Assembly (NCBI RefSeq): GCF_002021815.1
Contig: NZ_CP019952.1
Span: 2,139,001-2,203,000 of the forward strand
DNA length: 64,000 nucleotides
From: Pseudomonas parafulva
GTDB lineage: Bacteria > Pseudomonadota > Gammaproteobacteria > Pseudomonadales > Pseudomonadaceae
Direction: 5' to 3'
Of this stretch, positions 1-64,000 are shown in pieces (positions within the stretch are counted from its first letter, which is position 1; each line of letters opens with the position of its first letter). Position numbers and translations under genes: made by a program. The notes below the pieces were generated by a model, which did no database searches, was not told the origin of the DNA, and saw only the letters and a program-made list of their open reading frames with translations.

Positions 1-875
1 ACGCAAGCAAGGTGCCGGCCAAAGTGGTGGCCTGGAACCATGTGGGCGGCTCGGGGCTGACGGTGGCGCCAGATATTACCGACATGAAACAGCTCGGTGG
101 CAAGACCGTGGCCATTCCGTTCTGGTATTCGATTCATAACGTTGTGCTGCAACAGATGCTCGCGGACAGTGGCCTGACCGCCGTGTCCAAACCCGCCACA
201 GCAGCGCTTGCCGCCAACGAAGTGAACCTGCTGGTGCTGCCTCCCTCGGACATGCCCCCGGCCCTGGCCAGCAAGCGCATCGCCGGCTACATCGTCGCCG
301 AACCGTTCAACGCCTTGGCCGAAAACCTCAAGGTCGGGCGCGTGCAGCGCTTCACCGGGGACGTCTGGCGCAACCACGCCTGCTGCGTGGTGTTCATGCA
401 TGAACACGACCTGAACAACCGGCCGGACTGGTCGCAGAAGGTGGTCAACGCCATCGTCAAGGCCCAGCAATGGACCCGCGAGCACCGGGCCGAGGCGGCT
501 GCTTTGCTGTCCAAGGCAGGCCCTAACAAGTACACCCCACACGACCCCGCGGTGTTGACCAGAGTGCTGGCACCTGCTGCCAGCGACCGTGCCGACTACA
601 TCGCCACCGGTGCCATACAACACCAGCAGTGGGATGAGAAACGCATCGACTTCCAGCCTTATCCGTACCCCAGCTACACCCAGGAGCTCGTCACACGGCT
701 CAAGCGCACCTTGATCGAAGGCAACAACGCGTTTCTCGCCGACCTGGACCCGGCACACGTGGCCGGTGACCTGGTAGACGACCGTTTTGTGCGCAATGCC
801 ATCGCCAGCGTCGGGGGGCCTTCGGTCTTCGGTATTGCCGACACCTTCGAGCGCAGCGAGGAGTTCGCGGTCTGA
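1..875 (+). CDS. NitT/TauT-type ABC transporter substrate-binding protein (5' end cut)
   Basis: This is the C-terminal part of a periplasmic solute-binding protein of the nitrate/sulfonate/taurine ABC family. The reading frame is open from the first bases (codons begin at position 3), so the start and signal peptide lie outside the window. The visible part carries the usual features of the family: an 'LGGKTVAIP' strand-loop near the start and a later 'IAGYIVAEPFNALAE' segment forming the second ligand-binding lobe. The last codons overlap the permease gene in a TGATG, so the two are translationally coupled. The ATPase is probably upstream, outside the window. The substrate cannot be told from the sequence; sulfonate, nitrate or a heterocycle are all possible. 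The GTG at position 12 is unlikely to be the true start, because the fold is already under way there. Confidence 0.85.
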   Translation, partial: ASKVPAKVVAWNHVGGSGLTVAPDITDMKQLGGKTVAIPFWYSIHNVVLQQMLADSGLTAVSKPATAALAANEVNLLVLPPSDMPPALASKRIAGYIVAEPFNALAENLKVGRVQRFTGDVWRNHACCVVFMHEHDLNNRPDWSQKVVNAIVKAQQWTREHRAEAAALLSKAGPNKYTPHDPAVLTRVLAPAASDRADYIATGAIQHQQWDEKRIDFQPYPYPSYTQELVTRLKRTLIEGNNAFLADLDPAHVAGDLVDDRFVRNAIASVGGPSVFGIADTFERSEEFAV

Positions 876-1630
876 TGCGCAAGCATGTGGTGCATGCCAG
901 CCTGGGGCTGGCCGGGTTGCTGGGGTTGCTGCTGGTCTGGTGGGCAGGGGTGGCAGCCTTCGGCCAGCCCGATGGCCTGTCGGCACGCTTCTCGCCCTCG
1001 GCCACCTTTACCAGCCTGATCGAGCTGCTTGGGCAAGGCGAGGTGTACGGACATATCTGGGTCAGCCTCAAACGCATCCTGATCGGTTTGCTGCTGGCGC
1101 TGCTGATCGGTGTGCCCCTTGGGCTGCTGGTGGGCAGCTACCGGCACCTGGAGGCGGCGACTACCCCTGCGTTCCAGTTCCTGCGCATGATCTCGCCGCT
1201 GTCGTGGATGCCGGTCGTGGTGATGCTGATGGGGGTGGGCGATCAGCCCATCTACTTCCTGCTGGCGTTCGCTGCGCTGTGGCCGATCCTGCTCAATACC
1301 GCTGCCGGGGTGCGGCAACTGGACCCGCGCTGGCTGCAGCTCAGCCGAAGCCTGAGCGCCACCCGTTGGGAAACCCTGTGCAAGGTGATTGTCCCCGGCG
1401 TGATCGGGCACGTGCTCACAGGGGTACGGCTGGCCATCGGCATTTTGTGGATCGTGCTGGTGCCCTGCGAGATGCTCGGGGTGAGCGCAGGCTTGGGATA
1501 CTTCATTCTCGATACACGCGACCGCCTGGCCTATTCCGAGCTGATGGCCATGGTGCTGCTGATCGGGGTGCTGGGCTTTGCCCTGGATGCGCTGGCCCGC
1601 GGCCTGCATCGACGTTGGGTGCATGCCTGA
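875..1630 (+). CDS. ABC transporter permease, SsuC/TauC type
   Basis: This is an integral membrane permease of 251 residues, the usual length for SsuC/TauC-like BPD_transp_1 proteins. About six hydrophobic segments are visible, beginning at residues 8-30. Near residues 150-195 a stretch reads as the EAA coupling loop that contacts the ATPase (LSRSLSATRWETLCKVIVPG followed by a GVRLAIG helix). The ATG overlaps the stop of the binding protein (TGATG at 873-877), so both belong to one importer operon. A hairpin at 1641-1664 lies just after the stop. No substrate can be assigned. Confidence 0.88.
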   Translation: MRKHVVHASLGLAGLLGLLLVWWAGVAAFGQPDGLSARFSPSATFTSLIELLGQGEVYGHIWVSLKRILIGLLLALLIGVPLGLLVGSYRHLEAATTPAFQFLRMISPLSWMPVVVMLMGVGDQPIYFLLAFAALWPILLNTAAGVRQLDPRWLQLSRSLSATRWETLCKVIVPGVIGHVLTGVRLAIGILWIVLVPCEMLGVSAGLGYFILDTRDRLAYSELMAMVLLIGVLGFALDALARGLHRRWVHA

Positions 1631-1640
1631 GTGCGGACGA

Positions 1641-1664
1641 CCTGCGCCTTGTCACGGGCGCAGG
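1641..1664. terminator. hairpin between convergent genes
   Basis: An 8-bp perfect stem (CCTGCGCC at 1641-1648 and GGCGCAGG at 1657-1664) encloses an 8-base loop. It lies 10 bases after the permease stop and 10 bases before the 3' end of the opposing GNAT gene. There is no clear T-tract on either side, so it is a plausible but unproven bidirectional terminator. Confidence 0.5.
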
Positions 1665-1674
1665 AGCAGGGGAA

Positions 1675-2361
1675 TCAATGTACCGTCAGGCGTTGCTGCA
1701 CGCAGGCCTGGGCCTGAAGGGCTAGCTCATCCAGACGCTCGTCCCGACGCTGTTCGGCCTCAATCATGGCGTCTTCGCCGTGCTGGTTCAGCAGATAGGT
1801 GTGGATTTGCATGACTTCGGTCGTCTGGTAGATAGGCGCGATGTCCAAGCGCCCGATCAGGGCATCACCGCCTTGACCGGTACTGCTCATCAGTACCTGT
1901 GGGCCGTTGGCCGAGACCGCTTGCATGCCCATGACTTCGAACCACGGCACCTGGTGGGCAAAGGCATTCAGTTCAATGTAGCGGTACTGAGCCTGCAGGT
2001 CGGCCAGCAAGGCGCGCGCGATCCCCTGGCGGCGGTGCGTGGGCGCTACAGCGAGATATGCCAGGGCACAGGCCTGGTCGTCGTTGTCGGCTGGCAATGC
2101 CAGAGCAAAGCCCAGTAACTGGTCCGGGGCATCGGCATCGAGTGCCAGAGTCAGGGCAACGCGCAGCCCGCGGGTACCATCGAGTGCTTGCAGATACTGG
2201 TGCACCTCCATGCCTACACCGTACTGGTACAAGGGGTACAACGGGTTATCAGGCGTAATGGCGACACTGCTCAGCTCACCCACTTCGTGGATGACCAGTT
2301 CACGGATCTGGTTCTGGAACGACTCGGGTGGCACGCTGGACAGGCGGCTCAGGATGTACAT
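1675..2361 (-). CDS. GNAT family N-acetyltransferase
   Basis: The product (228 residues from the ATG at 2361) contains a GNAT fold. The acetyl-CoA binding motif A is visible as 'AYLAVAPTHRRQGIARALL' at about residues 125-143, with the Q/RxxGxA pyrophosphate loop intact. About 120 residues precede this motif and about 85 follow it, so the protein is longer than a minimal GNAT domain. The acceptor substrate is unknown. A TTG two codons upstream (2367) could also serve as start, but the ATG is preferred. The gene lies downstream of argC on the same strand, with a hairpin between them, so co-transcription is possible but not required. Confidence 0.8.
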   Translation of the reverse strand: MYILSRLSSVPPESFQNQIRELVIHEVGELSSVAITPDNPLYPLYQYGVGMEVHQYLQALDGTRGLRVALTLALDADAPDQLLGFALALPADNDDQACALAYLAVAPTHRRQGIARALLADLQAQYRYIELNAFAHQVPWFEVMGMQAVSANGPQVLMSSTGQGGDALIGRLDIAPIYQTTEVMQIHTYLLNQHGEDAMIEAEQRRDERLDELALQAQACVQQRLTVH

Positions 2362-2387
2362 CGGCAAACAGGCTCCGGCGAATGGAA

Positions 2388-2418
2388 TACAGCCCGCAAC
2401 ATGAGTGCGCGGGCTGTA
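2388..2418 (-). terminator. candidate terminator after argC
   Basis: A perfect 10-bp inverted repeat (TACAGCCCGC at 2388-2397, GCGGGCTGTA at 2409-2418) with an 11-base loop starts five bases beyond the argC stop on the minus strand. The tract that follows on that strand is only weakly T-rich. Confidence 0.55.
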
Positions 2419-2422
2419 CAGT

Positions 2423-3382
2423 CTACCCGTTTTTGCCGTTATCGCCGTGGGCGCGCATGGCGTCGATCATCAAGTCCAGGTTCTGCACGGCAGCCCCGGC
2501 AGCCCCTTTGCCCAGGTTATCGAAGACGGCGGTCAACAGCACTTGGCCTTGCGAGGGGTTGGCGTACAGGCCCAGGCGCAGATCATCGGTCCCGTTGAGC
2601 GCCTGCGGATCGAGGCGCTCGGCTGTGCCCTGGGTTTGCAGCGGCATCACCTTCACGTGGCGGGCGCCTTGGTAGTGCTGCTCCAGACACGCCTGCAACT
2701 GCTGCGCGCTGACCTGGCTGGGCAGCAAGCGCAGGTGCAGGGCGATGCTGAGGACGATGCCCTGGCGGTAGGCGCCGTAGGCGGGCATGAACATGGGGCG
2801 GGCAGATAGACCGGCGTGGGCCTGAATCTCGGGCACATGCTTGTGCGCCAGGTCCAGCCCGTACATGAGCAAGGCCGAGGCGGCGCTACCGTCCTGCTGC
2901 TCGTGCCGCTGCACCGCTGCGCGCCCGCCGCCGGAATAGCCCGAGATGGCATGGATGGCCAGCGGGTAGTCGGCAGGTATCAAGCCTGCCGCGATCAGGG
3001 GGCCGAGCAATGCGATCGCGCCCGTCGGGTAGCAGCCAGGGTTACTGACCCGGGTACTTTGGCCGATATGCGCAGCCTGGTCCCGATTCAATTCGGCGAA
3101 ACCGTAGGTCCAACCTGGCGCGGTGCGGTGGGCGGAGCTGGCATCGATCACCCGTACACCGGGGTTGTGGATCGCGCTCACCGCTTCGCGTGCAGCGTCA
3201 TCGGGCAGGCAAAGTATGGCGATGTCGGCACGGTTGATGGCCTCGCTGCGGTACCTGAGGTCCTTGCGCTGCGTGTCGGCAAGTGTCAGCAGGCGCAGGT
3301 CCGTGCGAGCGTGCAGGCGGGCATGGATTTGCAGCCCGGTAGTGCCTTGATCGCCATCGATGAAAACAAGAGGTAGATGCAT
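2423..3382 (-). CDS. argC: N-acetyl-gamma-glutamyl-phosphate reductase, type 2
   Basis: ArgC reduces N-acetylglutamyl phosphate to the semialdehyde with NADPH, the third step of arginine synthesis, in the cytoplasm. The product is 319 residues from the ATG at 3382, matching the shorter type-2 AGPR subfamily. An N-terminal NADP-binding loop ([13 protein letters not shown], residues 7-19), the Ser-rich 'DASSAHR' segment, the active-site Cys117 in '[10 protein letters not shown]', and a later HxxxHVPEI-like segment are visible. A GTG two codons upstream is an alternative start. Pseudomonads usually also carry a longer ArgC elsewhere, so this copy may be a paralogue; that point is inference. The gene is divergent from a LysR regulator that starts 134 bp away, which may control it. 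Confidence 0.88.
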
Positions 3383-3515
3383 GTTCACGTGTCCAGGCGG
3401 GTAGGTCGGACACCAGAGTCGCTCAAGCTGGGCATAAAGAAAATTTACATTTCATGACGGGCACGTTCAGTTATTCTGAATCTTCCGACGTTTACCTCAA
3501 GGAAGCCGTAGCCCT

Positions 3516-4397
3516 GTGCGTGAAATCAGCCTTGACCGCCTGCGTACGCTGGTGGTGATCAGCCAGCTTGGGTCTTTTGCGGCGGCAGCCCGTCAGCTCA
3601 ATCTGGCACCCCCCACCATTAGCCTGCATGTGGCCGAGCTGGAGTCGCGGGTGGGCGCCACGCTGCTGACCCGCACACGCGGCCAAGTTCGGCCGACAGT
3701 CATCGGCGAAACCCTGCTGGTGCGCGCCAGACGCCTGCTTACCGATGCCGAAATGGCTCTGGATGAGGTGCGCAATCAAGTGCAAGGCCTGACAGGCCGC
3801 GTGCGGCTGGGCGCATCAACCGGGGCCATCGCGCACCTGCTGCCCGAGGCGCTTGAGCACCTGCGCAGTGAACACCCTGGCATCGACGTGCAGGTGCAAG
3901 TGCTCACTTCACAAGCGTCCCTGGTGCAGCTGCGTGAAGGGCTGCTGGATATTGGCCTGGTAGCGTTGCCACAAGTGGCGGGCAAGGGCCTGGCGGTCAC
4001 CGCTTGGCGGCGAGACCCCATCCTGGCCTACATGCCGGCTGACTGGCAGCCGCCGGCAGCTGTCACCCCCAAGTGGCTGGCCGAGCGGCCTTTGATTCTC
4101 AATGACAGCAGCACGCAATTGTCGCGGGTCTGCACCGAATGGTTCGCAACGGCCGGGCTGCACCCACAGCCGCGCATCGAGTTGAACTACAACGACGCGA
4201 TCAAGCGCCTAGTGGGCGCTGGGTACGGTGCAACGTTGCTGCCGCAGGAAGGTGAAGCGATGGAGGCGGACCCGCGTCTGGTCTGTCGACCCTTGCGGCC
4301 TGGGTTGTGGCGGCAGTTGGGGATCGCCTGCCGGGACGCCAGGCAGGAGAGGGCTACTACCTTTGTGCTCCAGGCACTAGAGCGGCTTGGTCAGTAG
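3516..4397 (+). CDS. LysR family transcriptional regulator
   Basis: This is a 293-residue LTTR of standard length. The N-terminal winged helix-turn-helix is clear at residues 5-62 ('LRTLVVISQLGSFAAAARQLN' followed by 'TISLHVAELESRVGATLLTRTR'). A linker helix and a type-2 periplasmic-binding-like effector domain follow from about residue 90. The start is GTG at 3516, preceded by AAGGAAG about 10 bases upstream. It is divergent from argC, and LTTRs often control the adjacent divergent gene, so argC is the first candidate target. Its 3' end faces the SH3-protein gene. Confidence 0.88.
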   Translation: MREISLDRLRTLVVISQLGSFAAAARQLNLAPPTISLHVAELESRVGATLLTRTRGQVRPTVIGETLLVRARRLLTDAEMALDEVRNQVQGLTGRVRLGASTGAIAHLLPEALEHLRSEHPGIDVQVQVLTSQASLVQLREGLLDIGLVALPQVAGKGLAVTAWRRDPILAYMPADWQPPAAVTPKWLAERPLILNDSSTQLSRVCTEWFATAGLHPQPRIELNYNDAIKRLVGAGYGATLLPQEGEAMEADPRLVCRPLRPGLWRQLGIACRDARQERATTFVLQALERLGQ

Positions 4398-4456
4398 TAT
4401 GGAAAGCGCAGTAGCGGTGAATGCTGGGGATGACGGGTTGAGCATCTACCGGAGCA

Positions 4457-4473
4457 GGGCTGCGCAGCAGCCC
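4457..4473. terminator. hairpin in the 4398-4575 convergent gap
   Basis: A 7-bp GC-rich stem (GGGCTGC and GCAGCCC) with a 3-base loop lies between the convergent LysR and SH3-protein genes. An outer CCGG/CCGG pair flanks it. There is no T-tract. It is a weak bidirectional terminator candidate; nothing else was seen in this gap. Confidence 0.35.
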
Positions 4474-4575
4474 CGGATCTATAGCTCGCCCCGGCCAGGC
4501 CGACGAGCCGGCAAGTCCGTTTCGAAACTTAAGAATCTGCCGGTCTGTGCAAGACAGGCAATCCTCAACACAGTC

Positions 4576-5226
4576 CTAGAACCAGCGATCGTTCTTTTTC
4601 CGCCCACGGGTCAAGGCCGGCAGGATGAGGCCCACCAACAAACCGGCCCCTGCGATGCTGCCGCCATACACCATGTAGCGCATCATCACCTGCTTGTTCT
4701 CGTCACCCAGGCGCGCTTGAGCGTCGCGAAGGTTCGATTGGCTCTGGTCCAGCTGCTCGTTCAAGTCCTTGTTGCGCGCCTGGAGTTCATCGACCAGTTG
4801 CTTGCGCGAATCCAGGGTTTCCTGCATACCCTGCACCCGGTTTTTCCAGCTGTCATCGATGGTCTTCAATTGCCCTGTCAGCTCGGCCACCTGAGCATCG
4901 AGCTGAGGCAGGCGCTCATTCTGACCAGGCACTGATTGCAGGTCACTGGAAAGGATCCACACCACATCACCGTTTTGTCCACGAACCTGACTGTAGTTGC
5001 CCTGTGTACCGATTAGCGTCAGTGGCTGCCCGGACTTTAGCGTACCGACGATACGGTGGCCGTCGGTCGGGCCACTGCGTACGTAGGTGCTGAGGCTGTC
5101 ACTGACCCAGCGTGCATCGCTGGCTGGCGCCTCGGCGTGCGCGGGCGTGACAAGCGCCAGCGCGCTGGCAAGCAGACCGCCGCGCAGGGCAGTGAGGGCA
5201 AAGGCAGTTGGGCGGGAGTCGGGCAT
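4576..5226 (-). CDS. SH3-domain, coiled-coil, membrane-anchored protein (TIGR04211/YgiM type)
   Basis: The 216-residue product has a signal peptide ending near 'TPAHAEA', then a bacterial SH3b domain at about residues 40-105 ('STYVRSGPTDGHRIVGTLKSG' region with the W-I-S-S end). A charged coiled coil follows at about 110-180 (repeated L, Q, E, K heptads), then a C-terminal transmembrane helix ('GGSIAGAGLLVGLILPAL') and a short basic tail. This is the TIGR04211/YgiM architecture: a periplasmic SH3 domain held to the inner membrane by a C-terminal anchor. The role is not established; envelope or peptidoglycan contact is an inference from the SH3b domain. The ATG at 5226 is preferred to the TTG nine codons upstream, because it places the signal peptide at the N-terminus. 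Confidence 0.8.
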   Translation of the reverse strand: MPDSRPTAFALTALRGGLLASALALVTPAHAEAPASDARWVSDSLSTYVRSGPTDGHRIVGTLKSGQPLTLIGTQGNYSQVRGQNGDVVWILSSDLQSVPGQNERLPQLDAQVAELTGQLKTIDDSWKNRVQGMQETLDSRKQLVDELQARNKDLNEQLDQSQSNLRDAQARLGDENKQVMMRYMVYGGSIAGAGLLVGLILPALTRGRKKNDRWF

Positions 5227-5401
5227 TTTGGGGTCTTCGCTGAAACTGGACAAATGTAGGCCGGTGGATGGGCCGCGAACCGGTCGGGTAGTGAACCGTC
5301 AGCGAAAGACCGTTTTTTTGTAAGCTGGTTCACCGCTAGCATCGCGAAAAGTCTTCAACATGTTGCGCAAATGGATGAGCTGCGCAGCAGTGTGCATCAG
5401 G

Positions 5402-5674
5402 TCAATCTGGATGATCGTCCGGCACGCCGACCGTCAATTCGTCAGGCAGGGGCAGTAAGGGCGAGGCCTGCAGGGCCCACCAGGCATTTTTTCTGTACAC
5501 CGGTGCGAATTGGTAAACCTGCCCGCGGCAGGGCGGTGTACCTGGGTCGAGCAGGTGTCGCCCCTGAAGAAGAAAGCCGACGCCGTTGGCTCCCAGAATG
5601 CAGCCAAACGCCTGGTCGGTATCGAACCAGGCGACTCTACCTTGCAGGAGGTCATTCATGCGCGCTGCGCTCAT
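5402..5674 (-). CDS. small divergent cold-shock-domain-like protein
   Basis: This product of about 90 residues resembles a degenerate cold-shock/OB domain. 'GRVAWFDTDQAFGCI' aligns by eye with the CSP strand GxVKWFNxxKGFGFI (RNP1). 'GVGFLLQGRHLL' sits where RNP2 (VFVHxSxI) would be, and 'CRGQVYQFAPVYRKNAWWALQAS' matches the end of the fold (EGQxVxFxxxxxxKGPQAxNV). The lysine, second phenylalanine and histidine that contact nucleic acid are replaced, so binding may be weak or altered. The start is uncertain: ATG at 5674 or ATG at 5659 (preceding LLQGRV), and neither has a strong Shine-Dalgarno sequence. It follows the BCCT gene on the same strand but is separated from it by a strong hairpin. 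Confidence 0.55.
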   Translation of the reverse strand: MSAARMNDLLQGRVAWFDTDQAFGCILGANGVGFLLQGRHLLDPGTPPCRGQVYQFAPVYRKNAWWALQASPLLPLPDELTVGVPDDHPD

Positions 5675-5718
5675 TCGGCTGGGAGGCGCTGACGATATTG
5701 CGTCGGTCGCTGGCAATA

Positions 5719-5744
5719 CGAAACTGGCACTTTTACCAGTTTCG
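5719..5744 (-). terminator. candidate terminator after the BCCT transporter gene
   Basis: A perfect 9-bp stem (CGAAACTGG at 5719-5727, CCAGTTTCG at 5736-5744) with an 8-base loop lies about 34 bases past the transporter stop on the minus strand. The following bases on that strand are only weakly T-rich. Confidence 0.55.
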
Positions 5745-5777
5745 CGGGTAGGTATCAGAGCGACCGATCTGCTGACC

Positions 5778-7523
5778 TCACGATTCGGTCAGCTCCTTGG
5801 TTGCAACCGCTTTCACCGAGGCTTTCTTCTCCTGAACGACGATGTAGAACTCTTCGCCATGCTTGACTGCGCCATACAACACGGCCTTTTCGATCAGCTC
5901 GGTTCCGCGAAGATGGCGCAGCATCATGGGGTCCTTGCGCAGGTCGCGATAAAGCGCCAGGCACAGCAGCACCATGACCAGTACGAAGGGCAGGGCCACT
6001 ACGATGGTCAGGTTCTGCAGCCCGGTCAGGGCTTTGTCTGGCGCGCTGGGGTCACCGATGGCCAGCATGATGGCTGCGACCGTGCCGGTGAGCGCTCCCC
6101 AGAAAATCACCGTGCGCCGCGAAGGGGAAGTGGTGCCATGTTCGGACAGCGTCCCCATGACCAGTGACGCCGCGTCGGCACCGGAGACGAAGAAGATACC
6201 GACCAGGATCATCACCAGGACCGACGTGGCAGAGGCCAACGGGTAACTGGCGAGCAATTGGTACAGCGCATGGTTGCTGTTGACCGCACCATCCGCCAGT
6301 ACGAAGGCGCCTTCGCGCAAGGCATCGATGGCCGCCCCGCCGAAGATGGTGAACCACACCAGGCTGACCAGGCTCGGCACCAGCAACACCCCGGTGACGA
6401 ACTGGCGAATGGTGCGCCCCCGGCTGATACGGGCGATGAACATGCCAACGAAAGGCGTCCAGGAAATCCACCACGCCCAATAGAACACCGTCCAGCCGGC
6501 CAGCCAGGCGTTCATGGGTTCGCCGCCGCTTGCATTGGTCCGCGCCATCATTTCCGGCAGCATCTTGATGTAGATGCCGATCGATGTCGGCAGCAGGTTC
6601 AGCATCAGCAAGGTAGGCCCGACCAGGAACACGAACACGGCGAGCATCAGTGCGAGCACCATGTTGGTATTGGACAGCCACTGGATACCCTTGCCGATGC
6701 CCGATACGGCCGAGGTGACGAAGGCAATGGTCAGCACGGTGATCAGTGCGATGTAGAACAGCTTGCCGGGGTGCTCGATCCAGCCGTTGTATTCGAGGCC
6801 GCCTGCAATTTGCAGCGCACCAAGCCCCAACGAGGCGGCCGAGCCGAACAGCGTGGCAAAGATTGCCATCATGTCGATCAGACGGCCGAGCGGGCCATTG
6901 GCATGCTTGCCGATCAAGGGCCTGAAAGCTGCGGATATCAGTTGGGAGCGGCCGCGCCTGAAGGTGCCGTAAGCGATGGCGAGCCCGACGATGGCATACA
7001 TCGCCCAAGGGTGCAGCGTCCAGTGAAACAGGGTGGTGGCCATGGCCACCTGCATCGCTTCGCTCGACTGGCCAGTGGTCGAGCCCGGCGGCGGGGAAAC
7101 GTAGTGCGACAACGGCTCGGCCACGCCGAAGAACATCAGACCGATCCCCATGCCGGCACTGAACATCATCGCCACCCACGACACCGTTCGAAACTCAGGT
7201 AGTTCTCCATCCCGGCCCAGCGGTACGCGACCATATCGACTGGCAGCCAGCCACAGCACGAACACGACGAACACAGTGGAGGTCAGTACGAAGAACCAGC
7301 CGAAGTTGAGAATGACCCACGACTGCGCACTGGACGCGCTACTGGCCAAATTGACTTGGTTGAGGAAACCCCACAGCACGAACGCGATGGCCAACAGGCT
7401 GGTCAAGCCGAATACGACCCAGTCGAGCTTGCCCTCCAGGCGCCGGTCCTGTCGGGCTTCGTCGGTTTTGGAGGGGTCGGTCACGCCAAGATCGGGTGTC
7501 TCTGCGGAGTGTTCCTTTGCCAT
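5778..7523 (-). CDS. BCCT family transporter (betaine/carnitine/choline type)
   Basis: This secondary transporter moves quaternary ammonium compounds such as choline or betaine across the inner membrane. From the ATG at 7523 the product is 581 residues. The twelve-helix BCCT pattern is clear. The diagnostic segment around TM8 is intact: 'YWAWWISWTPFVGMFIARIS' with RGRTIRQF directly after it. An earlier 'FGVAEPLSHY' segment is also typical. A GTG at 7694 would add 57 residues of low-complexity, non-membrane sequence unlike the family, so it was rejected as start. The C-terminal tail is short and charged. Substrate and coupling ion cannot be fixed from sequence. No choline catabolic genes are adjacent. 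Confidence 0.88.
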   Translation of the reverse strand: MAKEHSAETPDLGVTDPSKTDEARQDRRLEGKLDWVVFGLTSLLAIAFVLWGFLNQVNLASSASSAQSWVILNFGWFFVLTSTVFVVFVLWLAASRYGRVPLGRDGELPEFRTVSWVAMMFSAGMGIGLMFFGVAEPLSHYVSPPPGSTTGQSSEAMQVAMATTLFHWTLHPWAMYAIVGLAIAYGTFRRGRSQLISAAFRPLIGKHANGPLGRLIDMMAIFATLFGSAASLGLGALQIAGGLEYNGWIEHPGKLFYIALITVLTIAFVTSAVSGIGKGIQWLSNTNMVLALMLAVFVFLVGPTLLMLNLLPTSIGIYIKMLPEMMARTNASGGEPMNAWLAGWTVFYWAWWISWTPFVGMFIARISRGRTIRQFVTGVLLVPSLVSLVWFTIFGGAAIDALREGAFVLADGAVNSNHALYQLLASYPLASATSVLVMILVGIFFVSGADAASLVMGTLSEHGTTSPSRRTVIFWGALTGTVAAIMLAIGDPSAPDKALTGLQNLTIVVALPFVLVMVLLCLALYRDLRKDPMMLRHLRGTELIEKAVLYGAVKHGEEFYIVVQEKKASVKAVATKELTES

Positions 7524-7834
7524 GAAGTGGGAGCCCTGTGTGGCGTGCCTGCTGAAACAGGCTTGTTGTTGTAGAGGCGAGCGCGTGGTGGCGTTCTCGG
7601 CAGGGTGGTTTGCCGGGCGATTATCCTGCGCGCCAAATCCCGCTGCCTGTCCCGGTTGCGCCGTGGGGCTTCCATTGCGCGACCTGCTGGTCACTTTTAG
7701 TTCTTGGGCGGATGACCCTTTCTGTGCCGTGTTCTGTTAACCTGATCGACATCACCCGGGCCTGCTTGTCCGAGTAGCGTGGACACGCTGCTGCTCGTGG
7801 CCTGCGCCGCATCAGGAAACGGAGATTCGTCAAC
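7524..7834. other. divergent intergenic region, no gene seen
   Basis: This 311-bp region lies between the divergent BCCT transporter gene and a small unknown gene, so it should hold both promoters. Open frames crossing it are extensions or shadows of the transporter gene. I saw no convincing -35/-10 pair or strong inverted repeat. Confidence 0.5.
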
Positions 7835-8152
7835 ATGGCCACTGATCGTGTGAGCCTGATTCATTTCGATAAATTGAGCATGAGCCCCGCTGCGGCCGAT
7901 CGCTTCCAGCAGGCCCTCGACGCCCTGGAAACGCTGAAACTGCAGGATCGTTATGTCTACCTCATCGCGCCTTATCTGGGTGATATCGCCGACGCCTCCG
8001 ATGCTGAACAATTGGCCACTGCCGTCGAGCAAGGCCTGCGCGTGGTCGACGAGCTGCTGAGCGGCAAGTCGGTCACCAAGGCTAAGGCCGACGAGGTGCG
8101 CGAGGTTTTCCAGCGGGCAGGGGCGCGCGCGCGGCTGGAACTGACCGCCTGA
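7835..8152 (+). CDS. small conserved-looking protein of unknown function
   Basis: This 105-residue protein has no signal peptide or membrane segment and looks soluble and mostly helical: 'AAADRFQQALDALETLKLQDRYVYLIAPYLGDIADASDAEQLATAVEQGLRVVDELL'. I do not recognise a family. It starts at ATG 7835 after a GGAGATTC stretch about 10 bases upstream. Codon use looks like that of its neighbours, and the acidic, helix-rich composition argues for a real protein. It precedes a solute-binding-like gene by 68 bp, so the two could be co-transcribed. Confidence 0.6.
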   Translation: MATDRVSLIHFDKLSMSPAAADRFQQALDALETLKLQDRYVYLIAPYLGDIADASDAEQLATAVEQGLRVVDELLSGKSVTKAKADEVREVFQRAGARARLELTA

Positions 8153-8220
8153 AGCAGCTTATTGTCTAGGGCCCAGCACAGGGATCGAGGTATCACAGCG
8201 TCGTCTGCCGGAGGTCTCGC

Positions 8221-8997
8221 ATGATCAAGGGTTGGGTTGGCCTGTTGTGCCTTGGGCTACTGCCACTGCTGGCAATGGCTGCCGAGCCGTGTAAACGGCT
8301 TACCGCCACTGGAAACCCGGAATATCCCCCCTACCTTTGGCATGACCCCCTGGACCCGCACCATCTGATTGGGGCCAATGCGGATCTGGTCACGCGCCTG
8401 GCCAACAGCCTTGGCCTGGAAATCGACGTCCTCTATGTAGGCCCTTGGTCCAGGGCCCAGGAAGAGGTTCGTACCGGCAGGGTCGACCTGATGGCCGGCT
8501 ACTTCATCACCGACGCCCGCCAGCAGCAAATGGACTTCATCCTGCCGGCGTTTCTCTACACGCCGAGCGTGATCTGGGCCCGTCGGGGGCATGGCTTCGT
8601 CTACGGGCAATGGTCGGACCTGCAGGGGCTCAAGGGTGGAACGCTGGTCAATAACAGTCACGGCCAGCCGTTCGATGCTTACGCCAAGCAGCACCTGACG
8701 CTCGAAGCGGTGCCCAGCGCCAGGCAAGCTTTCGAAAAGCTGATGCACGGGCGCAGTGACTATGTAATCTATGAGCAGTACCCAGGCCTAGCCCTGGCGC
8801 GCACCTTGGGCATCGACCAGCAGGTGCTGGTGCTGCAGCCGCCTGTCTCCAGCGAAGGCCTGTACCTGGCCCTGTCCAAGGCTTCGCCGTGCAATCAGCC
8901 GGCGCTGCGCGAAGCCCTGAGCCGGGCGATGCAGCAGCTCAACGCGCAGGAGGTACCGCAGCAGCTGCTCAAACTCAACCTGGAGCGCAGCCGCTAA
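8221..8997 (+). CDS. periplasmic solute-binding protein family 3 (amino-acid-binding-like)
   Basis: The 258-residue product has a cleavable signal peptide (residues 1-20, ending LLAMAAEPC) and an SBP_bac_3 fold. The typical opening 'TGNPEYPPYLW', the 'GANADLVTRLANSLGLEIDVLYVGPWSRAQEEVRTGRVDLMAGYFIT' core and the later 'KGGTLVNNSHGQPFDAY' hinge strand are all present. An SD (CCGGAGG) precedes the ATG. There is no permease or ATPase next to it, so it may be an orphan binding protein for a distant importer, or a sensor-type binding protein. The ligand is unknown. Its 3' end faces the cytochrome gene across 31 bp. Confidence 0.8.
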   Translation: MIKGWVGLLCLGLLPLLAMAAEPCKRLTATGNPEYPPYLWHDPLDPHHLIGANADLVTRLANSLGLEIDVLYVGPWSRAQEEVRTGRVDLMAGYFITDARQQQMDFILPAFLYTPSVIWARRGHGFVYGQWSDLQGLKGGTLVNNSHGQPFDAYAKQHLTLEAVPSARQAFEKLMHGRSDYVIYEQYPGLALARTLGIDQQVLVLQPPVSSEGLYLALSKASPCNQPALREALSRAMQQLNAQEVPQQLLKLNLERSR

Positions 8998-9028
8998 GGC
9001 CTTCCGGTGCTCGAATGCGCGGCATGGG

Positions 9029-10375
9029 TCAGCGCATCTGCAGGATGATCGGACTAGGGCTGGCAGGATCGGTATCTTTGCGCAGCTTGGCCACTGCCGC
9101 GGCTTCGACGGCGTTGCCGTGGTTACCCCAGGCACTTCGGATATAGCTCAGCACCTCTGCTGTTTCCTGATCGCTCAGTTGTGCACGCATGGCGGGCATG
9201 CGGTAGGCATCGGGCCTGCCATCGGCCACGGCCCGCTGCGACCCGTTCAGGGTGATGTTGATGGCTGAAGCAGCCTCCTTTGCAAGCAACGAAGTGGCGC
9301 CGGCCAAGGGCGGCATCCACTCACCCTGGCCCTTGCCGTCCATGCCGTGGCAGGTAGCACAGCGCGCCATGTACGTGCGTACGCCTGGGCGCTCCAGCTG
9401 GGCGAGCGTCGGCTCAGGCTGGTACTGCCAGGGTTTGCCATCTCGGGATGGATCGCCGGGCAGTGCCTTGAGGTAGTGGGCGATGGCCTGTAGATCGCCA
9501 TCGGTCATGAACTGCGTGGAGTTGTTGAATGCCTCGGTCATCGAGCCGAAGACCACGGCATGTCGATTGCGACCGGTCTTGAGAAACTGCACCACCTCAG
9601 CTTCGTTCCAGCGGCCAAGGCCGGTGTTAGGGTCATTGCGCAAACTGGGCGCGTACCAGCCGTCGAGCAAGGCGCCTGCGAGATACGGGGCGCCTGACTC
9701 GTCGAAGGCTTTTTCATTGAAAGCCAGGCCTCGGGGGGTATGGCAGCTGCCGCAGTGCCCAGGCCCCTGCACGATGTAGGCGCCGCGATTCCACAGTGCA
9801 TTCTGGTCGTCCTTCGCCACGTAAGGGCTCGCAGGTGCGAACGCGCCGTTCCACAGGGCGATGGGCCAGCGTAGGTTCAATGGCCAAGGTATGTCGCCAG
9901 GCGTGTTCGGCTGTCGTGCAGGCTGAACACTGCGCATGAAGAAGGCGTAAAGCGCACGTATGTCGTCGTCGCTGAGCTTGGCGTAGGAGGGGTACGGCAT
10001 GGCGGGATAGAGGCGGCGCCCGCCAGGCGCCACACCGTGGCGCACGGCCCGGTCGAAGTCGGCCAGCGAGTAGGCGCCGATGCCTGTCTCCGGGTCGGGT
10101 GTGATGTTGGTGGCGTGGATCGTGCCAAGCGGGGTAGCCATCTCGAGCCCCCCGGCCATCGGCGGTTCGCCAGGCAGGCTGTGGCAGGCGACGCAATCGC
10201 CCAGCCTTGCGACGTATTCCCCGCGACTGATCAATGCCGGGTCGTCGGTGGCGCGTGCCTGCTCATCAGAGAACGGCGAGGCAGGTTCACGGGTGACGTA
10301 CCAACCGGCCAGGCCGGCGGCGACCGCGCAGGGCAGCAACAGCCAGCCAAGGGTTCTAGCAGTACGAGGGTGCAT
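9029..10375 (-). CDS. membrane-anchored triheme cytochrome c, dehydrogenase subunit
   Basis: This 448-residue protein carries three CXXCH heme-c sites: C61/C64-H65, C208/C211-H212 and C339/C342-H343. An N-terminal uncleaved or lipid-free membrane anchor lies at residues 8-26. This is the layout of the cytochrome subunit of membrane-bound alcohol and aldehyde dehydrogenases (AdhB type), which passes electrons to ubiquinone or a terminal oxidase on the periplasmic side. It starts 17 bp after the molybdenum subunit gene, in the same operon. The three domains are spaced about 130-150 residues apart, as expected for three class I folds. It probably accepts electrons from the two upstream subunits. 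Confidence 0.9.
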   Translation of the reverse strand: MHPRTARTLGWLLLPCAVAAGLAGWYVTREPASPFSDEQARATDDPALISRGEYVARLGDCVACHSLPGEPPMAGGLEMATPLGTIHATNITPDPETGIGAYSLADFDRAVRHGVAPGGRRLYPAMPYPSYAKLSDDDIRALYAFFMRSVQPARQPNTPGDIPWPLNLRWPIALWNGAFAPASPYVAKDDQNALWNRGAYIVQGPGHCGSCHTPRGLAFNEKAFDESGAPYLAGALLDGWYAPSLRNDPNTGLGRWNEAEVVQFLKTGRNRHAVVFGSMTEAFNNSTQFMTDGDLQAIAHYLKALPGDPSRDGKPWQYQPEPTLAQLERPGVRTYMARCATCHGMDGKGQGEWMPPLAGATSLLAKEAASAINITLNGSQRAVADGRPDAYRMPAMRAQLSDQETAEVLSYIRSAWGNHGNAVEAAAVAKLRKDTDPASPSPIILQMR

Positions 10376-10392
10376 GGCGGCGTCCTTGTCGG

Positions 10393-12633
10393 TCAGTTGA
10401 AGGTATGACGGCTCATGGGCAGGCTGCGAACCCGTTGTCCGGTCAGTTGGGCCACGGCATTGGCCACCGCCGGTGCTACCGCGGGCAACGGTGGCTCGCC
10501 GATACCGCCCATCTTCGCGCCACTCTCAACGATGCGTACATGTACCCGAGCCATGCGCGCAGGCGGCAGGATCGGGTACAGGTCATAGTTGCGCGCACGC
10601 GGCATGCCATCGACGTACACCGCTTCCTCGACCAGCGTCTGCGACAACCCCAAGGCCACCGCGCCATTGACCTGGTGCTCGATAATGGCCGGATTGACGA
10701 TGCTACCCGGATCGATCGCCTGCCAGATGTCGTGGACCTTCACTTGGCCGTCTTCGATGGAGACCTCGGCGATCACGGCCGCTTCGGACCCGAAAGGGGA
10801 CGCCATCGCCAAGCCTCGGGCCCGCCGCGTGCCATCCTCGGCAGTGAAAGGCCCTCGTTTCCAGCCCCCTGAAAGCTCGACGACCGCTTGCAACAACTGG
10901 GTCAGGCGCGGGTTGTCTCGCAGCAGGTGCCGACGAAGGGCCAGAGGGTCCTGGCCTCCTTTGTCCGCCAGCTCGTCCAGGAAAGACTCATAGAAGAAGT
11001 CATTGAGCGAGTTGCCCACCGACCGCCAATAACCGAGCATGGCCGGGCCTTTGACGTACACCTGTGCGATGCGCTTGTTGGCTATGGCATAGGCCTTGCC
11101 CGATAGCCCTTCCAGTGCCGTGGGGTCGACCTTGTCACCTTGCTTGCCGGCCAGGGCTTCGGTGGGGCCTTCCGTGGCGCTGACCGCCTCCAGGACTACC
11201 GGCAAGCCTTCGGCATCGAGCCCGGCGCGGAACTTGACCGCGGCGACAGGGCGTAGCACATCGCGAAGGAACTCTTCCTCGCGGCTCCAGATCAGCTTGA
11301 CGGGCTGGCCTACCGCCTTGGCCAGGGCGATGGCCTGCGGGTAAGGGTTGGCGGACTCATACAGGAAGTGTCGACCGAAGAAGCCGCCAAGCAGCGGCGA
11401 GTGCAGCGTAATCTGGTCGGGTGACAGCCCGGTACGCTTGGCGATGTCATCGCGGAACATGTCGGGCGCCTGGTTGGGCAGCCAGACCTCCAGTGTGCCG
11501 TCGGGGTTGAAGCGGGCCAGGGCAGAAGGGGGCTCGAGCTGGGCATGGTTCAGGTACTGGTTGTGGTAGCTGGCCTCGACGGTGGTCACGGCGTTGTCCA
11601 GCGCGCTTGCCACGTCTCCGGCCGTTTCTTCATCACGGGTTGGACCCGTGGCACTGGCCAGGTGCTGGAGCCAGCCGTCGCTGGAAAAATCCGCCGGCAT
11701 GGCCCGCACGGTGGAATCTGCGGCTGGCTCCAGCCACTGTACTTGCAGTGCCTCGACCGCACGCTTGGCGTGCCACCAACGCGGTGCAACCACCGCTACA
11801 GCACCGGGCAGGCGATGCACCGAGTGCACGCCCTTCATGGCAGCCACCTGTGCCTCATTGCGCACCTGGCCCACCGTCATGCCCAGGCGAGGGGCATGCT
11901 GCACGGCGGCATGAAGCATATTAGGCACGCTGAGGTCGATGCAGTACATGGCCTTGCCGGTGGACTTGTCGTATGCATCCAGGCGCCGAACTGGCTTGCC
12001 AATCCAGCGAAAGTGGGCAGGATCACGAAGCTTGACGGTGGCGGGGTCGGGCACCGGCAGGTCCATGGCGCGTTTGGCCAGTTCGCCGTACGCAAGCGTG
12101 CGCCCTGACGTGGTATGTACTACGGTACCCGGCGTCGTGGTGAGCTCGCCCACCGCGACACCCAGTTGCTGCGCAGCGGCTTGCAGCAACATCGCCCGCG
12201 CCAGTGCGCCCAGGCGGCGCATGGTGGGGTAGCTCATGCGTACGGACATGCTGCCGCCGGTGATGCGCATGCCGTTTTCCATCACCACATAGGCTTGGCC
12301 AGGTGGGGCGCTGTCCACGATGAAGTGAGCAGGATCCACATCCAGCTCCTCACCAACAATCTGCGCCATGGCGGTGAACGGTCCTTGGCCGCCTTCCATG
12401 AACGGACTGAGCAGACGGACCGTGCCATCCGGTCGAATTTCCAGGAACGCCGGTACCTGGGTGCCTCGCTGCGCATCGGCAGCAGCTTGCACACGCGCAA
12501 CGCCCGTCGGCAGGCCGAAGCCCAGGACCAATGCGCCTGCAGCCGTGCCGACGAGGAAGCGGCGACGCGAGAGATTGACGGTTTCGCCAGCTTGCAATCT
12601 ATGCAGTTCAGCAACGGGATCAGGCGTGCTCAT
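10393..12633 (-). CDS. molybdopterin-binding subunit, isoquinoline 1-oxidoreductase/aldehyde dehydrogenase type
   Basis: This is the catalytic Mo subunit of a xanthine-oxidase-family dehydrogenase (746 residues). It hydroxylates an aldehyde or N-heterocycle with water and passes electrons to the [2Fe-2S] partner. A twin-arginine signal (SRRRFLVG at residues 22-29, then a hydrophobic stretch) shows export of the folded protein. 'MEGGQGPFTAMAQIVGEELDVD', 'LGGFFGRHFLYESANPYPQAI' and the C-terminal 'AIDPGSIVNPAIIEHQVNGAVALGLSQTLVEE' and 'GIGEPPLPAVAPAVANAV' segments match the family, including the glutamate in GIGEPP expected to act as base. The start codon overlaps the stop of the Fe-S gene by one base. 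Substrate is unknown; the family includes isoquinoline, nicotinate and aldehyde oxidisers. Confidence 0.9.
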   Translation of the reverse strand: MSTPDPVAELHRLQAGETVNLSRRRFLVGTAAGALVLGFGLPTGVARVQAAADAQRGTQVPAFLEIRPDGTVRLLSPFMEGGQGPFTAMAQIVGEELDVDPAHFIVDSAPPGQAYVVMENGMRITGGSMSVRMSYPTMRRLGALARAMLLQAAAQQLGVAVGELTTTPGTVVHTTSGRTLAYGELAKRAMDLPVPDPATVKLRDPAHFRWIGKPVRRLDAYDKSTGKAMYCIDLSVPNMLHAAVQHAPRLGMTVGQVRNEAQVAAMKGVHSVHRLPGAVAVVAPRWWHAKRAVEALQVQWLEPAADSTVRAMPADFSSDGWLQHLASATGPTRDEETAGDVASALDNAVTTVEASYHNQYLNHAQLEPPSALARFNPDGTLEVWLPNQAPDMFRDDIAKRTGLSPDQITLHSPLLGGFFGRHFLYESANPYPQAIALAKAVGQPVKLIWSREEEFLRDVLRPVAAVKFRAGLDAEGLPVVLEAVSATEGPTEALAGKQGDKVDPTALEGLSGKAYAIANKRIAQVYVKGPAMLGYWRSVGNSLNDFFYESFLDELADKGGQDPLALRRHLLRDNPRLTQLLQAVVELSGGWKRGPFTAEDGTRRARGLAMASPFGSEAAVIAEVSIEDGQVKVHDIWQAIDPGSIVNPAIIEHQVNGAVALGLSQTLVEEAVYVDGMPRARNYDLYPILPPARMARVHVRIVESGAKMGGIGEPPLPAVAPAVANAVAQLTGQRVRSLPMSRHTFN

Positions 12634-13088
12634 CAGGCTTTGGCTCCCTGCGCTAGGTCATGCATGGCTGCATGAATAGCGTTGTAGGTGCCGCAGCGGC
12701 ACAGGTTGATCATGGCTGCATCGATCTGCTCGGCGCTGGGTGCCGGGGTATGCTTGAGCAGCGCGGTCGCTGCCATTACCTGACCGGATTGGCAGTACCC
12801 GCATTGCGCGACCTGGTGTTCCACCCAAGCCGCTACCACCCGCTTGCCCACAGGGTCCGCCTCGATCGCCTCAATGGTCGACACGTGTCGGCCAACCACG
12901 CCGGACACCGGGGTTACGCAGGCGCGCACCACAACGCCGTCCACCAGCACCGAGCAAGCCCCGCACTGGGCTAGGCCGCAGCCATACTTGGTGCCGGTCA
13001 TGCCCAGATCGTCGCGGATCACCCACAAAAGGGGCGTGTCGGCGTCTGCATCGACCTGGTGGGTCGTACCGTTGATGAGTAGTTCCAT
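12633..13088 (-). CDS. [2Fe-2S] subunit of the molybdenum dehydrogenase
   Basis: This 151-residue electron-transfer subunit holds eight cysteines in the order of the XdhC/IorA small-subunit family. Plant-ferredoxin-type cluster ligands are C37, C42, C45 and C57; second-cluster ligands in the helical C-terminal domain are C96, C99, C130 and C132. It has no signal peptide, so it is presumably exported bound to the Tat-directed Mo subunit. It is the first gene of the three-gene operon, and the next gene begins in its stop codon (TGATG). No MocA/XdhC-type cofactor-maturation gene is adjacent. Confidence 0.92.
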
Positions 13089-13349
13089 GGTTCACCTGCC
13101 AGTCATCGGTTAGCGCTGTTCTTGTCATGATCGTGGGGTGCGTCGCCCCGTGTAGAAACGCTAGCACAGCGCTGAACCGGTGCCTGCGCCAGGCTGTGCA
13201 GATACAGAGGATCAGGCAAGGATTTCCCCGGAATGCGCAAGCGCGAGGCCGCCATTGACGCGCATGCCGGTCGGGGAGGATTTCCGCTGTGAAAAACCGG
13301 ATAATGCCGACCATTGTGTTTTGCACGCTTAAAATCACGGTAAACCCGC

Positions 13350-15536
13350 ATGGAAATCAAGGTCAATTTTCTCGACAATCTCCGTCTCGAAGCCAAGTTC
13401 GATGACTTCACGGTGATCGCCGATCAACCGATCCGCTACAAGGGCGATGGCTCGGCCCCTGGGCCATTCGACTATTTCCTGGCGTCCTCGGCGCTGTGCG
13501 CGGCTTACTTCGTCAAGCTCTACTGCCAGACACGCGGCATTCCCACCGAAAACATACGCCTGTCGCAGAACAACATCGTCGACCCCGAGAACCGCTACAA
13601 CCAGGTGTTCAAGATCCAGGTGGAGCTGCCGGAAGACATCACCGACAAGGACCGCCAGGGCATCTTGCGTTCGATCGAGCGCTGCACGGTCAAGAAGGTG
13701 GTGCAGACCGGTCCGCAATTCGTGATCGAGGTGGTCGACAACCTCGATGCCGATGCCCAGGGTTTGCTCATGCCGGTGGCCGAAACCAGCACCCGTATCC
13801 CTGGCAAGGACCTGCCACTGGAACAGACGATTGCCAACATGTCCGGCATCCTGGCCGACCTCGGCATGAAGATCGAAATTGCTTCGTGGCGCAACATCGT
13901 GCCCAACGTCTGGTCGTTGCATGTGCGCGATGCGCAGTCGCCCATGTGCTTCACCAATGGCAAGGGCGCTACCAAAGAAGCGGCGCTGGCGTCTGCCCTG
14001 GGCGAATTCATCGAGCGGCTGAACTGCAATTTCTTCTACAACGATCAGTTCTGGGGAGAGGAGCTGGCCAATGCGGCGTTCGTGCACTACCCGGACGAAC
14101 AGTGGTTCAAGCCTGGCCCTCGGGATGCCCTGCCTGACGAAATCCTCGACGCGCATTGCCTGGCCATCTATAACCCCGATGGCGAACTGCGCGGCTCGCA
14201 CCTGTACGACACCAACTCGGGCAACACCGCCCGGGGCATCTGTTCGCTGCCGTTCGTGCGCCAATCAGACCAGCAGGTGGTGTACTTCCCGTCGAACCTG
14301 ATCGAGAACCTGTTCCTGAGCAACGGCATGAGCGCGGGCAACACGCTGGCCGAAGCGCAGGTGCAGTGCTTGTCCGAAATCTTCGAGCGTGCGGTCAAGC
14401 GTGAAATCCTCGAAGGCGAGCTGTGCCTGCCGGACGTTCCCGCCGAGGTGCTGGCCCGCTATCCGTCCATCGTCGCGGGTATCCAGGGGCTGGAGGAGCA
14501 GGGCTTCCCAGTACTGGTCAAGGACGCCTCGCTGGGTGGCGAATTCCCGGTGATGTGCGTCACCCTGATGAACCCGCGCACCGGTGGTGTGTTCGCTTCG
14601 TTCGGTGCGCACCCAAGCCTTGAGGTGGCCTTGGAGCGCAGCTTGACCGAACTGCTGCAGGGCCGCAGCTTCGAAGGTTTGAACGACCTGCCACAGCCCA
14701 CCTTCGAAAGCCACGCCCTGACCGAGCCGAACAATTTCGTCGAGCATTTCATCGACTCCAGCGGTGTTGTGTCGTGGCGCTTCTTCAGCGCCAAGGCTGA
14801 CTTCGAGTTCGTCGATTGGGATTTCACTGCCCAGGGCGAAGGTGCCAATGCGCAGGAGGCAGCCACCTTGTTCGGCATCCTCGAAGACCTTGGCAAAGAG
14901 GTCTACATGGCCGTGTACGACAACCTCGGGGCAATCGCCTGCCGAATCCTGGTGCCAGGCTATTCGGAAATCTACCCGGTCGAGGACCTGATCTGGGACA
15001 ACACCAACCGGGCGCTTTCTTTCCGCGCCGACATCCTCAACCTGCACCGCCTGGACAATCGCTCGCTCAAGCTGCTGCTCAAACGCCTGGACAATTGCGA
15101 TGTCGATGACTACACCACCATCACCACGCTGATTGGCGTTGAATTCGACGACAACACGGTATGGGGGCAACTGACCATCCTTGAGCTCAAGCTGCTCATC
15201 TGCCTGGCCGTGCAGCGCTTCGAGGAGGCCAAAGAGCTGGTCGAGGCGTTTCTTCAGTTCAACGACAACACCGTGGAACGGGGGCTGTTCTACCAGGCGC
15301 TTAATGTGGCATTGGAAGTGCAATTGGACGATGAACTGGACATGGCCGACTACGAAGTCAATTTCCGCCGCATGTTCGGCAACCCGCGCATGGATGCGGT
15401 GCTGGGCTCGATCGAGGGAAGCGTGCGCTTCCACGGCCTGACCCCGACCAGCATGAAGCTCGAAGGGCTGGATCGCCACCTGCGTCTGATCGACAGCTAC
15501 AAGAAGCTGCACGCCGCTCGGGCGCGACTGGCCTGA
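13350..15536 (+). CDS. ycaO: OsmC-YcaO fusion protein (RimO accessory factor type)
   Basis: The 728-residue protein joins two domains. Residues 1-135 form an OsmC-like domain whose two redox cysteines are both present (C50 in 'SSALCAAYF', C112 in 'IERCTVKKV'). From about residue 148 a complete YcaO domain begins, very close to E. coli YcaO, with the ATP-binding motifs 'KGATKEAALASALGEFIERL' and 'EAQVQCLSEIFERAVKREI', followed by a helical repeat C-terminus. E. coli YcaO assists RimO-dependent beta-methylthiolation of ribosomal protein S12 and lacks the OsmC part. YcaO enzymes activate amides with ATP. The OsmC domain may supply thiol or sulfide chemistry, but that is inference. The ATG at 13350 has only a weak SD. 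Confidence 0.88.
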   Translation: MEIKVNFLDNLRLEAKFDDFTVIADQPIRYKGDGSAPGPFDYFLASSALCAAYFVKLYCQTRGIPTENIRLSQNNIVDPENRYNQVFKIQVELPEDITDKDRQGILRSIERCTVKKVVQTGPQFVIEVVDNLDADAQGLLMPVAETSTRIPGKDLPLEQTIANMSGILADLGMKIEIASWRNIVPNVWSLHVRDAQSPMCFTNGKGATKEAALASALGEFIERLNCNFFYNDQFWGEELANAAFVHYPDEQWFKPGPRDALPDEILDAHCLAIYNPDGELRGSHLYDTNSGNTARGICSLPFVRQSDQQVVYFPSNLIENLFLSNGMSAGNTLAEAQVQCLSEIFERAVKREILEGELCLPDVPAEVLARYPSIVAGIQGLEEQGFPVLVKDASLGGEFPVMCVTLMNPRTGGVFASFGAHPSLEVALERSLTELLQGRSFEGLNDLPQPTFESHALTEPNNFVEHFIDSSGVVSWRFFSAKADFEFVDWDFTAQGEGANAQEAATLFGILEDLGKEVYMAVYDNLGAIACRILVPGYSEIYPVEDLIWDNTNRALSFRADILNLHRLDNRSLKLLLKRLDNCDVDDYTTITTLIGVEFDDNTVWGQLTILELKLLICLAVQRFEEAKELVEAFLQFNDNTVERGLFYQALNVALEVQLDDELDMADYEVNFRRMFGNPRMDAVLGSIEGSVRFHGLTPTSMKLEGLDRHLRLIDSYKKLHAARARLA

Positions 15537-15545
15537 CGTCTGGCA

Positions 15546-15603
15546 GGCATGCGGGCCTGGATAGGCCGCGTATGCCACGAAGGGCAGCGGTTCGGGGTTT
15601 TTT
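15546..15603 (+). terminator. candidate terminator after ycaO
   Basis: An interrupted hairpin (GGCAT at 15546-15550 with ATGCC at 15572-15576, and an inner GGCCT/AGGCC pair) is followed by a shorter CGAA/TTCG hairpin and a run of six T at 15598-15603. The T-run supports a factor-independent terminator for ycaO. Confidence 0.5.
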
Positions 15604-15730
15604 GCAGGATATTTCAGCTATGTATGGCTGAACTATCGGCTCGTCAAGGTGCTCATTTGCTAGGCGCACCCTGCGTATCCCCGCGGGCCGTCTCTCGTCG
15701 GCCCCGGTCACTGAACGAAAAGGAGGCACC

Positions 15731-16159
15731 GTGACCGTTTCCGACCCTACCCTGTACCGCTGCAGACCCGGCCCGCTGCATGCATTATTGTTGGCGGGCA
15801 CCGTGCCACTGTTCCTGGGGGCAATGATTAGTGACATTGCCTACTACAACAGCTACCAGATCCAATGGAGCAACTTTGCCGCCTGGCTGATCGCAGGCGG
15901 GTTGGTGTTCTGCGGGCTGGCCCTGCTGTTCGCCCTGGCCAACCTGATCAGCGCTCGACACAAGACCGGGCGGCCAACCCTTTACTTCTTGCTCTTGCTG
16001 GTGACGTGGGTGCTGGGGTTGGTCAACGCCTTCGAGCATGCCAAGGACGCCTGGGCTGTGATGCCGTCCGGGCTGGTACTGTCGGTGATCGTGACCGTGC
16101 TCGCTGTGGTGACGGCATGGCTTGGCTTGAGCAACCTGCGTTCGGGAGGTGAAGCATGA
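15731..16159 (+). CDS. DUF2231 membrane protein
   Basis: This 142-residue protein has four hydrophobic segments (about residues 17-34, 47-70, 81-100 and 107-130). The 'RPGPLHALLLAGTVPLFLGAMISDIAYYNS' opening is typical of DUF2231. The start is GTG at 15731 with a strong AGGAGG six bases upstream. Its last codons overlap the next gene in an ATGA, so it is made together with a PQQ-type dehydrogenase lipoprotein. The histidine of 'PLH' and the conserved Asp in the 'ISD' motif are possible cofactor or proton ligands, but the family has no established function. A link to electron transfer from the dehydrogenase is inference from the operon. Confidence 0.8.
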   Translation: MTVSDPTLYRCRPGPLHALLLAGTVPLFLGAMISDIAYYNSYQIQWSNFAAWLIAGGLVFCGLALLFALANLISARHKTGRPTLYFLLLLVTWVLGLVNAFEHAKDAWAVMPSGLVLSVIVTVLAVVTAWLGLSNLRSGGEA

Positions 16160-17445
16160 GAGCGCTGCACGCTGTGAGCTTGTTGTCCCTTTCGCTGTTG
16201 CTGGCGGCTTGCGGCGGTGAGGGTGACCCCACCCAGGCCCGTGGGCCTGACCCGAAGCTGCCCGAGCCCCAGCGCGGTCTGCTGCCCAGCATGAAGATCG
16301 CCGAGCCGGTGGCCTGGGGGCAGCAAAAGCCGACCGTGCCCGACGGTTTCAGCATCACGGCCATCGCGACCGACTTGAAGATCCCGCGTCAGAGCCTGGT
16401 GCTTCCCAATGGCGACATCCTGGTGGCCGAAGGGCGGGGCGGCAGCGCTGCCAAACTCAAGCCCAAGGATGTGATCGCCAGCCAGATCAAGGCCAAGGGC
16501 AATACCCAGGTCAAGGGCGGCAACCGCCTGACCCTGTTGCGCGATGCCGATGGTGATGGCAAGTATGAGCTGCAGACCGTCTTTGCCGAGAACCTGAATG
16601 CGCCTTATGGCCTGGCATTTGCCGATGGCAAGTTGTACGTGGCCAATCAGGATGCGCTGGTGCGCTTCGACTACCGCGACGGCCAGACAAAGGCCGACGG
16701 CCCGCCGGTCAAGCTCACCGACCTGCCGGCCGAGGTCAACCACCACTGGACCAAAGCCCTGACCATCAGCCCGGACGGCCGCTTCCTCTATGTCGGCATC
16801 GGTTCGAACAGCAACATCACCGAGCGCGGCCTTGAGGTCGAGATCGACCGTGCGATGGTATGGGAAGTCGATGCCCAGACGGGCGCACATCGGCCCTACG
16901 CCACCGGGCTGCGCAACCCCACTGCACTGGCTATCCAGCCGGGTACCGGGCAGCTCTGGACAGTGGTCAACGAGCGCGACGAACTGGGCCCAGACCTGGT
17001 CCCCGACTACCTGACGTCCGTGCGTGAGGGCGGCTTTTACGGCTGGCCCTACAGCTACTGGGGGCAGAACGTCGACGACCGAGTGCGGCCGCAGAATCCT
17101 GACAAAGTAGCTGCGGCGATCAAGCCCGACTACAGCCTGGGGTCGCATGTCGCGGCGCTGGGTGTCGACTTCTCAACGGCCGCCATGGGCCAAGGCTTTG
17201 CCGAGGGGGTGTTCGTGGGCGAGCACGGCAGCTGGAACAGGCCGAACCCGGTTGGCTACAAGGTCATCTTCGTGCCGTTCAGCAACGGCAAGCCGGCAGG
17301 CGAGCCCATCGATTTCGCCACCGGCTTTCGAGGTGAAGATGGCAAGACGCGTGGGCGTCCAGTGGGTGTGACAGTCGATCCGCGTGGGGCATTGATCATT
17401 GCGGACGATCTGGCCAACACCGTCTGGCGGGTGACGCGCAACTGA
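16156..17445 (+). CDS. PQQ-type sugar dehydrogenase lipoprotein (sorbosone dehydrogenase family)
   Basis: The 429-residue protein is a six-bladed beta-propeller of the soluble glucose/sorbosone dehydrogenase family. A lipoprotein signal with lipobox LAAC places the lipidated cysteine at residue 19. Family segments include 'APYGLAFADGKLYVAN', 'HHWTKALTISPDGRFLYVGIG', 'GLRNPTALAIQPGTGQLWTVVNERDELG' and 'GGFYGWPYSYWG'. The His in HHW and the Asn-Glu-Arg-Asp stretch correspond to active-site and calcium/PQQ regions in the family. It would oxidise a sugar or aldehyde at the membrane surface. The gene is translationally coupled (ATGA) to DUF2231. The true substrate is unknown, and PQQ use is inferred from the family. 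Confidence 0.85.
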   Translation: MRALHAVSLLSLSLLLAACGGEGDPTQARGPDPKLPEPQRGLLPSMKIAEPVAWGQQKPTVPDGFSITAIATDLKIPRQSLVLPNGDILVAEGRGGSAAKLKPKDVIASQIKAKGNTQVKGGNRLTLLRDADGDGKYELQTVFAENLNAPYGLAFADGKLYVANQDALVRFDYRDGQTKADGPPVKLTDLPAEVNHHWTKALTISPDGRFLYVGIGSNSNITERGLEVEIDRAMVWEVDAQTGAHRPYATGLRNPTALAIQPGTGQLWTVVNERDELGPDLVPDYLTSVREGGFYGWPYSYWGQNVDDRVRPQNPDKVAAAIKPDYSLGSHVAALGVDFSTAAMGQGFAEGVFVGEHGSWNRPNPVGYKVIFVPFSNGKPAGEPIDFATGFRGEDGKTRGRPVGVTVDPRGALIIADDLANTVWRVTRN

Positions 17446-17458
17446 TGCAATCGGCTGC

Positions 17459-17480
17459 AGGGGCGGGACTGTCCGCCCCT
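17459..17480 (+). terminator. hairpin after the sugar dehydrogenase gene
   Basis: An 8-bp perfect stem (AGGGGCGG at 17459-17466, CCGCCCCT at 17473-17480) with a 6-base loop lies 13 bases beyond the stop. No T-tract follows, so its terminator role is likely but not certain. Confidence 0.5.
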
Positions 17481-17536
17481 ATGGCTTACTCTCTAGGATC
17501 ACGGCGATTACGCCTTGGCGTAGCCACGCAGATTCG

Positions 17537-17555
17537 CTATTCGCCACACGAATAG
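17537..17555 (+). promoter_or_regulatory. inverted repeat upstream of the DMT transporter gene
   Basis: A perfect 7-bp inverted repeat (CTATTCG at 17537-17543, CGAATAG at 17549-17555) with a 5-base spacer lies 79 bp before the transporter start. It has the size of a repressor operator. No promoter elements were identified with confidence. Confidence 0.35.
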
Positions 17556-17634
17556 TTTCCATCTCAGCTTTCGATTTCCATGCGAGGCGTCAATAGCCTC
17601 ATGCTGAACCCCGTCCTGTCTAGCGAGAACGGTC

Positions 17635-18168
17635 ATGTTCAGTAAATCCATGATGATAGTGCTGTTACCCATTGTTTTGGCGTTGATTGCTGGCGCGGTT
17701 CTGCCGTTTCAAGCGGCAGGCAATGCCGCTGCAGGCAGGGCGCTCGGTCACTGGCTGTGGGGCGCATTTGCGTCGCTTGCCGTCAGCGCCGTGGTTGTCA
17801 TTGCAGCGCTGCTGGTGTTGCGGGTACCTGCGCCTGACATCGGCAGGGCGCTGCAGGGGCCATGGTGGCTCTGGATCGGCGGTGTGCTGGGCGCCCTGTA
17901 TGTGGCAGGGGCGGCGGCGCTGACGCCCAAGCTTGGAGCGGCAGGCTTTCTGGTGCTGGTGGTGGCAGGGCAGATCGTTACGGCGGTGGTTGCTGATCAT
18001 TTTGCCATCATGAACCTGCCTGGCAGGCCCTTGGGGCTGGCGCGAATTTTCGGACTTGTGATGATCCTGGCCGGCGTGTGGTTGGTGCAGAGTCAGTGTG
18101 CCGCCGGTACACCCAGCAAAATCGAGCCCGCGGTGCAGCGCTCAAGCCACGATCAAACCTCTGGCTGA
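17635..18168 (+). CDS. DMT family transporter, YdcZ/DUF606 type
   Basis: The 177-residue product has five hydrophobic segments across residues 6-25, 37-62, 75-97, 100-125 and 130-150, typical of the short half-size DMT proteins of the YdcZ (DUF606) group. 'GPWWLWIGGVLGALYVAGAAALTPKLGAAGFLVLVVAGQIVTAVVADHFA' is the recognisable core. A partner half-protein may be encoded elsewhere. Its 3' end overlaps the convergent LysR gene by 16 bp. An inverted repeat at 17537-17555 lies in its upstream region. The substrate is unknown. Confidence 0.82.
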   Translation: MFSKSMMIVLLPIVLALIAGAVLPFQAAGNAAAGRALGHWLWGAFASLAVSAVVVIAALLVLRVPAPDIGRALQGPWWLWIGGVLGALYVAGAAALTPKLGAAGFLVLVVAGQIVTAVVADHFAIMNLPGRPLGLARIFGLVMILAGVWLVQSQCAAGTPSKIEPAVQRSSHDQTSG

Positions 18169-19061
18169 CAGCATGCCAGCACCGTCTCGCGCAGCCAGCG
18201 ATGCCCTGCATCACCCTGCTTGCGGCTGTGCCAGGCTTGCCGGTAATCGATGCTGTCCAAAGGCAGCGGGGGGACGAACTCGCACAGCCCCCCATGGGCA
18301 GGCAGCGGGGCGAGGGCCCGTCGCGCTACGGTCAGAATCAGGTCGGTATCTTTCACTACTTCTACGGCTGCGCTCCAGTGCGGCAGCGCCAGGGCAATGT
18401 GCCGGCGCTGACCTTGGGAGGCCAGTGCACGGTCAATCTCATCGAAGGCGTCGGGGCGCGTAGCCACCAGCACATGGGGGCGCGCCAACCACTGGCTCAA
18501 ACTCAATTTGCCCGTGGCCGGCAGCGTCTGATGGTCAGCCACGCTTACGAAGCGATCTGCAAACAGTGACTGGGCGGTGATGCCTTGAGGTAATTCCGGA
18601 AAGACCCCCAGCGCCAGGTCCAGTTCTCCATCGAGCAATTGAGCCACCATTGCCTCGCGACTGGCCTGGCTGACCGCCAGGTCGATGCCCGGGGCAACGC
18701 GCCGCACATGGCGCAGCACAGGTGGCAGGATGATCCGTGCTGCATAGTCCGACAGCGAGAGACGGAAGCGTCGCCGGGCCTGCGTAGCATCGAATTGGGG
18801 CGTGCTCAGCAGCCCCTCCAGATTGGCCAATGCGTCCTCCAGCGGTTGGGCCAACGCCTGAGCCCGCGCGGTGAGCGTCATCGTGCCACCCTGACGTACC
18901 AGCAGAGGATCATCGAAATGCTCGCGCAACTGCGCCAGCGCATGGCTGACGGCCGGCTGGCTGCGGTGCAGGCGAATGGCAGCGCGTGTTACATGCCGCT
19001 CGGTAAGCAGGGCGTGCAGGGCCAGCAGCAGGTTCAGGTCGATTCGGCGCAATTGATCCAT
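18153..19061 (-). CDS. LysR family transcriptional regulator
   Basis: This 302-residue LTTR has the winged HTH at residues 5-62 ('LLLALHALLTERHVTRAAIRLHRSQPAVSHALAQLREHFDDPLLVR'). The 'DPLLVRQGGTMTLTARAQAL' stretch points to the NodD/NahR-like branch. The effector domain runs from about 90 to the end. It is convergent with the DMT transporter gene, and their 3' ends overlap by 16 bp. It is divergent from the YeeE/YedE gene, whose start lies 136 bp away, making that gene a possible target. Confidence 0.87.
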   Translation of the reverse strand: MDQLRRIDLNLLLALHALLTERHVTRAAIRLHRSQPAVSHALAQLREHFDDPLLVRQGGTMTLTARAQALAQPLEDALANLEGLLSTPQFDATQARRRFRLSLSDYAARIILPPVLRHVRRVAPGIDLAVSQASREAMVAQLLDGELDLALGVFPELPQGITAQSLFADRFVSVADHQTLPATGKLSLSQWLARPHVLVATRPDAFDEIDRALASQGQRRHIALALPHWSAAVEVVKDTDLILTVARRALAPLPAHGGLCEFVPPLPLDSIDYRQAWHSRKQGDAGHRWLRETVLACCQPEV

Positions 19062-19197
19062 GGTTCGTGGGTCTGATCCGTAAGGGGGCAGGGGCCAAGC
19101 CTAACAAATGCGCGCCTGCACCGCTGGCGGCACTACACGACCTCACCGGTGATTGCCGTTATACTGCGCACCTGTTCGATTTTTTCCGAGTATTTCG

Positions 19198-20412
19198 ATG
19201 GGTCTTTCCGCTACCGTTTCACCTGAACCGCGCCGTCTGGGCGCACCCCTTGTCGCGTTGGGTCTACTGATAGCTGGCGCTTGGTTCCTGGATGTCAATG
19301 CAGGCTTCAGGCAGGTCCTGCTTCTGCTGCTGGGGGCTGCGCTGGGCCTGACGTTGTATCACGCCGCCTTCGGCTTCACCTCAGCCTGGCGCGTGTTCAT
19401 CAATGAGCGGCGCGGCGCCGGCTTGCGTGCGCAGATGGTCATGCTGGCGCTGGCCGTACTGCTGTTCTTCCCGGCGCTTGCAGCCGGCAACCTGTTCGGC
19501 ACACCCGTGACGGGCCTTGTGGCACCGGCCGGGGTGTCCGTCGTGTTCGGGGCTTTCATCTTCGGCATCGGCATGCAACTGGGGGGCGGCTGCGCGTCGG
19601 GCACCTTGTTCACCGTTGGCGGCGGCAATGCCCGCATGCTGGTAACCCTGCTGTTCTTCATCATCGGTTCCGTGACCGCCACGCACCACGCCGACTGGTG
19701 GTTTGCCTTGCCATCCTTGCCTGCGACCTCAATCGTGCAGGCATGGGGCCTGGTACCTGCCTTGCTGGTGAGCCTGGGCGTGTTCGGCCTGATCGCCTGG
19801 GTCACTGTGCACCTGGAAAAGCGCCGCCACGGCAGGCTTGAACAGCCCGAGCAGCATGACCGGGCAGGTCTGCAACGCTTTGTGCGAGGCCCCTGGCCGT
19901 TGCTCTGGGGCGCCGTCGCGTTGGCCGTGCTCAACTATGCCACCCTGGCCTTGGCTGGACGGCCCTGGGGCATCACCTCAGCCTTCGCCTTATGGGGCGC
20001 CAAGGTGCTGGACAGCCTGGGTGTTCAGGTGAGCAGCTGGGTGTTCTGGCAGGCACCGGCAAATGCCAAAGCATTGGCTTCGCCGGTCTGGCAGGATGTG
20101 ACCACCGTCATGGACCTGGGCATCGTGGTGGGGGCGTTGCTTGCAGCAGGCCTTGCCGGGCGTTTTGCGCCAAGCCTGAAGATCCCGCTGCCGTCATTGA
20201 TCGCCGCCGTCATCGGCGGCCTGTTGCTGGGCTACGGCTCGCGCCTGGCCTACGGCTGCAATATCGGCGCTTATTTCAGCGGTATCGCTTCAGGGAGCCT
20301 GCACGGCTGGCTATGGCTGATCGCCGCCTACCTGGGCAACGTGATCGGGGTGCGGCTGCGCCCTGCGTTCTTTGCAGGGGAGCGTCGCGCGACGACCTTG
20401 ACCGGCTGTTAA
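19198..20412 (+). CDS. YeeE/YedE family (thiosulfate-type) transporter
   Basis: The 404-residue protein spans the membrane about ten times and holds two YeeE/YedE half-units in one chain. Each half has its cysteine motif: 'GMQLGGGCASGTLF' near residue 130 and 'SRLAYGCNIGAYFSGIASGSLHGWLW' near residue 360. In the family these lie along the pore of a thiosulfate uptake protein (TsuA). The start at ATG 19198 is chosen because 15 upstream codons begin at a non-ATG and precede the hydrophobic N-terminus. It is divergent from a LysR gene. Thiosulfate or another reduced sulfur compound is the likely substrate by family. Confidence 0.85.
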   Translation: MGLSATVSPEPRRLGAPLVALGLLIAGAWFLDVNAGFRQVLLLLLGAALGLTLYHAAFGFTSAWRVFINERRGAGLRAQMVMLALAVLLFFPALAAGNLFGTPVTGLVAPAGVSVVFGAFIFGIGMQLGGGCASGTLFTVGGGNARMLVTLLFFIIGSVTATHHADWWFALPSLPATSIVQAWGLVPALLVSLGVFGLIAWVTVHLEKRRHGRLEQPEQHDRAGLQRFVRGPWPLLWGAVALAVLNYATLALAGRPWGITSAFALWGAKVLDSLGVQVSSWVFWQAPANAKALASPVWQDVTTVMDLGIVVGALLAAGLAGRFAPSLKIPLPSLIAAVIGGLLLGYGSRLAYGCNIGAYFSGIASGSLHGWLWLIAAYLGNVIGVRLRPAFFAGERRATTLTGC

Positions 20413-20511
20413 GGCGAAGGGCTGGCCCGTTGATACCCGACTGGGCCATTCAACGCAAGGTTCGAAATGGCTGAACCAAGCATGGCGGGAAGGGTAGTTG
20501 CTAATATTTTT

Positions 20512-20540
20512 TATCAACTATGTTTAGTAACTAGTTGATA
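20512..20540. repeat. AT-rich inverted repeat in a GC-rich context
   Basis: A perfect 9-bp inverted repeat (TATCAACTA at 20512-20520, TAGTTGATA at 20532-20540) with an 11-base spacer lies inside an unusually AT-rich patch (about 20500-20552). An 8-bp palindrome AACTAGTT sits in its right half (20529-20536). On the minus strand, the downstream side of the unknown gene at 20548, the stem is followed by A rather than T, so it is not a standard terminator. Confidence 0.5.
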
Positions 20541-20547
20541 TGTATAG

Positions 20548-20877
20548 CTATCTGCGTGCCAGCGCATGTTGCACACATTGCTCCTGATAGGTTTTGCTGA
20601 TGGCAGCAGGTGAGAGCCTCGAGCGACTGTTATAGGTCTGCTCGGTAATGCCGAAGGCGGTCATGCGCATCCACGGCTTGGCGAACTTGCGTGCCTGCAG
20701 CTTCTTGCGCGCGGTATACAGCGTGATCCCAGACAGCTTGGCCTGCTGGGCCTGGGCTGCAATCTGGGCGCCCCACTTGCAGGCTTGGCGATCGTTCTGA
20801 GTCAAAGGTCGGGCGTTGGCGCCGATACCTGCCGTAGCCAGCAGGCAGCCCGTCGTGATTGCTAGAATTACTCGCAT
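20548..20877 (-). CDS. small secreted protein of unknown function
   Basis: The 109-residue protein has a clear signal peptide (residues 1-22, cleavage after ANA or near it). The mature part of about 87 residues is basic, helical and has two cysteines, in 'RQACKWGAQIA' and near the C-terminus in 'EQCVQHAL', which could form a disulfide. I do not recognise the family. The spacing and conserved-looking Cys pair suggest a small periplasmic protein. It is transcribed downstream of the DUF998 gene on the same strand, with a 74-bp gap. The start is ATG at 20877. Confidence 0.6.
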   Translation of the reverse strand: MRVILAITTGCLLATAGIGANARPLTQNDRQACKWGAQIAAQAQQAKLSGITLYTARKKLQARKFAKPWMRMTAFGITEQTYNSRSRLSPAAISKTYQEQCVQHALARR

Positions 20878-20951
20878 GTTCCTGTCCTAAGCTTCTGAAG
20901 GAAAAGGAAGTTTGCCTCCTCCTTCCAAAGCCGGGGGCCAGCAGTTTGCCT

Positions 20952-21602
20952 TCAGGCCAGCGCAGCTTTGGCGCCTGTGCTGGCATGTTCGCGCAGGCTG
21001 TACCAGGCAATAGCCGCTACCCACAGCACGCCCACCCCATAATTGAGGCGCTGGTAAAGCCCGAACAATTCGCCGCTCTGCATGGCCTGGCCCATGAACC
21101 CGACTGTGACAAGTGCCCCAAGGGTACAGGCCAGCGAGAAGACCGCCAGGGCGCGCGAGTGCGCGATGCGGGCGCCAAGCCAGATCCACAGGGCACTGGC
21201 GAGGGTCAAGGACAAGAACATCAACAGCCCGGACAGGTTGTGCAACTGCTGCGACGTGGAAGGCTGTTCAGGCGCGCAGCCCTGGTCGCAGGCGAACCAT
21301 CCCGTGCCCAAGCTGCCAACGGCGTGCAGCAACAACAGCACTGCACTGACCATGGCCAGCCGGGAGCCGCGCCAGCGCCGGGCAATGCCCCATGCGAACA
21401 AGGCGAACAGTAGCGCTAACGGGAAATTGTTCACCAGCGGGGAAAGATGATGGGTTGGGGCACCGACGGCGCCAAGCTGGCTCATGGCCAATTGCAGATG
21501 ATCGTAGCCGGGGTAGGCCATGGCGGTCAGCGTAACGCCCAGAGCTAGCCACAATGGAATGAGCAAGCCACAGCTGAGCAGTGATCGATCGAGCAATTTC
21601 AT
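20952..21602 (-). CDS. DUF998 membrane protein
   Basis: This 216-residue protein has six hydrophobic segments. Its 'YPGYDHLQLAMSQLGAVGAPTHHLSPLVNN' region (residues 30-60) is the typical DUF998 signature, with a conserved 'S(E/Q)LG' after the first helix. A short extramembrane loop, 'TGWFACDQGCAPEQPSTSQQLHNLSG', carries two cysteines and a histidine. The family's function is unknown. The gene is divergent from the FadR-type regulator, and their starts are 140 bp apart. Confidence 0.8.
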   Translation of the reverse strand: MKLLDRSLLSCGLLIPLWLALGVTLTAMAYPGYDHLQLAMSQLGAVGAPTHHLSPLVNNFPLALLFALFAWGIARRWRGSRLAMVSAVLLLLHAVGSLGTGWFACDQGCAPEQPSTSQQLHNLSGLLMFLSLTLASALWIWLGARIAHSRALAVFSLACTLGALVTVGFMGQAMQSGELFGLYQRLNYGVGVLWVAAIAWYSLREHASTGAKAALA

Positions 21603-21686
21603 GCAGGCATCCTTCCGTGGAAAGCCCGGACCTTAACAAACGGTCTGGTGATAGCGCCAGCACCGATAGCGTTGCAGCCGTATGTG

Positions 21687-21696
21687 ATCGTACAAC
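21687..21696 (+). promoter_or_regulatory. operator-like site ATCGTACAAC upstream of the FadR-type regulator
   Basis: The 10-mer ATCGTACAAC lies 47 bp upstream of the regulator's ATG and is identical to a site upstream of kdgD (28220-28229). Its core TCGTACAA fits the T-N-G-T/A-C-N-A half-site pattern known for FadR-subfamily GntR regulators. A TATCAT -10-like hexamer lies at 21706-21711, so the site would fall in the promoter spacer. Autoregulation is an inference. Confidence 0.6.
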
Positions 21697-21742
21697 TGCC
21701 TGCGCTATCATGGCGGCTGTCTTTCAAGGTGAAGCCCAGGGC

Positions 21743-22492
21743 ATGTCAGATCTACAACCACCGCCACGGGCCAGGCGCAAGCCGCGCAGCCTGGCCCAGG
21801 AACTTGTCACAGTGCTGACCGAACGCATCCGCAGTGGTCAACTCAAGCGCGGTGACAAGCTGCCGACCGAATCGCAGATCATGGCTGAGGAAGGGGTCAG
21901 CCGCACGGTCGTGCGTGAGGCGATCTCGCGCTTGCAAGCCGCCGGGCAGGTGGAGACCCGTCACGGTATCGGTACCTTCGTGCTGGACGCTCCGCCGGTC
22001 GGGGGGCTGCGCATCGACCCGGCCACGGTGGTGACGCTGCGCGAAGTACTTGCGGTACTGGAGCTGCGCATCGCCCTCGAAATCGAATCGGCCAGCCTGG
22101 CGGCTCAGCGACGCAGCGATGAAGAGCTGGCCGGGATGCGCGCAGCCCTCGATGAGCTAAATGAACAAGCAGCCCATGCTACCGACGCAGTGTCCGCGGA
22201 CTTTCAATTCCACCTGCGCATTGCCCAGGCCAGCGGTAATCACTATTTCGCCGACATCATCAACCACCTGGGCACCAGCATCATCCCTCGAACCCGCCTC
22301 AACTCTGCTCGCCTGGCCCACGACGACCAGCCCCATTACATGAGCCGGTTGATGCATGAGCACGAAGCGATCTATGAGGCGATTGCTCGCCAGGACAGTG
22401 AAGGGGCGAAGATGGCCATGCGCATGCACCTGAGCAACAGTCGGGAGCGGCTGCGCCAAGCCCATGAGCGGGCGCAGGTGAGCGGGGCGTGA
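21743..22492 (+). CDS. FadR-subfamily GntR transcriptional regulator, probable galactarate operon repressor
   Basis: The 249-residue protein has an N-terminal GntR winged HTH ('ERIRSGQLKRGDKLPTESQIMAEEGVSRTVVREAISRLQAAGQVETRHGIGTFVL', residues 26-82) and an all-helical FCD effector domain (about 100-235). In the latter, Asp and His residues such as those in 'FQFHLRIAQASGNHYF' and 'MHEHEAIYEAI' would bind a metal and a carboxylate effector. Sugar-acid regulators are common in this subfamily. It points towards the galactarate operon and shares an operator-like 10-mer with it. The ATG at 21743 is preferred; an upstream ATG at 21710 would overlap the predicted -10. Confidence 0.87.
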   Translation: MSDLQPPPRARRKPRSLAQELVTVLTERIRSGQLKRGDKLPTESQIMAEEGVSRTVVREAISRLQAAGQVETRHGIGTFVLDAPPVGGLRIDPATVVTLREVLAVLELRIALEIESASLAAQRRSDEELAGMRAALDELNEQAAHATDAVSADFQFHLRIAQASGNHYFADIINHLGTSIIPRTRLNSARLAHDDQPHYMSRLMHEHEAIYEAIARQDSEGAKMAMRMHLSNSRERLRQAHERAQVSGA

Positions 22493-22537
22493 CCTAACCG
22501 CCCCAGCCTCCGGGTGTCTCTCATCCCGGCTAATGAC

Positions 22538-24130
22538 TCAAGATCTACCTTGGAGCGCTTCTTCACTCCACTGGCCATTGACCAACCGGCGCAACCCCAG
22601 CGGATTGCTGTCGCGCAGCGGCTCGGGCAGCAGCGCCTGGGGGTAGTTCTGGTAGCACACCGGCCGCAGGAATCGGTCGATGGCCAACGTGCCGACAGAC
22701 GTGCCCCGAGCGTCCGAGGTGGCGGGGTACGGGCCGCCGTGGACCATGGCATCGCATACTTCCACACCTGTTGGATAGCCGTTGACCAGGATGCGGCCGA
22801 CCTTTTCCTCAAGCAGCGGTACCAACCAGGCGAACGCAGCAAAGTCTTCCGGCTCGCCGATCAGCGTCGCGGTCAGTTGGCCTCTCAGGCCCTGCAGGGC
22901 GCTGCGCAGTTGTTCCTCGTCGCGCGCTTGCACCGCTACTGTCGTCGGACCGAAGACTTCTTCCTGCAAAAGCGGGTCGGACGCCACTAGCAGGCGGGCC
23001 TCGGCTTTGAACAGTTGTGCACGTGCCTGGGGGCCTGTCTGCGGCTGGCCGGCCAGGTGCACGATGCCGTCATGGGCGTGAAGGTGATCCAGCCCACTGA
23101 CATAGCTTCGCAGGCCACCTGCATTGAGCATGGTCTGGCCGGCCTGTTGGTCCAGATGGGTGCCCAAGTCTTCGAGGAATTGGCTGAAAGCGGACGATTG
23201 CAGGCCTATCACCAACCCCGGGTTGGTGCAGAACTGCCCAGCCCCCATGCAAACGGAGCCTGCCAGTTCACGCGCAATGGCTTCGCCGCGCTTGGCCAGC
23301 GCCCCGGGCAGGACAATCACCGGGTTGATGCTCGACATTTCGGCAAACACCGGGATCGGCTGGGGGCGCTCGGCGGCCATGCGGCACAGGGCATCGCCAC
23401 CTTTGAGCGAGCCGGTGAAGCCCACTGCCTGGATGGCCGGATGCTTGACCAATGGCTCACCCACGCCTGCCCCGAACACCATGTTGAACACACCTTTGGG
23501 CATGCCGGTACGGGCGACCGCGCGTTCGATGGCACAACCGACCAGGTCGGCGGTGGCCATATGGCCGCTGTGCGCCTTGAATACCACCGGGCAACCGGCA
23601 GCCAGTGCAGCAGCGGTGTCACCACCGGCGGTAGAGAAGGCCAGGGGGAAGTTGCTAGCGCCGAACACCGCTACAGGACCAACGCCGATGCGCATCTGTC
23701 GCAGGTCCACCCGCGGCAGCGGCTTACGGTCTGGTTGGGCCAGGTCGATGCGCGCACCCAGATAGTCGCCTCGGCGCAGCACCTGAGCAAACAGGCGCAT
23801 CTGACCACTGGTCCTGCCGCGCTCACCCTGGATCCGAGCTGTCGGTAAGGCGGTTTCACGGCACACGATCGCCACGAAGGCATCGTCGAGCGCATCGAGC
23901 TCCGCGGCAATGGCGTCCAGAAACTCGGCGCGGCGTGCCGGTGGCAATTGGCGAAACCCTGCGAAGGCGGCCTGTGCGGCCTCGGCCGCCTCGGTCACCT
24001 CGCCCTCGGTGGCTTGTGCGAAGCTATAGGGCAGGGGCTCGCCAGTGGTGGCATCCAGGCTTTGCAGGCGCTGCGTGCCGGCTGCGCTGCGCTGGCTGGC
24101 GATGAAGTTGTGGCCAAGAATCTCTGGCAT
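22538..24130 (-). CDS. 2,5-dioxovalerate (alpha-ketoglutaric semialdehyde) dehydrogenase
   Basis: This aldehyde dehydrogenase of 530 residues oxidises 2,5-dioxopentanoate to 2-oxoglutarate, the last step of the oxidative hexarate pathway. The ALDH active site is complete: Asn160 in 'GASNFPLAF', general base Glu264 in 'VFAEMSSINP' and nucleophile Cys301 in 'GAGQFCTNPG'. The C-rich, Q-F-C-T-N-P sequence is typical of the KGSADH group rather than betaine ALDHs. An SD (GAGGAG) precedes the ATG. It is the last gene of the operon, 24 bp after garD, and its 3' end faces the regulator gene. NAD or NADP preference cannot be told. Confidence 0.88.
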   Translation of the reverse strand: MPEILGHNFIASQRSAAGTQRLQSLDATTGEPLPYSFAQATEGEVTEAAEAAQAAFAGFRQLPPARRAEFLDAIAAELDALDDAFVAIVCRETALPTARIQGERGRTSGQMRLFAQVLRRGDYLGARIDLAQPDRKPLPRVDLRQMRIGVGPVAVFGASNFPLAFSTAGGDTAAALAAGCPVVFKAHSGHMATADLVGCAIERAVARTGMPKGVFNMVFGAGVGEPLVKHPAIQAVGFTGSLKGGDALCRMAAERPQPIPVFAEMSSINPVIVLPGALAKRGEAIARELAGSVCMGAGQFCTNPGLVIGLQSSAFSQFLEDLGTHLDQQAGQTMLNAGGLRSYVSGLDHLHAHDGIVHLAGQPQTGPQARAQLFKAEARLLVASDPLLQEEVFGPTTVAVQARDEEQLRSALQGLRGQLTATLIGEPEDFAAFAWLVPLLEEKVGRILVNGYPTGVEVCDAMVHGGPYPATSDARGTSVGTLAIDRFLRPVCYQNYPQALLPEPLRDSNPLGLRRLVNGQWSEEALQGRS

Positions 24131-24154
24131 CTGGAACTCCTCAAGGACAAGGGA

Positions 24155-25708
24155 TCAGGTAATGGGTGCGGGATTGAACAGGGTGATGTCGTTATGCAGG
24201 CGGTGTTGCTCGGCCCAGGTGTGTTTGCGCCCGCTGGCCACGTCCAGGTAGAAGTGGAATAGCTCCCAGCCCAGCTCCTCGATGGTGCTGCGGCCCGTGG
24301 CGATGCGCCCGGCGTCAATGTCGATGAGGTCCGGCCAGCGCTGCGCCAGCTCGGTGCGGGTGCACACCTTCACTACCGGCGCCATCGCCAGGCCATAGGG
24401 CGTACCGCGGCCGGTAGTGAACACATGCAGGTTCATCCCGGCGGCCAGCTGCAGGGTGCCGCAGACGAAGTCGCTGGCAGGGGTGGCACAGAAGATAAGC
24501 CCCTTGCCGCTCACCCGTTCCCCTGGCCCGAGCACACCTTGAATGGCGCCGCTGCCTGACTTGACGATCGAGCCCAGTGCTTTCTCGACAATGTTCGACA
24601 AGCCGCCTTTCTTGTTGCCTGGCGTGGTATTGGCGCTGCGATCGGCAGCGCCCTGGTGCAGGTAGCGGTCGTACCAGTCCATTTCGCGTACCAGCGCATC
24701 GGCCACCTGCCGGTCCTGGGTGCGGGAGGTAAGCATGTAGATGGCGTCGCGCACCTCGGTCACTTCTGAGAACAGCACCGTTGCACCGGCCCGCACGAGC
24801 AGGTCTGCCGCGTAGCCAAGTGCCGGGTTGGCGGTGATGCCCGAGAAGGCATCGCTGCCGCCGCACTGCATGCCCAGGATCAACTCACTGGCCGGCACGG
24901 TCTCGCGCCTGCGCTTGTCGAGTTTCTTCAGGCGGGTTTCGGCCAGGGCCATGATCTGCTCGATCATCTCAGTGAAGCCCAGGCTTGCGTCCTGCAGGCG
25001 ATACAGCCAGGGCTCGCTGAGGTCGACCGAGGGGTCGTCGTCGTGCATCACCTGGCTGGCCTGCAGTTTTTCACAACCCAGGCTGATGACCAGCGCTTCG
25101 CCACCCAGGTTGGGGTTGCGCGCCAGGTTGCGCACGGTGCGGATGGGGATATAGGCATCGCGGGCATTGATGGCCACGCCGCAGCCGTAGCTGTGGGTGA
25201 GGGCGACCACATCGTCCACATTCCGATAGCGCGGCAGCAGCTCGTGGCGGATGCGCTTGACGGCATGCTCCAGCACCCCAGTGACGCATTGCACGGTGGT
25301 GGTGATACCCAGGATATTACGAGTGCCAACCGTGCCGTCGGCATTGCGATAGCCTTCGAAGGTATGGCCCTGCAGCGGCGGTTGTGGCTGGGGAACTGCA
25401 TCGCAGCATGGCAGATTGTCCAGCTCAGGCGGGGCGGGCATGGCCAGCTGCCCCTCCTGCACCCAACTGCCCTGGCGCAGGTCCTCAAGGGCATAACCGA
25501 TCACCTGGCCATAGCGTCGAACCGCTTGGCCCTTGGGGATAGGCACGGTGGCCACCTTGTGGCTCTGCGGCACGTCTTCTACCAGGGTCAGCCCGTCGAC
25601 GAACCGGGCCCCTTCGCCCAGGCCGCCGTCATTGACCACCACCACGACATTGTCGTCCTCGTGCAGGCGGATGTAGCGCGGCGATTCGGAATGTTCGATC
25701 AGCTGCAT
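24155..25708 (-). CDS. garD: galactarate dehydratase
   Basis: The product is 517 residues, the usual GarD size. It dehydrates D-galactarate (meso) to 5-dehydro-4-deoxy-D-glucarate. The N-terminal SAF-like domain ('[25 protein letters not shown]') is joined by a linker to the UxaA-type catalytic domain with '[23 protein letters not shown]', '[16 protein letters not shown]', 'GCEKLQA' and '[20 protein letters not shown]'. The conserved Cys and His residues that hold the metal are present. It lies between the gudP and KGSADH genes in one operon, with a strong inverted repeat just upstream (25747-25780). A gudD-type glucarate dehydratase is absent from the window. Confidence 0.9.
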
Positions 25709-25746
25709 GTTCGGGCCCTATTGTTCAGGTTCTCAGGCTTTTGTAC

Positions 25747-25780
25747 GTGCGTGCGCACGGGCTAGTCCGTGCGCACGTGC
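25747..25780 (-). repeat. strong inverted repeat between gudP and garD
   Basis: A 10-bp perfect stem (GTGCGCACGG at 25751-25760, CCGTGCGCAC at 25767-25776) with a 6-base loop is extended to about 13 pairs with wobbles. It lies 38 bp before the garD start on the minus strand. There is no T-tract, so it may be an mRNA-processing or stability element rather than a terminator. A degenerate TTGTACG half of the operator motif lies directly beside it (25741-25747). Confidence 0.5.
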
Positions 25781-25784
25781 TCAA

Positions 25785-27149
25785 TCAGTGACGCGGGCTG
25801 GCAAGCTGGGCATCCGGCACTGACGCCGGCTTGGACTCAGGCGACTCTTCGCGCAGCTCGATTCGCTTGATGGGGCCGACGATCACCAGGTAGCTCAGTA
25901 CTGCCACCAGCGCGTTGGCGCCCACATAGACCAGCGCCCACTTGAACGAGCCGGTGGCGCTGATGATGTAGCCAATCACGATAGGCGTTGTGATCGAGGC
26001 GATGTTGCCGAAGGTATTGAACAGCCCGCCGGACAGGCCGGCGATCTGCTTGGGGGAGGTGTCGGCCACCACTGCCCAGCCCAACGCACCTATGCCTTTG
26101 CCGAAGAAAGCGAGGGTCATGAAGCCCACCACCATCCATTCGGCATCGACGTAGTTGCAGAACACCATGGTGGTGGACAACATCAGGCCGCACACGATGG
26201 GCAGTTTGCGCGAGAAGGTCAGCGAATGGCCGCGGCGCAGCAGCCAGTCCGAGATCACGCCGCCCAGTACCCCACCGATGAAGCCACAGATGGCTGGCAG
26301 CGAAGCGATGAACCCTGCTTTGAGGATGGTCATGCCCCGTTCCTGAACCAGGTACACCGGGAACCAGGTCAGGAAGAAGTAGGTGATGGCGTTGATGCAG
26401 TACTGGCCAAGGTACACACCCAGGAGCATGCGGCTGGTCAGCAATTGCTTGATGTAGCCCCACTTGGGCCCGTCGTTGCCGCGCTTGTGGTCCATGTCCA
26501 CCAAGCCGCCGTTCTGCTCGATGTGTTCAAGCTCGGCGGGGCTGATACGCGGGTGCTGGCGGGGGTTGTAGATGGTCTTGAGCCATATGATCGAGAAAAG
26601 GATGCCCAGCACGCCCATGACCACGAACACATGCTCCCAGCCGAAGCTGAACACGATCCAGCCCATCAGCGGTGCGAACAGGGCAGTGGCAAAATACTGC
26701 GCCGAGTTGAAGATCGCCGAGGCCGTGCCGCGCTCCTGGGTCGGAAACCAGGCGGCGACGATGCGGGCGTTGCCGGGGAACGACGGCGCTTCGGCAAAAC
26801 CGACCAGAAAACGCAGGGTAAACAGAGTGACCACTGCCCAGGCCACCGGCAGGCCGCCGACGAAGCCTTGCAGCAAGGTGAACAGTGACCAGGTGAAGAT
26901 GCTGAATGCATAGACGTTTTTTGAGCCGAAGCGATCGAGCAACCATCCGCCGGGGATCTGTCCGGCCACATAGGCCCAGCCGAAGGCCGAGAATATGTAG
27001 CCCAGGGTGACGGCGTCGATGCCCAGGTCTTTTTGCAGGCTCGACCCTGCAATGGCGATGGTTGCGCGGTCGGCGTAGTTGATCGTGGTCACCACGAACA
27101 GCATGAACAGGATCAGGTAGCGCACATGCGTTTTCTTCGTCGCTTGCAT
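25785..27149 (-). CDS. gudP: MFS hexarate transporter, GudP/ACS family
   Basis: The 454-residue product has twelve membrane helices and belongs to the anion:cation symporter MFS family that includes GudP and GarP. Family marks: 'INYADRATIAIAGSSLQKDLGID' in TM1, 'LDRFGSKNVYAFSIFTWSLFTLLQGF' in TM3-4, 'RFLVGFAEAPSFPGNARIVAAWFP' in TM4-5 and 'GISDWLLRRGHS'-like loop later. It should import galactarate and probably glucarate with protons. The start at ATG 27149 has a good GGGAG SD, and 23 upstream codons read as non-coding. It is the second gene of the operon and lies between kdgD and garD. Confidence 0.88.
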   Translation of the reverse strand: MQATKKTHVRYLILFMLFVVTTINYADRATIAIAGSSLQKDLGIDAVTLGYIFSAFGWAYVAGQIPGGWLLDRFGSKNVYAFSIFTWSLFTLLQGFVGGLPVAWAVVTLFTLRFLVGFAEAPSFPGNARIVAAWFPTQERGTASAIFNSAQYFATALFAPLMGWIVFSFGWEHVFVVMGVLGILFSIIWLKTIYNPRQHPRISPAELEHIEQNGGLVDMDHKRGNDGPKWGYIKQLLTSRMLLGVYLGQYCINAITYFFLTWFPVYLVQERGMTILKAGFIASLPAICGFIGGVLGGVISDWLLRRGHSLTFSRKLPIVCGLMLSTTMVFCNYVDAEWMVVGFMTLAFFGKGIGALGWAVVADTSPKQIAGLSGGLFNTFGNIASITTPIVIGYIISATGSFKWALVYVGANALVAVLSYLVIVGPIKRIELREESPESKPASVPDAQLASPRH

Positions 27150-27251
27150 GCTGGTAGTACTCCCACTAGTTATTGTTGTGCGGGGTCTTCGATTTATGCC
27201 GGAGTAAGACGAGCCCACTCCGGACGCGGCGCTGGCAGGCGCCGCGAGGGT

Positions 27252-28163
27252 TTACTGCGGCCCCATCTTGTCCATCAGGGCCGCAAGCATTTCGTACTCA
27301 TCGGGGCTCAGGTCGGTCAGTGGGGCACGAACCGGGCCTGCATCATGGCCGGCAATGCGGGCACCCGCCTTGACGATGCTGACGGCGTAACCGGCCTTGC
27401 GGTTACGAATGTCCAGGTAGGGCAGGAAGAAGTCGTCGATCAGCTTGGCCACGGTGGCATGATCGTCCCGGGCAATGGCGTGGTAGAAGTCCATGGCGGT
27501 CTTGGGGATGAAGTTGAATACCGCCGATGAATACACCGGCACGCCCAGCGCTTTGTACGCCGCAGCGTAAACTTCGGCAGTCGGTAGCCCGCCCAGGTAG
27601 CTGAAACGCTCACCCAGCCGGCGGCGGATCGACACCATCAGTTCAATGTCACCCAAGCCGTCCTTGTAGCCGATCAGGTTCGGGCACCGCTCGGCCAATT
27701 GTTCGAGCAAGGTGGCGTTGAGGCGACAGACGTTGCGGTTATAGACCACCACCCCGATGTTGACCGACTGGCACACGGCCTCTACATGGGCGGCGACGCC
27801 ATCCTGGCTGGCTTCGGTGAGGTAGTGCGGCAGCAACAGCAACCCCTTGGCACCCAGGCGCTCGGCTTGCTGCGCATACTCGATGGCCTGGCGGGTTGCA
27901 CCACCAACGCCCGCCAGGATAGGTACCGACGTGGCGCAGGTGTCCACCGCTGTCTTGATGACCTGGCTGTATTCGCTGGCAGCCAGGGAGAAGAATTCGC
28001 CCGTACCCCCGGCGGCGAACAGCGCACTTGCGCCGTATGGGGCCAACCATTCCAGGCGTTTGATGTAGCCGGCCTGATTGAAATCGCCCTGCGCATCGAA
28101 GTCGGTGACAGGAAACGACAGCAAGCCGTGGGAGAGGATGGATTTCAGTTCTTGTGGGTTCAT
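27252..28163 (-). CDS. kdgD: 5-dehydro-4-deoxyglucarate dehydratase
   Basis: KdgD dehydrates and decarboxylates 5-dehydro-4-deoxy-D-glucarate to 2,5-dioxopentanoate. The product is 303 residues from the ATG at 28163, the usual size for the class I DapA-like family. Schiff-base Lys167 is in 'IGYKDGLGD', and Tyr141 in 'GVVVYNRNV' is the partner residue. '[12 protein letters not shown]' is the family's substrate-carboxylate loop. An ATG four codons upstream (28175) is a possible alternative start. It is the first gene of the operon and the operator-like site at 28220-28229 sits directly upstream. Confidence 0.9.
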
Positions 28164-28219
28164 TGTTATAGGCATCCAGACGCTTGGGTGGGAGTGATGC
28201 GGTGTATTTGAGGTAAGTT

Positions 28220-28229
28220 ATCGTACAAC
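28220..28229 (-). promoter_or_regulatory. operator-like site upstream of the galactarate operon
   Basis: The 10-mer ATCGTACAAC (plus-strand reading) is identical to the site upstream of the FadR-type regulator at 21687-21696. It lies 57 bp before the kdgD ATG. On the minus strand a TTGAAA hexamer (28233-28238) stands just upstream, so the site would fall between -35 and -10. No good -10 was seen. Confidence 0.6.
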
Positions 28230-28399
28230 CTCTTTCAAGACCAGTCCCTTAGGGAGGTTTTTTTGGTCGGGCTGATTTAAGGGTGGCGTCGATGACTCGC
28301 CATGGCGGGGTGATAGCGTGCGGCAGGGGCCGTGGACAGCGGGTTCTGCTGTCAGGTCATCGTATCTCTAGGGTTAGGCAGTTGCATCCACAAACGACT

Positions 28400-28420
28400 G
28401 GGGCGGCCTTGCGCCGCCCC
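28400..28420 (-). terminator. terminator after the class I amidotransferase-like hydrolase
   Basis: A perfect 8-bp GC stem (GGGGCGGC at 28400-28407, GCCGCCCC at 28413-28420) with a 5-base loop lies 30 bp beyond the hydrolase stop on the minus strand. A GTTTG tract follows on that strand. This fits a factor-independent terminator, though the T-tract is short. Confidence 0.6.
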
Positions 28421-28450
28421 ATGCTTTACTGCTCGCATGCGTGCGAGTGA

Positions 28451-29260
28451 TCAGGCAGCCTGTTGAGGCTTGCCCTGTACCTTGCGCACGTGCGCTCTAC
28501 ACGCATCGCCAAACGCCTGGAAGATCTTGATCGAATCAGGATTCTTGGCAGCTTGCCACTCTGGGTGCCATTGCACGGCAAAGAGAAAGGGCGAAAGGCT
28601 CGGGGCATGAATGGCCTCGACGAGCCCGTCTTCGGCGTGGGCAATAGCTTCGATGCCCTTGCCCAGGTTGCGCAGCCCTTGGCCGTGCAGGGAGTTGACG
28701 CGAATCTCATCCGTGCCAAGGGTGTCGCGCAGCCAGCTACCGGGCTTGATCTTCACGCTGTGGGCCTGCGCGTACTGCACCTCGACAGGGTCTTCCGGGT
28801 TTTCGCGGTGATCATTGAAGCCAGGCTCGGCGTAGACCTTCTGATAGATGTCCCCGCCCAGCGCCACGTTGATTTCCTGCATGCCCCGGCACACGCCGAA
28901 GATGGGCAGGCCGCGCTTGATTGCGGCCTTGACCAGCGGAATGTCGAACAGGTCGCGGTTCTTGTCCTGGCCCTTGCCCGGGGTCTCGTTCTCCTGGCCA
29001 TACAGCGCTGGGTCGATGTTGCTGCCCGCACCCGTCAAGTACACGCCGTCGGCCATGTCCAGGTAGGTCTCCAGTGCCTCGGTGCCACAGCAGGTGGGCA
29101 CCAGGACCGGGACGCAATCGGCGAAGTCGACCAGCGGGGTGATGTATTTGTGGGTCATGACTTGGTAGTCATGGCCTTTGCGCTCTTGGGTACCCATGGT
29201 CATCAGAACGATGGGTTTGCGCAGGGAAGGTTGCTTGTTGCCAATGTTGCTGTTGGACAT
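28451..29260 (-). CDS. gamma-glutamyl-gamma-aminobutyrate hydrolase family protein (peptidase C26)
   Basis: The 269-residue protein is a class I glutamine-amidotransferase-like hydrolase of the PuuD group. Nucleophile Cys124 is in 'PIFGVCRGMQEINVALGG', His232 and Glu234 complete the triad in 'VQWHPEW', and 'SLHGQGLRNLG' is the family's substrate loop. PuuD releases GABA from gamma-glutamyl-GABA in putrescine catabolism. Other puu genes are not adjacent, so the substrate could be another gamma-glutamyl amide. It is alone between the galactarate operon and the lysine genes. A 10-bp inverted repeat (29399-29422) lies upstream and may be its operator. Confidence 0.85.
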   Translation of the reverse strand: MSNSNIGNKQPSLRKPIVLMTMGTQERKGHDYQVMTHKYITPLVDFADCVPVLVPTCCGTEALETYLDMADGVYLTGAGSNIDPALYGQENETPGKGQDKNRDLFDIPLVKAAIKRGLPIFGVCRGMQEINVALGGDIYQKVYAEPGFNDHRENPEDPVEVQYAQAHSVKIKPGSWLRDTLGTDEIRVNSLHGQGLRNLGKGIEAIAHAEDGLVEAIHAPSLSPFLFAVQWHPEWQAAKNPDSIKIFQAFGDACRAHVRKVQGKPQQAA

Positions 29261-29688
29261 ATGTCACCTTGGGACAGGTTGAACCTGTCGTTGTTGTGCA
29301 GGTGCAAGGCGCGCGGCGCTGGTGCAACCTGGGGCCCCGAGCACTGCCGACTCGTCGGCGTCGACGATGTCGGTCGGGACTTGGTGTTAGATTGCCAGAG
29401 CCGTTTGATATGTCAAACGGCTGCAGCCGGTCTCTAAGCCCGGATTGCGGGGTCGACCGGGCTATAAGTCAGCGCCGGCGTGGGTTTGGCTGGGGCGAGG
29501 GTCAATAATACTTAACGACGCAGTCGACTCATTGCAGCGGCGCAATGATCCACGGGTTTCATGTGCTAGCCGTTGAGGTTGTGAGGTTGATCTGACCGGA
29601 TCGCGTGGCCCTGCCAGCATGCGTGGGTTAGTCTGCTGAGCTGTTGCGGTGCAGCTCAACCCTCCATGATCAGAAGAAGGATAGTTTG
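29261..29688. other. 428-bp divergent intergenic region
   Basis: The gap between the hydrolase gene and dpkA holds no convincing gene. It contains the two inverted repeats listed at 29399-29422 and 29437-29463. Both divergent promoters should be here, but no clear -35/-10 pair was found. Confidence 0.5.
29399..29422. promoter_or_regulatory. perfect 10-bp inverted repeat, probable repressor site
   Basis: AGCCGTTTGA (29399-29408) is repeated inverted as TCAAACGGCT (29413-29422) around a 4-base centre. It lies 139 bp before the hydrolase start and 267 bp before the dpkA start, in a 428-bp divergent gap. The length and spacing are typical of a dimeric repressor operator. A second, weaker inverted repeat (AGCCCGG at 29437-29443 with CCGGGCT at 29457-29463) lies close by. 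Confidence 0.5.
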
Positions 29689-30714
29689 ATGGCCATTCCC
29701 ACCCGCGAGCCCGTCGTGCATGTTCCCTTTGCTGAGCTCAAAGCCTTGCTTGAGTCGATCTTCGAACGACATGGCTGCACACCGGCAGTGGCTCGGGTTC
29801 TGGCCGCCAACTGTGCCAGCGCCGAGCGTGATGGCGCCCATAGCCATGGCGTGTTCCGCATGCCCGGCTACGTCTCGACCTTGGCCAGCGGTTGGGTGGA
29901 CGGCAAGGCTACGCCCGAGATCAGTGATCTGGCGGCCGGCTACATTAGCGTCGATGCGCGGGGTGGTTTTGCGCAGCCTGCACTGGCGGCTGCCCGGGAC
30001 TTGATGGTAGCCAAGGCGCGTGCTGCTGGGATCGCAGTGCTGGCCATCTACAATTCCCACCATTTCGCCGCATTGTGGCCGGACGTGGAACCGTTCGCCG
30101 AACAGGGCCTGGTTGCCCTGAGCGTGGTCAACAGCATGACCTGCGTCGTACCTCACGGTGCACGCAAGCCGGTATTCGGGACCAACCCGATCGCCTTCGC
30201 TGCGCCCTGCGAAGGGCATCCGCCCATCGTATTCGACATGGCGACCAGCGCGATGGCCCATGGCGATGTGCAGCTGGCAGCCCGCGCCGGGGAGGCAGTG
30301 GCCCTGGGGGTAGGCGTGGACGGGCAGGGCCAGGTGACTCAGGACCCGGCCAAGATCCTGGACGGCGGTGCCCTGCTTCCGTTCGGCGGGCACAAGGGCT
30401 CAGCCCTGTCGATGATGGTAGAGCTGCTGGCAGCTGCACTCACCGGCGGGCATTTTTCGTGGGAGTTCGACTGGTCCGGCCATCCCGGGGCCAAGACGCC
30501 GTGGACGGGGCAGTTGCTGATCGTCATCGACCCGCAGGTTGCACAAGGTCAACGGTTCGCCCAGCGCAGTCGCCTGCTGCTGGAGCAAATGGAGGCGGCC
30601 GGTGTCAGCCGCATGCCAGGTGCGCGGCGGCACTTGGAGCGTGAGCGGGCGCAGCGCGAAGGGGTGGCGATCACCGCCAGTGCCCTGCAGGCGTTGCGCG
30701 ATCTGCTCACCTGA
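29689..30714 (+). CDS. dpkA: delta1-piperideine-2-carboxylate reductase / Ldh-type malate-lactate dehydrogenase
   Basis: The 341-residue protein is an Ldh-family NAD(P)H oxidoreductase with the characteristic fold. 'ANCASAERDGAHSHGVFRMPGYVSTL' and 'AGIAVLAIYNSHHFAALWPDVEPFA' are typical; the His pair in NSHHF is at the active site. In P. putida the family member DpkA reduces delta1-piperideine-2-carboxylate to L-pipecolate in D-lysine catabolism. It lies 148 bp before an AmaC-like aminotransferase gene, which matches this pathway. Start is ATG 29689 after an AGAAGAAGG SD; 15 upstream codons are non-coding-like. The symbol rests on the family and on the neighbouring gene. Confidence 0.82.
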   Translation: MAIPTREPVVHVPFAELKALLESIFERHGCTPAVARVLAANCASAERDGAHSHGVFRMPGYVSTLASGWVDGKATPEISDLAAGYISVDARGGFAQPALAAARDLMVAKARAAGIAVLAIYNSHHFAALWPDVEPFAEQGLVALSVVNSMTCVVPHGARKPVFGTNPIAFAAPCEGHPPIVFDMATSAMAHGDVQLAARAGEAVALGVGVDGQGQVTQDPAKILDGGALLPFGGHKGSALSMMVELLAAALTGGHFSWEFDWSGHPGAKTPWTGQLLIVIDPQVAQGQRFAQRSRLLLEQMEAAGVSRMPGARRHLERERAQREGVAITASALQALRDLLT

Positions 30715-30862
30715 TCGCGGCCGGGCAGGGTAGGCGGACCCGCGCCCGATCATGCAGTGTTGCATATCCCCCTTGCACGATAGTTGGTGCCCATTCCCAG
30801 CCAGTACGGGTATGCTCTTGGCTGCCTTTTTGACTCGCCCTGATCCCAAGGAGCTGCACGCT

Positions 30863-32059
30863 GTGTTCAAACATGTCGAAGCCTACGCCGGCGACCCGAT
30901 CCTCTCGTTGATGGAAACCTTCAAGGCCGATCCGCGCGCCGACAAAGTCAACCTGAGCATCGGCCTTTACTACGACGAAGCCGGAGTAGTGCCGCAGCTC
31001 GCTGCAGTGGATGCAGTGGAAAAGCGCATCGCAGGTCAGGATCACGATGCTTCGCTGTACCTGCCGATGGAAGGCCTTGCCAGCTACCGCCAGGCCATTC
31101 AGGCCCTGCTGTTCGGTGCCGACCATCCGGCGGTTGCTGGCGGTCGCGTGGCGACGGTGCAGACCGTCGGTGGTTCCGGGGCCCTGAAGGTCGGTGCCGA
31201 CTTCCTCAAGCGTTATTTCCCGCAGGCGCAAGTCTGGGTCAGCAACCCTACCTGGGACAACCATCGCGCCATCTTCGAGGGTGCAGGTTTCACCGTTAAC
31301 ACCTACCCGTACTTCGACCAGGCCACCCGTGGCGTGGACTTCGAGGGCATGCTTGCCACGTTGCACACTTTGCCTGCCAACAGTGTGGTGCTGCTGCACC
31401 CCTGCTGCCACAACCCGACGGGTGCCGACCTGGATCAGGGCCAGTGGCAGCAAGTGGTAGAGGTGGTCAAGGCCCGCCAGTTGATCGCCTTCCTGGACAT
31501 CGCCTACCAAGGGTTTGCCCAGGGTCTGGTCGAAGACGTGTTCGCCATCCGCGAGATGGCCAGCGCAGGCGTGCCATGCCTGGTCAGCAACTCGTTCTCC
31601 AAGATCTTCTCCCTATATGGGGAGCGTGTGGGCGGCCTGTCGGTGGTTTGCGACGATGCAGCCACGGCGCAGAGCGTGCTCGGCCAGCTGAAGGCCACCG
31701 TGCGCCGCAATTATTCCAGCCCGCCCAACTTCGGCGCCCAACTGGTCGCAGGCGTGCTCAACGATCCCGCCCTCAATGCCCAGTGGGCTGCGGAAGTAGA
31801 GGTGATGCGCACCCGCATCCTGGACATGCGCCAGGCGCTGGTCGATGCGCTGGGTGTGCTGCTGCCGGGGCGTGATTTCCAGTTCCTGCTGCGTCAGCGG
31901 GGCATGTTCAGTTACACCGGCTTTAGCGTGGAGCAGGTGCGCCGTTTGCGCGATGAGTTTGGCGTTTACCTGATCGACAGTGGCCGCGTGTGCATGTCAG
32001 GCCTGCGGCCGGCGAACCTGCAGCGGGTTGCCGAGGCCTTCGCGGCTGTACATCAGTAA
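30863..32059 (+). CDS. amaC: aromatic/D-lysine aminotransferase, TyrB/AmaC type
   Basis: The 398-residue class I PLP aminotransferase has the catalytic lysine at K247 in '[16 protein letters not shown]', with '[12 protein letters not shown]' and '[14 protein letters not shown]' (Asp212 for the pyridine nitrogen, Tyr215) upstream. It is the length of TyrB. The start is GTG 30863 with an AAGGAG SD nine bases upstream; frames 37 codons upstream were rejected because they lack this context and family similarity. Next to dpkA, the context suggests the AmaC role, converting D-lysine to 2-oxo-6-aminocaproate (piperideine carboxylate). A tyrosine aminotransferase role cannot be excluded. A hairpin follows (32091-32119). 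Confidence 0.83.
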
Positions 32060-32090
32060 GCACCCCAGGCTTGACGTTTTGCAGCAACCC

Positions 32091-32119
32091 TCGCCGAGGC
32101 CGCCCTGTGGCTTCGGCGA
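32091..32119 (+). terminator. terminator-like hairpin after the aminotransferase gene
   Basis: An 11-bp stem with one wobble (TCGCCGAGGCC at 32091-32101, GGCTTCGGCGA at 32109-32119) and a 7-base loop lies 32 bp after the stop. A moderately T-rich tract (TTGCCTTTCC) follows. Good candidate for factor-independent termination. Confidence 0.6.
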
Positions 32120-32226
32120 TTGCCTTTCCATTTCCGCATTCCGTGCTCACGGACGCCTGTGCCAGCCAGGGCCTTCTCCACGCGGAGCGTGCTGGGCCGC
32201 CCGGCTGCACCTACCGCTTGTACAGA

Positions 32227-32269
32227 CAAGTGCAACCGCCCCTCCGAAAAAGGCTTCGCAAGTGCAACC
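32227..32269 (+). promoter_or_regulatory. 11-bp direct repeat spaced three helical turns apart
   Basis: CAAGTGCAACC occurs at 32227-32237 and again at 32259-32269, with start-to-start spacing of 32 bp, close to three turns of DNA. It lies 103-146 bp before the transporter ATG. Same-face direct repeats of this size often bind AraC- or TyrR-type activators. No specific regulator can be named. Confidence 0.45.
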
Positions 32270-32372
32270 TTTCCGTGCACAATCGCGCCCCTCTTTTTCC
32301 GGTTGAGTAGGGCGCAGCCAACGCTTCGTCATTCTCAGCCTGTTGCAGTCTTGCGAGTGGAGCGTCACCCGG

Positions 32373-33653
32373 ATGAATGAGCAGGCCTCAAGCGTAGAAC
32401 AGCGTTACGAACAAACGACCGCCGCCAGCCTCGGCAAATGGGCCCGGCAGGACACCACCTGGATGCTCGGCCTATTTGGCACCGCCATTGGCGCAGGTAC
32501 GCTTTTCCTGCCGATCAATGCCGGCCTTGGCGGGTTCTGGCCGTTGCTGGTGCTGGCGGTGCTGGCCTTCCCGATGACGTACTACGCCCACCGCGGGCTG
32601 ACCCGGTTCGTGCTTTCGGGGCGCGAAGGGGCAGACATCACCGACGTGGTAGAACAACACTTCGGCATCAAGGCTGGCGCCTTGATCACAGTCCTGTACT
32701 TCTTTGCCATCTTCCCCATCCTGCTCATTTACAGTGTGGCCCTGACCAATACCGTCAGCAGCTTCATGGAGCACCAGCTGCACATCGCGCCTCCACCCCG
32801 TGCGCTGCTGTCATTTGTGCTGATCCTGGGCCTGCTCGCGATCGTACGCTGCGGCGAACAGGCCACGGTCAAGGTCATGAGCCTGTTGGTCTATCCGTTC
32901 ATCGTGGCCCTGGCGCTGCTGGGCCTGTACCTGATCCCGCACTGGACCGGTGGTATTCTTGACAGCGCCCACACGGTGCCCAGCGGTTCGGCCTTCCTGC
33001 ATACGGTATGGCTGGCCATCCCGGTGATGGTGTTCTCGTTTAACCATTCCCCTATCATCTCGGCCTTCGCGGTCGACCAGAAACGCCGCTATGGCGATCA
33101 TGCAGACGCGCGCAGCGGCCAGATCCTGGCACGTGCGCACCTGCTAATGGTGGCCATGGTGCTGTTTTTCGTCTTCAGCTGCGTGCTGACCCTCGATAGC
33201 GCGCAACTGGCCGAAGCCAAGGCGCAGAACCTGTCGATCCTGTCGTACCTGGCCAACCATTTCAGCAACCCGACCATCGCCTTTGCCGCGCCCTTGATCG
33301 CCTTCGTCGCTATCGCCAAGTCATTCCTAGGCCATTACATCGGCGCCAGCGAAGGCCTCAAGGGCATCATCGGCAAGACTGGCGCGCGCCCGGGTGCCAA
33401 GGCCCTGGACCGCGTGGTGGCGGCGCTGATGCTGGTGGTGTGCTGGATCGTTGCCACGCTCAACCCCAGCATCCTGGGCATGATCGAGTCCCTCGGCGGC
33501 CCGATCATCGCAGTGTTGCTGTTCCTGATGCCCATGTATGCCATTCGCCGCGTGCCTGCCATGCGCAAGTACAGCGGGGCGCTGTCGAACGTGTTCGTCA
33601 CCGTGATCGGCCTGGTCGCCCTGACTTCGGTCGTCTACGGCCTCTTGGCCTAA
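32373..33653 (+). CDS. serine/threonine transporter, HAAAP family (SdaC type)
   Basis: The 426-residue protein has eleven hydrophobic segments. Its first helix, 'WMLGLFGTAIGAGTLFLPINAG', with the GAGTLFLP motif, is diagnostic of the hydroxy/aromatic amino-acid permease family; 'FSFNHSPIISAFAVDQKRRYG' in the middle supports SdaC/TdcC-type serine or threonine symporters. Proton coupling is typical. Start is ATG 32373 with a weak GTGGAG SD. The upstream direct repeat suggests regulation. Substrate (Ser/Thr) is assigned by family only. A hairpin follows at 33667-33705. Confidence 0.85.
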   Translation: MNEQASSVEQRYEQTTAASLGKWARQDTTWMLGLFGTAIGAGTLFLPINAGLGGFWPLLVLAVLAFPMTYYAHRGLTRFVLSGREGADITDVVEQHFGIKAGALITVLYFFAIFPILLIYSVALTNTVSSFMEHQLHIAPPPRALLSFVLILGLLAIVRCGEQATVKVMSLLVYPFIVALALLGLYLIPHWTGGILDSAHTVPSGSAFLHTVWLAIPVMVFSFNHSPIISAFAVDQKRRYGDHADARSGQILARAHLLMVAMVLFFVFSCVLTLDSAQLAEAKAQNLSILSYLANHFSNPTIAFAAPLIAFVAIAKSFLGHYIGASEGLKGIIGKTGARPGAKALDRVVAALMLVVCWIVATLNPSILGMIESLGGPIIAVLLFLMPMYAIRRVPAMRKYSGALSNVFVTVIGLVALTSVVYGLLA

Positions 33654-33666
33654 GCCTGCAGCAGCA

Positions 33667-33705
33667 GGCCCGCCCCGGTGCCCGGCAAGTGCGCCAGGGC
33701 GGGCC
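33667..33705 (+). terminator. hairpin after the Ser/Thr transporter gene
   Basis: A perfect 9-bp GC stem (GGCCCGCCC at 33667-33675, GGGCGGGCC at 33697-33705) encloses a 21-base loop starting 14 bp after the stop. There is no T-tract, so factor-dependent termination or mRNA protection is as likely. Confidence 0.45.
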
Positions 33706-33806
33706 GTTGCCACACCGGCAACAAATTCACCTTGCCCCATAGGCACATGCTGGCCGTCATGGTTAACTCGTGATCCTTTTCCCAACCCAAGATCGAGGAT
33801 TTCGTC

Positions 33807-34307
33807 ATGGCTCAAGTGACTCTCAAAGGCAACCCCGTCCAGGTCAATGGCTCGCTGCCACAGGTTGGCGCCCAGGCGCCGGCGTTTTCCCTGGTAGGCG
33901 AGGGGCTGGCCGACAAGTCGCTCAAGGACTTCGCTGGCAAGCGCAAGGTGCTGAACATCTTCCCAAGTGTCGATACGCCTACCTGCGCCACGTCCGTGCG
34001 CAAGTTCAATGCCCAGGCCAATGACCTGGCCAACACTGTCGTACTGTGCGTTTCCGCCGACCTGCCATTTGCCCAGGCTCGCTTCTGCGGCGCCGAAGGC
34101 CTGGAAAACGTCAAGAACCTGTCCACCATGCGTGGCCGTGAGTTCCTTGAGCAGTATGGTGTGGCCATCGCCGACGGCCCCTTGGCTGGGCTGGCTGCCC
34201 GCGCCGTCGTGGTACTGGACGAGCACGACAAGGTGCTGCACAGCGAGCTGGTAGCTGAAATCGCCGACGAGCCCGACTACGAGGCAGCCCTTGCCGCATT
34301 GAAGTGA
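33807..34307 (+). CDS. tpx: thiol peroxidase
   Basis: Tpx is a 166-residue atypical 2-Cys peroxiredoxin that reduces hydrogen and alkyl peroxides with thioredoxin. Peroxidatic Cys60 is in '[15 protein letters not shown]' and resolving Cys94 is in '[10 protein letters not shown]', the normal spacing. The length matches E. coli Tpx (168). It is a single gene between hairpins at 33667-33705 and 34366-34400. SD GAGGA precedes the ATG. No oxidative-stress regulator site was recognised upstream. Confidence 0.95.
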
Positions 34308-34365
34308 CGGCGCCGGGCAGGGATCGAACCTTCCGCCTGCCCATCGCTCCAAGCTATACCCTGTA

Positions 34366-34400
34366 ACGGCCCGGAACGCTTTTCCGGGCCGTTTTCGTTT
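34366..34400 (+). terminator. factor-independent terminator after tpx
   Basis: An 11-bp perfect stem (ACGGCCCGGAA at 34366-34376, TTCCGGGCCGT at 34382-34392) with a 5-base loop is followed by TTT CG TTT. This is the most canonical terminator in the window, 58 bp after the tpx stop. Confidence 0.85.
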
Positions 34401-34525
34401 AAAGTTCAGGGTCTTGGCAACGTCAGGCAAAGGTAAACCTCTGGTAAAGGCGCTTTGCTTGGCCGTCGACAGTGCTTATCGTTCACCCTCCTGAATCGTC
34501 AATCCGAACAAGGTTCGTTCAACCC

Positions 34526-35800
34526 ATGCAAGCGCCAAAATCCCGTTCTCCCCGTCGCTGGCTCGTCACGCTGCTGATCGTGTTGCTGGTCGCAGTGCTG
34601 GCCTGGTGGCTATGGCCTGCCACGCCAGCCACCGACCAGGCTGCTGGAGGGCCGGGCGGCAAAAGCGGGCGGCCCGGTTTCGGCGGGTCTACTGACCCGG
34701 TCCCGGTGAGGGTGGAACCTGCACGGGTGGGCGATTTCCCGCTTTACTACAAGGCGCTTGGCACGGTGACCGCGACCAATACCGTGAATGTGCGCAGCCG
34801 TGTAGGCGGTGAGCTGGTCAAGATTCACTTCAAGGAAGGGCAGCAGGTAAAGGCCGGTGACTTGCTTGCCGAAATCGACCCGCGTGCCTACCGCATCGCC
34901 CTGCAACAGGCCGAGGGCACCCTGGCCCAGAACCAGGCGCAACTGAAGAATGCCCAGGTCGACGTCGCTCGCTACAAAGGGCTGTATGCCGAGGACAGTA
35001 TCGCCAAGCAAACCCTGGACACCGCTCAGGCACAGGTGGCCCAGTTCCAGGGGCTGGTCAAGACCAACCAGGCACAGGTCAACGATGCGCGCCTGAACCT
35101 TGAATTCACCCAGATTCGCGCGCCGATCAGCGGCCGCGTCGGCCTGCGCCAGCTCGACCTGGGCAACCTGGTGGCCGCCAACGACACCACAGCGCTGGTG
35201 GTGATCACCCAGACCGAGCCGATCAACGTGGCGTTCACGCTGCCGGAAACCGAACTGGGTACCGTTCTTGAACGCTATCGCACCGGCGCCAGCCTGCCTG
35301 TGGAGGCGTGGGATCGGAGCGACAGCAAGCTGCAGGCCACCGGCGTGCTGGGCAGCATCGACAACCAGATCGACACTGCCACTGGCACCCTCAAGTTCAA
35401 GGGCCGTTTCGAGAACAAGGACCTGGCCCTGTTCCCCAACCAGTTCGTCAACGTGCGCCTGCTTGCCGATACGCTCAAGCAGGTGGTGCTGGCGCCAGCC
35501 GCCGCCATTCAGTTCGGTAACGACGGGACGTTCGCCTATGTGATCAACGGCGAAAATACCGTCAACGTGCGCAAGCTGAAGGTCGGCCCCAGCGACGGTG
35601 AAAACAGCGTGATCCTCGACGGCCTGGCGGCCGGTGATCGCCTGGTGCTCGAAGGCACCGACCGCCTGCGTGAAGGCACCAAGGTGGAAGTGGTCGATGA
35701 CAGCGCCCAGGTGCCCACCACGCCAGGCCAGCATTTGCAGGGCCAGGAAAGCAATGCGCCGGGCCAGGCTGATAGCACCGCAGGCAAGGCGGGCGCATGA
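34526..35800 (+). CDS. muxA: MuxA/MdtA-type RND periplasmic adaptor
   Basis: The 424-residue membrane-fusion protein links the RND pump pair to the outer-membrane channel. An N-terminal anchor spans residues 9-27. A Gly-rich linker precedes the barrel-sandwich half ('[30 protein letters not shown]'). The long alpha hairpin (about residues 125-200, '[23 protein letters not shown]') comes next, then the lipoyl half '[18 protein letters not shown]'. The start is ATG 34526; 18 upstream codons lack this pattern. It overlaps muxB by ATGA (35797-35800). The upstream region holds a GGTAAA direct repeat and GCAAAG/CTTTGC inverted pair (34427-34458). Confidence 0.9.
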
Positions 35801-38800
35801 ACCTCTCGCGCCTGTTCATCCTGCGGCCAGTCGCAACGACCTTGACCATGCTGGCCTTGGTGCTGGCCGGTTTGATCGCCTACCGCATGCTGCCTGTCGC
35901 CGCGCTGCCGCAGGTCGATTACCCCACGATTCGCGTCATGACCCTGTACCCCGGGGCAAGCCCCCAGGTGATGACCAGTGCCGTCACCGCGCCACTTGAA
36001 CGTCAGTTCGGCCAGATGCCCGGCCTTGAACAGATGGCCTCGACCAGTTCAGGGGGCGCGTCGGTCCTGACCCTGCGCTTCAACCTGGACATGAACATGG
36101 ACGTGGCCGAGCAGCAAGTGCAGGCCGCGATCAACGCCGCCAGCAACCTGCTGCCCAGCGACCTTCCGGCCCCCCCGGTCTATAACAAGGTCAACCCGGC
36201 CGATACGCCAGTGCTGACGCTGGCCATCTCCAGCAAGACCATGCCGCTGCCCAAGCTCAACGATCTGGTCGACACCCGCGTGGCCCAGAAGCTGGCCCAG
36301 ACCAGCGGGGTGGGCATGGTCAGCATCGCAGGGGGCCAGCGCCAGGCTGTGCGCATCAAGGTCAACGTGGATGCACTGGCGGCCAACGGGCTCAACCTGG
36401 AGGATGTCCGCACACTGATCGGGGCCTCCAACGTCAACCAGCCCAAGGGCAATTTCGATGGCCCTACACGCGTCTCGATGCTCGACGCTAATGACCAACT
36501 GCGCTCGCCCGAGGAATACGCCAACCTCATCCTGGCCTACAACAACGGCGCCCCGCTGCGTTTGAAGGATGTGGCGCAGATCGTCGACGGCGCGGAAAAC
36601 GAACGGCTGGCGGCCTGGGCCAACCAGAATCACGCCGTGCTTCTGAATATTCAGCGTCAGCCAGGTGCCAACGTCATCGAGGTGGTGGACCGCATCAAGG
36701 ACATGCTGCCCTCGATCACCGACAACCTGCCCGCCGGCCTGGACGTGTCCGTGCTCACCGACCGTACCCAGACCATCCGCGCCGCCGTGCGCGACGTTCA
36801 GCATGAACTGCTGATCGCCATCGCCCTGGTGGTAATGGTCACCTTCCTGTTCCTGCGGCGGGTCAGCGCTACGATCATTCCTTCGATCGCCGTGCCGCTG
36901 TCATTGGTCGGCACCTTCGCCGTCATGTACCTGGCAGGGTTTTCCATCAACAACCTCACCCTGATGGCGCTGACCATCGCCACCGGTTTTGTGGTGGACG
37001 ATGCGATCGTGATGCTGGAGAACATTTCACGGCATATCGAGGAAGGCGAAACGCCGCTGCAGGCGGCGCTCAAAGGCGCCAGGCAGATTGGCTTTACCTT
37101 GATTTCGCTGACCTTCTCGCTGATCGCCGTACTGATCCCGCTGTTGTTCATGGCCGATGTAGTAGGGCGCCTGTTCCGGGAGTTCGCCATCACCCTGGCG
37201 GTGGCCATCCTGATTTCCCTGGTGGTCTCGCTGACCCTGACGCCGATGATGTGTGCCCGCCTGCTCAAGCGCGAACCCACCCCAGATGAACAAGGCCGTT
37301 TCTACCGGGCCAGCGGTGCCTGGATCGACTGGTTGATCAAACACTACGCCAGCGCCCTGCAATGGGTACTCAAGCGCCAGCCCCTGACCCTGCTGGTGGC
37401 GGTGGCAAGCCTGGCGTTGACGGTGCTGCTGTACATGGTGGTGCCCAAGGGGTTCTTCCCGGTCCAGGACACGGGCGTCATTCAGGGCATCTCCGAAGCA
37501 CCCCAGTCCACCTCGTTCGCGGCCATGAGCGACCGGCAGCAGGCCCTGAGCCGCGTCATCCTGCAGGACCCTGCCGTGCAGAGCCTCTCGTCCTACATTG
37601 GCGTGGACGGCGACAACGCCACCCTCAACAGCGGCCGTATGCTCATCAACCTCAAGCCACATGGGGAGCGCGATGTCACTGCAAGCGATGTCATCAAGCG
37701 CTTGCAACCCCAGCTCGACAAGCTGGTGGGCATCCGCCTGTTCATGCAGCCGGTGCAGGATTTGAGTATCGAGGACCGGGTCAGCCGCACGCAGTACCAG
37801 TTCACATTGTCATCGCCCGATGCCGAACTGCTGGGGCAGTGGAGTGGCAAACTGGTCCAGGCCCTGAACCTGCGCCCCGAGCTTGCCGATGTGGCCAGTG
37901 ACCTGCAGGAGAATGGCTTGCAGGTGTACCTGGTGATCGACCGGGACATGGCCAGCCGGCTGGGCATCAGCGTGTCGCAGATCACCAACGCGCTCTACGA
38001 TGCCTTCGGCCAGAGGCAGATTTCGACTATCTACACCCAGGCCAGCCAATACCGGGTGGTGCTGCAGTCGCGAGACGCGGCCGTGATCGGTCCCCAGGCA
38101 CTGGAGTCGATCCACGTCAAGGCCAGTGATGGCGGGCAGGTGCGTCTGTCGGCGCTGGCGCGCATCGAGCAGCGCCAGGCGCAGCTGGCCATTTCTCACA
38201 TCGGTCAGTTCCCGGCGGTCACCTTGTCATTCAACCTGGGGCAGGGCGCCTCGCTGGGCAAAGCCGTGCAGGTGATCGAGCAGGTTCAGCAGGACATCGG
38301 CATGCCGTTGGGCATCCAGACCCGGTTCCAGGGCGCGGCGCAGGCGTTCCAGGCATCTCTGTCGAGCACCTTGCTGCTGATTCTCGCGGCGGTGGTGACC
38401 ATGTACATCGTGCTGGGTGTGCTCTATGAGAGCTACATCCACCCGGTGACCATCCTCTCGACGCTGCCTTCGGCTGCCGTGGGCGCCTTGCTGGCGCTGT
38501 TGATCAGTGGCAACGACCTGGGCATGATCGCCATCATCGGCATCATCCTGCTGATCGGTATCGTCAAGAAAAACGCCATCATGATGATCGACTTCGCGCT
38601 CGAAGCCGAACGTCACCAGGGCATGAGCCCGCGCGATGCCATCTACCAGGCCGCGCTGCTGCGGTTCCGGCCAATCCTCATGACCACGCTGGCGGCCCTG
38701 TTCGGAGCCGTGCCGTTGATGTTGGCCACCGGGTCCGGCGCCGAACTGCGCCAACCCCTGGGCCTGGTGATGGTGGGTGGGCTGCTCGTGAGCCAGGTGC

Positions 38801-38892
38801 TGACGCTATTCACCACGCCGGTCATCTACCTGTACTTCGACCGGCTGGGGCGTCGTTTCGGCAAGCGCGACCTGGCGCAGGAACCGGTATGA
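35797..38892 (+). CDS. muxB: MuxB/MdtB-type RND transporter
   Basis: This 1031-residue inner-membrane RND pump subunit is the first of the two different RND proteins. TM4 carries the proton-relay aspartates in '[18 protein letters not shown]'; TM1 and the large periplasmic loop after it ('[38 protein letters not shown]') match MdtB. The C-terminal TM set ends '[21 protein letters not shown]'. MdtB/C and MuxB/C form mixed trimers. It overlaps muxA at the start and lies 31 bp before muxC. Confidence 0.95.
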
Positions 38893-38923
38893 ATACGCGC
38901 AGCGCTTCAGTAGGGGCGGCCCG

Positions 38924-41900
38924 ATGAACCTGTCTGCGCCATTCATCCGCAGGCCCGTGGCAACCATGCTGTTGAGCCTGGCGATCATGCTGCTGGGCGC
39001 GGTCAGCTTCGGTCTGTTGCCGGTCTCGCCGCTGCCGCAGATGGATTTCCCGGTGATCGTGGTGTCGGCCAACCTGCCGGGTGCGAGCCCCGAAGTCATG
39101 GCCTCGACCGTGGCAACGCCGCTTGAGCGCAAGCTGGGCAGCATTGCCGGGGTTACCACATTGACCAGCAGTTCCAACCAGGGCTCAACGCGGGTCATCA
39201 TTGGCTTTGAACTTGGCCGAGACATCGACGGCGCTGCGCGCGAGGTGCAGGCTGCAATCAATGCCACCCGCAATCTGCTGCCCAGCGGCATGCGCAGCAT
39301 GCCGACCTACAAGAAGATCAATCCGTCCCAGGCGCCGGTCATGGTCCTGTCGCTGACCTCCAGTGTGCTGCAGAAAGGGCAGCTGTACGATTTGGCCGAT
39401 ACCATCCTGTCCCAAAGCCTGGCCCAGGTGCCGGGCGTGGGCGAGGTGCAGATCGGTGGCAGTTCGCTGCCGGCCGTGCGCATTTCGGTCGAGCCACAGT
39501 TGCTGAACCAGTACGGCCTGGCGCTGGACGAGGTGCGTACCGCGGTGGCCAATGCCAACCAGCGCCGGCCCATGGGTTTTGTCGAGGATGCCGAGCGCAA
39601 TTGGCAGGTGCGGGCCAACGACCAGTTGGAAAGCGCCAAGGATTACGGGCCGCTCGTGATTCGCCAGGAGAACGGCACGGTTCTTCGGCTATCGGATGTG
39701 GCAACCATCACCGATGGCGTCGAAAACCGCTACAACAGTGGCTTTTTCAATGACCAGAGCGCGGTATTGCTGGTCGTGAACCGGCAGGCAGGTGCCAACA
39801 TCATTGCCACTGTGGAGCAGATCAAGTCGCAGTTGCCTGCCCTGCAATCGCTACTTCCGGCGAGCGTCGAGCTGAACGTGGCCATGGACCGTTCGCCGGT
39901 GATCAAGGCCACACTCAAGGAGGCGGAGCATACCTTGCTGATCGCCGTGGTGCTGGTAATCCTGGTGGTCTACCTGTTCCTCGGCAGCCTGCGTGCTTCA
40001 CTGATTCCCAGCCTGGCGGTGCCGGTGTCGCTGGTTGGCACCTTCGCGGTCATGTACCTGTGCGGCTTCTCGCTCAACAACTTGTCGCTGATGGCGCTGA
40101 TCCTGGCGACCGGCCTTGTGGTGGACGATGCCATTGTCGTGCTGGAGAACATCTCCCGGCATATCGAGGACGGGCAGCCACCGATGAAGGCGGCCTTCCT
40201 GGGCGCCAAGGAGGTCGGCTTCACCCTCCTGTCGATGAACGTGTCACTGGTGGCCGTGTTCGTGTCGATCCTGTTCATGGGCGGCATCGTGCGCAGCTTG
40301 TTCCAGGAATTTTCCATCACCCTGGCGGCCGCCATCATGGTTTCGTTGCTGGTGTCGCTAACCCTTACCCCCATGCTGTGTGCCCGTTGGCTGACTGCGC
40401 ACCAGGCCGAACAGACTCGCCTGCAACGGTGGAGCGATGCCGTGCACCGGCGCATGGTTGCCGGCTATGACCGCAGCCTGGGCTGGGCGCTGCGGCATCG
40501 GCGCCTGACCCTGATCAGCCTGCTGGTGACCATTGCGGTCAACGTGGCGCTGTACGTCGTGGTGCCCAAGACACTGATGCCCCAGCAGGATACCGGCCAG
40601 CTCATGGGTTTCATCCGCGGTGATGACGGCCTGTCGTTCAGCGTCATGCAGCCCAAGATGGAAACCTACCGGCGCGCCTTGCTGGCAGACCCTGCCGTAC
40701 AGAGTGTTGCAGGCTTCATCGGCGGCAACAGCGGTACCAACAACGCCATGGTGCTGGTCAGGCTCAAGCCCATCAGCGAACGCAAGCTCGATGCCCAGAA
40801 GGTGATCGAACGCCTGCGTAAGGAAATGCCCAAGGTGCCTGGCGGGCGGCTGTTCCTGATGGCCGATCAGGACTTGCAACTGGGCGGTGGCGGGCGTGAT
40901 CAATCGTCCTCGCAGTACCTGTATACCTTGCAGAGCGGCGACCTGGCAGCCTTGCGCCAGTGGTTCCCCAAGGTCGTCGCGGCCATGCGCGCCTTGCCCG
41001 AGCTGACCGCCATCGACGCACGCGACGGGGCGGGCACCCAGCAGGTGACGCTGGTGGTGGACCGCGACCAGGCCAAGCGCCTGGGCATCGACATGCAGAT
41101 GGTCACCACCGTGCTGAACAATGCCTACAGCCAGCGGCAGATCTCCACCATCTATGACAGCCTCAACCAATATCAGGTAGTGCTGGAGATCAACCCGAAG
41201 TATGCCTGGGATCCCAGTACGCTGGAGCAGGTGCAGGTGATTACCGCCGAGGGCGCACGGGTGCCGCTGTCGACCATCGCGCACTATGAGAACAGCCTGG
41301 CCAACGACCGGGTCAGCCACGAAGACCAGTTCGCCTCCGAGGACATCGCCTTCGACGTCGCCGAAGGCTACAGCACCGACCAGGCGCTGGCGGCAGTCGA
41401 GCGTGCCGTGGCCAAGCTCGGCCTTCCGGAAGGGGTGATCGCCAAGCTTGGCGGCACCGCCGATGCCTTCACCAAGACCGCACAGGGGCAGCCCTTCATG
41501 ATTCTAGGCGCACTGGTGCTTGTGTACCTGGTACTCGGGATTCTGTACGAGAGCTACATCCACCCCCTGACCATCTTGTCCACGCTGCCCTCGGCCGGCG
41601 TCGGTGCCTTGTTGGCGCTGTATGTGACCGGTGGCGAATTCAGCTTGATCTCCCTGCTGGGGCTGTTCCTGTTGATCGGGGTGGTAAAGAAAAATGCCAT
41701 CTTAATGATCGACCTGGCCCTGCAACTTGAACGTCACCAGGGGCTGTCGCCTGAGGAATCCATTCGCCGCGCATGCCTGCTGCGCCTGCGCCCAATCCTG
41801 ATGACGACGCTGGCGGCCATTCTCGGCGCCTTGCCTCTGCTGCTGAGCCAGGCAGAAGGGGCGGAGATGCGTCAGCCGCTGGGGCTGACCATCATCGGCG

Positions 41901-42031
41901 GCCTGGTCTTCAGCCAGGTCCTGACCCTCTACACGACGCCTGTGGTCTATCTGTATCTGGACCGCTTGCGTCACCGCTACAACCGTTGGCGCGGTGTGCG
42001 CACCGACGCGGCCTTGGAAAACCCGCTATGA
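38924..42031 (+). CDS. muxC: MuxC/MdtC-type RND transporter
   Basis: The 1035-residue second RND subunit has the TM4 'TGLVVDDAIVVLENISRH' aspartate pair and the C-terminal 'GVVKKNAILMIDLALQLERHQGLSP' motif. It is clearly a paralogue of the adjacent muxB, as expected for a heteromeric MdtBC-type pump. In the P. aeruginosa MuxABC-OpmB system the pump exports novobiocin, aztreonam, macrolides and others; the substrate range here is not known. An AGGGGCGG SD is present, and its stop overlaps opmB (ATGA). Confidence 0.95.
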   Translation: MNLSAPFIRRPVATMLLSLAIMLLGAVSFGLLPVSPLPQMDFPVIVVSANLPGASPEVMASTVATPLERKLGSIAGVTTLTSSSNQGSTRVIIGFELGRDIDGAAREVQAAINATRNLLPSGMRSMPTYKKINPSQAPVMVLSLTSSVLQKGQLYDLADTILSQSLAQVPGVGEVQIGGSSLPAVRISVEPQLLNQYGLALDEVRTAVANANQRRPMGFVEDAERNWQVRANDQLESAKDYGPLVIRQENGTVLRLSDVATITDGVENRYNSGFFNDQSAVLLVVNRQAGANIIATVEQIKSQLPALQSLLPASVELNVAMDRSPVIKATLKEAEHTLLIAVVLVILVVYLFLGSLRASLIPSLAVPVSLVGTFAVMYLCGFSLNNLSLMALILATGLVVDDAIVVLENISRHIEDGQPPMKAAFLGAKEVGFTLLSMNVSLVAVFVSILFMGGIVRSLFQEFSITLAAAIMVSLLVSLTLTPMLCARWLTAHQAEQTRLQRWSDAVHRRMVAGYDRSLGWALRHRRLTLISLLVTIAVNVALYVVVPKTLMPQQDTGQLMGFIRGDDGLSFSVMQPKMETYRRALLADPAVQSVAGFIGGNSGTNNAMVLVRLKPISERKLDAQKVIERLRKEMPKVPGGRLFLMADQDLQLGGGGRDQSSSQYLYTLQSGDLAALRQWFPKVVAAMRALPELTAIDARDGAGTQQVTLVVDRDQAKRLGIDMQMVTTVLNNAYSQRQISTIYDSLNQYQVVLEINPKYAWDPSTLEQVQVITAEGARVPLSTIAHYENSLANDRVSHEDQFASEDIAFDVAEGYSTDQALAAVERAVAKLGLPEGVIAKLGGTADAFTKTAQGQPFMILGALVLVYLVLGILYESYIHPLTILSTLPSAGVGALLALYVTGGEFSLISLLGLFLLIGVVKKNAILMIDLALQLERHQGLSPEESIRRACLLRLRPILMTTLAAILGALPLLLSQAEGAEMRQPLGLTIIGGLVFSQVLTLYTTPVVYLYLDRLRHRYNRWRGVRTDAALENPL

Positions 42032-43515
42032 CTTTTGCCCAGACTCCGCTTCATCGTGCCCTGCAAGTGCTCAGCCGTGTTCGCGGCTCGCGTTTGCTGG
42101 GGGCAGCCTTGGGGGCCGCCTTGCTCAGCGCCTGTACATTGGCCCCGGACTACCACCGTCCGGAAATGACCGGCACGGCGCAATTCAAGCATGCCGAAGG
42201 CTGGACGCAGGCAACGCCTTCTGACGCCATCGCCCGTGGTGCCTGGTGGGAGATCTATGGCGACGCGCAACTCAACGCACTGGTCGATGAGCTCAATCGC
42301 AACAACCAGAGTGTGGCGCAAGCCGAGGCGCAGTATCGCCAGGCCCAGGCGCTGGTGCGCAGCAGCCGCGCCGGACTGTTTCCAAGTCTCGACCTGAGCG
42401 TGGCCAAGAACCGCTCGGCCCAGGGCACTGGCAGTTCCAGCTCAAGCCTGTCCAATAACAGCAGCGGCATTCGGGACACTTACAACGCCCAGTTGGGAGT
42501 CAGCTGGGAAATCGACTTGTGGGGTAAGTTGCGCGAGACGCTCAATGCCAACCAGGCCAGTGCTCAGGCCAGCCTGGCCGACCTTGCCGCCATGCGCTTG
42601 AGCCAGCAGTCGGAGCTGGTGCAGAACTACCTGCAACTGCGCGTCATCGACGAGCAGAAGCGCCTGCTGCAAGCCACGGTGGCCGCCTACGAGCGCTCGC
42701 TGCGGATGAATCAGAACCAATACCGCGCAGGTATCGCCGGCCCCGACGCGGTGGCCCAGGCGCGCACCCAGCTCAAGAGCACCGAGGCTGACCTGATCGA
42801 CCTGATCTGGCAGCGCGCCCAGTTCGAGAACGCTATTGCCGTGCTGCTGGGCAAGACGCCTGCGCAATTTGCCCTGGCCGACAGCCAGGCGATTCCTGCA
42901 TTGCCGCAAATTCCGGTGGCGCTGCCATCGCAACTGCTCGAGCGGCGGCCCGACATCGCCGCTGCCGAGCGCAATGTGATGGCTGCCAACGCCAATATCG
43001 GCGTATCGCGCGCGGCCTATTTTCCGGATCTTAGCCTGAGCCTTAACGGCGGTTACTCGAGCAGCAGCTTCAACAACTGGATCGAGTTGCCCAACCGTTA
43101 CTGGTCGGTCGGACCACAGCTTGCGCTCACCCTGTTCGATGCAGGCAGGCGCAACGCCGAGGTGGACCGTACCGTAGCCGTATATGATCAGACGGTCGCC
43201 CAGTACCGCCAGACCGTGCTGGATGGTTTCAAGGAGGTGGAGAACCTGCTGGTGCAACTGAAGGTGTACGGGGACGAAGCCGTGGTGCGCCAGGAGGCCC
43301 TGGAGGCCGCCCGCGAATCGCTGCGGCTTACGGAAAATCAATACAAGGCCGGCTTGATCGGTTATCTGGATGTGGTCAATGTTCAGGCCACCGCGCTGAG
43401 CAACGAGCGCAGTGTGCTCAACCTGTTGCAGGGCCGCTTGGTTGCCAGTGTCCAATTGGTGGCAGCGCTGGGCGGTGGCTGGGATGCACGAGGGGCGTTC
43501 GCCGACCAGGATTGA
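42028..43515 (+). CDS. opmB: OpmB-type outer-membrane efflux lipoprotein (NodT/OprM family)
   Basis: The 495-residue TolC-like channel protein has a lipoprotein signal with Cys36 in 'ALLSACTLAPDYHRPEM'. Two repeated outer-membrane-efflux helical units are visible: 'LNALVDELNRNNQSVAQAEAQYRQAQALVRSSRAGLFPSLDLS' and the second 'LLERRPDIAAAERNVMAANANIGVSRAAYFPDLSLSLNGGYSSS'. It assembles as a trimer in the outer membrane with muxA and the RND pair. It is the last gene of the operon, coupled to muxC by ATGA. A perfect hairpin (43531-43563) follows. A start far upstream inside muxC was rejected. Confidence 0.93.
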   Translation: MTFAQTPLHRALQVLSRVRGSRLLGAALGAALLSACTLAPDYHRPEMTGTAQFKHAEGWTQATPSDAIARGAWWEIYGDAQLNALVDELNRNNQSVAQAEAQYRQAQALVRSSRAGLFPSLDLSVAKNRSAQGTGSSSSSLSNNSSGIRDTYNAQLGVSWEIDLWGKLRETLNANQASAQASLADLAAMRLSQQSELVQNYLQLRVIDEQKRLLQATVAAYERSLRMNQNQYRAGIAGPDAVAQARTQLKSTEADLIDLIWQRAQFENAIAVLLGKTPAQFALADSQAIPALPQIPVALPSQLLERRPDIAAAERNVMAANANIGVSRAAYFPDLSLSLNGGYSSSSFNNWIELPNRYWSVGPQLALTLFDAGRRNAEVDRTVAVYDQTVAQYRQTVLDGFKEVENLLVQLKVYGDEAVVRQEALEAARESLRLTENQYKAGLIGYLDVVNVQATALSNERSVLNLLQGRLVASVQLVAALGGGWDARGAFADQD

Positions 43516-43530
43516 TGCGTAACCTTTGAC

Positions 43531-43563
43531 CCATGTCGACGTACAGACCTACCGTCGACATGG
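43531..43563 (+). terminator. hairpin after the mux operon
   Basis: A perfect 11-bp stem (CCATGTCGACG at 43531-43541, CGTCGACATGG at 43553-43563) with an 11-base loop begins 15 bp after the opmB stop. No T-tract follows, so it may terminate with help of a factor or protect the 3' end of the long operon mRNA. It also lies upstream of the MHYT gene, so an operator role is possible. Confidence 0.5.
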
Positions 43564-43661
43564 CCATTTGATATGCCGAAACACCGTGCGTTTTACCAAA
43601 GCTTGAGTACAATGGTCGGCCTTTCGTGCCTACCTCTGCCGGCTCCTTGGTACTTCGCAAA

Positions 43662-45734
43662 ATGCTGACCGCTAGCTACTCCTCTTCGCTGGTGTTGATT
43701 TCCTTGTGCGTGGCCATCCTGGCGTCCTACACGGCCCTGGACCTTGCTGGACGTATTGCCACCGCCAGGGGGTATGCCGCCTCGCTGTGGATGATCGGCG
43801 GGGCGCTGGCCATGGGAACCGGCATCTGGTCGATGCATTTTGTCGGCATGCTCGCCTTGCAGCTGCCAATCGAGCTGGGCTATGACCTGACGTTGACCGC
43901 ATGCTCGCTGCTGATCGCGGTGCTGTCCTCGGGCTTCGCCCTCTGGCTGGTCAGCCAGCCCAGCTTGCCCGCCCTGCAGCTTGCCCTCGGCGCGCTCATC
44001 ATGGGAGCCGGTATCGCCAGCATGCATTACACCGGCATGGCAGCGCTGCGCATGACACCCGGCATCGACTACGACCCGAGCCTGTTTCTGGCTTCGCTGC
44101 TGATCGCGGTGGGCGCTTCGGCGGCGGCGTTGTGGATCGCGTTCCGGCTGCGCAGACAGACCCCCTACGTGCGTCAAATCCGTGGGCTGGCAGCGGTGCT
44201 CATGGGGATCGCCATCGTCGGCATGCACTACACCGGTATGGCGGCCGCTGGGTTTCCCAAGGGCAGTTTCTGCGGTGCGCTGCCCGATGGCCTTGAGGGG
44301 GATGGCCTGGTATCGCTTGTCCTGATCACGACCTTTGCGGTGCTGCTGGTGGCTTTGCTGACCTCCGTGCTGGACGCGCGCCTCGAGGCCCGCACGGCGG
44401 CGCTGGCCAGGTCGCTGACCCTGGCCAACCAGGAGCTGACTCAGCTGGCATTGCACGACACGCTTACAGGCCTGCCCAATCGCAGCCTGCTGGCTGACCG
44501 CATCGAACTGGCCATCGCCAAGGTAGCAGAGCAGGGCGGTTGCTTTGCGCTGATGTTCATTGATCTGGACGGGTTCAAGCCGGTCAACGATGCCTTTGGC
44601 CATCATGCCGGAGACCTGCTGCTCAAAGCTGTGGCGACGCGATTGCGCGGGCACCTGCACAGCCAGGACACACTGGCGCGCATCGGCGGGGATGAGTTTG
44701 TGCTGCTGGTCGAGTTGCAGGACCCGAGCGATGCCATGAACGTTGCCATCAAGCAGGTGAACCTGGTCTCACGGCCTTTCAAGGTGGCTGAGCATGACCT
44801 GCAGCTTTCGGCCAGCCTGGGTATCGTCCTGTACCCCGGCAACGGTCAGGACCAGCACGAACTGCTGCGCAACGCCGACGCTGCCATGTATCACGCCAAG
44901 CGGGTAGGCAAGAATGGCTACAGCTTTTTCGACGCCTCGATGAACAGCAATGCCCGGCAGCAGTTGCAGTTGGTGCAGGATTTGCGCCTGGCAGTGGCGG
45001 CGGGGCAATTTCGTCTGCATTACCAACCCAAGTTCGACGCCAAACAGTGTCAACCGATCGGCGCCGAGGCGCTGCTGCGTTGGGAGCATCCGCAGCACGG
45101 GCTCTTGGGCCCTGACCGTTTCATCAGCCTTGCGGAAAAGACCGGCCTGATCATTTCCATCGGTGACTGGGTATTGGACGAAGCATGTCGCCAGATGCGC
45201 CTGTGGCTGGATGAAGGTATCGAGGGTTGGCGGATCGCGGTCAACCTGTCGGCCATCCAGTTTTGCCACGCGGGGCTGCTCGATAGCGTGGCGCGCGCTC
45301 TGGAACGCCATGCAGTGCCCGCCAACTGCCTGACATTGGAGATCACCGAAACCACGGCGATGTCGGACGTGGAGGTGAGCCTGACTGTCCTTCAGCAGCT
45401 TTCGGACATGGGCGTAGACCTGTCAATTGACGACTTTGGTACAGGTTATTCCAGCCTGATGTACCTCAAGCGCTTGCCGGCCAACGAGCTGAAAATCGAT
45501 CGAGGCTTTGTACGCGAGCTGGAGGATGAGGGTGAGGATGCGGCCATCGTGTCGGCCATCGTAGCATTGGGCCGCGCACTGGGGCTGCGAATCGTTGCAG
45601 AAGGGGTCGAGACCTCCGGTCAGCAAGCCTTCCTGACGCGGCTGGGCTGCGATGCGCTTCAGGGCTACCTGCTCGGCCGACCCGTGCCGGCCGAGCAGTT
45701 GCTGGAGTCGAGCCCTGGCCCGGCCATGGGTTAA
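43662..45734 (+). CDS. MHYT-GGDEF-EAL cyclic-di-GMP enzyme, MucR/YkoW type
   Basis: The 690-residue membrane protein has an MHYT sensor of about seven helices (residues 1-250) with three HY/HF motifs: 'WSMHFVGM' (57-64), 'SMHYTGMAAL' and 'GMHYTGMAAAG'. These are thought to bind a metal, possibly copper. A GGDEF domain follows with intact GGDEF at 342-346, then an EAL domain with intact EAL at 469-471 and 'DFGTGYSSLMYLKRLPANELKIDRGFV'. Both synthesis and breakdown of cyclic di-GMP are therefore possible. MucR of P. aeruginosa has the same layout and affects alginate and biofilm. A GTG at 43626 is an alternative start. Its stop overlaps the convergent DUF1652 stop by 4 bp (TTAA). Confidence 0.9.
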   Translation: MLTASYSSSLVLISLCVAILASYTALDLAGRIATARGYAASLWMIGGALAMGTGIWSMHFVGMLALQLPIELGYDLTLTACSLLIAVLSSGFALWLVSQPSLPALQLALGALIMGAGIASMHYTGMAALRMTPGIDYDPSLFLASLLIAVGASAAALWIAFRLRRQTPYVRQIRGLAAVLMGIAIVGMHYTGMAAAGFPKGSFCGALPDGLEGDGLVSLVLITTFAVLLVALLTSVLDARLEARTAALARSLTLANQELTQLALHDTLTGLPNRSLLADRIELAIAKVAEQGGCFALMFIDLDGFKPVNDAFGHHAGDLLLKAVATRLRGHLHSQDTLARIGGDEFVLLVELQDPSDAMNVAIKQVNLVSRPFKVAEHDLQLSASLGIVLYPGNGQDQHELLRNADAAMYHAKRVGKNGYSFFDASMNSNARQQLQLVQDLRLAVAAGQFRLHYQPKFDAKQCQPIGAEALLRWEHPQHGLLGPDRFISLAEKTGLIISIGDWVLDEACRQMRLWLDEGIEGWRIAVNLSAIQFCHAGLLDSVARALERHAVPANCLTLEITETTAMSDVEVSLTVLQQLSDMGVDLSIDDFGTGYSSLMYLKRLPANELKIDRGFVRELEDEGEDAAIVSAIVALGRALGLRIVAEGVETSGQQAFLTRLGCDALQGYLLGRPVPAEQLLESSPGPAMG

Positions 45735-45991
45735 CTGGCGTTGCGCAGCAGGGGCGCGGGCTGGAAGGCTTCGAGTTCGGCTTCGACCGCTTCGATGATG
45801 CGCTCGACATCGCTGGCAGCCATGATGGCCATGCAGGGGATGCCCGCTATGGCCAGCAAGGTTTCGCCCGTGCTTCTGTCGAACAGCCGCGCTACCATGC
45901 TGCGCGGCGCATCCATGTTGGCTTCGAAGCCCAGAGGATGGAAGTGCCAGCGCATGACCTGGCAGGCGTTGGGGAAGGTCATCTTGTTCAT
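45731..45991 (-). CDS. DUF1652 protein
   Basis: This 86-residue protein matches the short Pseudomonas DUF1652 family. Its sequence pattern 'PNACQVMRWHFHPLGFEANMDAPRSMVARLFDRSTGETLLAIAGIPC' has the family's MR-HFHPLGF start. Function is unknown. It is soluble, with no signal peptide. The start is ATG 45991 with a strong AAGGAGG SD seven bases upstream; a longer frame beginning at 46069 was rejected. The 3' end overlaps that of the MHYT gene by 4 bp, so the two transcripts are convergent. Confidence 0.8.
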   Translation of the reverse strand: MNKMTFPNACQVMRWHFHPLGFEANMDAPRSMVARLFDRSTGETLLAIAGIPCMAIMAASDVERIIEAVEAELEAFQPAPLLRNAS

Positions 45992-46073
45992 CCGAGCCTC
46001 CTTGTACGTGACTGAAAGCTGGTGAAGGGCGGCCGCGTACTGTGGCTGCCGGGAAAGTAACCATAGCACCTGG

Positions 46074-46280
46074 TTGACGGCATTCTCACTTGCAAATGTG
46101 ACAAATGTTGCAGGGCATGATCTGCAATACAGCGCAGAGGACTTTCAGAAGCAGGTCAAGGCGCATCTTCACATTTTGCCCCCCCTGGCGAGCGCACCGA
46201 GCGCCCTGATCCAGGCCCGGCGTGGGTACGCGCGACGGGCTCTTGGAACCTATAAGGCCGAGTACGGCTTGAATTCGTGA
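46074..46280 (+). CDS. possible small protein, weak evidence
   Basis: A 68-codon frame begins with TTG at 46074 and contains no internal ATG; a GTG is at codon 9. The translation looks protein-like in the second half ('AEDFQKQVKAHLHILPPLASAPSALIQARRGYARRALGTYKAEYG'), but there is no SD and I recognise no family. Direct repeats AAATGT at 46093-46110, inside its first codons, may instead be regulatory. The frame may be chance. Confidence 0.25.
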   Translation: MTAFSLANVTNVAGHDLQYSAEDFQKQVKAHLHILPPLASAPSALIQARRGYARRALGTYKAEYGLNS

Positions 46281-46298
46281 AATCCGACCGGCGGACGG

Positions 46299-46946
46299 TC
46301 ACCCAAGCAATCCAGCCGCAATATTGATGGTGAAACCGAGGATGGCGGTGTTGAACACGAACCCCACGAGCGAGTGGGCCAGTACCACCCGCCGCATCGC
46401 TCTACCGGCTACACCCACGTCGGATGTCTGAACGGCCACGCTGATGGTGAACGACACGTAGTGAAAGTCCCAGTAGTCCGGCTGGGTTTCTCCATCGGCG
46501 TAGCGTAAAGGCGGCGCCGTGGCCGTCTCTGCATAGAACAGCCGCGCATAGTGCAGGCTGAAGATGCAGCCGATCAGCAGCCAGGAGCCTGCGACGGTGA
46601 ACCCGGTGTACAAGTAGTGAGCCGTCAATGCGCTGCCATGCAGCCCGCGGCTGGACACCAGCTGCAGTGTCACGGCAACCAGGCTGGCGATTGCCGCGAT
46701 GCAGACGGTAAGCAGCACCAGGCCTGCGTTTTCGTCTTCGCTGTGGGCCACCCTGCGAACCTTTGCAGGGCTTGCGGTGCAGCTGAGCCAGAGTACCAGC
46801 ATCAGGTACAACCAAACGCCAATGTTCCAACCCGCCAGCAGGCGTTGCACAGGGTCAGTGACAGGGACCAGCCAGGCGCCCAGCAACCCTACGCCTATGG
46901 CCAGGCTCAATCTAGGATGGGTGCGTGTTAGACGATAGAAAGCCAT
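46299..46946 (-). CDS. DUF1345 membrane protein
   Basis: This 215-residue protein has five or six hydrophobic segments. '[29 protein letters not shown]' and '[56 protein letters not shown]' match DUF1345, with conserved H, D and YxD-type residues near the membrane. Function is unknown; a channel-like role has been guessed for the family because the C-terminal part resembles ion-channel pore helices. The gene faces a weak small frame and is divergent from pgm. Confidence 0.82.
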
Positions 46947-47175
46947 GGTGCCTCACAGCAGGGGTGTGCTTGACAAGGTTTTTGACCGCTCGGCGTGTGC
47001 CAAGATCCGCATGGGCAGGGCCTCGATACGCTCCCTGGGCAGCGACAGCGGTAGGCATCGAATTGCCCTTGAGCGATACCCACGGTTTCTTTCGTGCACT
47101 GCATCGCGCGCACTTGCAACTCTCAGTACACTGCACGCTCTAACCCCCACATTTCGCTGAACTCGAGGTTAATGC

Positions 47176-48813
47176 ATGACGCTCAGTCCTTTGGCAGGCA
47201 AGCCGGCTCCAGCCAGCGTGCTGGTCGATATTCCCCGCCTACTCACGGCCTACTACACCGGCCGGCCGGATGCTGGCGTGGCGAGCCAGCGTGTCGCCTT
47301 CGGCACATCGGGGCACCGGGGTACTTCGCTCGAGTTGAGCTTCAACGAACACCATGTGCTGGCCATCACCCAGGCCATCTGCCTGTACCGCCAGGAAAAG
47401 GGCATCGATGGCCCGCTGTTCGTCGGTGCTGATACCCATGCGCTGTCGGCGCCTGCCGCGGCGAGTGCATTGGAAGTGCTGGCTGCCAACGGTGTACAGG
47501 TGATGTTGTCCAAGGACGACGAATACACCCCGACGCCGGCGGTGTCCCACGCCATCCTCTGCTACAACCGTGGGCGCCAGGACGGCCTGGCCGACGGCGT
47601 GGTGATCACGCCCTCGCACAACCCGCCGCAAAGTGGTGGCTTCAAGTACAACCCGCCCAACGGCGGCCCGGCCGACAGCGACGTCACCAAGTGGATCGAA
47701 GCCAAGGCCAACGAATTGCTGGCAGCCGGGCTGGCGGGGGTCAAGCGCATCGACCACGCCCAGGCCCTGCAGGCCCCTACCACCCATCGTCACGACTACA
47801 TCAGCCACTATGTGGCAGACCTGGAAAACGTCATCGACTTCGAGGTCATCCGTGCAGCCAAGCTGCGCTTGGGCGTGGACCCGCTGGGTGGGGCAGGGGT
47901 GCGCTACTGGTCGGCCATTGCCCAGCACTATCAACTGGACCTGGAAGTGGTGAACACCGAGGTCGACCCGACGTTCCGCTTCATGAGCGTCGACTGGGAT
48001 GGCCAGATTCGCATGGACCCTTCGTCACCCTACGCCATGCAGGGCTTGATCGGCCTGCGCGAGCGCTTCGACGTGGCCTTTGCCTGCGACCCGGACCATG
48101 ATCGCCATGGCATCGTCACGCCCGACGGCTTGCTGCAACCTAACAATTACCTGGCCGTTGCCATCGACTACCTGTACCGCAACCGTCCACAGTGGCGCAC
48201 TGACGCGGCCGTCGGCAAGACGGTCGTGTCCAGCGGCCTGATCGATCGGGTGACCAAACAGTTGGGCCGCGAGCTGTACGAAGTACCCGTGGGCTTCAAG
48301 TTCTTCGCCCAAGGCCTGTTCGACGGCTCGCTGGGCTTTGGTGGCGAAGAAAGTGCGGGCGCCTCGTTCCTGCGCCGCGACGGCTCGGTATGGGCAACCG
48401 ACAAGGATGGCCTCATCCCGGCCTTGCTGGCTGCGGAGATGACCGCTCGGACGGGACGTAACCCGAGCCAGGCGTACGCCGAGCTGACCCAGGCGCTGGG
48501 CAAGCCGTTCGCTACCCGCGTCGAGGCCAAGGCTGATGCCCGCCAGAAAGGGTTGTTGAGCAAGCTTGCGCCTGAGCAGGTGACCTCTACCGAGCTTGCT
48601 GGAGAGCCGATCCTGCAGATCCTGAGCCACGCGCCGGGTAATGGGCAGGCGATCGGTGGTCTTAAGGTCATCACCGCCAATGGCTGGTTCGCGGCCCGCC
48701 CGTCTGGCACCGAGGACATCTACAAGATCTACGCGGAAAGTTTTGTCGACGAAGCCCACTTGCAACGATTGGTTCAGGAAGCCCAGGTGCTGGTAGATGC
48801 GGCCATTGCGTAA
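47176..48813 (+). CDS. pgm: phosphoglucomutase (alpha-D-glucose phosphate-specific)
   Basis: The 545-residue enzyme interconverts glucose-1-phosphate and glucose-6-phosphate, feeding glycogen, trehalose and polysaccharide synthesis. The catalytic phosphoserine Ser147 lies in '[18 protein letters not shown]'. The metal-binding loop 'CDPDHDRHG' is at 304-312, the sugar-binding '[10 protein letters not shown]' and the phosphate-binding '[14 protein letters not shown]' loop near the C-terminus are intact. It matches the long alpha-PGM (Pgm) family rather than the bifunctional AlgC type. SD GAGG precedes ATG 47176. It is a single gene; a long inverted repeat follows the stop. Confidence 0.95.
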
Positions 48814-48832
48814 GCCGTGATAAAGGGCTTGG

Positions 48833-48883
48833 CCCTGCGATGAGATGTAAATTAGAATTAATCCTATTTACACCATCGCAGGG
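48833..48883 (+). promoter_or_regulatory. long two-part inverted repeat overlapping the ECF sigma ribosome-binding site
   Basis: Outer arms CCCTGCGATG (48833-48842) and CATCGCAGGG (48874-48883) are perfect complements. Inside them GTAAAT (48847-48852) and ATTTAC (48866-48871) pair around a 13-base AT-rich loop. The downstream arm contains the AGGGA Shine-Dalgarno of the sigma gene, eight bases before its ATG. A weak match (10 of 19 by eye) to the Fur box lies at 48847-48865. It could be a Fur-type operator, a translation-blocking leader, or the pgm terminator. Confidence 0.6.
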
Positions 48884-48891
48884 ACTTGTCC

Positions 48892-49404
48892 ATGTTCGAA
48901 GCCGCGCCGCCGCCCACGCAAAGCTTCCCTGACCTTTACCGGGAGCACCGCGGCTGGCTCGAAGGCTGGCTACGACGGCGCATGGGCAATGCCTGGGATG
49001 CGGCCGACCTAAGTCAGGATACCTTCCTTCGCGTGATGGCCAGCGCCCAGCCGTTGACCGACATCCGCGAGCCACGCGCCTACCTGCTGACGGTCGGCAA
49101 GCGACTTCTAAGCAACCTTCACCAACGCCGCAGCCTCGAGAAAGCCTACCTTGAGGCCCTGGTGCACCTGCCTGAACAGCACGCGCCTTCGCCCGAACAG
49201 CGCTGGTTGTTGCTTGAAACGCTGCAAGCGCTCGATCAATTGCTGGACGGTTTGAAGCCGGTCGTGCGCAAGGCTTTTCTGCTAAGCCAGCTCGAAGGGC
49301 TGAGCTACGCCGAAATCGCCAGCCGGCTTGGTGTTTGTGAGCGTTCGGTCAAGCGCTACATGGCGCAGGCCTACGAGCACTGCCTGTTGGCCGAACTTCA
49401 GTGA
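48892..49404 (+). CDS. ECF RNA polymerase sigma factor, FecI/iron-starvation type
   Basis: The 170-residue protein is a group IV sigma factor. Region 2 reads 'DLYREHRGWLEGWLRRRMGNAWDAADLSQDTFLRVM' with the FecI-type 'AADLSQDTFLRV' helix. Region 4 ends 'LEGLSYAEIASRLGVCERSVKRYMAQAYEHC', an intact helix-turn-helix. With the downstream FecR and TonB receptor genes it forms a cell-surface-signalling module that directs transcription of the receptor when its ferric ligand is bound. The start is ATG 48892 with AGGGA eight bases upstream, inside the inverted repeat. Stop and the next start overlap (GTGA). Confidence 0.92.
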   Translation: MFEAAPPPTQSFPDLYREHRGWLEGWLRRRMGNAWDAADLSQDTFLRVMASAQPLTDIREPRAYLLTVGKRLLSNLHQRRSLEKAYLEALVHLPEQHAPSPEQRWLLLETLQALDQLLDGLKPVVRKAFLLSQLEGLSYAEIASRLGVCERSVKRYMAQAYEHCLLAELQ

Positions 49405-50357
49405 GCCCACCTGTGCACCAACGCGAGGCGTTGCGCGAGGCCGCCCAGTGGCTGGCGCTCATCGATTCAGGCGATACCCGCGAGGCGGACTTGACCGGGC
49501 TTGAGCAGTGGCGGGGGCAAAGCGCTGTGCATGAGGCTGCCTGGCAGCAGGCGCTGCGCTTGCGTGAGCGCTTTACCGGGTTGCCTGCCAGTTTGGCCAT
49601 GGCCACCCTTGACCGTCCCGATCACGGCCGACGTGCCGCGCTTGTTCAAATGCTCGGTTTGGCAGCGCTGGTGCCTACGGCTTGGTGGTTGAGCCGCGAA
49701 TTGCCCCTTGAGGCCTGGGCTGCTGATCTGCGTACGGGTGTGGGTGAACGGCGGCTCATGACGCTGGGGGATGGCACTAAGGTGCAGTTGAACACCGACA
49801 GCGCTGTCGACGTGGACGCTGCCAATCATAGACTGTGGTTGCGACGCGGCGAAGTTTCAGTCGACACGCCTGGCCTTCAACCCCTGACCATCCAGGTGCC
49901 TTCAGGTCAGGTGACAGTGGGTGGTGCAACCCTTGGCCCGGGGCAGGTGTGCATCCGCCTGGTCGAACCAGGGTGTCAGGTTGCAGTTGTCCAGGGCCGG
50001 GCAGACGTTCAGCCGCTGAAGGGTGATCGCCTGCGCCTCACCGCCGGCCAGCAAGCTGCCGTTCTGGCGTCAGGTCTGCGAAATGTCGGTCCTCTTCACG
50101 CTTGGCGACTGGGGTGGCGAGATGGCGTGTTGCGCCTGGACGATCAACGTCTAGGCGACCTGCTGGTGGAGTTGAGCCGCTATCGCCCAGGCGTGCTGCG
50201 CTGGGATCCGGCGTTGGACAGGCTCAGGGTGACCGGCACCTTCCGCCTGGATGACACCGACCGGGTATTGGCGCTGCTCGCCGCGAGCCTGCCGGTGCAG
50301 GTGGTGGCCCGTACCCGCTATTGGATCACGCTGGTGCCGCGAGCAACGACTGCCTGA
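49401..50357 (+). CDS. FecR family anti-sigma factor
   Basis: This 318-residue regulator starts at GTG 49401, overlapping the sigma stop (GTGA). An N-terminal DUF4880 cytoplasmic domain (residues 8-55) would bind the sigma factor. A membrane helix at about 82-95 ('MLGLAALVPTAWWL') follows, then the periplasmic FecR domain (about 105-200, with 'RRLMTLGDGTKVQLNTDSAVDV' and 'LWLRRGEVSVDTPG'), and a C-terminal STN-like segment from about 225 that would contact the receptor. The signal passes from receptor to FecR to sigma factor. Length is normal for the family. Confidence 0.9.
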   Translation: MSPPVHQREALREAAQWLALIDSGDTREADLTGLEQWRGQSAVHEAAWQQALRLRERFTGLPASLAMATLDRPDHGRRAALVQMLGLAALVPTAWWLSRELPLEAWAADLRTGVGERRLMTLGDGTKVQLNTDSAVDVDAANHRLWLRRGEVSVDTPGLQPLTIQVPSGQVTVGGATLGPGQVCIRLVEPGCQVAVVQGRADVQPLKGDRLRLTAGQQAAVLASGLRNVGPLHAWRLGWRDGVLRLDDQRLGDLLVELSRYRPGVLRWDPALDRLRVTGTFRLDDTDRVLALLAASLPVQVVARTRYWITLVPRATTA

Positions 50358-50474
50358 GGCTCGAACCCGAGCGCTGCGTTGCGGCGCATTGCACGTGATA
50401 TCAACGCGATGCTGTCCCCTTTTTCGTGCTCGCCTGTCATTACCCGTAGAACACCATAAAGGGGAGCCTCATCG

Positions 50475-52880
50475 ATGCCTGCAGTAAAGTCCATTCACCT
50501 GCGCCCATGGGTGCGCGCAGCTCGCCCATTGTTCGCCATGAGCCTGCTACTGGGCACCCCCGCCTGGGCCGACGAGCCAGCCCGGCGCACGTACCAAGTG
50601 CCAGCGGCGAGCCTGGGGGCGGCCTTGACCCGCTTCGCCGATCAAGCAGGGGTCAGCTTGTCGCTGGACCCGGCGCTGGTCAAGGGCCTGCGTAGTGAAG
50701 GGCTGGCCGGCCAGTACAGCGTCGATGAAGGCTTCAGGCAATTACTACGCGGCAGCGGTCTGCAATGGGTATCTGTGGGCCACGATGCCTTTACGCTCGT
50801 GCCGTCGCCGCAGCAAGGGGGCGCGCTGGAAATAGCCCCTACCAGCATCGTCGGCGGCCCACCGACCACCGACGAGGCGCTCCCTTATGCAGGCGGTCAG
50901 GTCGCTCGCCAGGGCGCACAAGGCTTGCTGGGTGCGCGCGATTTCATGGAAACGCCGTTCAGCATCACCAGCTACACCAGCGATCTGGTGAAGAACCAAC
51001 AGGCGCGCACCCTGAGCGAACTGGTCGCCAGTGACCCTTCGGTTCGTGCCACCAACCCGGCCGGTGGGCGTTTCGAGCAGTTCACCATTCGCGGTTTCAG
51101 CTTGTATAACAGTGATGTGTCCTACAACGGCCTCTATGGCTTGCTGCCTACCTACTCGATCGATATGGAGATGGCCGAACGGGTCGACATCATCAAGGGC
51201 CCTAGCCAACTGATCAACGGCATCGCACCACGGGGCAGCGTCGGCGGCGGCATCAACATCCAACCCAAACGCGCCGGTGACACGCCGATCACCGAGTTCA
51301 CCGGCAGCTACGCCTCGGCGGGCCAGGTAGGCGGGGCCGTTGACGTAGGGCGAAGGTTCGGCGACCAGCAGCAGTTCGGCATGCGTCTGAATGCGGTGAA
51401 ACAGTCCGGCGATACCGAGTGGGACCACCAGCAAGTGGACCGCGAAATGGCCGTGCTGGGGCTGGATTTTCGCGGCGAACGCCTGCGGCTTTCGGCCGAC
51501 CTCGGGCATACCGAGCGTGATACAGATGCCCCCCAGGAACGTGTGCTGGTTGGGCCCCGCGCCCAGGTACCGCGTGCTGGCGGTGTGCACCGCAACTACG
51601 CCCAGGCGTGGAGCAAGGCGCGCACCAACGATACCTTCGGGGCAGTGCACGCCGAATATGATCTCAGCGATTCTGTGCTGGCCTATGGCGCAGTGGGTGC
51701 CAGGGAGAGCCGGCACGATTTCCTGCGCCATAACGTTTCTCTGGTTAACAATGCTGGCGACTTCACCATCCAGCCCCGCGATTTCAGCAGGGATGAATCG
51801 GTGCGCACCGCCTTGGCAGGCTTGAGAACCTGGTTACACACTGGGACGGTCAGCCACGAGGTCAACCTGGCTGCAACGTATTACTACATGGACTTCACCA
51901 ATGGGGGGGCTCGTTACGCTTCCTCACCCGGCAACCTCTACCATCCTACGGCTACGCCGACGCCAGGTACCCCAACGCGGCTCGATTCGAAGGATTACAC
52001 CGAGAACCGGTTCTCCGGGTTGGCGTTGTCCGACACCCTCGGCTTTTTCGATGACCGATTGCTGTTGACCCTAGGGCTGCGCTGGCAGCGGGTGCAGGTG
52101 GACGATTGGAGTGATGGGGTCAAAGGCGATACGGCGTATGACGAGAAGAAGGTCTCGCCCTCCGGTGGCGTGCTGTACAAGGTCACGGACGAGCTGTCGG
52201 TGTATGCCAACTACATGGAGGGCTTGAGCCAAGGCAAGATCGCACCGTCCACGTCGATCAACGAGGATCAGATATTCCCACCTTTCACCAGCCGCCAGGT
52301 GGAAGTGGGTGCCAAGTATGACCTGGGCAAAGTGGCGTTTACGGCCAGCGCCTTCAGAATCCGTCAGCCTGCCTATGAAACCAACCCCGGCTCCCGGGTC
52401 TTCGGCCCCAATGGCAAGCGCAACAACCGCGGTGTGGAGCTGAACGTGTTCGGTGAACCCACCACAGGGGTGCGTGTGCTGGGCGGGGTGATGTATATCG
52501 ACAGCGAGCTGACCGATACCGTCGGAGGTGCCTACGATGGCAACCGTGCGCCTGCAACGCCCGCGTACAACGTCAACCTGGGTGCCGAATGGGATGTGCC
52601 GGGTGTGCAGGGGCTGACCCTGACGGCACGTGGCACGCACTCGAGCTCCCAGTACCTGGACCAGAACAACAGCAAGAAAATCGACGGCTGGGAGCGCTAT
52701 GACGTGGGGGCACGGTATGCGTTCAAGCTGGACGACACGCAGGTGACCCTACGCGCCAGCGTCGAAAACGTACTCGATGATCGTTACTGGAGCTCAGCAG
52801 GCGCACCGGATGACGCCGAGCCGGGGCTGACCTTGTCGACACCACGCACCTACCTGCTGTCCGCCACGCTGGGTTTCTGA
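50475..52880 (+). CDS. TonB-dependent siderophore receptor with STN signalling domain
   Basis: The 801-residue outer-membrane receptor has a signal peptide (1-32, ending AWADE), then an STN signalling domain at about residues 40-112 ('QVPAASLGAALTRFADQAGVSLSLDPALVKGLRSEGLAGQYSVDEGF'). A plug domain ('FMETPFSITSYTSDLVKNQQARTLSELVASDPSVRATNP' to about 270) follows, then the 22-strand barrel ending in a C-terminal phenylalanine ('LLSATLGF'). It resembles the ferrichrome/hydroxamate (FhuA, FoxA, FiuA) branch by eye. The ligand is not determined. The STN domain shows it signals to the FecR just upstream. SD GGGGAG precedes the ATG. Confidence 0.93.
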   Translation: MPAVKSIHLRPWVRAARPLFAMSLLLGTPAWADEPARRTYQVPAASLGAALTRFADQAGVSLSLDPALVKGLRSEGLAGQYSVDEGFRQLLRGSGLQWVSVGHDAFTLVPSPQQGGALEIAPTSIVGGPPTTDEALPYAGGQVARQGAQGLLGARDFMETPFSITSYTSDLVKNQQARTLSELVASDPSVRATNPAGGRFEQFTIRGFSLYNSDVSYNGLYGLLPTYSIDMEMAERVDIIKGPSQLINGIAPRGSVGGGINIQPKRAGDTPITEFTGSYASAGQVGGAVDVGRRFGDQQQFGMRLNAVKQSGDTEWDHQQVDREMAVLGLDFRGERLRLSADLGHTERDTDAPQERVLVGPRAQVPRAGGVHRNYAQAWSKARTNDTFGAVHAEYDLSDSVLAYGAVGARESRHDFLRHNVSLVNNAGDFTIQPRDFSRDESVRTALAGLRTWLHTGTVSHEVNLAATYYYMDFTNGGARYASSPGNLYHPTATPTPGTPTRLDSKDYTENRFSGLALSDTLGFFDDRLLLTLGLRWQRVQVDDWSDGVKGDTAYDEKKVSPSGGVLYKVTDELSVYANYMEGLSQGKIAPSTSINEDQIFPPFTSRQVEVGAKYDLGKVAFTASAFRIRQPAYETNPGSRVFGPNGKRNNRGVELNVFGEPTTGVRVLGGVMYIDSELTDTVGGAYDGNRAPATPAYNVNLGAEWDVPGVQGLTLTARGTHSSSQYLDQNNSKKIDGWERYDVGARYAFKLDDTQVTLRASVENVLDDRYWSSAGAPDDAEPGLTLSTPRTYLLSATLGF

Positions 52881-52944
52881 TCCGGCCTGCAAGAAGCCCG
52901 GGGCCAAGACTGCGGGTGTTGGCTGTCGCTGGTGAAAGCTGGCG

Positions 52945-53796
52945 CTACTGCGGCGAGCCGAACAGGGCCGTCCAGTAGATGCCGGCATCGCTCTTCGGGT
53001 CTACGGCATAGGCTGCGCCGAGCTCCCGGAAGTCGGCGCTCATCAGGATTGCGCAGTGGCCTGGGCTGTCCAGCCAGCCTTGAACCACCTTGTGCGGCGT
53101 GTCGCGCCCGGCGGCGATGTTCTCGCCAATCTGCTGGTACAGATAACCGGCAAGCTCAGCCCGGTCGCCTGGGGTGCGGCCCTCTTTGTCGATGTGATCG
53201 AAGAAATTCTGGTTGGCCATGGCCCGTGTGTGGCTGGCCGCCACCCCGGCCAGCATCGTGTTCCAGCCAAGTGCAGGGGCGGCGGCGTAGGGCTGGCCGC
53301 CGCACTGGCGGGGTTGCTGACGCGCGGCGTTGATTTCCTGGAGCATCTTTTGCCCTTCCGCTTGCCAGTCGCCCAAGCGGCCAGAGAGCAGGGGGCGAGC
53401 CAGCACAATGCGCCAGTCCCGCCCTTCCTGGCTGACGCCGATGTCGACGAACTGAGGGTCGAGCACCACTTGGCAGAAGCTTTCTTCGATGGCGTGCATG
53501 GCTGCGCGTGCATCACGGGGACCAGAGAGGCTGATCGCCTGCACATTGACCATCGGGTAACCGGCGCGGGTCATGGCCTGCTGAAGGTCACGGGTGCCTT
53601 CAGGAGACAGCGCCAGGCGAGTGTCGCTGTTAAGCGGCGGTAGTTCCAGCGAAGCTTGCTCGCCGCAGGGCTGCGCCTGGCTGCGGTATGCGTTGATCGA
53701 CGCGATCAGCTGTGCTTCTTCGCCCGTGACAGCCAGCGCCTGGGACGAAACGATCAGCCCAAGCGTGAAGGCAGCGACAGATGACAGGACGCGCAT
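52945..53796 (-). CDS. secreted CAP/SCP-domain protein
   Basis: The 283-residue protein has a signal peptide (1-22, ending QALA). Residues 165-283 form a CAP/SCP domain: 'ASHTRAMANQNFFDHIDKEGRTPGDRAELAGYLYQQIGENIAAGRDTPHKVVQGWLDSPGHCAILMSADFRELGAAYAV', with the four conserved His/Glu residues of the CAP cavity. Residues 25-155 form a second, unrecognised region with two cysteines, and 'ARAAMHAIEESFCQVVLDPQF' as a helical segment. Bacterial CAP proteins are secreted and of varied, mostly unknown function. It is convergent with the TonB receptor gene, 64 bp apart. Confidence 0.85.
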   Translation of the reverse strand: MRVLSSVAAFTLGLIVSSQALAVTGEEAQLIASINAYRSQAQPCGEQASLELPPLNSDTRLALSPEGTRDLQQAMTRAGYPMVNVQAISLSGPRDARAAMHAIEESFCQVVLDPQFVDIGVSQEGRDWRIVLARPLLSGRLGDWQAEGQKMLQEINAARQQPRQCGGQPYAAAPALGWNTMLAGVAASHTRAMANQNFFDHIDKEGRTPGDRAELAGYLYQQIGENIAAGRDTPHKVVQGWLDSPGHCAILMSADFRELGAAYAVDPKSDAGIYWTALFGSPQ

Positions 53797-54005
53797 ATGG
53801 TTCTCCCTGAGGCTGGCAGCGGCGAGTAGGCGCTGCCTATCCTACACAAGCCCGATGGTTTTGACCCGAGCTGTGCAACGCATTGAAAACGCCTGCAATC
53901 ATTGTCGGTCGTAAGGGAGAGTAGACCGCAGCCCGGGCAAAAAGTGCGGCGATGTCCAGGCCAAACGTTGGTGGTAAGCGCCTGGTGGGCCTGGACCCGA
54001 CGTGT

Positions 54006-54033
54006 ACCCAGCATGACGTGGGCCATGCTGGGT
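54006..54033 (-). terminator. hairpin after the AEC transporter gene
   Basis: A perfect 10-bp stem (ACCCAGCATG at 54006-54015, CATGCTGGGT at 54024-54033) with an 8-base loop lies 12 bp beyond the transporter stop on the minus strand. There is no T-tract on that side. Otherwise the 248-bp gap 53797-54044 holds no gene. Confidence 0.5.
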
Positions 54034-54044
54034 TTGCGCGGCGG

Positions 54045-54962
54045 TTAGCCCAGTAGCAATGAAAGGACCAGAGGAAGCGTGGCCGCCGCCATCACCGTCT
54101 GTACCGCGATGATGGTCGCCATGAGGGGCGCGTTGCCGCCCATTTGCCTGGCCATGACGTAGGAAGACGATGCCGTTGGCAGCGCCTGGAAAATCACCGC
54201 CACTACAGCGGCCTGGCCATTGAGACCGAGCAGGCGGCAGAGCCCCCATGTCGTAACTGGCATCACCAGGAACTTGAACACAGAAGCGGCTATCAATGGC
54301 TGGGCCTGATCACCGATACGTGCACCACCCAGTGCCGCACCAACGCACAGCAAGCCCAGCGGCAACGCGGCATGGCCCAGCGCGCCGAGGGTAGGTTCGA
54401 TGCCAACTGGCAGGCCCAGCCCCGTCACCCGCAACAGCATGCCCCCCGCGCACCCTAGAATCAGTGGGTTGGCGAGGATTGCCCGCAGTACCGTTAGCGG
54501 CGAGCTGTGCCGGGCGCTGAAGCGCGCGAAGACCAGCACGCAGAGCAGATTGACCAGTGGCACGATGGCTGCATTGGCCACTGCTGCCAAGGCGATACCC
54601 GCACTGCCATAGATGCCCGCGGCCAGGGTCGCGCCGATGTAGTTGTTGAACCGGATGCCACCCTGAAACAGCGAGGTGAAGTCGGCGCCGTCGTGCTGGC
54701 GAACGCCTTGATACAGCACCAGCAGCAATGCCCCGGACAGGGTCGAGAGCATCAGCACCGCGACCATGCCCAGCACCGGCACCCCGTCCAGGTTGGCAGT
54801 GGCCAGGCCATGGAGGAACAACGAGGGCAGCAGCACGTAGTAGCTCAGGCGCTCGGCACCTGGCCAGAAGCTCTGCGCGACGAAGCCACGCACCCGCAGC
54901 AGCGTGCCCAGGGCGATCAACAGGATGATCGGAAGCAGGGTGGTCAACAGCACATGCAGCAT
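54045..54962 (-). CDS. AEC family transporter (auxin efflux carrier-like)
   Basis: This 305-residue protein has about ten hydrophobic segments in the 5+5 pattern of the AEC family (Mem_trans). 'GGIRFNNYIGATLAAGIYGSAGIALAAVANAAIVPLVNLLCVL' and 'LILGCAGGMLLRVTGLGLPVGIEPTLGALGHAALPLGLLCVGAALGG' are typical, with the polar NNY and helix-breaking glycines. In bacteria the family exports or takes up organic acids such as malonate or malate. The ATG at 54962 is preferred to one 24 codons upstream, which precedes a non-membrane segment. It is 90 bp downstream of the ABC permease gene on the same strand. Confidence 0.85.
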   Translation of the reverse strand: MLHVLLTTLLPIILLIALGTLLRVRGFVAQSFWPGAERLSYYVLLPSLFLHGLATANLDGVPVLGMVAVLMLSTLSGALLLVLYQGVRQHDGADFTSLFQGGIRFNNYIGATLAAGIYGSAGIALAAVANAAIVPLVNLLCVLVFARFSARHSSPLTVLRAILANPLILGCAGGMLLRVTGLGLPVGIEPTLGALGHAALPLGLLCVGAALGGARIGDQAQPLIAASVFKFLVMPVTTWGLCRLLGLNGQAAVVAVIFQALPTASSSYVMARQMGGNAPLMATIIAVQTVMAAATLPLVLSLLLG

Positions 54963-55052
54963 GGAGACAGATCCGTGGCCGGGTACGTTGCACAGACTAC
55001 CGGCCGGACACCCGCTTGGCCATGCCCGTCCCACCGGCCTGGCTAACGCCTT

Positions 55053-55901
55053 TCAACGCCGTCCACGCCCATATGCCTGGCTGATCCGGTCGATGACCAT
55101 GGCCAGTGCCACGATGGCCAGCCCTGCCTCGACGCCCTGGCCGACGTTCAGCGTCTGGATGCCTGCCAGTACATCTTCACCCAGCCCTCGCGCCCCAATC
55201 ATCGACGCGACCACGACCATCGACAGGGCCATCATCACCGACTGATTGAGCCCGGCCATGATGCTGGGCAGCGCCAGGGGCAGGGCGATGCGCCTGAGTC
55301 GCTGAGCGCGGGTCGCGCCGAGGCCTTGGGCAGCCTTGAGCAACGATGGGTCTATCTGGCTCAACCCAAGCTCGGTGAGCCGCACCAAAGGGGGCAGGGC
55401 ATAGATCAAGGTCGCGAAAACCGCAGGCACCTTGCCCAGGCCGAAGAGCATCAACACGGGAATCAGGTAGACGAAGGCGGGTAGGGTCTGCATCACGTCG
55501 AGCACCGGCATTACCAGGCGTCTTGCCAACGGCCGAGCTGCCAGCACGACGCCCAACGGTATGCCCACCAGCACGCACAGCCCGGTACTGACCAGCACCA
55601 ACGCCAGGGTTTGCAGCAGTTTGTCCCACAACCCCAGCATGCCGATGAGTGCCAGCAGCCCTACCAGAACACAACTTCGCAGCAGGCTTCGGCACGCATG
55701 CCAGGCCAGCGCACCGACCCCCGCCAGCAGTAGCCACCACGGCATGAGCCGCAGCAGGTTTTCCAGGCCGACGAGCACTTGCAGCAACTGGTCGGAGACG
55801 CTGCGCAAGTGATCCCCGTAGTGGAGTACCAACCAGTCGACCATGCGGTTGACCTGGTCGGCGAAGGAAAACTGCAAAGCCTGGGGAAAACCATTGCTCA
55901 C
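55053..55901 (-). CDS. ProW/OpuAB-type glycine-betaine ABC permease
   Basis: The 282-residue permease resembles ProW/OpuAB. The binding-protein-dependent EAA loop is at about residues 185-215 ('LLKAAQGLGATRAQRLRRIALPLALPSIMAGLNQSVMMALSMVVVASMIGARGLGEDVL'), the classic betaine-permease signature. About seven hydrophobic segments precede it. The start is GTG 55901, overlapping the binding-protein stop (GTGA). The ORF extends upstream of this to 55952 but without a coding start of better quality. No ATPase gene is next to it, which is unusual for this family. Confidence 0.88.
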   Translation of the reverse strand: MSNGFPQALQFSFADQVNRMVDWLVLHYGDHLRSVSDQLLQVLVGLENLLRLMPWWLLLAGVGALAWHACRSLLRSCVLVGLLALIGMLGLWDKLLQTLALVLVSTGLCVLVGIPLGVVLAARPLARRLVMPVLDVMQTLPAFVYLIPVLMLFGLGKVPAVFATLIYALPPLVRLTELGLSQIDPSLLKAAQGLGATRAQRLRRIALPLALPSIMAGLNQSVMMALSMVVVASMIGARGLGEDVLAGIQTLNVGQGVEAGLAIVALAMVIDRISQAYGRGRR

Positions 55902-56914
55902 AGACCGCCCTCGACCTTGGTGGCCACGTGCTCGGGAAGCCAAGCCTTCCACACTTGCGGGTGCTGGCGCATGAACGCCAAGGCGGCGTCACGGGGAGGG
56001 GTCCGTTTTTCGCTCATTTGCGCCAGTGCCTGGTTGAGCGGGTCGATAGGCAGGTCCACCCGCTCGAACACCTGGACCAAGTCCGGGTATTGCTCACGAA
56101 AGGCTTTGGACACGCCAACCGAAAGTTTGGCTGGCAGCGAACTGCTGCCTGTTGGAGCTGGGTTGGCAGGGTCGGTCAACGTCGCCCAGGCCTGGGCATC
56201 GAATGCAGGTTCCTGTAGCCGCACGAGCTTGTAGCGGCCCATGAGCGGCGTAGGGTTCCAGTAGTAGAAAAGCACGGGTTGGCCCCGGCGAATGGACGAC
56301 CCGATCTCGGCATCCATCGCGGCCCCCGACCCTGTGCGCAAGTTCGTGTACAGTTCGTCGAGGCCATAGGCCTTGAGCTTCTGGCTGTTCACGGTTTCGG
56401 ACGTCCAGCCACTGGGGCTGTTCAGGAAACGGCCTTTGTCGGGTGATTCGGGGTCGCGGAACACCGGGGCGTAGCGCTTTAGGTCCTCGACGCTGCGCAA
56501 CTCAGGTGCCAAGGGCTTGAGGTTACGCGACGCGTCGCCCTCGATGACATACGCCGGTACCCACCAGCCTTCTTCGGCATGCTTGACCGTGTCGCCCAGT
56601 GCAAACACCTGGCCTGCCTGCTCGGCCTTGACCCAGGCAGGGCTGCGGCCCGCCCACTCTTCGGCGATTACCTGCAGGTCGTTACGGGCCAGGGCGACTT
56701 CCAGGCTGACCGTGCTCCCAGGCAATGTTTCGGTGGCGTAGCCGTAGCCACGCTCGACGATCACGCGCAGGAGTTCGGTGGTGAAGGCACCGCTTTCCCA
56801 GGTAAGGGCGCCAAAGCGAATGGGCGATTTCTGATCGGCAGCGCCAGCGCCGTCGGCAGTGGCCACACCCAGGGCGAACAGCACCCCGAACAGCAGCGAT
56901 GAACCTCGTTTCAT
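55898..56914 (-). CDS. glycine-betaine/choline ABC substrate-binding protein (OpuAC/ProX type)
   Basis: The 338-residue periplasmic protein has a signal peptide (1-26, ending GAGAAD), then the OpuAC fold. 'RFGALTWESGAFTTELLRVIVERGYGYATETLPGSTVSLEVALARNDLQVIAEEW' and 'LFYYWNPTPLMGRYKLVRLQEP' carry the Trp/Tyr residues that form the quaternary-ammonium cage in the family. Overlap with the permease (GTGA) couples the two. Substrate is likely betaine, choline, carnitine or a related compound. The ATPase is missing from the locus. Confidence 0.88.
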   Translation of the reverse strand: MKRGSSLLFGVLFALGVATADGAGAADQKSPIRFGALTWESGAFTTELLRVIVERGYGYATETLPGSTVSLEVALARNDLQVIAEEWAGRSPAWVKAEQAGQVFALGDTVKHAEEGWWVPAYVIEGDASRNLKPLAPELRSVEDLKRYAPVFRDPESPDKGRFLNSPSGWTSETVNSQKLKAYGLDELYTNLRTGSGAAMDAEIGSSIRRGQPVLFYYWNPTPLMGRYKLVRLQEPAFDAQAWATLTDPANPAPTGSSSLPAKLSVGVSKAFREQYPDLVQVFERVDLPIDPLNQALAQMSEKRTPPRDAALAFMRQHPQVWKAWLPEHVATKVEGGL

Positions 56915-56983
56915 GCCTAACCTCGTCGTCTACAGCCCCTCGGGGATGGGGCAAGTGTAGACGACGCGGCGCAGGCGGCAGAC

Positions 56984-59128
56984 TCAGACGCGGAACTGGT
57001 CCATCAATGCCTGCTGCTGGTTGGCCAAGGCATTGAGCGACTGACTGACCCTCGCCGATTCGTTGGCCTGGCCGGACAGCGACTCGGTGACATCGCGAAT
57101 GGTCGCCACGTTGCTGTTGATTTCCTCGGCCACCGCGCTTTGTTCCTCGGCTGCCGAGGCGATCTGCAGGTTCATGTCGGTGATGACCGTCACCGCCTGG
57201 CCAATGCGCTGCAAGGCGGTCACGGCCTGGCCCACCTGCTGCACGCCGCTTTGGGCCTGACGATGGCTGTTGTCCATTGCGCCCACCACTTCGCGGGTAC
57301 CGTCCTGCAATGCCTCGATGACCTGGCGGGTTTCTTCGACCGACTCCTGGGTGCGCTGGGCCAGGTTGCGGACTTCGTCGGCAACCACCGCAAAGCCGCG
57401 CCCGGCCTCACCGGCTCGGGCTGCTTCGATGGCGGCGTTGAGCGCCAGCAAGTTGGTCTGCTCGGCAATCGAGCGGATGACTTCCAATACGGAGCCAATT
57501 TTCTCGCTGTTCTGCGACAGGCCCTGGACCTCGGCCATGGCCGTGCTCATGTCAGCGGCCAGTGAGTCGATGCTGTGGGTGGTGCGATCGATCACCGCCA
57601 ACCCTTCGCGGGTGGCCTGGTCGGCGTCGCGGGCCGCCTGCGCGGCTTGCGCAGCGCTTCGGGCGACGTCCTGGGCGGTCGCGCTCATCTCATGGGAGGC
57701 GGTGGCTACCTGGTCCACCTGGCGGTATTGCTGTTCCATGCCGGCGCTGGTCTGGGTAGCGATGGCCGATGACTGATCGGCCGTTGAGCGGGCGGCCTGT
57801 ACCGACTGCTTTACCTCGGCGATGGTGGGCTGGAGTTTGTCCAGGAAACGGTTGAACCAGCCCGCCAGTTCGCCCAGTTCATCCTGCTTGTCGTAGGTCA
57901 AACGGCGGGTCAGGTCACCTTCACCACTGGCGATGTCCTTGAGCATGGCCGCCACGCCCAGGATCGGGCGGGTAACGCCACGGGCCATCAGCCACACCAT
58001 CAGCAGGCCGAAGATGGCTGCTGCCAGGCCAAGGCCCAGTTCGAGGAGGGTACCGCTGGTGTTGAGGGCGTCCAGCTCCTGTTTCAGTGCCTCGGCAGGC
58101 CCGGTCAGGGCGTTTTCAGGGACGTCCAGCAACACGCCCCATGGCTTGGCGTCCGGAATCGGACGGAAGGCCGCGAGCACTTTCAGGCGCTGGCGATCAT
58201 TGATGATGGTCATTTTGCCGTCGGCCATCTTGGCCACCAGCTCTGCACCCTTGGTCGTGTCGATCTGGTCGAAGCGCTGGGAGAGCTTGCTGGCATCTAG
58301 ACTGTAACCTGCCAGCAAGCCCACCGGGCTCAGAATGCCCACGGTGGTGCGGCCTTCATAAAGGCTGCGGCTGGCCTGTTCGCTCAGTGCCTGCAAGCTG
58401 TTGAGGTTGATGTCCACCGACAGCGTGGCTATCGCCTTGCCGTCCACCACCAGCGGGAAGACGATGCTGGTCATCAGCACCTGCTGGCCATCGATGGCAT
58501 AGAAGTAGGGTTCGACCACGCAGACCTTGCCCGACGTGCGCGGGCATACCCACCAGGTATTGGCAGGTTGGCCGCTAGGCCCGATGGAAGTGTCGGCCAT
58601 GTCGCGCTCGGGCAGAGCCATTGAGGTCAGCTGGCCCACGTGCGGTTGCGACCAGTACAGGGCGAAGCGGCCGGTTTCGTTGCTGCCAAGCTGTGCCTGG
58701 CCGGCGAACAGGCTGTCCTTGCTGTCCAGCGCATTGGGCTCGAACACCAGTGACAGGCCCAGCAGATCGGGGTTGGCCTGAAGCGCGGCACGCACCTGCC
58801 GGGTCATGTCCTCGCGCAGGTCGAACGCATCGAGAAAGCGCTTTTCGGCCTGTTCGCGCAGGAACAGTACCTGCCTGGCAAAGCCCGCGCCGTACTGGTA
58901 GGCATCCATGAATTGGCGGCGGATGTTCAGGGCCTGCACCTCGCCCTGGGATTCGATGCGCGACTGGGCCGATTCGGTCAGCATCTGCATGCTGCTGGCC
59001 TTGACCAGGTCCGAGCTGTGGTCCATCCGGTACAGGGACAATCCGATGAGCAGGGTGACGATGCCGGCCAGGCACAGGCCGGCCAGCAATGTGATTTTCC
59101 ATTGGATGGAAAGGTGTCGCAGAGGCAT
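56984..59128 (-). CDS. methyl-accepting chemotaxis protein with dCache sensor
   Basis: The 714-residue chemoreceptor has TM1 at about 12-32, a double-Cache periplasmic domain at 40-355, TM2 at about 362-381, a HAMP domain and the long MCP coiled coil. The signalling tip '[43 protein letters not shown]' is complete. The periplasmic domain carries two cysteines only eight residues apart (C195 and C203 in '[17 protein letters not shown]'), a possible disulfide. No C-terminal CheR-tether pentapeptide is present. The ligand is unknown. A sigma-28-type promoter is visible upstream (59197-59223), so expression is tied to flagellar genes. It lies downstream of, and divergent from, the antiporter gene. 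Confidence 0.93.
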
Positions 59129-59196
59129 GGGTCGGATCCCTTTTTATGACAGGTAAGGGTTAGGGCACGGGCGAGGCGATTTCCAGCCCCAGGTGG

Positions 59197-59223
59197 GTAT
59201 CGGCGCCTACAGACTTTTCTTTA
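59197..59223 (-). promoter_or_regulatory. FliA (sigma-28) promoter of the chemoreceptor gene
   Basis: On the minus strand TAAAGAAA (59216-59223) is followed after exactly 11 bases by GCCGATAC (59197-59204). This closely matches the FliA consensus TAAAGTTT-N11-GCCGATAA: TAAAG and GCCGATA are intact. It lies 69 bp before the MCP start codon, a normal distance, and the gene is a typical FliA target. Confidence 0.8.
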
Positions 59224-59344
59224 TTCAAACATTCAATTTAATCCGCCCGGTTGCGGGCAAATCGCCGCTGCGTGGCAGTTTTGACATCTGCCGTGCACTG
59301 CGTCAGAGTGCGCGCTTTTTTGTCCCCAGTGAGGTAAGCCCCCC

Positions 59345-60664
59345 ATGAATGCAGTGATTGCCGCGGTTGGCATCATGCTGATACTGAGCCTGTCCCGCGT
59401 ACATGTGGTCATTGCTCTGATCGTCGGTGCCCTGGCAGGTGGGCTGGTCGGCGGTCTGGGCGTGCAAGGCACGCTTGAGGCCTTCAATGGCGGGCTCGGT
59501 GGCGGGGCCACCGTGGCGCTGTCCTACGCGCTGCTGGGTGCCTTTGCCGTGGCCATCGCCAAATCCGGCCTGGCGCATGCCTTGGCCGACCGGGCTTTGG
59601 CCATGATCGACCGGCAAGGCCACGACCAGGGTGGCAGGGTGAAATGGTTGATGATCGGCTTGATGCTGGTGGTGGCCGTCTCGTCTCAGAATATTTTGCC
59701 CATTCACATCGCCTTCATTCCATTGCTGGTACCGCCGCTGCTCTATGTGCTAACCCGCCTGCGCATCGACCGGCGCCTGATCGCTTGCGTCATTACATTC
59801 GGCTTGATCACGCCCTACATTTTCCTGCCAGTGGGTTTCGGCAATATCTTCCTCAATCAGATTCTGCTGGCCAACGTAGCGCGTGCAGGGGTCGATATCA
59901 CTGGGATCAACGTCACCCACGCCATGGCCATTCCCGCCGTTGGCATGTTGGTAGGCCTGCTGTTGGCCGTGTTTGTCAGCTACCGGAAAAAACGCGACTA
60001 CGATCTGGCGCGCATCGAGCAGGTCGAGCAGGTAAGCGTGCGCTACAACCCGATGACACTGTTGGTGGCCGGCATTGCGATCGTTGCCGCGTTCGTCGTC
60101 CAGCTGCTGGTGGACTCGATGATCATCGGCGCAATGGTCGGCTTTCTGATCTTCTCGCTGTCGGGCATCGTTAAGTGGCGCGACACCGATGACCTGTTCA
60201 CCGAAGGCATGAAGATGATGGCCATGATTGGTTTCATCATGATCACCGCCTCAGGCTTTGCAGACGTCATGAAAGCCACTGGTGATGTACAAAGCCTCGT
60301 CGAAACGTCGGCGCATTGGATCAACCACAGCAAAGGGGTAGGGGCCTTGCTGATGCTGTTGGTGGGCCTGCTGGTCACCATGGGCATCGGCTCGTCGTTT
60401 TCCACCGTACCGATTCTGGCTGCGATTTTCGTACCGCTGTGCGTCCAACTCGGCTTCGGCCCTTTGGCGACCGTGTGTATCGTGGGTACGGCAGGCGCGT
60501 TGGGTGACGCAGGCTCGCCAGCCTCGGATTCCACCCTAGGCCCAACTTCCGGGCTCAATGTGGACGGGCAGCACCATCACATCTGGGACACGGTGGTGCC
60601 GACGTTCATTCACTACAACCTGCCGCTGCTGGCCTTCGGGTGGCTGGCCGCGATGACGCTCTAG
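59345..60664 (+). CDS. Na+/H+ antiporter family protein, NhaC-like (YuiF type)
   Basis: The 439-residue membrane protein has about twelve hydrophobic segments. 'GGATVALSYALLGAFAVAIAKSGL', 'SSQNILPIHIAFIPLLVPPLLYV' and the later 'VGTAGALGDAGSPASDSTLGPTSGLNVDGQHHHIWDTVVPTF' with its HHHIWD turn are typical of this Na+/H+ antiporter family (YuiF-like). By family it exchanges sodium or another cation for protons; amino-acid transport has also been proposed for some members. SD GAGG precedes the ATG. It is divergent from the MCP gene, with a TTGACA at 59281-59286 upstream. Confidence 0.82.
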   Translation: MNAVIAAVGIMLILSLSRVHVVIALIVGALAGGLVGGLGVQGTLEAFNGGLGGGATVALSYALLGAFAVAIAKSGLAHALADRALAMIDRQGHDQGGRVKWLMIGLMLVVAVSSQNILPIHIAFIPLLVPPLLYVLTRLRIDRRLIACVITFGLITPYIFLPVGFGNIFLNQILLANVARAGVDITGINVTHAMAIPAVGMLVGLLLAVFVSYRKKRDYDLARIEQVEQVSVRYNPMTLLVAGIAIVAAFVVQLLVDSMIIGAMVGFLIFSLSGIVKWRDTDDLFTEGMKMMAMIGFIMITASGFADVMKATGDVQSLVETSAHWINHSKGVGALLMLLVGLLVTMGIGSSFSTVPILAAIFVPLCVQLGFGPLATVCIVGTAGALGDAGSPASDSTLGPTSGLNVDGQHHHIWDTVVPTFIHYNLPLLAFGWLAAMTL

Positions 60665-60675
60665 CAGCAGGCGGC

Positions 60676-61674
60676 TCAGCGCTTGGCGGGCGGCGGCGAG
60701 ATACGGTTGAGCACCGTGCTGCCGTCGTTGCTGCGGGTCAGGTAGATCGGCAGCACCTTGGGCAGGTTGTTGACCAGCTGGCCTACCTCCCGGGTGTTGT
60801 AGATGCCGCTGATACGAATCTGACCGGTACCGGAATCGGCAAGCCTGAGCGGCTTGTCGAGGTAGCGGTTTATGGCCGGCAGTGCTTGTTCAAGGGTCAA
60901 GTTGTCGAGCACCAGTTTGCCGCTGCGCCAGGCCAGCGCGTCGGCAAAGTTGCTGTTTTCCAGCAGTTGAGGCTCGAAATCGCCCTTGCGGTAGATGGCC
61001 TGCATGCCAGGGCCAAGCCGATAGCCCGTCTTGCCCTCGCTGGAGACCAGCACCGATCCCTCGACCAGGGTCACTTTAACCGTGTCCTGGTATTTCCAGA
61101 CATTGAAGCGGGTACCTGTCACGCGGGCCTGGCCATTGCCGGCACGGACCACGAAGGGGTGGGTGCTGTCGTGGTGCACCGTGAAGAATGCCTCGCCATG
61201 CTTGAGTGTGACACGGCGCTGGTGCTTGAAGTTGAGGTAAGTCAGATCGGTATTCAGGTTGAGCTGCACCGTGCTGCCGTCGCTCAACTGCACGGTCTGC
61301 ATGTGGTCCGTGGTCTCGAAATGCTGGTAGCGGTTGGGAACCCAGCCTTGCTCCCAGCCGATCCATCCCACCAACGGCAGTGCCGCCAATGCGATGACGG
61401 CTGCGTAAGCCTGGGCGCGCCATCTGCGACCGCTGCGCCTGACCGGGCCAGCGTGCCCGATCGCTTGAGCGGGCCGCGGCAGCAGGTCAGCCGTGTGCCA
61501 GATAGCCAGCATGGCTTGGTATTCCTCGGCATGACGCGGATCGGCTGCCAGCCACCGGCCAAACGCCTCACGCTCTGCAGTTGTGCAATCGCCTTCATGC
61601 AGGCGCATGCACCAGTGCGCAGCGGCATCGGCCATGCTGTCATCGATGTCGATAGTAGGGCGGTCTTGATTCAT
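60676..61674 (-). CDS. isolated FecR-domain regulator
   Basis: The 332-residue protein has a DUF4880 N-terminus ('AAHWCMRLHEGDCTTAEREAFGRWLAADPRHAEEYQAMLAIW', residues 18-60), a membrane helix at about 89-107, a FecR domain (about 115-215, 'QTVQLSDGSTVQLNLNTDLTYL') and a C-terminal segment up to 332 ('LVLDNLTLEQALPAINRYLDKPLRLAD') resembling an STN-contact domain. It has the normal structure of an anti-sigma regulator, but no ECF sigma gene or TonB receptor is adjacent; the next gene upstream is MarR-type and divergent. The frame at 61640-61867 is not a sigma factor. It may pair with a sigma elsewhere, or have lost its partner. Confidence 0.88.
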   Translation of the reverse strand: MNQDRPTIDIDDSMADAAAHWCMRLHEGDCTTAEREAFGRWLAADPRHAEEYQAMLAIWHTADLLPRPAQAIGHAGPVRRSGRRWRAQAYAAVIALAALPLVGWIGWEQGWVPNRYQHFETTDHMQTVQLSDGSTVQLNLNTDLTYLNFKHQRRVTLKHGEAFFTVHHDSTHPFVVRAGNGQARVTGTRFNVWKYQDTVKVTLVEGSVLVSSEGKTGYRLGPGMQAIYRKGDFEPQLLENSNFADALAWRSGKLVLDNLTLEQALPAINRYLDKPLRLADSGTGQIRISGIYNTREVGQLVNNLPKVLPIYLTRSNDGSTVLNRISPPPAKR

Positions 61675-61856
61675 CGCGGCTCCGGGTTTTGCGCATTCTA
61701 ACGTTCCACCGATGCGTCGAGGAACACGCCAAGCCGCTAATCCCTTTCATTTCCCGGTCTTTTCCGGCGAAAGCCTTCAGATTTTTCGCTTTTGAGAACG
61801 CTTCGCGCCATGACGCGAGGCCCTCGTGACGCGTACATAGCAAGCTAATTAAGTCT

Positions 61857-61884
61857 TTGACATTCACTGCCTAGGCAGTAATAT
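61857..61884 (+). promoter_or_regulatory. MarR-emrAB promoter with a palindromic operator in the spacer
   Basis: TTGACA (61857-61862) is a consensus -35. TAATAT at 61879-61884 is a plausible -10 with 16-bp spacing. The perfect 14-bp palindrome ACTGCCTAGGCAGT (61866-61879) lies in the spacer, where a bound MarR dimer would block RNA polymerase. It lies 29 bp before the MarR ATG (61913). Confidence 0.75.
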
Positions 61885-61912
61885 TTGCACACACTTGTTC
61901 GAGCAATCATTC

Positions 61913-62386
61913 ATGCCCCATTTCTCGCCTGACAATTTCGAGACGTGCGCCATCGGCATGTTGCTGGGCCGTGCGGCGCTTCTGAAGGACCGGATCCTCG
62001 ACTGGCATCTGGAGTCCGAGGGCGTCACGGCTGCGCAGTTCAAGGTATTGATCATCGTGACGCAGTACCAGGTTGATACACCTGCTGAGGTCTGCCGCTA
62101 CCTGGGTCTGGACAGCGGATCGATGACGCGCATGCTCGATCGCCTGGAGCACAAGGATCTGCTTGTACGCACCCGATGCCCCACGGACCGCCGCGTGGTG
62201 CGCCTGGCGTTGACCGCCGATGGCCAGCGGCTGGCCGACCGTTTGCCCGAGATCGGCGCTGCCGCCATGAACGAGCTGTGTGGCGCACTGGCAGCCGATG
62301 AGCTCCAAGACCTGGAGCGTCTGCTGGCCAAGGTACTGCTTGGCGCTGGCGATCCGCTGACGATCCGTCGTTTCGGTGATCGTTGA
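61913..62386 (+). CDS. MarR family transcriptional regulator
   Basis: The 157-residue protein is a MarR/SlyA winged-helix dimer. 'QFKVLIIVTQYQVDTPAEVCRYLGLDSGSMTRMLDRLEHKDLLVRTRCPTDRRVVRLALTADGQRL' holds the recognition helix and the beta-wing with its DRR motif. It starts at ATG 61913; a TTG at 61895 was rejected as less likely. Directly downstream are emrA- and emrB-type genes, so it should repress this efflux operon and itself through the palindrome at 61866-61879. An aromatic ligand or drug probably relieves repression, by family analogy. Confidence 0.9.
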   Translation: MPHFSPDNFETCAIGMLLGRAALLKDRILDWHLESEGVTAAQFKVLIIVTQYQVDTPAEVCRYLGLDSGSMTRMLDRLEHKDLLVRTRCPTDRRVVRLALTADGQRLADRLPEIGAAAMNELCGALAADELQDLERLLAKVLLGAGDPLTIRRFGDR

Positions 62387-62416
62387 ACCCCGTTTCCTTT
62401 ATTCCAAGGTATTGTC

Positions 62417-63610
62417 ATGGACACTTCCTCAGACACCCCTGCACCTACCGAGGCACCTACCTCCTCGCGCAAGCGCAAGCTCTGGCTGATTGGCCTGCTG
62501 GTGCTGCTGATCCTGGGCGGGTTAGGCACCTGGGCCTGGTACAGCCTGGTTGGGCGTTGGTACGAGAGCACCGATGACGCCTACGTCAACGGCAACGTGG
62601 TCGAAATCACGCCATTGGTGACCGGGACGGTCACCAGCATTGGCGCCGACGATGGCGACCTGGTACATGCCGGCCAGGTCTTGCTGCAGTTCGACCCGGC
62701 CGACAGCCAGGTGGCCCTGCAATCGGCTCAAGCCAACCTTGCGCGTACCGTAAGGCAGGTGCGTGGTCTGTACAGCAACGTCGATTCGCTCAAGGCACAG
62801 TTGCAGACGCGCCAAGCCGAACTGCGCAAGGCTCAGCAGGACTTCAACCGGCGCAAGGTGCTGGCCGAAAGCGGCGCCATCGCTGGCGAAGAGCTTTCCC
62901 ATGCGCGCGATGACCTGAGTGTTGCCCAGGCGGCTGTCAACAGTGCCCGCCAGCAACTGAGTACCAGTGCCGCTTTGGTCGACGATACCGTGGTGGCTTC
63001 GCACCCGGAAGTCATGGCCGCGGCGGCCGATCTGCGGCAGGCCTACCTGGCCCATGCGCGCACCACGCTGGTCGCGCCGGTGACCGGCTACGTTGCCAAG
63101 CGCAGCGTGCAGCTCGGGCAGCGCCTGCAACCCGGTACTGCCACCATGGCAGTGATCCCGCTCGACCAGGTGTGGATCGACGCCAACTTCAAGGAAACCC
63201 AGTTGCGCCAGATGCGCATTGGCCAACCGGTGGAGATCACTGCCGACCTGTATGGTAGCGACGTCACCTACAGCGGCACGGTGGACAGCCTGGGTGCCGG
63301 CACCGGTAGCGCCTTCGCCTTGCTGCCTGCGCAGAACGCGACCGGCAACTGGATCAAGATCGTGCAGCGGGTGCCGGTGCGGATTCACCTGAACCCCGAC
63401 CAGTTGAAGGACCATCCCTTGCGAATCGGCCTGTCCACGGTTGTGGATGTGGACCTGCACGACCAGAGTGGCCCGGCCCTGGCCCAGCAACCGCCGCAAC
63501 AGGCGAGCTACACCACCGACGTCTACGATCGCCAGTTGGTCGAGGCGGACAAGCTGATCGAGCAACTGATCCGTGACAACAGCGCGTCTGGCAAGACGGC
63601 TCAGCGATGA
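62417..63610 (+). CDS. emrA: EmrA-type membrane-fusion protein
   Basis: The 397-residue protein has an N-terminal membrane helix (about residues 24-45) and an HlyD/EmrA fold. The motif 'STDDAYVNGNVVEITPLVTGTVTSIGADDGDLVHAGQVLLQFDPAD' is diagnostic. A long coiled coil (about 100-190) and the 'VAPVTGYVAKRSVQLGQRLQPGTATMAVIPLDQVWIDANFKETQLRQM' half follow. It links an EmrB-type inner-membrane exporter to an outer-membrane channel. The gene lies 30 bp after marR and overlaps emrB by ATGA. No TolC-type gene is visible. Confidence 0.92.
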   Translation: MDTSSDTPAPTEAPTSSRKRKLWLIGLLVLLILGGLGTWAWYSLVGRWYESTDDAYVNGNVVEITPLVTGTVTSIGADDGDLVHAGQVLLQFDPADSQVALQSAQANLARTVRQVRGLYSNVDSLKAQLQTRQAELRKAQQDFNRRKVLAESGAIAGEELSHARDDLSVAQAAVNSARQQLSTSAALVDDTVVASHPEVMAAAADLRQAYLAHARTTLVAPVTGYVAKRSVQLGQRLQPGTATMAVIPLDQVWIDANFKETQLRQMRIGQPVEITADLYGSDVTYSGTVDSLGAGTGSAFALLPAQNATGNWIKIVQRVPVRIHLNPDQLKDHPLRIGLSTVVDVDLHDQSGPALAQQPPQQASYTTDVYDRQLVEADKLIEQLIRDNSASGKTAQR

Positions 63611-64000
63611 GCAATAACGCCACTGCCCAGTTCACCCCGCCAAGCCTGCTGCTGACCACCATCGGCTTGTCGCTTGCCACGTTCATGCAGGTGCTGGACA
63701 CCACCATTGCCAACGTGGCCTTGCCGACCATCTCGGGCAACTTGGGGGTCAGTTACGAGCAAGGGACATGGGTCATCACCTCGTTCGCCGTGAGCAATGC
63801 CATCGCCTTGCCGCTGACGGGCTGGTTGAGCCGGCGCTTTGGCGAAGTGAAGTTGTTCCTGTGGGCGACCTTGCTGTTCGTGCTGGCATCGTTCTTGTGT
63901 GGGATCGCCCAATCGATGCCGGAGCTTGTAGGCTTTCGGGTGTTGCAAGGGGTGGTAGCCGGTCCGTTGTATCCCATGACCCAGACCCTGCTGATTGCGG
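63607..64000 (+). CDS. emrB: EmrB-type DHA2 MFS exporter (3' end cut)
   Basis: The first 131 codons of a DHA2-family 14-helix exporter are visible. They include TM1 'LATFMQVLDTTIANVALPTISGNLGVS' (EmrB D1 motif with VLDTTIANVALP), the 'GWLSRRFGEVKLF' loop 2-3 motif A and the TM4 'FRVLQGVVAGPLYPMTQTLL' segment. It overlaps emrA by ATGA. With EmrA it would export drugs or aromatic acids; MarR-emrAB clusters respond to such compounds. The rest lies beyond the window. Confidence 0.88.
   Translation, partial: MSNNATAQFTPPSLLLTTIGLSLATFMQVLDTTIANVALPTISGNLGVSYEQGTWVITSFAVSNAIALPLTGWLSRRFGEVKLFLWATLLFVLASFLCGIAQSMPELVGFRVLQGVVAGPLYPMTQTLLIA

Follow-up and report, generated by a model that had tools for sequence, protein, structure and literature searches.

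What does a long inverted repeat do when it lies between two genes read in the same direction and its 3' arm contains the Shine-Dalgarno (SD) sequence of the second gene? This question is raised by a locus in the window, the stretch of 64,000 nucleotides of Pseudomonas parafulva DNA that was analysed, where such a repeat separates the phosphoglucomutase gene pgm from a FecI-type sigma gene. An earlier note on this DNA had proposed that the repeat folds in the mRNA and hides the SD, and had named a Fur-type operator and a pgm terminator as other readings.

Materials and Methods

The 190 orthologue sequences consisted of the window, 80 named loci, 29 loci from a genus search, and 80 further stretches. 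The genus search covered 398 genomes, 264 of which had a match, and part of these was fetched (the 29 loci besides that of the window, and the 80 stretches). Six sequences in which the core was not found by pattern (L031, L035, L078, L120, L182, and L186) and 37 that were identical to a kept leader were removed, which left 147 distinct leaders. Upstream neighbours were assigned from homology or with a home-made codon score instead of from annotation. The opening energy of the ribosome site was computed over positions -20 to +13.

The locus and its inverted repeat

Open reading frames, Pfam, and profile searches showed that pgm, the FecI-type sigma gene, a FecR gene, and a TonB-dependent receptor gene follow one another on the + strand. 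The gene pgm (47176-48813) matched TIGR01132 with an E-value of 2e-264 and carries the Pfam PGM_PMM domains. The ECF sigma gene (48892-49404) matched NF007232, RNA polymerase sigma factor FecI, at 210.8 bits (cut-off 185) and carries Sigma70_r2 and r4_2 of Pfam. The FecR-type anti-sigma gene (49401-50357) encodes the Pfam domains FecR and DUF4880. The receptor (50475-52880) has an STN signalling domain according to Pfam, and its nearest solved relative is 8s34_B, the ferric-mycobactin receptor FemA (E 1.5e-168). ECF sigma, FecR, and STN receptor are consecutive, which is the composition of a FecI-FecR-TonB receptor signalling module. A second FecR-type domain was seen in the window at 61051-61311 on the - strand, and the genome has seven FecR matches.

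The closest named orthologue of the sigma gene is that of P. fulva (L001), with 96% protein identity. PP_3577 of P. putida KT2440 is probably its orthologue there, judging by names and gene order rather than by sequence. In published studies, PP_3577 is annotated as an ECF sigma factor that adjoins the FecR gene PP_3576, and is listed with raised expression in a bioelectrochemical system (log2 3.03) and with lowered expression in a study of an H-NS-family mutant; neither expression result concerns the leader.

The stop codon of pgm and the ATG of the sigma gene (48892) are 78 nt apart, and the inverted repeat lies between them. A perfect outer repeat of 10 bp, with CCCTGCGATG at 48833-48842 and CATCGCAGGG at 48874-48883 (+ strand), encloses an inner repeat of 7 bp, with TGTAAAT at 48846-48852 and ATTTACA at 48866-48872. 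The SD, AGGGA (48880-48884), overlaps the outer 3' arm. The ten-base arms, the AGGGA, and the start codon of the earlier note were confirmed in this way; its inner repeat is present, but with seven rather than six pairs. Since pgm ends 19 nt ahead of the outer 5' arm, ribosomes terminating on pgm should not open the stem, as far as the coordinates can tell.

The RNA of 101 nt from 48820 to 48920 folded with -35.2 kcal/mol (z -3.45), and none of 200 dinucleotide shuffles was as stable. When only the outer part of the promoter spacer (13 bases) was shuffled, p was 0.002. The upstream sequence added 14.7 kcal/mol to the closing of the ribosome site, the second highest value among the 44 non-overlapping ORFs of the window, and 2 of 400 random positions matched it. 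Between 4 and 50 C, the SD was predicted to be 0.2-0.5% open in the full-stem RNA and 20-39% open in the RNA from the predicted own start. A repeat element and a plasmid-borne relative were rejected: a 32-base pattern of its 5' half matched only itself in its own genome with up to 3 mismatches, and the search for a plasmid-borne relative gave no match.

The predicted promoter and operator

The region 48300-49300 has one promoter-like site, with a predicted -35 element TTGGCC (48829-48834, +), a spacer of 18 nt, and a predicted -10 element TAGAAT (48853-48858, +). The position of the -10 element places the predicted transcription start at 48864-48867 (+), within the hairpin. A Fur-like operator core, GTAAATTAGAATTAATCCTATTTAC, covers the -10 element (48847-48871). 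The same arrangement was conserved in the 147 leaders, with or without the hairpin: a TTG-type -35, 17-18 nt, TAGAAT (146 of 147), and the Fur-like box over the -10, with TTAATTAGAATCAGTCTCATTT as the consensus core. At the -35, CTTGG was followed by 18 nt in 68 leaders and by 17 nt in 5, CTTTG was found in 31, ATGG or GTGG in 35, and other forms in 8. The promoter columns were kept in all neighbour classes; the spacer columns were variable outside the pgm class, and the stretch from the -35 to the core was unconserved where no co-directional neighbour is close.

The orthologue consensus agreed with 13 of the 19 bases of the Fur box. The 10 of 19 matches that the earlier note had counted on the + strand of the window were reproduced (11 of 19 on the - strand), but 140 of 1000 shuffles reach this level, so the window alone is not above chance. 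In 7 of 12 leaders, the window being among the 12, the match was 12-13 of 19, which 4-44 of 1000 shuffles reached. From the conserved core and the consensus, the inner part of the repeat is very probably a Fur-type operator, as had been suggested.

Because the 5' arm fills the spacer between -35 and -10, transcription is predicted to start (at about 48865) within the hairpin and downstream of the whole 5' arm, and an mRNA from this promoter should therefore lack that arm. A literature search of article texts found neither a start-site map nor data on read-through or translation for this sigma gene.

Conservation of the stem

Nineteen distinct leaders were found in the P. putida group, and in each of them a co-directional pgm lies 77-79 nt upstream. 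All 19 folded with the SD in the stem, with 20-25 pairs in the best fold, and the outer 5' arm was paired in each of them; the covering of the SD by the stem, as proposed by the earlier note, is supported at the level of predicted structure. The CAGGG was paired at five of five bases in 15 leaders and at 3-4 bases in the remaining 4. In the alignment of this class (A2), from which the pairs of the outer 3' arm were counted, 93.4% of the cells were paired, compared with at most 55.4% for slid structures. RNAalifold recovered the same stem. Four pairs had changed on both sides, and the covariation score was reached by 4 of 500 shuffles. The arms also matched their own partner better than the arms of other species (permutation p 0.008). 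The comparison of related Pseudomonas that the earlier note had suggested has accordingly yielded compensatory and G-U changes in the P. putida group.

Departures from perfect pairing in the outer 12 pairs comprised 37 G-U, 7 A-C, and 10 other cells. The excess of G-U over A-C would fit an RNA of the + strand better than a DNA palindrome, with the caveat that two columns opposite the SD contribute 26 of the 37 G-U cells. A tree of 43 sigma genes placed the 19 pgm-class genes in one clade (100/99), so the pgm arrangement represents one evolutionary event. When the Fur half-site was kept constant, only 8 of the 19 leaders had an outer arm that beat shuffles (p<0.05). Eight leaders of the sister lineage, which have other upstream genes (L016-L021, L096, and L098), had closing energies of 2.1-9.3 kcal/mol versus 8.5-19.2 kcal/mol in the pgm class, and the two ranges overlap.

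Leaders with other upstream genes

The median opening energy of the pgm class was 23.6 kcal/mol in read-through RNA versus 11.0 kcal/mol in RNA from the predicted own start. The difference between the two exceeded 3 kcal/mol in all 19 pgm leaders, in 31 of the 77 that lack a close co-directional neighbour, and in 10 of 28, 2 of 9, 6 of 10, and 1 of 4 leaders of the AraC, LysR, other close, and far AraC classes, respectively. The lowest pgm value, 8.5 kcal/mol, was reached by 9 of 128 non-pgm leaders; one of them, L150, closed with 18.1 kcal/mol, and its upstream neighbour was called antiparallel. Leaders of the AraC and LysR classes likewise follow a co-directional gene at close range and have arms near the SD, but their ribosome site underwent hardly any extra closing, with medians of 2.0 and -0.8 kcal/mol, respectively.

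Taken over all classes, the arms were better behind a close co-directional gene (66 versus 78 leaders, p 2e-11, uncorrected for kinship and leaving out 3 leaders for which no neighbour could be called). The arms had p<0.05 in 36 of 66 leaders with such a gene versus 9 of 78 others. Counted by synteny unit (9 versus 37), p was 0.018 for the shuffle z and a borderline 0.051 for the closing energy. With the Fur half-site fixed, p<0.05 was found in 6 of 28 AraC leaders, in none of the 9 LysR leaders or the 10 other close ones, and in 8 of the 81 that are not close. A convergent origin of the hairpin in the other close-neighbour classes was considered; it was weakened by the tests with synteny units and a fixed half-site and is not claimed.

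A different stem, ending just before the SD, was observed in the AraC class (L023-L028, L030, L032-L034, and similar leaders), 69-99 nt behind an AraC-type gene. That of L024, CGCGAAGTTA / TAACTTCGCG, is an example. It beat shuffles (p<0.05) in 18 of 28 leaders, much of this being the Fur half-site, and was absent from L037 and L130.

How the stem may act

The computations show the repeats, which are conserved and covary in the P. putida group, the conserved promoter columns, and the predicted closing of the ribosome site; the start site within the hairpin, Fur binding, read-through from pgm, and a translational block are inferred. We believe, with somewhat better than even confidence, that the -35/-10 spacer doubles as an anti-SD arm which silences pgm read-through, and that the mRNA of the own promoter escapes. 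The element would be a Fur-type, iron-controlled sigma-70 promoter whose spacer encodes the anti-SD arm. When iron is scarce, transcription would start at about 48865, inside the hairpin, and give an mRNA with the 3' arm only; its SD would be fairly free, and the sigma factor would be made. An mRNA running on from pgm would carry both arms, the stem of about 20 pairs would bury the SD, and little or no sigma factor would be produced. The promoter of origin would decide whether the sigma message is translated. The earlier note had treated SD sequestration and a start within the hairpin as alternatives, yet they are compatible with each other, since formation of the stem can be confined to read-through RNA.

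In the main rival explanation, the stem belongs to the 3' end of the pgm mRNA, giving protection from exonucleases or serving Rho-dependent or other termination, and its overlap with the SD is incidental. The stem does stand directly behind pgm in 19 of 19 leaders. Furthermore, among 17 pgm loci of other genomes, 5 had a U-tract terminator and several others had long hairpins without a U run (judged by eye), so a 3' hairpin is usual behind pgm. However, none of the 19 leaders has a U run after the stem. The centre of the stem lies on the promoter and operator, and the conserved pairing extends through the SD, which a 3' end does not need. We regard this explanation as rather unlikely. An intrinsic form of the pgm terminator named in the earlier note was rejected, because no intrinsic terminator was scored between pgm and the sigma gene in the window and the U run is lacking throughout the class.

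A palindrome acting purely as DNA, with the inner box bound by Fur and the outer arms by a second dimeric regulator or by Fur multimers, appears less likely still. The conservation of the inner operator with and without the outer arms speaks for it. Against it, the outer arms are unconserved in the other classes, the SD itself is part of the outer 3' arm, and the G-U changes that prevail over A-C there keep RNA pairing and break DNA symmetry. A riboregulator in the 5' leader of the gene's own mRNA, responding to temperature, a ligand, or a small RNA, would likewise hide the SD in the stem, and would have its start upstream of 48833. We consider it very improbable, since the sole promoter-like site in 1 kb starts inside the hairpin and its elements are conserved, and since promoter and operator account for the conserved loop. 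An RNA thermometer was rejected on the predicted opening of the SD, which stays below 1% from 4 to 50 C, and a known riboswitch on the Rfam search, which gave no match up to E 1 in 48500-49200. The temperature or ligand control of the own mRNA that the earlier note had offered as an example was given up for these reasons.

Comparison with known systems

A read-through hairpin of the same design has been proposed for sigG of Bacillus subtilis in the consulted part of PMC5942855, with reference to Masuda et al. 1988 and Sun et al. 1991. According to that part, sigG is also a sigma gene that follows a co-directional operon at close range, and RNA from its own promoter cannot form the stem (PMC5942855). 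Unlike sigG, the present gene has a sigma-70-like promoter of its own, a Fur-like operator between the arms, a metabolic upstream gene (pgm), and covariation across species, and the organism and the sigma family are unrelated. A gate of the sigG type has already been proposed; what may be new here, as far as the comparison goes, is the unrelated organism and the interlacing with a Fur-like operator. In the read-through hairpins of the IS10 transposase gene and of lacI-lacZ, the ribosome site is hidden only in RNA that started upstream of the normal start. They differ in belonging to a mobile element or to the lac operator.

The locus resembles FecI-FecR-TonB modules with a FemA-type receptor in the order of sigma, FecR, and STN receptor genes and in the Fur-like box at the sigma promoter. 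Compared with such modules through the consulted portions of PMC12319065, PMC7273181, and PMC3597554, it is set apart by the SD-closing read-through stem, and no comparable leader was met in those portions. If the proposed mechanism holds, it would be a cheap, terminator-free way of silencing a Fur-controlled gene behind an active neighbour, and the anti-SD arm would be housed in the -35/-10 spacer, a region with little sequence demand of its own. It would also add, from an unrelated phylum, a second sigma gene that is gated by its promoter of origin.

Similar stems elsewhere in the genome

SD-closing stems were counted with a threshold of 8 kcal/mol, which was picked on set A. In set A (464 kb, window included), they were found at 11 of 94 genes behind co-directional genes versus 0 of 82 divergent ones, and a plain terminator accounts for one of the 11. 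Set B (a further 400 kb of the same genome) gave 4 of 74 versus 5 of 82, with no excess, and set C (400 kb of another Pseudomonas) gave 3 of 50 versus 0 of 60 (p 0.09). For sets A and B pooled, the counts were 15 of 168 versus 5 of 164 (p 0.02). With windows shifted 35 nt off the SD, the counts were 6 versus 0, 6 versus 3, and 5 versus 2 in sets A, B, and C, respectively. As the shifted windows also show an excess, that of set A is not specific to the SD. The genome-wide excess of such stems behind co-directional genes suggested by set A was not replicated in set B. That promoters of Pseudomonas behind co-directional genes often encode an anti-SD arm ahead of their start site, and thereby gate translation by the promoter of origin, with the sigma gene and the gene at 55898-56914 as two cases, is a doubtful generalisation which we hold to be improbable.

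Five other genes of the same genome lie behind a co-directional gene and have a ribosome site that a long stem hides only with the upstream sequence, at a penalty of 9.9-18.7 kcal/mol: L254 938-1613 (-), L259 14852-15344 (-), L248 4346-5360 (+), L253 1291-1942 (+), and L264 3355-4132 (+). The class was not replicated in the second sample; the single cases may be real.

A second SD-covering hairpin of the window, CGTCGTCTACA / TGTAGACGACG with 11 bp, is located at 56915-56970 on the - strand. It precedes the substrate-binding-protein gene 55898-56914, which lies 69 nt downstream of a chemoreceptor gene (56984-59128) read in the same direction and has the strongest read-through closing of the 44 window ORFs (15.6 kcal/mol). 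Its 5' arm is again at or upstream of a -10-like site. Among the leaders of this gene in 30 relatives, the -10-like CTACACTT was found in 22 and CGTCG...CGACGAGG in 10.
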